From a virus: a DNA stretch of 23,668 nucleotides. The translations under genes were made by a program, and so were the position numbers. The notes under the pieces are model-generated. The model ran no database searches, was not told the origin of the DNA, and saw nothing but the letters and a program-made list of their open reading frames with translations. Location: IMG/VR virus record IMGVR_UViG_3300034789_000174, positions 1 to 23,668 of that record. One strand, 5' to 3'. Below, piece after piece: positions 1 through 23,668 of the stretch. The stretch's first letter is position 1; every line of letters starts with the position of its first letter.

Positions 1-620
1 GGTGCTGCACCTTGTTTGAGGTAGGTAATGATATTGAATATTTCTTTTGCTTCATTCATTGAACGAGCAAAGAACTTGAAAGAAAATGAGTGAGTTCTAA
101 AGTTCATTTCTTTAAAGATCTGTTCAGCAAATGGGTTGAACACTCTACCTTGACTAACAGCAAGAATATCACTTGCACTAGGACCTGATCCATCACCACC
201 GACAAGTTGATTCAGAGCACTAACTCCATCTGAAATAGCTGATGCTGCTACTTGTGGCGTTGCTGCAGATGCAGCGTCTTGGAGGGTTTTTGCTGCAGTA
301 TTAAATGTTTGATCACCTCCACCATTAATCATACTGCTTGCCATCACACCTGCAACACCCATATTGACTTTGGCATATGATGCTGAGTATGCAGTTGAGA
401 TGTTTTTAGGCATCGCAATGTACACAGTAGTAGGATCATTTTTAAGAAGCGTTTCACTTCCTGGCATATTCATGCCTTTATAACCGCCTTTGTTGTCTTT
501 GTAATTTATTCTTGCTCTCTGAATCCTGATATAATCAACTGCTTCCGTAGGGAACTCTTCACCACTCGCTGATGATACGGTTGGTCGTAAAGGATATCTA
601 AGTGTTGTAGTTGTCGCCAT
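1..620 (-). CDS. 48: Baseplate tail-tube cap protein gp48 (partial, C-terminus off window)
   Basis: Reading the minus strand from the ATG at 620-618 gives an uninterrupted frame to the window edge, about 206 residues, starting MATTTTLRYPLRPTVSS. The later part contains an FNPFAEQIFKEMNFR segment followed by a SFSFKFFARS stretch and an amphipathic helix. This resembles the conserved part of T4-type gp48, the protein that caps the baseplate and from which the tail tube grows. The middle is rich in Ala, Gly and Ser, as I recall for cyanophage versions. An AGG lies about 4-6 bases before the ATG and a late-promoter box about 30 bases upstream. It is divergent from gp4 although its product works with gp54 nearby. 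The C-terminus is not in the window. Assignment is from remembered family features, fairly sure. Confidence 0.75.
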   Translation of the reverse strand, partial: MATTTTLRYPLRPTVSSASGEEFPTEAVDYIRIQRARINYKDNKGGYKGMNMPGSETLLKNDPTTVYIAMPKNISTAYSASYAKVNMGVAGVMASSMINGGGDQTFNTAAKTLQDAASAATPQVAASAISDGVSALNQLVGGDGSGPSASDILAVSQGRVFNPFAEQIFKEMNFRTHSFSFKFFARSMNEAKEIFNIITYLKQGAA

Positions 621-624
621 TCGA

Positions 625-632
625 CCTAAATA
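625..632 (+). promoter_or_regulatory. Late promoter-like box for the gp4-gp54 block
   Basis: CCTAAATA, followed by AAAGAG, lies 22 bases before the gp4 ATG. The same CTAAATA form recurs before gp26, the CP12-like gene and the 115-aa gene after the tRNA. It is close to the T4 late consensus. With the opposite-strand box at 650-656 it makes a compact divergent promoter region. Confidence 0.55.
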
Positions 633-649
633 AAAGAGTACATATATTA

Positions 650-656
650 TATTTAT
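650..656 (-). promoter_or_regulatory. T4-type late promoter box for gp48
   Basis: The minus strand reads CATAAATA here, one base from the T4 late consensus TATAAATA, 30 bases upstream of the gp48 start. T4-like phages recognise this box with the phage sigma factor gp55 and it needs no -35. It overlaps the gp4 start codon on the other strand. Confidence 0.55.
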
Positions 657-1074
657 GAGGTATCAAGGAAAATATCGTCCTAGTTTCCCTCGAAAGTACA
701 AGGGTGATCCTAATAATGTTATTTATAGGTCATCTTGGGAGTATAAGTTTATGAAATGGTGTGACGTCACACCTTCTGTAACTGAATGGGGTAGCGAAGA
801 GATTATCATTCCATACATCTCACCTGTTGATGGTAGAAGACACAGATACTTTCCAGATTTTTATGTGAAGGTGAAGGGTAAGAAGTATCTGGTAGAAGTC
901 AAACCATTTAAACAGACTCTTGAACCAAAGACACAAAAACGACATACTAAACGCTATATAAATGAAGTCGTTACTTACGCTGTGAACCAAGCAAAGTGGA
1001 AAGCAGCAACTGAGTTTTGTAAAGACAACTCTTGGGAGTTTATGTTAATTACCGAAAAAGAACTTAAGATCTAA
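655..1074 (+). CDS. 4: Head completion protein gp4
   Basis: A 139-aa basic protein. It matches the T4 gp4 (gp50/gp4) head-completion family in length and pattern: an N-terminal MRYQGKYRPSFPRKYKGD segment, a YRSSWEYKFMKWCD segment, RRHRYFPDFYVK, then YLVEVKPFKQT. The arrangement of an early Glu (WEYKF), then PDF, then EVKP is that of a TnsA-like endonuclease fold (E...D...ExK), known for this family. The product acts late in head assembly, before the tail joins. The start is the ATG at 655, the first in frame, with no strong ribosome binding site. The stop overlaps the ATG of gp54 (TAATG), so the two are probably translationally coupled. A perfect 16-base palindrome lies within the gene (758-773). 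Confidence 0.85.
   Translation: MRYQGKYRPSFPRKYKGDPNNVIYRSSWEYKFMKWCDVTPSVTEWGSEEIIIPYISPVDGRRHRYFPDFYVKVKGKKYLVEVKPFKQTLEPKTQKRHTKRYINEVVTYAVNQAKWKAATEFCKDNSWEFMLITEKELKI
758..773. repeat. Perfect 16-base palindrome inside gp4
   Basis: GGTGTGACGTCACACC reads the same on both strands. It is within codons for WCDVTPS of gp4. A palindrome of this length is expected by chance about 0.4 times in a window this size, so it may be chance or a protein-binding site. Confidence 0.8.
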
Positions 1075-1916
1075 TGGCAATCCCAAACAAAGAAAGTGCT
1101 AGACCTATTGCTCCTGTTGGAGGTGGAGTAGGTGCGTTCATGGCGACAATGATTAAAGACGAGACAATGCGTCCGTCTACACTCAATAAGTACTCTGTTA
1201 ACTTTGCATCGCCCCCAATACTTTTGTCAAAGGCAGTTGGTGGTAAATCTGAAGGAGATGCTTTACAACTAGAAACAAAAAATCCTGCAAACTTACTAGA
1301 CTACTATGCAAAAAGTGTAAGTTTACCTAGCAGACAGATTACTACTGGTCAGTTTCAACCCCCAGGTGCGTCAGTAAGATACGCAACTAACCAAGCATTT
1401 AGTCAGATGCAGATGGAGTTTATAGTTCCTGCATCTCAATACACAAGAGCAATTTTTGAAACATGGGTGAATAGAATCAGTAGAGATTCCAATCAGATGG
1501 TTGATTTTTATACGCAGTATGTGTCACCCAGAGTAAGAGTATATAAGTGGGAGTCACAGGCAGGGAACAATGTTCTTACTGGTTGTTGGGAGATGAGTAA
1601 TGTGTTCCCATACAACATTGGATCTATTCAGTTGACTAATGAGCAGAATCAACTCATGACACTGACCATGGGATTCTATTATGAGAGATATAGATTCTTT
1701 AACGGATCACAATTCTCAGATCCTGGCACTGGTAGAGAGATTACAATCCCTGGTAGTGTTGGTGACACTGTTGACGATGCTACTGAAAGAAATTCAACCT
1801 TAAATACACAAAACACCTATACTGGTAAGACATATACAGTCGCAGGTGTTACATATAGAAGTGACACTGGTCAACCTATCGCATACGACGGATCATATAC
1901 GGGTCCGAGAACTTAA
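1074..1916 (+). CDS. 54: Baseplate tail-tube initiator gp54
   Basis: A 280-aa protein placed directly after gp4. The central part (about residues 75-215) has the pattern of tail-tube-like proteins: YYAKSVSLPSRQITTGQF, then FIVPASQYTRAIFETWVNRIS, then YERYRFF. This suits gp54, which sits on gp48 and nucleates tail-tube polymerisation, and whose fold resembles the tube protein. The C-terminal 55 residues are Gly/Thr/Ser-rich and look flexible. It overlaps the gp4 stop by one base. It is a little shorter than T4 gp54 (about 320 aa as I recall). The gp48/gp54 division follows cyanophage naming; a reversed naming of these two tube-like proteins is possible. Confidence 0.65.
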   Translation: MAIPNKESARPIAPVGGGVGAFMATMIKDETMRPSTLNKYSVNFASPPILLSKAVGGKSEGDALQLETKNPANLLDYYAKSVSLPSRQITTGQFQPPGASVRYATNQAFSQMQMEFIVPASQYTRAIFETWVNRISRDSNQMVDFYTQYVSPRVRVYKWESQAGNNVLTGCWEMSNVFPYNIGSIQLTNEQNQLMTLTMGFYYERYRFFNGSQFSDPGTGREITIPGSVGDTVDDATERNSTLNTQNTYTGKTYTVAGVTYRSDTGQPIAYDGSYTGPRT

Positions 1917-1923
1917 CTAAATA
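1917..1923 (+). promoter_or_regulatory. Late promoter-like box before gp26
   Basis: CTAAATA directly after the gp54 stop codon, 25 bases before the gp26 ATG, in the 31-base gap between the two genes. Same form as other boxes in this window. Confidence 0.5.
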
Positions 1924-1947
1924 AAAACATGAAGTGAACTACACCTT

Positions 1948-2658
1948 ATGGCATTACCTAAGCTAAACGTACCTAAGTACAAACTGAAACTACCGTCTGA
2001 CGGTAGGACTGTGAACTATAGACCTTTTCTTGTTAAAGAAGAAAAGTTATTGTTAGTCGCAACTGAAACTGGTGAACAATCGGAAATCATCGATGCTATC
2101 AAAGACATTATCAAGAACTGTACGGATCTGGATAGTGTAGATAACTTAGCAACCTTTGATATTGAATATCTTTTCTTACAGATTAGAACTAAGTCTGTTG
2201 GTGAAGAAGTTGAAGTGCTTGTCAACTGCCCTGATGATAAGACAACTCAAGTCAAAGCAAAGATTCCTCTTGACCAGATTAAAGTTAAAAAGACTAGAGG
2301 GCACAAGACTACTATTCAACTAACTGATGAGTGTGCTGTTGAAATGAACTATCCAAGTCTGGATATGTTTGTGACTATGAACTTTACCGATCAACAAATT
2401 ACTGTTGATGATGTATTCAAAATGGCAGCAGCATGTGTGAAAACTATTCAAGATCCTAATCAGGTCTACGAATGTAAAGATATTCCTCAAGATGAAATTC
2501 TTGCATTCTTTGATGATATGAACAGCGCACAGTTCCAGAAGATTCAAGACTTCTTTGACACTATGCCTAAGTTAACACACACCGTGAAGGTCACTAACCC
2601 TAACACTGAAGTGGAGAGTGAAGTAACACTAGAAGGACTGGCAAGTTTTTTCGGGTAG
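1948..2658 (+). CDS. 26: Baseplate hub assembly protein gp26
   Basis: A 236-aa protein that begins MALPKLNVPKYKLKLPSDG, followed by VNYRPFLVKEEKLLLVA. This opening is characteristic of T4 gp26 and of the T4 baseplate protein family as I recall it. The middle has FDIEYLFLQIRTKSVGE and VNCPDD. The C-terminal half is acidic with DDVFKMAAACVKTI and FFDDMNSAQFQKIQDFFDTMPKL, which resembles the tail-assembly chaperone style of protein. T4 gp26 is needed for hub assembly. The gene sits immediately upstream of a tape-measure-like gene, where other phages encode the G/GT chaperones. Four bases before its stop lies a slippery heptamer (2646-2652) that would move ribosomes into the gp51-like frame. Confidence 0.85.
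   Translation: MALPKLNVPKYKLKLPSDGRTVNYRPFLVKEEKLLLVATETGEQSEIIDAIKDIIKNCTDLDSVDNLATFDIEYLFLQIRTKSVGEEVEVLVNCPDDKTTQVKAKIPLDQIKVKKTRGHKTTIQLTDECAVEMNYPSLDMFVTMNFTDQQITVDDVFKMAAACVKTIQDPNQVYECKDIPQDEILAFFDDMNSAQFQKIQDFFDTMPKLTHTVKVTNPNTEVESEVTLEGLASFFG
2631..2655 (+). promoter_or_regulatory. Probable programmed -1 ribosomal frameshift site at the end of gp26
   Basis: In the gp26 frame the sequence reads AGT TTT TTC GGG TAG. T TTT TTC (2646-2652) is a canonical X XXY YYZ -1 slippery heptamer, ending 3 bases before the stop codon. AGAAGGA at 2631-2637 lies 8 bases upstream, the position of the Shine-Dalgarno-like stimulator known from dnaX. A -1 slip continues at CGG (2652) into the frame that encodes the gp51-like tail, giving a fusion of about 295 residues. 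I see no strong downstream hairpin, only a short GGG/CCC pairing. Confidence 0.65.
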
Positions 2659-2834
2659 CCCTACTTCATACCAATCTACAATCATACTATGAGGGTAACT
2701 TTGCATTGATGCACCACCACAAGTGGAACATCGAACATATAGATAACCTTATGCCATGGGAAAAGGAGATCTACATTGATATGCTCGTCCAACACCTCAA
2801 AGCGGAAGAACGTAGAATGAAGGAGAAACAATAG
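2652..2834 (+). CDS. 51: gp51-like C-terminal extension, probably made as a -1 frameshift fusion with gp26
   Basis: The frame 2652-2834 encodes 60 residues beginning RVALLHTNLQSYYEG, then MHHHKWNIEHIDNLMPWEKE, and ending in a charged helix (QHLKAEERRMKEKQ). It is too short for most ORF finders. Cyanophages are annotated with a small gp51 at this place, as I recall. The frame is open only from 2622. Its first ATG is at 2709, leaving 41 residues and losing the front, and there is no ribosome binding site before it. Expression by the frameshift at 2646-2652 is therefore more likely than independent initiation. The 'W-P/N..id.l.p.E...i..L' pattern is what C-terminal T domains of tail-assembly chaperones show. 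It ends 2 bases before the next gene. Confidence 0.65.
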   Translation, partial: RVALLHTNLQSYYEGNFALMHHHKWNIEHIDNLMPWEKEIYIDMLVQHLKAEERRMKEKQ

Positions 2835-2836
2835 CA

Positions 2837-5449
2837 GTGGCAAAAATCGTAGCATACAAATTTGTAAATCCAGGAGGAGGATCTGTAAGATCATCTGGAG
2901 GACTTGCTGCGAGAAGTCAACTGCTTGCTGTTAATCGTATTGGTGCTAGTACTCAGAGTTTAGCGAACACACTAAATGACATCACAAAAATTAATAATGC
3001 ATTTAAAAGAACTGAAACTGAGATAGAGAAAAAGCAACGTAGAAAACTACAAAGAGAAAGAGATAACGCTGCTGAAGAGAGACAAGAAGGTAAATCTCTT
3101 GAGAAGGGTAAAGATTCATCAGGAGAATATACTAAGGCATTAAAGAGAGGAAAACCAAAGGGTCTCCTAAAAGGTGCTCTTGGAATGAAGAATGGTTTCT
3201 TCGGATTCTTAGCAGGATTTCTAGCACCTATAGCAGGTTTGGTGCAGAAACTTATGGCAAAGGCACTCTTCCTTGCGCTATTAAAATACCTATCAGATCC
3301 AAAAAAGACTGAAGAAGTAAAAGTTTTTATTGAGAAGTCATCATTCGTCTTCACAAAACTCTGGGAGTTTGGGTCGATGCTTGTTGGCGGTGTCATGGAT
3401 ACCGTTGGACAAGTTGTTGGAAAGGAGTCTACCCTAGTAGAAAGACTGGTTGGACTTGGTAAGATTGTCGGAGCAATTACTGGCATCACACTCTTGTTGC
3501 AGGGTGTCAATTTTGTGAAAGATGCTCTTGGTCTTGTAGAGACTGTTGAAGATGTAGCAGATGTAGCAGATACTGCTAATGATATAAGAAGAGCAAATAA
3601 TCAGAGGAAAGTTGCGAAAGAGTTAGCAGAGCAATTAGGTGAGGGCGCAGGTAAAATAGCAGCAAAACGATACCGTTATATTGTTGAAGAGTTTGGAGAC
3701 GAGGCAGCAGAGGTCTTCCTCGATACCATGAGAAAGACTGGTGATTTAAAGGAAGCAAACAAAGCAGTTAACGCATTTAGAAAGACAGCAGAGACAGTAG
3801 ACACTGCTACGGATATCGCAAAAGCAGTAGATAAAACAGACACTGCTAAGGATATCGCAAAAGGATTAGATGCTGCAGGAGATATACCTGCTAAACCTGG
3901 TTTTTTCCAGAGAATGTCTCAGGCAATCTCTGATAATAAGTATGTTAAAAAAGGTAGAGGTCTTTTAGACGAAGGAGTAGGCATTGCAAGCAAGGGATTA
4001 AAGGATGCAACAAACTTTGTTAGAAATTTTAATTTTGAAGACTTTGCATCAAAACTTCCTAAACTTGATATCAAGTTTCCTAGACTCGGTATCATTGATG
4101 GGTTAAAGAGTCTTCCAGAAAAAGTAGCAAAAAGATATCAACAGATTGCTGAGGGCACACAGAAAGCATTGAATTGGGCAAGTAGCGCACTTGGCGGTAT
4201 CATGGATAATGTTGGTAAGGGATTTGCTTCTCTTACAGATGCAGCAAAAGACATATTTCTAAAACAGGTTTACCAACGGTTTAAACCATTCTTTGATGGT
4301 ATCGCAAATGTAGTCAAACCCATAGCAAGTAATTTTAAAAAGACATTGTTGTCTATCCCAGGAATGGATAAGGCACCTAAAATCTTGGGTGAGATGGGCA
4401 TCGGTAGTTTCGGTGATATTTCTAAAGCAGGTAGTAAACTAGGAAAGAGGGCAACCAGTTTCTTACCCTTGGTTGGTAGTATCGCAAACTTCTTATTTGC
4501 TTATCAACGTCTGTCACAGGGTGATACTATTGGTGCTTTAATTGAAGGTGGTTCGGGTGCAATCCAGTTTACAGGAGAATTAGCAACAGCAACAGGTGTA
4601 GGTGCAGCACCAGGTCTACCCTTGATCATAGCATCATACGCAGGTGATGGTTACATGTTCCTTCGTGACTTCATTCCCGAATTACAAGAGACAGAAGAGA
4701 AGATAGTCAACGCTATGGGTCTTGGTCCAATGAAGAAATTCATTGACGAAGCATATTCTAAAGTATTGCCTGGTTTTGGCACTATCATGAAGGCGATGTC
4801 AGGTGATCTGGAAGGTGCAAAGGAAATGCACGCAGACCAGAGCAACTTCATGGGTCATGGTAGTGCACTTGAAGCAAAAGCAGAAAAATTATCAGAGGAG
4901 AATGCAGATAGAAACCTTGATGTAAATGAAAAAGGTGAGATAAAAGAAACTAAAACGAAAACAGTTATACCTGTAGGTGAAATGGGTATAATGCAAATGT
5001 TGAAATCTGGAGATCGCAATCTAATATCTAATGCTCTGTTCCAACTGAGATCAGATGCAAATTTTGATAGTGATGAAGGGTTCAATGACTTTGACGGTAA
5101 CCCTGCATATAAAGCAGATGTTGATTTGATTTTGGAAAATGGATTGAATGGTCTCACTATTGAGGGTGGTCGTCCTAGAAAGATTAAGGAAGGTGAGGAA
5201 GAATTTTTCCCAGGGTTTGCAAAAGGTGGACTAGTCCCTGGAGTTTTCTCTGCAGTAAAAGAAAAGGCATCTGATATTCTTGCTAACACTGACCTATCAC
5301 AAAAGATTTCTATTGTCAAGGGAATGGCAGAGCAATACTTCGTTCCACTAGTGCTTAATAAGTTAGCACCTATACCTATGCCAGTGCCAATAAATAGTGG
5401 AGGCGGTAAGGTCGCTAAGGTATCTACATCTATCACTAGACGCTTATAA
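2837..5449 (+). CDS. Large tape-measure-like structural protein (870 aa)
   Basis: Starts at GTG 2837 with AAGGAG 11 bases upstream. Residues about 45-105 are charged and coiled-coil-like (EKKQRRKLQRERD). Residues about 118-155 form a long hydrophobic segment with Gly and Phe (NGFFGFLAGFLAPIAGLV), and further hydrophobic stretches follow near 185-235 and 545-610. The rest is Ala/Lys-rich helix, including a 13-residue tandem repeat near 322-347 (DTATDIAKAVDKT). An FAKGGLVPG motif near 793 is of a kind common at the ends of tape-measure proteins. The gene directly follows the gp26/gp51 frameshift pair, the usual tape-measure position, so a gp29-like tail-length role is likely. Its N-terminal 230 residues resemble those of the next protein (LLKYLS against ILKWLS, LWEFG against WEWAKFG). 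No enzyme domain is visible. Confidence 0.65.
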   Translation: MAKIVAYKFVNPGGGSVRSSGGLAARSQLLAVNRIGASTQSLANTLNDITKINNAFKRTETEIEKKQRRKLQRERDNAAEERQEGKSLEKGKDSSGEYTKALKRGKPKGLLKGALGMKNGFFGFLAGFLAPIAGLVQKLMAKALFLALLKYLSDPKKTEEVKVFIEKSSFVFTKLWEFGSMLVGGVMDTVGQVVGKESTLVERLVGLGKIVGAITGITLLLQGVNFVKDALGLVETVEDVADVADTANDIRRANNQRKVAKELAEQLGEGAGKIAAKRYRYIVEEFGDEAAEVFLDTMRKTGDLKEANKAVNAFRKTAETVDTATDIAKAVDKTDTAKDIAKGLDAAGDIPAKPGFFQRMSQAISDNKYVKKGRGLLDEGVGIASKGLKDATNFVRNFNFEDFASKLPKLDIKFPRLGIIDGLKSLPEKVAKRYQQIAEGTQKALNWASSALGGIMDNVGKGFASLTDAAKDIFLKQVYQRFKPFFDGIANVVKPIASNFKKTLLSIPGMDKAPKILGEMGIGSFGDISKAGSKLGKRATSFLPLVGSIANFLFAYQRLSQGDTIGALIEGGSGAIQFTGELATATGVGAAPGLPLIIASYAGDGYMFLRDFIPELQETEEKIVNAMGLGPMKKFIDEAYSKVLPGFGTIMKAMSGDLEGAKEMHADQSNFMGHGSALEAKAEKLSEENADRNLDVNEKGEIKETKTKTVIPVGEMGIMQMLKSGDRNLISNALFQLRSDANFDSDEGFNDFDGNPAYKADVDLILENGLNGLTIEGGRPRKIKEGEEEFFPGFAKGGLVPGVFSAVKEKASDILANTDLSQKISIVKGMAEQYFVPLVLNKLAPIPMPVPINSGGGKVAKVSTSITRRL
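3800..3877 (+). repeat. Two 39-base tandem repeats within the 870-aa gene
   Basis: Units 3800-3838 and 3839-3877 agree at 32 of 39 positions. They encode DTATDIAKAVDKT and DTAKDIAKGLDAA. A looser copy of the same motif (DVADVADTANDI) lies near 3550-3588. The units keep the reading frame, so they lengthen a helical region. Confidence 0.8.
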
Positions 5450-8094
5450 TGGCAAAGGCAGCGGTACAAAAAGGTAGTAAGATTAATGTTTACAAGGTAG
5501 TAAGCATTAAAGAACCTGATGCGAAGATGAAGAAGGTAGATCCTGCTGATTATGAAACAGCAAAAGGTCTTAATAAAACTACAGTAGCAATCAATAACTT
5601 AGGTGCCACTATCAATGGCATGAATGCGATGGTTGCTGATCTTAAGCAGGTATCATTAGATCGTCTTGAAGAAGCGAATAAAAATAAACCTAAAATGGAT
5701 CCCAAATATGGGACAACAAAGAAGGGTGGTGGTATACTAGGTGCGATTGCAAAAGGATTTGTAAAGACTGGTGGTAGTTTCCTTGGTGGTTTGTTAAAAC
5801 TACTAGGTGGGATGTTCAAGTTATTCATAGTCCTTCCCATCCTAAAATGGTTATCCAAAGAAGAGAACCAACAAAAAGTTGCAGGTGCCCTAGAGGTAAT
5901 GGCAAAGTTTGGTAAATTCGTTTGGGAGTGGGCAAAGTTTGGAATCACAAATACGATAGATGGACTATATAAATTACTCAGCGATGATTCATCATGGATG
6001 GATCGTATTGTTGGATTTGGACAGGCGTTCCTAGGATTTGCTTCTATCTTCATTGGCATGAAGGGGATAGCATGGTTACTAAATCCAGTCAAAGTCGTTA
6101 AGGGTATTTCAGCAGCAATCAAAGCATTAATTAAGTTCGCGACGAAAAGAGGAGCAGGGAATTTGATACCAAAGAATCCTTTAAAGAAAAACAGATTTGG
6201 AAAGGCAGCAGGTGGGATGGTTACAGGTGCATCAATAACAATGGCACCTATGGTAATGATGCCACAAATGGCAAAAGGTGGTTGGATCTCTGGACCTCAG
6301 TCTGGATATCCTGTATCACTGAATGGTGGCAAATCAATATCATTCATTGGTCATGGTACAGAGTATGTCTCACGGAAGGCAGGTGGACAAGCATTTGTCA
6401 CCCCGTATGATACTCCTGCAACCCGTAAGAATCCTGGTCTGACTGCTATGAGACAAGCAGAGGCAAAGAGAAAAGGTTTTGCTGAGGGTGGAGAAGTAAA
6501 AGAATCGTTGAATCTAACTGAAGATCAGTTCAGAAATCTTGCATTTGGTGTGAGTGGTGAAGCACAACGGGGCACTGATGATGAGTTTGGTGTTGCAGCA
6601 GCAATCTTGAATAGAGTTGCAGATCCTAGGTATCCTAGTAGTATCATGGCAGTTCTCTCTGCTCCCAATCAGTTTGAAGCATACCATAAAGGTATGATGA
6701 GATATGATGAACGCTTACAAGACAGACTCTCATCTCAAAGTGGACAAGAAGCAATCATTAAAGCACTAAGAGAACTTAAAGGTAGAACTGACTTTAAGGG
6801 AACTGCCATGTACAAATACATGGGTGCAGATGATATTAAGTTCTCTAGAAGAGGAAACTTCTATCACTATCCAGAACAGAAAACAAAATCCGATCCTCCT
6901 CCAGATACTATTCCAACTCATTACCTAAGATTCATTCAGAATCAAGAGGCATCAGAAGATCAGCAAAGAGGAGAATCAAGTGAACGTAAGGGTCCCATGG
7001 GTGTAATGGGCAAATTACAAGGGGCACTCTCTGGTGTTACTAACATGCTTAGTAACATTTTCTTGGGAGGTCCTGCTTCTGCTGCAGAAAATCCAGGTGT
7101 CGTAGATCCTCCTCCAAAAAAATTAGAATCAGAAGCAAACAATAAAGAAGGTGCGAATGCTAGTGCAGGTCCCGAATCTGGTAGTTTAGGAGAGAAAGTA
7201 TTCCCACTTCCTAAAGGTAGATTCCAAGCAACAGCAAGACAGGTGTTTGGCGCACCAAGAGGAGGAAGAAGTCATGCAGGTGTAGACTTAACTGAAGCAC
7301 CTCCTTGGGGATCAGATCCAAAGATTCCTGTTGTTGCTGCTATTGCAGGATCAGTGTTAGCGGAAAGATATAAAGCAGGTCAAACATACTACTCAGGTAT
7401 GATGATCAGAGGTGAAGATGGTCATGATCAAAGATACTTGCACATGGAACCTAGCGTCAAACCTGGGCAGCAAGTCAATGCAGGTGATCAGATTGGTAGA
7501 CTTTACGATGATAGAGACAACAGTCACCTACACTTTGAGGTATACAAAAACGGTAAGGGTGGACCTCTAAATCCATCTCTCATCTATCCTAGTCTGTTCA
7601 AAGCAGGATCTACAGGTGGAGGACAGATGACTAATCCTACTGCCTTCAGTGGTGCTGCTGTAACAAGTCCTGGACAGAACAAACCTCCTCAAGCTGCCAT
7701 TCAATCGATGGGTGATATGCAGAGAGATACAGATACAACCTTCTCTGGTCAAGATGGTATTATCAGTCAGTTCTCTGCTGAAAAGACAAGAGTAGCAGAG
7801 TTACAAAAGGCAACCGATGATAGAGATAAAGAAAGAGAAAACTTCAAAACAGGAGTAGAGAATGCATTAATGCAAGCATCGCAACAGGTTCAACAATCTA
7901 ACCAACAGAGTGCTGCTGCTATTCAGCAGTCACAGCAAGGTGTTGCTCAAGCATCCAATAGCGGTGGTGGAGATAAACCTGTAATCAGTGGTGGTCTGCC
8001 TGGAATTGGTAATGTGAACATCAATGGTGTTCTGAAAACTACAGCATACGCACTGAACTCTAACAATAACTTTATGCGAGGTATTCTTAGATGA
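5449..8094 (+). CDS. Tape-measure-like protein with SleB-like and M23-like peptidoglycan hydrolase domains (881 aa)
   Basis: Start ATG overlaps the preceding stop by one base. Residues 1-225 resemble the previous protein: basic start, coiled region, then a Gly-rich hydrophobic block at about 94-136 (GGLLKLLGGMFKLFIVLPIL). Around 275-350 are MAKGGWISGPQSGYPVSL and FAEGGE motifs typical of tape-measure proteins. Residues about 351-490 match the SleB cell-wall hydrolase pattern: LAFGVSGEAQ with the presumed catalytic Glu, GVAAAILNRV, and NQFEAY. Residues about 580-715 match LytM/M23 endopeptidases: HAGVD (H609, D613), YLHME (H665) and HLHFEV (H693, H695), the zinc-site pattern. After 730 it is Gln/Ser-rich and coiled. 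It probably degrades peptidoglycan as DNA enters, in place of the lysozyme absent from gp5 here. Whether it is also a length ruler is inference. Confidence 0.75.
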   Translation: MAKAAVQKGSKINVYKVVSIKEPDAKMKKVDPADYETAKGLNKTTVAINNLGATINGMNAMVADLKQVSLDRLEEANKNKPKMDPKYGTTKKGGGILGAIAKGFVKTGGSFLGGLLKLLGGMFKLFIVLPILKWLSKEENQQKVAGALEVMAKFGKFVWEWAKFGITNTIDGLYKLLSDDSSWMDRIVGFGQAFLGFASIFIGMKGIAWLLNPVKVVKGISAAIKALIKFATKRGAGNLIPKNPLKKNRFGKAAGGMVTGASITMAPMVMMPQMAKGGWISGPQSGYPVSLNGGKSISFIGHGTEYVSRKAGGQAFVTPYDTPATRKNPGLTAMRQAEAKRKGFAEGGEVKESLNLTEDQFRNLAFGVSGEAQRGTDDEFGVAAAILNRVADPRYPSSIMAVLSAPNQFEAYHKGMMRYDERLQDRLSSQSGQEAIIKALRELKGRTDFKGTAMYKYMGADDIKFSRRGNFYHYPEQKTKSDPPPDTIPTHYLRFIQNQEASEDQQRGESSERKGPMGVMGKLQGALSGVTNMLSNIFLGGPASAAENPGVVDPPPKKLESEANNKEGANASAGPESGSLGEKVFPLPKGRFQATARQVFGAPRGGRSHAGVDLTEAPPWGSDPKIPVVAAIAGSVLAERYKAGQTYYSGMMIRGEDGHDQRYLHMEPSVKPGQQVNAGDQIGRLYDDRDNSHLHFEVYKNGKGGPLNPSLIYPSLFKAGSTGGGQMTNPTAFSGAAVTSPGQNKPPQAAIQSMGDMQRDTDTTFSGQDGIISQFSAEKTRVAELQKATDDRDKERENFKTGVENALMQASQQVQQSNQQSAAAIQQSQQGVAQASNSGGGDKPVISGGLPGIGNVNINGVLKTTAYALNSNNNFMRGILR

Positions 8095-9494
8095 GCATTC
8101 TTAGGTCTAATGCAGGAGATTGCAGTGTATCTCTGGTGCTTGAAAGAGATGGAGAGGTAATCCAAGCAAAAGATGGAGGAAAAAACTTAGTAGGTTTCCT
8201 GAGAGGTTGGGAGATCTATGAAAGTATTGAGTCTGGAACTATCGAAGCAACGTTTATCTTTGAAGACTCTGCAGGTATCTCTAACATTTTTACTGGATCG
8301 GAACTGATTAAGTTCGAGGTCAGAGGAACTGTTGCCACTAGAAAATATAATTTTAGAGGATATAATATCAGTAACAGATCAAGAACTGGTCAAACAACTG
8401 ATGTCTTTATGATTCAAGCATGTTCCGATGAGTTCGTTAAGAATGAAGTAACAAATGTGTTTGGTAACTCGGAAGTTGTTTTTAAGAAGACTGGACTCGA
8501 ATCATCTGAGATTGTAAAAGAAGTAGTCAAGAATACTAAGTTCTTAGGAAGCGATAAGAAAGTATTTGCAGAGGAAACTCTAAACAAACATAAGTTTGTA
8601 GCACCAAACTGGAGAGTAATGGATGCGATCTATTGGATTGCACAGAGATCCGTGCGAAAGAAAAAGACGGGTGGTGGATTCCAGAACGGGTTTACATTTT
8701 TTGAGAATGCGATGGGTTATCATTTCAAATCTATCGATGGAATGATTGAAGATATTAATGAGCAAGATGAAGAAACTAAAACTAATCCTACTACTGGTAA
8801 GGCAAGGTTATACAAGTATGTTTACTCTGCTAAAAAAGTTGATAGTGGTGCAGGTGATCAGTATAAAATTGATAGTGTATCCTTTCCAGAAGAAAGAAAC
8901 TTTTTGATGGGTTTAAGACATGGTGCTTGGTCAGGTTATAGTGTTGGATTTGATCCTGTCACAGTTAATCAATCTAGATGGGGTGGAGAGAGTTCAGACC
9001 TATCAGCAGACATGTACAAGTATAAAGTTTCTGAAGCATGGAAGAGCATGTCACACTTGGGTGGTAAGAACTCAGTAAACCCTATGTCACGACTTGATGA
9101 CGAGTTCATGAACCTTGTTGACAACCCTAAGAGAGTACGTTACACTATACTTCCAAACCAAATTTTCGATAAGAAATGGTATAACTATATCCCTGGTTTG
9201 GTCAAAGATTCGCAGAAAAACTATGAAGCACTCGTAGAGTTGCAAGCATATCAATGGATGCGAATGGAAACGATGAAAAACACTAGATTGCAAGTAGTCG
9301 TCCCAGGAAACCTAGATCTATATGGGGGTTACGGAATTCACATCACGTTACCTTCTACCGAAAAATCTCAGGACAAAATCAAAGTGGACAAAAGGTTTAG
9401 CGGTCGTTACATGATCGTTACAATCGCACATAAAGGCACTCCTGATAACTTTTCGTCAGAGATGTTACTGATGAAAGATGGTGTAATACCCTAA
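8091..9494 (+). CDS. 27: Baseplate hub protein gp27-like
   Basis: A 467-aa protein overlapping the previous stop by four bases (ATGA). The N-terminus reads MSILRSNAGDCSVSLVLERDG, then a beta-rich part (FLRGWEIYESIESGTIEATFIFED) and FRGYNISNRSRTGQTTDVFMIQACSDEF. The C-terminal part has NPKRVRYTILPNQIF and VVPGNLDLYGGYGIHITLPS, ending FSGRYMIVTIAHKGTPDNFSSEMLLMKDG. That final run, a G(R)YMIVxIxH with a later LxxxxD, is the common ending of gp27/gpD-type hub proteins in tailed phages. In T4, gp27 forms the trimer that joins tube to spike gp5. It is longer than T4 gp27 (391 aa). Neighbouring hub genes support the call. Confidence 0.7.
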   Translation: MSILRSNAGDCSVSLVLERDGEVIQAKDGGKNLVGFLRGWEIYESIESGTIEATFIFEDSAGISNIFTGSELIKFEVRGTVATRKYNFRGYNISNRSRTGQTTDVFMIQACSDEFVKNEVTNVFGNSEVVFKKTGLESSEIVKEVVKNTKFLGSDKKVFAEETLNKHKFVAPNWRVMDAIYWIAQRSVRKKKTGGGFQNGFTFFENAMGYHFKSIDGMIEDINEQDEETKTNPTTGKARLYKYVYSAKKVDSGAGDQYKIDSVSFPEERNFLMGLRHGAWSGYSVGFDPVTVNQSRWGGESSDLSADMYKYKVSEAWKSMSHLGGKNSVNPMSRLDDEFMNLVDNPKRVRYTILPNQIFDKKWYNYIPGLVKDSQKNYEALVELQAYQWMRMETMKNTRLQVVVPGNLDLYGGYGIHITLPSTEKSQDKIKVDKRFSGRYMIVTIAHKGTPDNFSSEMLLMKDGVIP

Positions 9495-9497
9495 ATA
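9491..9497 (+). promoter_or_regulatory. Late promoter-like box before the CP12-like gene
   Basis: CTAAATA overlapping the gp27-like stop codon, 24 bases before the CP12-like ATG. Same form as the boxes before gp4 and gp26. It would place the metabolic genes under late control. Confidence 0.45.
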
Positions 9498-9521
9498 GTT
9501 CTGTATCAATACGGTACTAAA

Positions 9522-9749
9522 ATGAAAACACTAGAAGAACACATCCAAAAGGACAAAGAAATCCTAGACAATCCAATGATTTCTCCTGCAGCACGCAGAC
9601 ATTACAGCGAAGAGTTGCACGAGTTAGAAGTATACGCTCACAATCACCGCGAAGAGATTGCAGCAGGTGATCACCATGATCCTAACTTCTTAGAATTATT
9701 TTGTGAGGTAAACCCAAGTGAACCAGAATGTCGCATGTACGACGATTGA
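9522..9749 (+). CDS. cp12: CP12-like Calvin-cycle regulator (auxiliary metabolic gene)
   Basis: A 75-aa acidic protein. Its end, LELFCEVNPSEPECRMYDD, has the form of the CP12 C-terminus: C61 and C70 separated by eight residues, Asn-Pro between them, and a final R/T-YDD/N. CP12 is a small redox switch that in the dark locks GAPDH and phosphoribulokinase into an inactive complex; cyanophages carry it and are thought to shut down carbon fixation so that reductant goes to nucleotide synthesis. The N-terminal Cys pair of plant and most cyanobacterial CP12 is absent, and the AWD-VEEL core is only weakly echoed (YSEELHELEVY). So GAPDH binding looks kept, and phosphoribulokinase capture is less certain. 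The start is ATG 9522, with no strong ribosome binding site. It overlaps the CpeT-like gene. Confidence 0.8.
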   Translation: MKTLEEHIQKDKEILDNPMISPAARRHYSEELHELEVYAHNHREEIAAGDHHDPNFLELFCEVNPSEPECRMYDD

Positions 9750-10188
9750 TAGGTATCTTTTAGGACTTTGGAATAACATAGCGCAAGCACAAGCGTCACC
9801 CCATGCCTACGCATCCATTTTTATGCATTGGCAGGAGATAGAGGGGGGTTTTCAGTCTCAAAATTACTACAGAACGGACGGACCCTCCAATCCGTATCGA
9901 AAAAGATTTCATAAGAAAGTTAATATATCTGATACTCAAGTACTAATCGAAAACTACGATTTAGATTGGACAAAATCTGAAGAGTGTGGTATGATGTTTA
10001 CCTTTGATGGTAACGCATGGCACGGTTCTGTTGTCGGCAACTGTGTCGTCAACGGAGTTGAGATCAAATCAAAGATGTCACTCTTCGGAGACAAACTACA
10101 TAGTTGTGACCAAGGTTACGTCGATGGACGTATGATCTGGGGTAGCAAAGAAACATATAAGTTTGTCAAAACCAAAAACGCCTTTTAG
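9718..10188 (+). CDS. cpeT: CpeT/CpcT-family phycobiliprotein lyase (auxiliary metabolic gene)
   Basis: 156 aa from GTG 9718, inside the end of the CP12-like gene. The family pattern is clear: LLGLWNNIAQAQASPHAYASI near the start, NPYRKRF near residue 58, the CGMMFTFDGNAWHGSVVGNC core, SCDQGYVDGRMIWG and a terminal YKFVK. CpeT/CpcT proteins attach bilin chromophores to cysteines of phycoerythrin or phycocyanin; phage copies probably maintain or alter host light harvesting during infection. The exact start is uncertain, because no ATG occurs in frame before the conserved region. GTG 9718 overlaps cp12 by 32 bases; a rare ATT start at 9745 is possible. It is slightly short compared with host copies (about 200 aa as I recall). 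Confidence 0.85.
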   Translation: MNQNVACTTIDRYLLGLWNNIAQAQASPHAYASIFMHWQEIEGGFQSQNYYRTDGPSNPYRKRFHKKVNISDTQVLIENYDLDWTKSEECGMMFTFDGNAWHGSVVGNCVVNGVEIKSKMSLFGDKLHSCDQGYVDGRMIWGSKETYKFVKTKNAF

Positions 10189-10270
10189 TTTCAAAAAAGG
10201 GGCAAAAAAAATCCCGCCAAAATTTTGACTTCTAGGGTTTTTCCATAAATAATCAAAAATCTGCAGATAG
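10189..10270 (+). promoter_or_regulatory. Intergenic region with overlapping late and sigma70-like promoter signals before gp5
   Basis: This 82-base gap is one of the longest in the window. CATAAATA at 10244-10251 fits the late consensus and is part of the 13-mer TAAATAATCAAAA, also found at 14925 and 18816. TTGACT (10225-10230) and AATAAT (10248-10253), spaced by 17 bases, form a host-type promoter overlapping it. Upstream are an A tract and short GGGGC / CCCGCC runs that do not make a convincing terminator. Confidence 0.55.
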
Positions 10271-12817
10271 ATGCAAACAGTTGAAGGTATTTTAAATGAA
10301 CCTCAGGTAAACTTTGTCGGTAAAGACGGATTTTTCTGGTGGGTTGGTGAAGTTGAAGATAACGAAGATCCGATGGAACTTGGTCGGTGTAAAGTTCGTG
10401 TGCTTGGTTATTACACTAACGTAAGAGGAGGTACAGTTGCTGACCTACCTACTGATAACTTACCATGGGCAACAGTATTACAACACGCATGTCAAGCAGG
10501 TAACGATGGACAAGGTGAAAGTGCAGGACAACTGCAGCCTGGTGCCATTGTTATGGGATTCTTCATGGATGGAGAATCTGCTCAAATGCCGATTGTTATC
10601 GGTGTTTTACGCATTCAGAAAGGAAAGAGTAAAAAACATAACTTCACCCTTACAGGTGAAAACATGGAGGATGGAAGTCCAGGCACGGTGAATCCTGCAC
10701 TTAGAAGAACTGCAGATCCTAATAGTATTGATATTAATAATAAAGAAAATGCTTCTGGATCAAATGCTGTCAAACTCCCTGGAAGTGAGGTATCTCCAGA
10801 ACCTGCAGGTCCAGGATCACCTAATAATGTAGGTGTACACCTCCCAGGAAGTGCAGGTAACACTGCAAAACCAAGATCTCCTAGTAAACCAATCGCTACT
10901 GCTAATGGTGTAGGTGGTCCATGGAAGTCTGTGGAATCTAAGTTAAACTATCTTATTGAAGACGTTGCAGATACTGCAGGTACACTTGTTGCAACAGAAG
11001 ATGGTAACTTTATTGACATTGTATCTGGTAAAGTTGTAACTATTGAAAAACTTACAGCAAAACTACAAAACTTCCTAGGTGCTATCTTCTCTCAAATCGT
11101 CTCTGCAATTAGAGAAGCAACATCACAACTTGCTGAAAAAGTTGGTGGTGCACTGGATTTTAGTAAATTAGCACCAGGGGTTCCGTTTGCACAAATGGAA
11201 GTTATTACACAGGCAGTGACTCAGATTTTGTCATCTCTCTGTATTTTTGATAGTGAAATCACTAACTTTATTCAAGACCCTGTTTCCGCTATTCAGAGTG
11301 GTATTGAAAGTTTACTTAGCGGTGCTATCAGCAAAGCACAAATGGTAGTACAGGGTGTTCAAGATACTATTGATAGTATTGTTTGCTCTGTACAGAAAGT
11401 TCTTGATCAACTTAAGAGTGTTATCAACACAGTAAAATCAGCAACTAGTGCGGTTGCAGGTGTTGATGAGATCATCAGCAGTTGGGAAAAAGGAACTGGC
11501 ATCTTTGATGGTGGATCTGACATGTTCCAAAATGGACTTTCTGGTCTTGCAGGTTTACTTGCTCTGTTTGTTAAGTTTATTGGTGGTGGTTGTGATAGAA
11601 AACCTGATGGTGGTAAAGATAATCATGGATACTTCCCACTATTCGGTGTTACAAACTGTAGTGATGAAGAACTAGAAGCAATCAACAAAATTCGAGGCAG
11701 TAATAGAGGAAGTTGTAACTCAAGTGGTGGAGGATCAGAAGCAGCAAACGGTGTTTTAGATCAAATCTTCACAAAAGCAGATCCATATTTACAAGTAGCA
11801 AAAACATTTGTTGATGGTGGATATGATCATCATGTAGGAACCCCAGGTCGTCAGGCACACGTTGTCAAAGAACCTAGTGGAACGACTCACTCTTCTTATA
11901 ATATTAATAACAATACTTTTGCAGAGTGGACTTATAAAAAACAAGTAAAATCCCAAAATCCCGATATTTCTGACGAAGAACTGGCGAAAAAAACAGAAGA
12001 ATATAAAAAAGCAAACAGGGGCGGTAGTAAAGATGACACAGGTAACTTAGTTGCTGATCACTCTGCATACGCAGGTAATCACACTGTAGATGTTATGGGT
12101 GATGACTGTGCTACTGTTGATGGTGATAAGGTGGTAAACGTTGAAGGTGACTATCGTTTGAAAGTTACTGGTGATTGCCACATTGAAGTTGGTGGTGGAT
12201 TCTTCTTTGCTGCTGAAGGTGCACCTAAGACAGTAGATAGAAACGGTAAGAAGAAGAGTGAGAAGATTCAGAAGCACCAAATTACATTTGCATCTGATGT
12301 AGATATCAAAACTGCAGGTGCTAAGATGGAATTACAGGCAGCAGAATTTGGATTCGGTGCACCAAACATGAAGTTTACTGGATCTACTTTTGAAAACTCA
12401 TACAAAGTTCAGAAGATGACTGGTAATGAGATTATTGCTACAGGTAATAGTGTTATCAATATCTTAACTCCTGTCTTGAATCAAATGATCAATACAGAAG
12501 CAACATCTATGGTTGCTGCACCAGGAATCTATACTCTTTGCCATGGTAATATTACAACTACACAAAACCCATCCAAGACTATTCCTTACCCATACAATAA
12601 ATTGTTGAATCCTACTGGTCCTGTATCAATGACTTGTGGTCTAACAGGATATAATCAACAAGTTCTAGAGGGTGCACACAATGTGAACGTGGTCAAAGGA
12701 GTTATCAATATGACTGCTCTGAAGGGTGCTGTAAGCGTCACTGCTACTAAGGGTGCCATGTCACTGACAGCAGGTGGAGTCATGAAACTGACTGCTAAGA
12801 CTATCTTCTTGAATTAA
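10271..12817 (+). CDS. 5: Baseplate hub/spike protein gp5-like, without lysozyme domain
   Basis: 848 aa. Residues about 20-118 form the N-terminal OB-fold of gp5: FFWWVGEVEDNEDPMELGRCKVRVLGYY, then LPWATVLQ, then GAIVMGFFMDGES and MPIVIGVL. Residues 608-639 contain four consecutive octads of the VxGxxxxx type (VMGDDCAT, VDGDKVVN, VEGDYRLK, VTGDCHIE), the signature of the T4 gp5 C-terminal triple-stranded beta-helix, and a beta-repetitive end follows (VSVTATKGAMSLTAGG). Between them, where T4 has lysozyme, I see no catalytic lysozyme motif but a long Ser/Ala/Val-rich helical region (about 215-440) and a Cys-containing loop region. It forms the membrane-piercing spike on gp27. Cell-wall cutting probably comes from the 881-aa protein instead. 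The start is ATG 10271 without a strong ribosome binding site. Confidence 0.8.
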   Translation: MQTVEGILNEPQVNFVGKDGFFWWVGEVEDNEDPMELGRCKVRVLGYYTNVRGGTVADLPTDNLPWATVLQHACQAGNDGQGESAGQLQPGAIVMGFFMDGESAQMPIVIGVLRIQKGKSKKHNFTLTGENMEDGSPGTVNPALRRTADPNSIDINNKENASGSNAVKLPGSEVSPEPAGPGSPNNVGVHLPGSAGNTAKPRSPSKPIATANGVGGPWKSVESKLNYLIEDVADTAGTLVATEDGNFIDIVSGKVVTIEKLTAKLQNFLGAIFSQIVSAIREATSQLAEKVGGALDFSKLAPGVPFAQMEVITQAVTQILSSLCIFDSEITNFIQDPVSAIQSGIESLLSGAISKAQMVVQGVQDTIDSIVCSVQKVLDQLKSVINTVKSATSAVAGVDEIISSWEKGTGIFDGGSDMFQNGLSGLAGLLALFVKFIGGGCDRKPDGGKDNHGYFPLFGVTNCSDEELEAINKIRGSNRGSCNSSGGGSEAANGVLDQIFTKADPYLQVAKTFVDGGYDHHVGTPGRQAHVVKEPSGTTHSSYNINNNTFAEWTYKKQVKSQNPDISDEELAKKTEEYKKANRGGSKDDTGNLVADHSAYAGNHTVDVMGDDCATVDGDKVVNVEGDYRLKVTGDCHIEVGGGFFFAAEGAPKTVDRNGKKKSEKIQKHQITFASDVDIKTAGAKMELQAAEFGFGAPNMKFTGSTFENSYKVQKMTGNEIIATGNSVINILTPVLNQMINTEATSMVAAPGIYTLCHGNITTTQNPSKTIPYPYNKLLNPTGPVSMTCGLTGYNQQVLEGAHNVNVVKGVINMTALKGAVSVTATKGAMSLTAGGVMKLTAKTIFLN

Positions 12818-12820
12818 TTT

Positions 12821-12985
12821 ATGGATAAAGAAACCTTGACTAAAATGCTCATTCAAAATGAGGATGATTATCATGAACTTCCGATGTATGGATTGATTCC
12901 CGATTGGTATCTTCGTTATTGGGAACTACACGTTGCAGTGTATAAGTATTTGGGTATCCCCGAAGAAGATTATTGGGGACCTTGA
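12821..12985 (+). CDS. Small acidic aromatic-rich protein, function unknown (54 aa)
   Basis: ATG 12821 lies 3 bases after the gp5 stop. The protein begins MDKETLTKMLIQNEDD and is rich in Tyr and Trp (PDWYLRYWELHVAVYKYLG), ending EEDYWGP. I do not recognise it. The composition is that of a real small protein rather than random sequence. Its last codons overlap the -35 element of the promoter at 12982, so it is probably the last gene read from the gp5 promoter. Confidence 0.6.
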   Translation: MDKETLTKMLIQNEDDYHELPMYGLIPDWYLRYWELHVAVYKYLGIPEEDYWGP

Positions 12986-13010
12986 CAGGCACAGGGTGGT
13001 CTGCTATACT
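12982..13010 (+). promoter_or_regulatory. Near-consensus sigma70 promoter for the small-gene operon
   Basis: TTGACA (12982-12987), a 17-base spacer, then TATACT (13005-13010): 11 of 12 consensus bases at optimal spacing. AGGAG at 13021 and ATG at 13030 follow. It is suited to host RNA polymerase, and therefore to early expression, in the middle of late structural genes. An imperfect inverted repeat (GGT..CCCC / GGGG.ACC, 12953-12982) lies just upstream. Confidence 0.75.
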
Positions 13011-13029
13011 ACATAGGTACAGGAGATTT

Positions 13030-13227
13030 ATGAACAACACCTACCTACAACACGTCTTTATTGACTTTTCTAAGCGATCTGTAAAACTCTTGGACAACGA
13101 GGGGCATGATCGTGTAGTCGATTGGATGTGGAACAAAGAAGGTGCTGAAGGTTTCGTTGAAGTCGTCAGTGCTATTCAAGATGAACTTGACCCAGACATG
13201 ATCACTTATTGTTTTGCAGAAGTATGA
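13030..13227 (+). CDS. Small conserved-type protein, function unknown (65 aa)
   Basis: The start is taken at ATG 13030 because AGGAG lies 5 bases upstream; a longer TTG start at 12973 would overlap the promoter and is unlikely. The protein is MNNTYLQHVFIDFSKRSVKL followed by a VVDWMWNKEGAEGF segment, and ends DMITYCFAEV. It has an alternating beta-strand then helix pattern. I recognise no family. It is the first gene behind the sigma70 promoter, and its stop overlaps the next start (ATGA). Confidence 0.7.
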   Translation: MNNTYLQHVFIDFSKRSVKLLDNEGHDRVVDWMWNKEGAEGFVEVVSAIQDELDPDMITYCFAEV

Positions 13228-13442
13228 TTGGACCTATTGGAATTACTCTGCGACAAGCAGAGGATCATTTTGACTTTATTTTGGATCTGTGTGATCAACA
13301 ACATGTGTGTTGGAAAGTCACCCGTCCTGACGGGAAGTCTGCTATGCTAGTTCCTGTCAATGAAGTTCCACCTGTTCCAGAAGAAATTCAAAATCAGGTA
13401 GAAGAGTTTAAAAAATCATTTATGGAGGCACAGAGTGAATAA
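13224..13442 (+). CDS. Small Phd/YefM-like protein (72 aa), possible antitoxin-type DNA-binding protein
   Basis: Start ATG 13224 in an ATGA overlap with the previous stop. The sequence ITLRQAEDHFDFILDLC, then VTRPDGKSAMLVPVNE, follows the order of Phd/YefM antitoxins: an N-terminal strand-helix (IT..A...F..iLD), a turn, then a VTR..GK.A.LVP..E strand pair, then a charged C-terminal helix (EEFKKSFMEAQSE) that in the family binds a toxin. In that family the N-terminal half binds DNA as a dimer. No toxin gene is visible next to it; the neighbour is a 27-aa membrane peptide. Similarity is by eye only; an unrelated small beta-hairpin protein is possible. Confidence 0.5.
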   Translation: MIGPIGITLRQAEDHFDFILDLCDQQHVCWKVTRPDGKSAMLVPVNEVPPVPEEIQNQVEEFKKSFMEAQSE

Positions 13443-13518
13443 CATAGGATTGGAAATCGTATTCTGGACAGTTCTGGGAGTATACATTCTTGCAAAGTTG
13501 GGAGTGTTTAAGAAATGA
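13435..13518 (+). CDS. 27-residue single-span membrane peptide
   Basis: GTG 13435 overlaps the end of the Phd-like gene and has GGAGG six bases upstream, a strong ribosome binding site. The product is MNNIGLEIVFWTVLGVYILA followed by KLGVFKK: about 17 hydrophobic residues flanked by an acidic N-terminal side and a lysine-rich end. Its stop (TGA) overlaps the next ATG. Size and make-up recall small toxic or regulatory membrane peptides, but no family is recognised. The overlaps at both ends and the ribosome binding site support it being real. Confidence 0.6.
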   Translation: MNNIGLEIVFWTVLGVYILAKLGVFKK

Positions 13519-13673
13519 ACTGTTGGTCATGCGGATTTCCAAATCTTATTTGGGGTGGAGATAATGATACCCCAGAGGGTTATGAATATGAGATTGAAAC
13601 CAATCTAAGTTGCCCTCGATGTGACGCATTTGTACTTGTTTATCATCAACTAAGAATCGCTGATAAGAAATGA
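13515..13673 (+). CDS. Small zinc-ribbon protein (52 aa)
   Basis: Start ATG 13515 in an ATGA overlap. CWSC (C3, C6) and CPRC (C33, C36) are two CxxC knuckles 26 residues apart, typical of a zinc ribbon. The residues between them are acidic (GGDNDTPEGYEYEIE) and a short beta end (AFVLVYHQL) follows. Such proteins often bind nucleic acid or RNA polymerase; the target here is unknown. Its stop overlaps the next ATG. Confidence 0.75.
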   Translation: MNCWSCGFPNLIWGGDNDTPEGYEYEIETNLSCPRCDAFVLVYHQLRIADKK

Positions 13674-13825
13674 GACCTGAGACTAGACATGCAATGGAAA
13701 TGTTATTTCATGCTAAATGGAACTTGCCAAAAGCAGCAAAACATTGTAAACTGACCAATAAGGAGATGAAAATCACCTTCAACGAATACTGTATGTTTCA
13801 CCACCCTACATATGAAACTCCGTAA
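13670..13825 (+). CDS. Small helical, possibly helix-turn-helix protein (51 aa)
   Basis: Start ATG 13670 in an ATGA overlap. The sequence begins MRPETRHAMEMLFHAKWNLP, then KAAKHCKLTNKEMKITFNEYC. Helix, short turn at NLP, AAKHC, LTNKEMKITF is the spacing of a small HTH of the sort found in regulators. It is basic. I do not recognise a named family; the HTH reading is inference. The end overlaps the next gene by 14 bases. Confidence 0.65.
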   Translation: MRPETRHAMEMLFHAKWNLPKAAKHCKLTNKEMKITFNEYCMFHHPTYETP

Positions 13826-14495
13826 TGTAATTCTTTCTGGACTGATGTTTGGAATGGCGCATGGTATGGCACCAGTGATGGCAGATCCTATTAAAAATGA
13901 GGACTACTATAGTAATCATTCCATGGGATGTATGCTTCTTAAAGAATGTACTGATGATGTTGAGAGGATTAACTCATCTCTCGATCTTAAGAATGCATTT
14001 CCAATGTCTCATTGGGATGTGGTGAAAGATGAGTTTGATTACATGATGATTGCTCTCAAGAAGATTGGTGTGGAAGTTTACCTTGCTGATGAAAAGTATT
14101 TCCCAGTTGGACATCGTGGTGTCTATCATACTGTGAGTAACAACTTCTTTTTGAACAGAACATTTGTGCGTCGTCCTCATGTTCTGATGAGTGTAATGCG
14201 TCATGAAGGATGGCACGCTGCTCAAGATTGTATGGCAGGTACTATCGAGAATAACATGATTGCTATTATCAAACCAGAGGAAGATGTTCCTCAGATCTGG
14301 CAAGATATGGCAAAGAGTGCATACAAAGATATGCCTCACGCTATTCCTTGGGAAAAAGAAGCAACTTGGGCAGGAAAAACTGGAGGTATGACTCAGAGAG
14401 CACTTGAGTCTTGTGCTCGTGGTACAATGTGGTCTGATTATGAACCTACTCCTTTGACTCGTCAATGGTTAGAAGAAAATGGGTACATCAAATGA
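13812..14495 (+). CDS. Exported HExxH metalloprotease-like protein (227 aa)
   Basis: Residues 1-24 are a signal peptide: MKLRN, a hydrophobic core (VILSGLMFGMA), and a plausible AxA-type cleavage around PVMADP. HEGWH at 131-135 fits the HExxH zinc-protease motif inside a helix (VLMSVMRHEGWHAAQDCMAG). E181 and E183 (WEKEATWAG), about 50 residues later, are candidates for the third zinc ligand. Cys residues (near 40, 46, 139, 200) suit an oxidising periplasm. Exported metalloproteases in phages could act on the host envelope, but substrate and role are unknown. It overlaps the previous gene by 14 bases and the next by four. Start ATG 13812 is chosen because it gives the complete signal peptide. 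Confidence 0.65.
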   Translation: MKLRNVILSGLMFGMAHGMAPVMADPIKNEDYYSNHSMGCMLLKECTDDVERINSSLDLKNAFPMSHWDVVKDEFDYMMIALKKIGVEVYLADEKYFPVGHRGVYHTVSNNFFLNRTFVRRPHVLMSVMRHEGWHAAQDCMAGTIENNMIAIIKPEEDVPQIWQDMAKSAYKDMPHAIPWEKEATWAGKTGGMTQRALESCARGTMWSDYEPTPLTRQWLEENGYIK

Positions 14496-14734
14496 CTAAA
14501 CAGGAATCTAATTTCAATAAAATACTGAAAAGTTATGTTCACAGAAAAAACGTTCTTCGATTCAAACGTCAACATTTATTGAGAGATAGAGTTTTTATGA
14601 GGGAATTGCGTACTATCACTAAAAGTAAAACCCCTGATGAACAGTGTTCATTTCTTCTTCAAAAACTCAGGGATTTTAACAAAATAATTTTTGTCGATTA
14701 TGAGGGAACCTACGAACTGGTTACAAACTTATGA
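14492..14734 (+). CDS. Small basic protein, function unknown (80 aa)
   Basis: The start is taken at ATG 14492, overlapping the previous stop (ATGA); an upstream ATG at 14465 is in frame but buried in the previous gene. The product is MTKQESNFNKILKSYVHRKN followed by a strongly basic helical stretch (RFKRQHLLRDRVFMREL) and a KLRDFNKIIFVDYEGTYEL end. The composition suggests nucleic-acid binding. No family recognised. Confidence 0.6.
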   Translation: MTKQESNFNKILKSYVHRKNVLRFKRQHLLRDRVFMRELRTITKSKTPDEQCSFLLQKLRDFNKIIFVDYEGTYELVTNL

Positions 14735-14862
14735 AACTACCAAACTGGCAGCACCATTCAAAGAAGGAGCAAAAGAGGCATCTTAAACCTCAGGCACTTC
14801 GTGCTGCCAAGAAAAGGTTGCAAGCATTGAAGAAAAAACTGGGAGTGTGGCGGAATCGGTAG
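14731..14862 (+). CDS. Very basic 43-aa peptide running into the tRNA gene
   Basis: ATG 14731 overlaps the previous stop (ATGA). The product is lysine/arginine-rich (KKEQKRHLKPQALRAAKKRL). The frame runs 22 bases into the tRNA-Leu gene and its TAG stop is within the tRNA D-arm. The overlap pattern supports translation. The shared end with the tRNA makes it the least certain gene in the cassette. Confidence 0.4.
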   Translation: MKLPNWQHHSKKEQKRHLKPQALRAAKKRLQALKKKLGVWRNR

Positions 14863-14923
14863 ACGCACCAGACTTAAAATCTGTTGACCTTGAGTCGTGG
14901 GGGTTCAAGTCCCCCCACTCCTA
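14841..14923 (+). tRNA. tRNA-Leu (anticodon UAA)
   Basis: An 83-base class II tRNA. Acceptor arm GGGAGTG pairs with CACTCCT (first pair G-U). The D-arm is GCG..CGC with GGTAGA, the anticodon loop CTTAAAA has TAA at 14875-14877, there is a short variable arm (GAC/GTC), and the T-arm is GGGGG TTCAAGT CCCCC. Discriminator base A; CCA is not encoded. It would read UUA (and UUG by wobble), leucine codons common in AT-rich phage genes. Confidence 0.92.
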
Positions 14924-14930
14924 CTAAATA
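14924..14930 (+). promoter_or_regulatory. Late promoter-like box immediately after the tRNA
   Basis: CTAAATA begins one base after the tRNA discriminator and continues as the 13-mer TAAATAATCAAAA (14925-14937). The next gene's first ATG begins at the last base of this element, so transcription from here would give almost no leader. Confidence 0.5.
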
Positions 14931-14936
14931 ATCAAA

Positions 14937-15284
14937 ATGCTGACACCTATGGGAATCTATGATATAATATACTCACAGTTTGACCTCGGTCCAGGATTCT
15001 GGAATCGAGAGTTACGAACTCAGGATCTTGAGGGATTCATGAGTCAATATTACATCGACCCAAAAGGTAAACTCTGGAATATTGATTATTCTGGAACCTA
15101 TGTCTTTGAAGATGCTGATTGTATTAAAGTTGCAAAAAGCACCAATCATGGAAAGGTAGCACCTTATCTACTATCTAAACAGTTAGAACTCTATCCTGCA
15201 AAATGGGGAGTTCACTACGCACCAACCCCTCGGTGCATGGTTACATTTGAAGAGGGGGTTGTAGTTGAATCTTATTATTCTTAA
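14937..15284 (+). CDS. Protein of unknown function (115 aa)
   Basis: Begins MLTPMGIYDIIYSQFDLGPG, then WNIDYSGTYVFEDADCIKV, and ends CMVTFEEGVVVESYYS. Beta-rich, soluble, no signal or membrane segment. I recognise no domain. The first ATG (14937) overlaps the late box; a second ATG at 14949 (MGIYDII) may be used instead. Neither has a clear ribosome binding site. The stop overlaps the ATG of the next gene (TAATG), so the two are a pair. Confidence 0.7.
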   Translation: MLTPMGIYDIIYSQFDLGPGFWNRELRTQDLEGFMSQYYIDPKGKLWNIDYSGTYVFEDADCIKVAKSTNHGKVAPYLLSKQLELYPAKWGVHYAPTPRCMVTFEEGVVVESYYS

Positions 15285-15946
15285 TGGCATACCTAGTTCA
15301 TCCTCTACCACCTAGAAAAGTCTGGGTGAAGAAAGAATATCTTTATGATCTTGAAAAGGGACATGGAGAACTTACCCCAGGAATCTGGATCTCTGTTCGT
15401 TCTATTCAAGCAAAAGCATTATATTTTGAGACATTGCTTACTGATTATGGTGCACTCTTCGATAAGTTGCCACTCAGTGCATTTGTATGGAAAGAGGATA
15501 TTGACTGGGATGATCAGTTACCCCTTGATGTATTAGAACTCTGGGATTGTTTTGACTATAATATTACTGTGGTAGAAAAACCTATCCTAGGTAGATGTTC
15601 TTTCTATGGTAAGGACAAGAAAATGCACCCAGGTGAGTATGAGTTTACGATTGATACTGCACATCCTGACTTCTCTGTATTAGATACAAACTTCTCGGAG
15701 CATGATCCAGAGCATAAGACATTCAATGTCATTGCACTAGACAACGGACAGTTTGCTGCACAACCTAACAATAGATGTCAGTTCTTTGATAATAGTTTGG
15801 TTGATAATGATAACCTCAAACGACCTGACTTTAAGGTATGTACACAGAACTATGCTGTAGAAACTCTACCTAAGTGGTGGTCTGTCGGACATACGGAAGA
15901 GTGGGCATATCGAACTGAAGAAGAGGTTAAAGAATCAGACCTTTAA
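15284..15946 (+). CDS. Protein of unknown function (220 aa)
   Basis: ATG overlaps the previous stop by one base. It begins MAYLVHPLPPRKVWVKKEYL and is acidic and rich in Trp, Tyr, Phe and Asp (FVWKEDIDWDDQLPLDVLEL; LPKWWSVGHTEEWAYRTEEE). There is no membrane segment, signal peptide or catalytic motif I can name. The position, between the small-gene cassette and the tail-fibre block and next to late-type boxes, suggests a virion-related or assembly role, but that is inference. Confidence 0.75.
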   Translation: MAYLVHPLPPRKVWVKKEYLYDLEKGHGELTPGIWISVRSIQAKALYFETLLTDYGALFDKLPLSAFVWKEDIDWDDQLPLDVLELWDCFDYNITVVEKPILGRCSFYGKDKKMHPGEYEFTIDTAHPDFSVLDTNFSEHDPEHKTFNVIALDNGQFAAQPNNRCQFFDNSLVDNDNLKRPDFKVCTQNYAVETLPKWWSVGHTEEWAYRTEEEVKESDL

Positions 15947-15953
15947 TAACCTT

Positions 15954-15961
15954 TATAAATA
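15954..15961 (+). promoter_or_regulatory. Exact T4 late promoter box TATAAATA
   Basis: TATAAATA matches the T4 late consensus at all eight positions. It is in the 42-base gap before the 441-aa structural gene (GTG 15989) and probably drives the fibre block. Confidence 0.7.
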
Positions 15962-15988
15962 AAACTGTATCAAATAGTGTGATTATTC

Positions 15989-17314
15989 GTGGGAACCAGA
16001 AAGATTTCACAACTGGAGACTATATCGGACGCTAACCTGTCTGGAGAAGCGATTCTTCCTGTGGTGGTGTCGGATCCCTTGATTCCAAACAGAAAAGCAA
16101 AGATAAATCAGTTATTTAAGGGACTGGCACAGGGAACTAAAGCATCCCCTGGATTATGTTTTGACTTAGATAGAGACAGTGGATTGTATCAGAATGCATA
16201 CGATCAACTCGGCATTGCCTTCGGTGATGGTGGATTTTACTGTACTCGAATTGATAATGGAAACAGTAGTACATCTCTGTATATTACTGCAGTTGATGAT
16301 GTCGCAAACAATACTGATATTGTGCTCGCACCGAAAGGTACGGGTGCTGTAAAAGTTACGGGTAACTTCCTTATCTCTGACCAGACCTTCATCTTAGAAG
16401 ATGCTCAAGGTCCAAAGGCAAGATTTGAAGTTAGTAACGTTGGTACTGGTACTAACACTCGTATCTTCACTCTCCCTGCTATTACTTCTGGTAACGGAAC
16501 TACTGTTGTTGGTGCTGATACTCAACAAACACTGACGAATAAAACACTTCTTATTGATGAAGACAACTTTGTTCTTGTAGATGGTACAGAGGAAGCAATC
16601 TTCCAAATCAACTGGCCAACTACATCAGGTGCAAGACGTTCTTACTTCTTACCTGACGCAGGTACAGTAACAACTACTGCAGAACCTACTGCAACTGCAT
16701 CTACTTTACTTGATACAAAATCAGAACAGACTACACTTAATAAAACTATTGTAGATCTGAAGTTGGCAGCAAACGCTGAGACAGCAACTAACTATGCTAT
16801 CTTTAATACGTCTGCTCTAACTGCAAACAGGATCCTTACTGTTCCTGATTTATCATTAACGTTTGTTGGTACAACTACAACTCAAACACTCTCTAACAAG
16901 AGTTATGAGAACGCAATCTTTACGGACAATACTGATACAACTAAGAAGGTTTCGTTTAACCTTGCTAACGTAAACACATCAACAAGCGAAGTTTTTAGAT
17001 TCCCAAACACGGACAGTCTAAATAGAGGTGCAGACACATATAACATGCTCATTACTGAGAAGTCTGCAGCAGAACTCTTTAACAAGAGTTTGAACAATCC
17101 AGTAGTTAAATCAACTGGAAATGTTAGTGGACAGATTACATTGTCTGCTGAAGGTATTACAGGTCCGAGAGTGATTAAGTTCCCTGACGCTGATGCCACA
17201 CTCCTATCTACTGAAAACGTTACTGTTGATGACGTTACATTCGGTGCAGGTATCGGAGCAAACAACCTCACTGGGTTAACAAGACAACAACAATTCTTTT
17301 ACTCTGGATTCTAA
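15989..17314 (+). CDS. Virion structural / tail-fibre-like protein with about five beta repeats (441 aa)
   Basis: Starts at GTG 15989, 28 bases after a perfect late box. Residues 1-40 (GTRKISQLETISDANLSGEA, then LPVVVSDP) are of a kind found at the start of phage fibre and structural proteins. About residues 133-430 hold some five degenerate repeats of 45-75 residues. Each has F.L.. strands, a (F/V)xxPD(A) strand, and a TLTNKTL / TLSNKSY / LFNKSLN linker. Such repeats are typical of elongated phage fibres and adhesins. No enzyme motif. It lies in a run of structural genes and ends 6 bases before the next. Its exact place in the particle is not determinable from sequence. Confidence 0.65.
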   Translation: MGTRKISQLETISDANLSGEAILPVVVSDPLIPNRKAKINQLFKGLAQGTKASPGLCFDLDRDSGLYQNAYDQLGIAFGDGGFYCTRIDNGNSSTSLYITAVDDVANNTDIVLAPKGTGAVKVTGNFLISDQTFILEDAQGPKARFEVSNVGTGTNTRIFTLPAITSGNGTTVVGADTQQTLTNKTLLIDEDNFVLVDGTEEAIFQINWPTTSGARRSYFLPDAGTVTTTAEPTATASTLLDTKSEQTTLNKTIVDLKLAANAETATNYAIFNTSALTANRILTVPDLSLTFVGTTTTQTLSNKSYENAIFTDNTDTTKKVSFNLANVNTSTSEVFRFPNTDSLNRGADTYNMLITEKSAAELFNKSLNNPVVKSTGNVSGQITLSAEGITGPRVIKFPDADATLLSTENVTVDDVTFGAGIGANNLTGLTRQQQFFYSGF

Positions 17315-17320
17315 TAAACA

Positions 17321-18808
17321 ATGTCTAAACAAGGATTACTTGCCTCAGCAAAACCAGGTGCGACTACCAATACGGTGCTCTACAAAGCACCTATCGATGC
17401 GTCTGCAAGTACGGTTTTGTCTGTGACTGCACAAGGTGGATCAAACACCACTTATGATGTTGCTGTAAAAGACTACGATCAACATGTAGTTCTGGATGCT
17501 TCAACTTACAAATTACACACTGGTGACGTGTTCACTGGTTATAGGTTTAACTTAGGTACGGCAGTTGGTGCTGATCAAGGTCTTAACGTTAATCAAGCAT
17601 TAACATCTGCTGATGGAGAAAAGTCAGCAGTGTTTGAATCATTTTATATTCCTCCTTTCACTTCGATTGCAGTGAAAAGCAAAGCAATTAGATCGGTTGC
17701 AGTTGAATCTGTAACTGGTACTTTCGCAGTTGGTAATACTATTTCAAAAGGATCAGGTGGTAACACATCTGTTGCAACCATTTTTGCTGTAGCATCTGGT
17801 TCTGGTGGTTCAACTCTTTATATCGGTCCCTCTACCTTGAACGGTTCTGGAACTGAGTTTACTGATGGTGATTCTATCACTGCATCTGGTGGTGCAACTG
17901 GTACTATCTCATCTGGTGGTGTTGGTACTGCTGCAAACGAGTTCACTTTTACCACCTCTGGTGGAACTGAAGATTTGTATCTTGGAACTTCATTAAGTGT
18001 TTTAGGAGATAGAACCTATCGTTTTGATGTATCCGACTCAAGTATGAGTGGTTTGGTATTCAAACTCTCTGAAGTTGTGAATGGTGAGTGGGGTCCTGAC
18101 GGGACTGCAGGTAACACTGATGATGGTACTGAATATACTACTGGTAAGACTACTAACGGAACTGCAGGTTCTAGTGGTGCATACGTTCAGTATGATCTCA
18201 CTGCAAACACTAGTCTACCCGCATCTCTGTACTTTTATGAAGGAACAACTGGAACTGCTGCTAACTCAAACTATGGGGGATCAGACAGAATTATCAATAC
18301 ATCAAGTTCATATTCTTATGACTCTGTTTACGTTTACAATGTTTCTGGAACATGGGTAGACAACTCAGATACCTTTACATATAACGGTGTAACTTATACT
18401 GTTACTAGTCAGACTGCAGGTCCTTACGGTTATGTTCGTGACTATACAGGCACTGCTCTGTATGTTGTTCTTGGAGAGGGTTCTGCAAACATTGCAGGTT
18501 CGGATACTTTCTTAGATAATCCCAAGTTATCAACTGGTGCTCGTTCTACTGTAACAGTTTCTTCTGTTACTTCTTCGGGTGCAACAGTAGAGACTAAGCA
18601 TTATATCCGTAAGGACAATGCTATCACTGCGAACACTACAGAAGAGATCAAATCTCTTGTTATTGGACCAGGGCAAAGACTGGTCGTTGAGAACAATGAC
18701 GCAGATTGTTCATTCACTCTAGTCGGTTTTGAAGACAGTTCTACTGGATTCACAACTCGTGCTTATGCTCAAACTACTGGAACTTCTGGTTCTGGCGGTG
18801 GAAGTTAA
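17321..18808 (+). CDS. Virion structural protein with inserted beta modules (495 aa)
   Basis: Begins MSKQGLLASAKPGATTNTVL, with beta-rich ends: residues 1-125 and about 440-480 (EEIKSLVIGPGQRLVVEN) look like parts of one core. Between them, at about 131-205, is a Gly/Ser/Thr module (VTGTFAVGNTISKGSGGNTS and a second DGDSITASGGATGTI copy), followed by further Tyr/Ser/Gly-rich material. The paired VG..I.gg..G.t.tI strands are of a kind frequently inserted in phage decoration and fibre proteins. Low in charged residues, no catalytic motif. It is probably a surface or fibre component; the role is inferred from composition and neighbours. Confidence 0.65.
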   Translation: MSKQGLLASAKPGATTNTVLYKAPIDASASTVLSVTAQGGSNTTYDVAVKDYDQHVVLDASTYKLHTGDVFTGYRFNLGTAVGADQGLNVNQALTSADGEKSAVFESFYIPPFTSIAVKSKAIRSVAVESVTGTFAVGNTISKGSGGNTSVATIFAVASGSGGSTLYIGPSTLNGSGTEFTDGDSITASGGATGTISSGGVGTAANEFTFTTSGGTEDLYLGTSLSVLGDRTYRFDVSDSSMSGLVFKLSEVVNGEWGPDGTAGNTDDGTEYTTGKTTNGTAGSSGAYVQYDLTANTSLPASLYFYEGTTGTAANSNYGGSDRIINTSSSYSYDSVYVYNVSGTWVDNSDTFTYNGVTYTVTSQTAGPYGYVRDYTGTALYVVLGEGSANIAGSDTFLDNPKLSTGARSTVTVSSVTSSGATVETKHYIRKDNAITANTTEEIKSLVIGPGQRLVVENNDADCSFTLVGFEDSSTGFTTRAYAQTTGTSGSGGGS

Positions 18809-18813
18809 ACCCC

Positions 18814-18821
18814 AATAAATA
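18814..18821 (+). promoter_or_regulatory. Late promoter-like box before the 1322-aa gene
   Basis: AATAAATA, one base from TATAAATA, 20 bases before ATG 18842, continuing as the 13-mer TAAATAATCAAAA (18816-18828). AGGA at 18837-18840 provides a weak ribosome binding site. Confidence 0.6.
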
Positions 18822-18841
18822 ATCAAAAGCAGTAATAGGAA

Positions 18842-21800
18842 ATGTCTCTAACTAGACTAAAGAATATTATTACGTCCAGAACTGGACGTATCATATATGT
18901 CAACCCTGACGATTTCGACGCATCAGATGCTATCGATAACAGAGGTAACTCTGCTTTGCGTCCGTTTAAATCGATTCAAAGAGCATTCCTAGAAGTAGCA
19001 AGATTTTCATATAGAGTTGGTTTAAGTAATGACGAGTTTGATGCTTTCAGTATCATGCTCTATCCTGCTGAATATATTGTAGACAATAGACCAGGGGATG
19101 TGCTATACACAAACGTAGCACCGATTGATGCTAACTCAAACCTTGATTTAACCTCACCTAACAACGTGTTATACAAGTATAACTCTGTTGAAGGTGGTAT
19201 CATCGTACCTAGAGGTTGTTCCCTCGTTGGTACTGACCTCCGTCGTACAAAGATCATTCCAAAATATGTTCCATACCCTACAACTTATGCTGCAAAAGGC
19301 ATTAACACAGAAGATCAAGTTCCTCCAAGGACAGCAATCTTCAAAGTTACTGGTGGTACTTATTTCTGGCAATTCTCTTTCTTCGACGGTGCTGAAGAAG
19401 GTGTATACTTCAAACCTGATAGCGTAGAGACACTTGCACCTAAGTTCTCACACCATAGATTAACTTGTTTTGAGTTTGCTGACGGTCTCAACCCTCTCTC
19501 CAAACTTATTACTGATGGTACAGTTCCAAACACAGATTACTCTGCTGTTCCTAACATCCTTGAAAGAACTGACCTAGAGATTTATTATCAGAAGGTATCG
19601 AAAGCATTCGCAACGATTCCCGATACCTCTGGCGATCCTGCTGCTGACCAGATTCAACCAAGGGTCGAAGAAAATAGAATCGTTGGACCTATCTCCGATG
19701 AATACAGAGTCTTACAGATCACAAGAAATGGACAGACAGCAACGGCTGTCACTGTTGACGAGTTTGATAATCCCAGGGATCACGGATTTTCCGTTGGTGT
19801 TAACATCAACGTTAGTGGTGTTACTGGATCAACTGGACCGCAATCCGAAGTTGATGCAGGACTTTATAACGGAAGTTTCACGGTCACATCCGCAAGCGGT
19901 AACGTCTTTACTTACCAAATGCAAGGAGAACCAACAGGAAACGCAGTCGGATCAAACATCACAGTAAAAACTGAGATTGATACTGTTGACTCTGCATCAC
20001 CTTACGCATTCAACCTGTCACTTAGAAGTGTGTGGGGTATGAATGGTATGCACGCCAACGGTTCAAAAGCAACTGGTTTCAAATCAATGGTTGTGGCACA
20101 GTTCACTGGACTGTCACTCCAAAAAGATGATAGAGCGTTTGTTAGGTATAATCAATCAACTGGAAACTATGATGTTGCAACTGCAGGAGACGGTGCACAC
20201 TTAGATGGTTTCGCTGAGTATAGAAAAGGATGGGGTCACGAACACATTAAGTGTAGTAACGATTCCTTCATCCAAGCGGTGTCGGTGTTCGCTGTGGGAT
20301 ATCAAGGACACTTCACTGCACTAAGCGGTGGTGACATGTCAATCACCAACTCTAACTCTAACTTTGGTAACACTGCTCTTAGATCAGCAGGATTCAAAGC
20401 AAAAGCATTCTCGAAGGACAAAGCAGGTGCATTGACTCACGTCATTCCACCTAAAGCATTGAATGTTATCTCTACGATTGCATCTGGTTCTAACGGTACT
20501 AATACTATTACGTTGGCATCTGCAAAAGTTGGTGATGCTCTAGGTATCATTCAAGGTATGGTTGTAACAGGAACTAACATTCCTGCAGGTACAACTGTTG
20601 GAACTGTCAATACTAACACTGGTGCTATCACACTCAGCAGCACTCTTACTGGAAACATCTCAGCAGGTAATATAATCTTTGGCGAGGAAACTTCTGTTAA
20701 CTGGGTTAACATCGATATTCAAAGGACTAAGGTCGTTAATGCATCGCTTGCGGGTCAAGGTGGAACCCCAGGAACTAGACTATATCTGTATGGATATACG
20801 ACTGAAGCGTCACCTCCTACAACTAGAGTGCAGGGTTTCACCGTTGGTGCACGTCAAGATGGCACAGGTAATACTGCTATCGCAGACAAGATCAACTGTC
20901 TCCTAGTTGCAAACGGTGCAACTGTTGCAACTGTTCAATCAGCAAGCATTTCACCTTACGGACCTAGTGTATCTGGTCTGGCAGCAGGTGTAGCAGGATC
21001 CCCGATCCAATATGATAGTGCAACTTATACTATCAATGGTGTAGCAGGTTCAGTTGGTGGTTGGTATCTAAATGTATCGGCAAACTCCGAAATCTATCAA
21101 ACTTTATCTACAAATACGCAATATAATAACGTAAACTTTACTCCAAGTACTTTCCTTAAGAGAATCCCTGACCCTCGTGACTTGCAGGATAGAACTTATC
21201 GTGTAAGATATGTCATTGATAAGGATAAGTCTAACCCTCTACCTAGAGATCCTATCTCTGGTTTCGTATTACAACCTCTGAATAGTGACACTACGACCTT
21301 CAACTTACAGAAGTGTTTCTACATCTATGATATCGAAGTTGTTCAAGCATTTGAAAGAGGTGTGAATGATGGTATCTATTATCTGACATTACTTTGCGGA
21401 TCTATTTCACCTACTACAGCAAACTTTAACGACAGGAAGTTCTCACAAAACGTCAACGAAGTATATCCTACGTTTGACAGAGACAACCCTGTTGCTGATC
21501 CTCTTGCTGCAGTCTCAGTTGCTGATAACGTTACTATCGGTCTCGTTAATGCTACTGATGGTGCAAACCCAACTCCTGCAAAGGATCCCAAGAGATCTAT
21601 CACGAAAGAAGGCATTCAGTTCCTCTTAACTGATACAGGTTGGACTCAACCTGGTACTACACCTAACTATGACTCTAACAACGAGAAACTCTCTAATGTG
21701 CAACTTACTGCACGAGCTGGCGATGAGGAGACCAGAAAGATCAAAATCAGAGAGAACAACGATGGAACTGTTGCTCCGATCAACGTCGAGTTCAGACGTC

Positions 21801-22810
21801 ACTCAATCCTCAGATCAGGTAATCACACATTTGAATACCTTGGTTTCGGACCTGGAAACTATAGTACAGCGTTCCCGCAAACACAGGTAGAGACTCTAAC
21901 TCAAGAACAGATTAGGTTCTCTCAGTCAATCAAAGAGGAAGGAGGAGTTTCATTCTACTCTGGACTTAACTCTAACGGTGACCTGTTTATTGGTAACCAA
22001 GTTATCAACCCTGTTACAGGTCAGATCACAAACGAAGACATCGCTCAGTTGAACGTTGTTGGTGAAGAGAACACTACGATTCAGACATTCTCTGAGTTGG
22101 TTCTTACCGACAAACTCACTGTACTTGGTGGTGCATCTAACCAGTTAGAATCTATCTTCGCAGGTCCTGTTACATTCCAAGGTCTATCAACCTTTACGAA
22201 TAACATCCAAGCAAGAAAGATTTCTTACTACAACCAAGATGGTACTGTTATTAAGCAAACCTTACTAGCACCTTCATTAGCAAATGGTCAACCCGACTTC
22301 TCTAATATCACCAACTACGATACACCTGCTGACGGTGACCTTGTTTATAATATTAACTGGACACCTGGGAAATCTCTTGGTTGGATTTATTACGGTGGAG
22401 TGTGGAAAGAGTTTGGTCTCACAGATACTGGTGAGATCAATATTGATACTTTTAATAACACTCAACATATTGGTATTGGTACTGCTGCGGTATCTGGATT
22501 CCGAGTTGGGATTCTAGGCAATGCTAAAGTTGATGGTGACCTCGTTGTTACTGGTAGAGGTGGTGTTGGTGCTGATAAGTATATCACTAAAACATATACA
22601 GGAGACGGTACAACTCTAACGTTTGCTGTCACTACATATAGTGGTGGTATCAAACACTCTGATGATTCACTTTTAGTGTTCCTTAATGGTGTAGCACAGA
22701 TCGCAGGAACTAACTATACAGTTGATGCTAACGGTGCTAACGTTGTATTCTCCTCTGGTGATGCTCCACTTGCATCAGACACTGTTCACATCTTAGAACT
22801 ACCTATCTAA
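18842..22810 (+). CDS. Giant virion structural / tail-fibre protein (1322 aa)
   Basis: The longest gene in the window. The N-terminus (MSLTRLKNIITSRTGRIIYV, then NPDD, then LRPFKSIQRAFLEVARFSY) is a pattern I recall from T4-like cyanophage structural proteins; the 'PFKSIQRA' element resembles the start of right-handed beta-helix (pectate-lyase-like) fibres, followed by IIVPRGCSLVG and further beta coils. Modules seem inserted: about 305-380 (HGFSVGVNINVSGVTG, then YNGSFTVTSASGNVFTYQ) and about 545-620 (GTNTITLASAKVG, then GTNIPAGTTVGTV). About 1164-1190 has DGDLVYNINW and a VWKEFG strand. The last 75 residues (TGDGTTLTFAV, then LLVFLNGVAQ, then DTVHILELPI) are a domain type common at phage fibre tips. 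Probably a host-contact or peripheral tail fibre. Confidence 0.7.
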   Translation: MSLTRLKNIITSRTGRIIYVNPDDFDASDAIDNRGNSALRPFKSIQRAFLEVARFSYRVGLSNDEFDAFSIMLYPAEYIVDNRPGDVLYTNVAPIDANSNLDLTSPNNVLYKYNSVEGGIIVPRGCSLVGTDLRRTKIIPKYVPYPTTYAAKGINTEDQVPPRTAIFKVTGGTYFWQFSFFDGAEEGVYFKPDSVETLAPKFSHHRLTCFEFADGLNPLSKLITDGTVPNTDYSAVPNILERTDLEIYYQKVSKAFATIPDTSGDPAADQIQPRVEENRIVGPISDEYRVLQITRNGQTATAVTVDEFDNPRDHGFSVGVNINVSGVTGSTGPQSEVDAGLYNGSFTVTSASGNVFTYQMQGEPTGNAVGSNITVKTEIDTVDSASPYAFNLSLRSVWGMNGMHANGSKATGFKSMVVAQFTGLSLQKDDRAFVRYNQSTGNYDVATAGDGAHLDGFAEYRKGWGHEHIKCSNDSFIQAVSVFAVGYQGHFTALSGGDMSITNSNSNFGNTALRSAGFKAKAFSKDKAGALTHVIPPKALNVISTIASGSNGTNTITLASAKVGDALGIIQGMVVTGTNIPAGTTVGTVNTNTGAITLSSTLTGNISAGNIIFGEETSVNWVNIDIQRTKVVNASLAGQGGTPGTRLYLYGYTTEASPPTTRVQGFTVGARQDGTGNTAIADKINCLLVANGATVATVQSASISPYGPSVSGLAAGVAGSPIQYDSATYTINGVAGSVGGWYLNVSANSEIYQTLSTNTQYNNVNFTPSTFLKRIPDPRDLQDRTYRVRYVIDKDKSNPLPRDPISGFVLQPLNSDTTTFNLQKCFYIYDIEVVQAFERGVNDGIYYLTLLCGSISPTTANFNDRKFSQNVNEVYPTFDRDNPVADPLAAVSVADNVTIGLVNATDGANPTPAKDPKRSITKEGIQFLLTDTGWTQPGTTPNYDSNNEKLSNVQLTARAGDEETRKIKIRENNDGTVAPINVEFRRHSILRSGNHTFEYLGFGPGNYSTAFPQTQVETLTQEQIRFSQSIKEEGGVSFYSGLNSNGDLFIGNQVINPVTGQITNEDIAQLNVVGEENTTIQTFSELVLTDKLTVLGGASNQLESIFAGPVTFQGLSTFTNNIQARKISYYNQDGTVIKQTLLAPSLANGQPDFSNITNYDTPADGDLVYNINWTPGKSLGWIYYGGVWKEFGLTDTGEINIDTFNNTQHIGIGTAAVSGFRVGILGNAKVDGDLVVTGRGGVGADKYITKTYTGDGTTLTFAVTTYSGGIKHSDDSLLVFLNGVAQIAGTNYTVDANGANVVFSSGDAPLASDTVHILELPI
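18871..18890. repeat. Inverted repeat near the start of the 1322-aa gene
   Basis: TACGTCCAG-AA-CTGGACGTA: 9-base perfect arms with a 2-base centre, 29 bases after the start of the ATG. As RNA it could fold as an 8-bp stem with a GAAC loop close to the ribosome entry region. Confidence 0.8.
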
Positions 22811-22814
22811 TCCC

Positions 22815-23240
22815 ATGGCAATTTCAAGAGTTAGTGGTAATCAGATTGCCACTAGTACCCAAGCAATTATTACAACTTTAAGTTTCTTAAACACTAACTC
22901 AGTTTTAAGAATCCCTGCAGGTACTCAGGCACAAAGACCTACTGGTGTTTCAGTTGGTACACTGAGATTCAATACTGACCTTGACTCTGCAGAGATCTAC
23001 AAAGCAGATGATGGTACAGGTAGTGCAGGTTGGACTCCTGTTGCAGGTGGTGGACCAAGTTTAGGAACTGATAGTATTATTAGAACGAACAATAATGTAA
23101 TCGCAGAGAATCTTACAGTTGGACCAACTGCTAACGGTGGTGATCCTAAGTTCACCAACGGAATGAGTGCAGGTCCTATCACAATTAATAGTGGTTTCAC
23201 TGTCACAGTGGAGTCAGGTGCTAGTTGGAGTGTACGATGA
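22815..23240 (+). CDS. Small tail-fibre-like structural protein (141 aa)
   Basis: ATG 22815, 4 bases after the previous stop. Residues about 34-75 contain IPAGTQAQRPTG, GTLRFNTD, and an AGWTPV strand, the 'GT..QRP....G.lRfNt....e.y....W' motif found in many phage fibre and structural proteins. The rest is beta-rich and Gly/Thr/Asn-rich, ending in a short strand (SGASWSVR). It may be an attachment or collar part of the neighbouring fibre. The stop overlaps the next ATG. Confidence 0.65.
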   Translation: MAISRVSGNQIATSTQAIITTLSFLNTNSVLRIPAGTQAQRPTGVSVGTLRFNTDLDSAEIYKADDGTGSAGWTPVAGGGPSLGTDSIIRTNNNVIAENLTVGPTANGGDPKFTNGMSAGPITINSGFTVTVESGASWSVR

Positions 23241-23506
23241 AAGTACGAGTACAGAACTTACAAGGATTGACACCTAATTTTAGAGTCACACTGGATGAAG
23301 ATAGTGACTTTGCATTTAAAGGTGGAGCAGAGTTAAGAGTTACAGGATCACAGAGTGCGTTACCATTACCTCATGGTACACCTCAGCAGTTTGCTGATGC
23401 AGCAATTAATAAAGCACCCAACAGAGGATATGTAGATGGGCAGATCAGATTCAATACTGCCAACAATAAATTAGAAGTATTCAATAACGGAATTTGGGCA
23501 GGTTAA
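23237..23506 (+). CDS. Small tail-fibre-like structural protein (89 aa)
   Basis: The start is taken at ATG 23237, overlapping the previous stop (ATGA), rather than the TTG at 23225. It begins MKVRVQNLQGLTPNFRVTLD. The end, GYVDGQIRFNTANNKLEVFN then NGIWAG, repeats the 'G.iRfNT....E.f..g.W' motif of the 141-aa protein, so the two are related in their fold. It is probably another component of the same fibre block. Confidence 0.65.
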   Translation: MKVRVQNLQGLTPNFRVTLDEDSDFAFKGGAELRVTGSQSALPLPHGTPQQFADAAINKAPNRGYVDGQIRFNTANNKLEVFNNGIWAG

Positions 23507-23668
23507 TAGTAGAGGATGGGGACGTCCCCGACTTGACATTATATCAAAATAGGATTAGAATATGTAATGACTGTCAGTATAAATCCCCTATTGGGATCTG
23601 TACTAAATGTATTTGTGTGCTTGCAGTTAAAGCGCGCTTTCCTGTATTCCACTGCCCTATCAATAAAT
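23494..23668 (+). CDS. Small cysteine-rich zinc-binding-type protein (partial, C-terminus off window)
   Basis: An open frame from 23488 reads through the window end. It contains RICNDCQYKSPIGICTKCIC, then KARFPVFHCP: CxxC, CxxCxC and a later Cys, a zinc-ribbon pattern I recall for small cyanophage proteins of about 45-60 residues. The start is unclear: TTG 23494 overlaps the previous gene, and TTG 23533 sits just before the conserved part; there is no ATG in frame. ATG 23568 opens a different frame that also reaches the window end, but its product looks random. Confidence 0.55.
   Translation, partial: MGRLIVEDGDVPDLTLYQNRIRICNDCQYKSPIGICTKCICVLAVKARFPVFHCPINK
23533..23561 (+). promoter_or_regulatory. 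Possible sigma70 promoter inside the cysteine-rich gene
   Basis: TTGACA (23533-23538), a 17-base spacer, then TAGAAT (23556-23561). Good match and spacing, but it lies in apparent coding sequence, so it is either for a gene beyond the window or a coincidence. Confidence 0.35.

Follow-up and report, generated by a model that had tools for sequence, protein, structure and literature searches.

A probable −1 frameshift joining gp26 to a gp51-like frame in a T4-like tail chaperone locus

The gp26 gene and the gp51-like frame that overlaps its end very probably constitute one gene with two products, a tail assembly chaperone pair of the lambda G/GT type made by −1 ribosomal frameshifting. The locus is found in IMG/VR record IMGVR_UViG_3300034789_000174, a 23.7-kb fragment of a cyanobacterial virus that was analysed over its full 23,668 nt and is referred to here as the window. 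This reading had been proposed in the initial annotation and is supported by comparison with relatives, in which the slippery heptamer is conserved and the −1 frame extension is under selection but has no conserved start of its own. Three alternatives were each considered and found unlikely, namely a start within the −1 frame, slippage during transcription and conservation of the protein alone.

Frameshifted tail chaperones are known in most long-tailed viruses and have been reported for relatives of T4 in 2022, and the core claim is not new here. Vladimirov, Gautam and Davidson (2022; Virology 566:9–15) reportedly identified the tail assembly chaperone genes of T4-like phages (TAC-N and TAC-NC); the frameshift is said to be retained in several T4-like groups, with T4 relying on genes 26 and 51 instead. 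As the account goes, these are the same genes as in the window, with some groups using a frameshift and others having distinct genes for the short form and for a fused long form, and in this outline there is no essential difference from the core claim. The 2022 work is cited by PMC10885494 and PMC12846349, whose statements agree with this outline, and the core claim is therefore treated as already known.

Slippery heptamer and locus arrangement

All features described are on the + strand. The gp26 gene (1948–2658) predicts a 236 aa protein that belongs to PF12322 (E 5.7e-75) and phrog_150 (E 4.8e-87), shares 98.7% identity with gp26 of P-RSM1, a cyanophage of Prochlorococcus MIT9303, and would be the short (TAC-N) form of the chaperone. 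The frame-0 sequence of gp26 ends GCA AGT TTT TTC GGG TAG, with GGG at 2653–2655 and the TAG stop codon at 2656–2658. The heptamer T TTT TTC is located at 2646–2652, in phase and 3 bases before the stop as first described. The −1 extension (RVALLHTNLQ...; 2652–2834) adds 60 aa and a stop codon, and includes a gp51-like C-terminal domain (phrog_634, E 1.4e-28).

Most ribosomes would terminate at 2656–2658 and release the chaperone in its short, 236 aa form. In a minority, a −1 shift onto TTT TTT would occur while TTT and TTC occupy the P and A sites, and these ribosomes would go on to produce a predicted long form of 295 aa with the gp51-like domain at its end. Both the occurrence of slippage and its rate are what we infer from the features described below. 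As in lambda gpG/gpGT, the slip would take place in the −1 direction near the end of the short gene and be followed by a −1 extension, and the pair is flanked by a tail tube gene on one side and a long gene on the other. However, the window proteins belong to a different family (PF12322), and the slip site is T TTT TTC whereas that of lambda is G GGA AAG. A locus in Vandenendeviridae and Andersonviridae also combines a conserved −1 frameshift with a run of T where TAC-N ends, and its extension is annotated as a gene of its own, but these are other phage families and the motif is GTTTTT (PMC12846349).

The word TTTTTTC is not itself rare, occurring 6 times on both strands of the window with 8.2 expected, and the case therefore rests on conservation of its phase, its position and the open frame. 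Within the gene at 2837–5449, T TTT TTC occurs in phase once more (3901–3907), probably by chance, since its −1 frame soon meets a stop, about ten codons on when judged by eye.

Relatives were gathered from IMG/VR and from annotated phages, giving 257 distinct junctions, in effect a broad natural series of variants at a single frameshift site that could be used in experiments. Conservation of the heptamer, the check originally suggested, is seen in 255 of the 257, which carry T TTT TTN in phase. Exactly 3 bases 5′ of the stop, TTTTTTC is present in 235 and TTTTTTA in 8, and the remaining junctions mostly have T TTT TTT, T TTT TTG or a site shifted one codon toward or away from the stop. When gp26 was clustered at 80%, the heptamer was kept in 111 of 113 representatives, and at 50% gp26 identity in 22 of 24 clusters. 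TTT serves as the first slip codon in 111/111, compared with a share of 66% among the remaining Phe codons in these genes, and it is preceded by T in 111/111, across six different codons. Likewise, none of the six T varies among 156 diverged cyanophage-type sequences in which synonymous sites are saturated (pairwise pS 0.73–0.77), so that shared ancestry alone fails to explain conservation of the heptamer, though the representatives are not independent. In C48C1-type relatives (L105, L346–L351), the slip codons are within a T run, eight T long in C48C1 (T TTT TTT), and the frame-0 stop follows immediately.

An invariant run of six T, and of eight in the C48C1 type, might also reflect slippage of RNA polymerase, such that some mRNAs carry an extra base and normal translation then makes the fusion. 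However, six T make a short run for efficient slippage by the polymerase, and the phase T TTT TTN, the selected Shine-Dalgarno (SD)-like element and the RNA hairpins would all be unneeded, leaving this origin for the fusion exceedingly improbable. We give next to no credence to the further view that no frameshift occurs, with Phe-Phe kept just for the C-terminus of gp26 and the −1 frame a relic. The FF motif is indeed conserved in frame 0, including in T4 gp26, which is without the heptamer. However, in eight relatives (L335, L336, L337, L339, L343, L344, L345 and L252) the site is T TTT TTA and frame 0 reads Phe-Leu, yet the site is still slippery, which argues that the nucleotides are kept rather than Phe-Phe. 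The fixed synonymous positions, and the purifying selection on a −1 frame free of stops, are also at odds with a relic.

Counting against frameshifting, two Ackermannviridae-type relatives, Det7 and Vibrio phage D504, have a gp51-like −1 frame without the canonical heptamer. The sequence in Det7 is GAG ATT TTC (L098:2290-2330) and in D504 TCA CTT TTC (L097:2180-2220). A KVP40-type query for remote loci found no loci.

The −1 frame and the T4 proteins gp26 and gp51

From 2622 the −1 frame stays open as far as a TAG at 2832–2834 and, as had been claimed, is a gp51-like ORF that lacks a usable start. The earliest possible starts are TTG at 2706 and ATG at 2709–2711, and either omits the first third of the conserved extension. 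A conserved gp51 start, which would have argued against a frameshift, was looked for among the 156 diverged sequences and none was found, the position equivalent to 2709 being ATG in 100 and the opening 28 codons of the −1 frame being free of ATG in 13. Between the frame-0 stop and the internal ATG (2661–2708), pN/pS for the −1 frame is 0.42 with 0 stops in the same 156 sequences, compared with 1.2 and 1.4 for the other two frames, which include 128 and 270 stops. The substitution pattern indicates constraint on the −1 frame at the protein level upstream of any possible gp51 start.

That gp51 is instead a separate short protein, started within the −1 frame at ATG 2709 or an alternative and coupled to termination of gp26, is very unlikely. 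The ATG is present, its position is shared by the 100 relatives counted above, and KVP40-type relatives have an ATG that overlaps the gp26 stop (TAATG). However, start positions scatter, constraint on the −1 frame sets in at the heptamer, 5′ of the ATG, and T4 gp51 is a fusion; a separate start would also give no reason for the fixed wobble bases of the heptamer. Annotated gp51 starts in phage records are at varied offsets or gp51 is omitted, and many cyanophage records appear to carry gp51 wrongly started or missing. In the near-identical P-RSM1 record (L082, after 3211) gp51 is wholly unannotated, consistent with the absence of a usable start.

In T4, genes 26 and 51 are separate and divergent. 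Residues 1–206 of T4 gp26 match PF12322, and so do residues 1–201 of T4 gp51, in which the phrog_634 domain follows (profile match at 147–246). When aligned with in silico fusions, gp51 of T4 and of EcS1 continues straight across the slip point, and in T4 gp26 the same FF motif is followed by three more residues before the end. These alignments indicate that T4 gp51 is a hard-wired long form and T4 gp26 the short form. As gp51 of T4, like that of EcS1, is an in-frame fusion of both parts, T4 would use two genes for the short and long forms where the cyanophages appear to use one. The initial annotation had set separate T4 gp26 and gp51 proteins against a single gene in the window; the single overlapping locus stands, but the cyanophage 'gp51' is equivalent to only the C-terminal part of T4 gp51. 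The window pair resembles the T4 pair in having PF12322 in the short form and the gp51 C-terminal domain (phrog_634), and differs in being one locus with overlapping frames, whereas the T4 genes have no slip site and the long one is a complete fusion, an arrangement that does not occur in the window. Cyanophage gp51 has been described as about 20% of T4 gp51, without the first ∼200 residues (PMC3037559), and this shortness would arise because the absent part corresponds to gp26, joined by the frameshift. Short and long forms appear to be encoded by a single gene in cyanophages, KVP40-type Vibrio phages, pf16, Aeromonas phage AS-szw, and Stenotrophomonas, Rhizobium and Desulfovibrio phages.

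Sequences flanking the heptamer

An SD-like sequence, AGAAGGA, is located at 2631–2637, 8 bases upstream of the heptamer as initially noted, and would probably raise the efficiency of slippage. In 156 relatives, the predicted pairing of the SD-like Glu-Gly codons with the anti-SD averages −5.6 kcal/mol, compared with −4.4 kcal/mol for a synonymous null (z about −9), and the Glu codon is GAG in 95/149, versus 32% elsewhere. Other stretches of gp26, used as a control, gave anti-SD z values from −5.8 to +5.7, and values near 5 are therefore counted as background. Codon usage at this site indicates that the SD-like codons are chosen for anti-SD pairing stronger than synonymous chance. More distant relatives, for example RHph_I1_9 and Yut3, have a weak SD-like element or none.

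The region downstream of the heptamer (2658–2700) is also predicted to fold more stably in relatives than a synonymous null (−8.8 versus −5.0 kcal/mol, z −31; control stretches −5.6 to −10). Many relatives have a hairpin 5–10 nt 3′ of the heptamer that probably raises slip efficiency, and the helices, short and strong in L199, L205, L206, L266 and their relatives, differ by lineage. P-HM1 types have GCCCTC-loop-GAGGGC five nt 3′ of the heptamer, and a second group has GGTCC-ATAT-GGACC with the paired changes GATCC/GGATC and GGTTC/GAACC. In the second group, both sides are changed in some sequences at 4 of the 5 pairs, and the covariation score was reached by 0/500 shuffles, a control that kinship can inflate, and for this reason the lineage-specific hairpins are considered likely rather than proven. 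The helix of a third group is AGTATGGCWC/GWGTCATACT.

A single RNA structure conserved 3′ of the heptamer was rejected as universal, RNAalifold having found no common helix in 22 or in 156 relatives, and lineage-specific hairpins take its place. The possible hairpin of the window itself (2658–2696) is weak, with a stem of only 5 bp (2658–2662 / 2692–2696) and a regional z of −1.36. Both the want of a universal structural element and the weakness of the window hairpin count against frameshifting. It is possible, though on balance doubtful, that while the heptamer is frozen across T4-like cyanophages, the elements that set efficiency (SD-like strength and hairpin) have been rebuilt repeatedly by lineage, perhaps tuning the ratio of short to long form to tail length or to host ribosomes. 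In a limited literature search, neither the constraint at codon level in the SD-like element nor the turnover of the downstream hairpins was found described.

Predicted chaperone function and neighbouring genes

The lambda model assigns tape measure binding to G and tube protein binding to T, and the tail chaperone frameshift is described as widely conserved, T4 excepted (PMC5009743). For T4, gp26 and gp51 are counted among the chaperones of hub assembly (PMC3004832). If the division of labour is the same as for gpG and gpGT, as we infer by analogy, coating the tape measure would fall to the short form, and the long form would bring in components of the tube or hub.

The predicted model of gp26 has a pLDDT of 85.5, and its predicted viral structural relatives are gp26-type proteins. 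Compared with solved structures, the HK97 tail assembly chaperone (2ob9) has the top probability among the matches listed (0.60), but its E-value of 1.7 is not significant, which also counts against the frameshifted chaperone reading. The phage-like protein YqbN is among the matches listed too, again with an E-value that is not significant. A sequence search of solved structures gave no match.

Directly 5′ of gp26 is a gene of the tail tube family (1074–1916; phrog_45 'tail tube', E 7.7e-51). The pair had been placed directly before a tape-measure-like gene, and an 870 aa gene (2837–5449) does adjoin it on the 3′ side. However, its likeness to a tape measure is one of position and length, PHROGs assigns it to phrog_790 'endolysin', and T4 gp29 falls in a different PHROGs family, so the product is regarded as a positional candidate for the tape measure. 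This gene and the next (5449–8094) are successive genes of ∼875 aa that share weak similarity (19% over 94 aa, E 4e-6). Both belong to PHROGs families labelled endolysin, and the second contains Peptidase_M23 and Hydrolase_2 domains.
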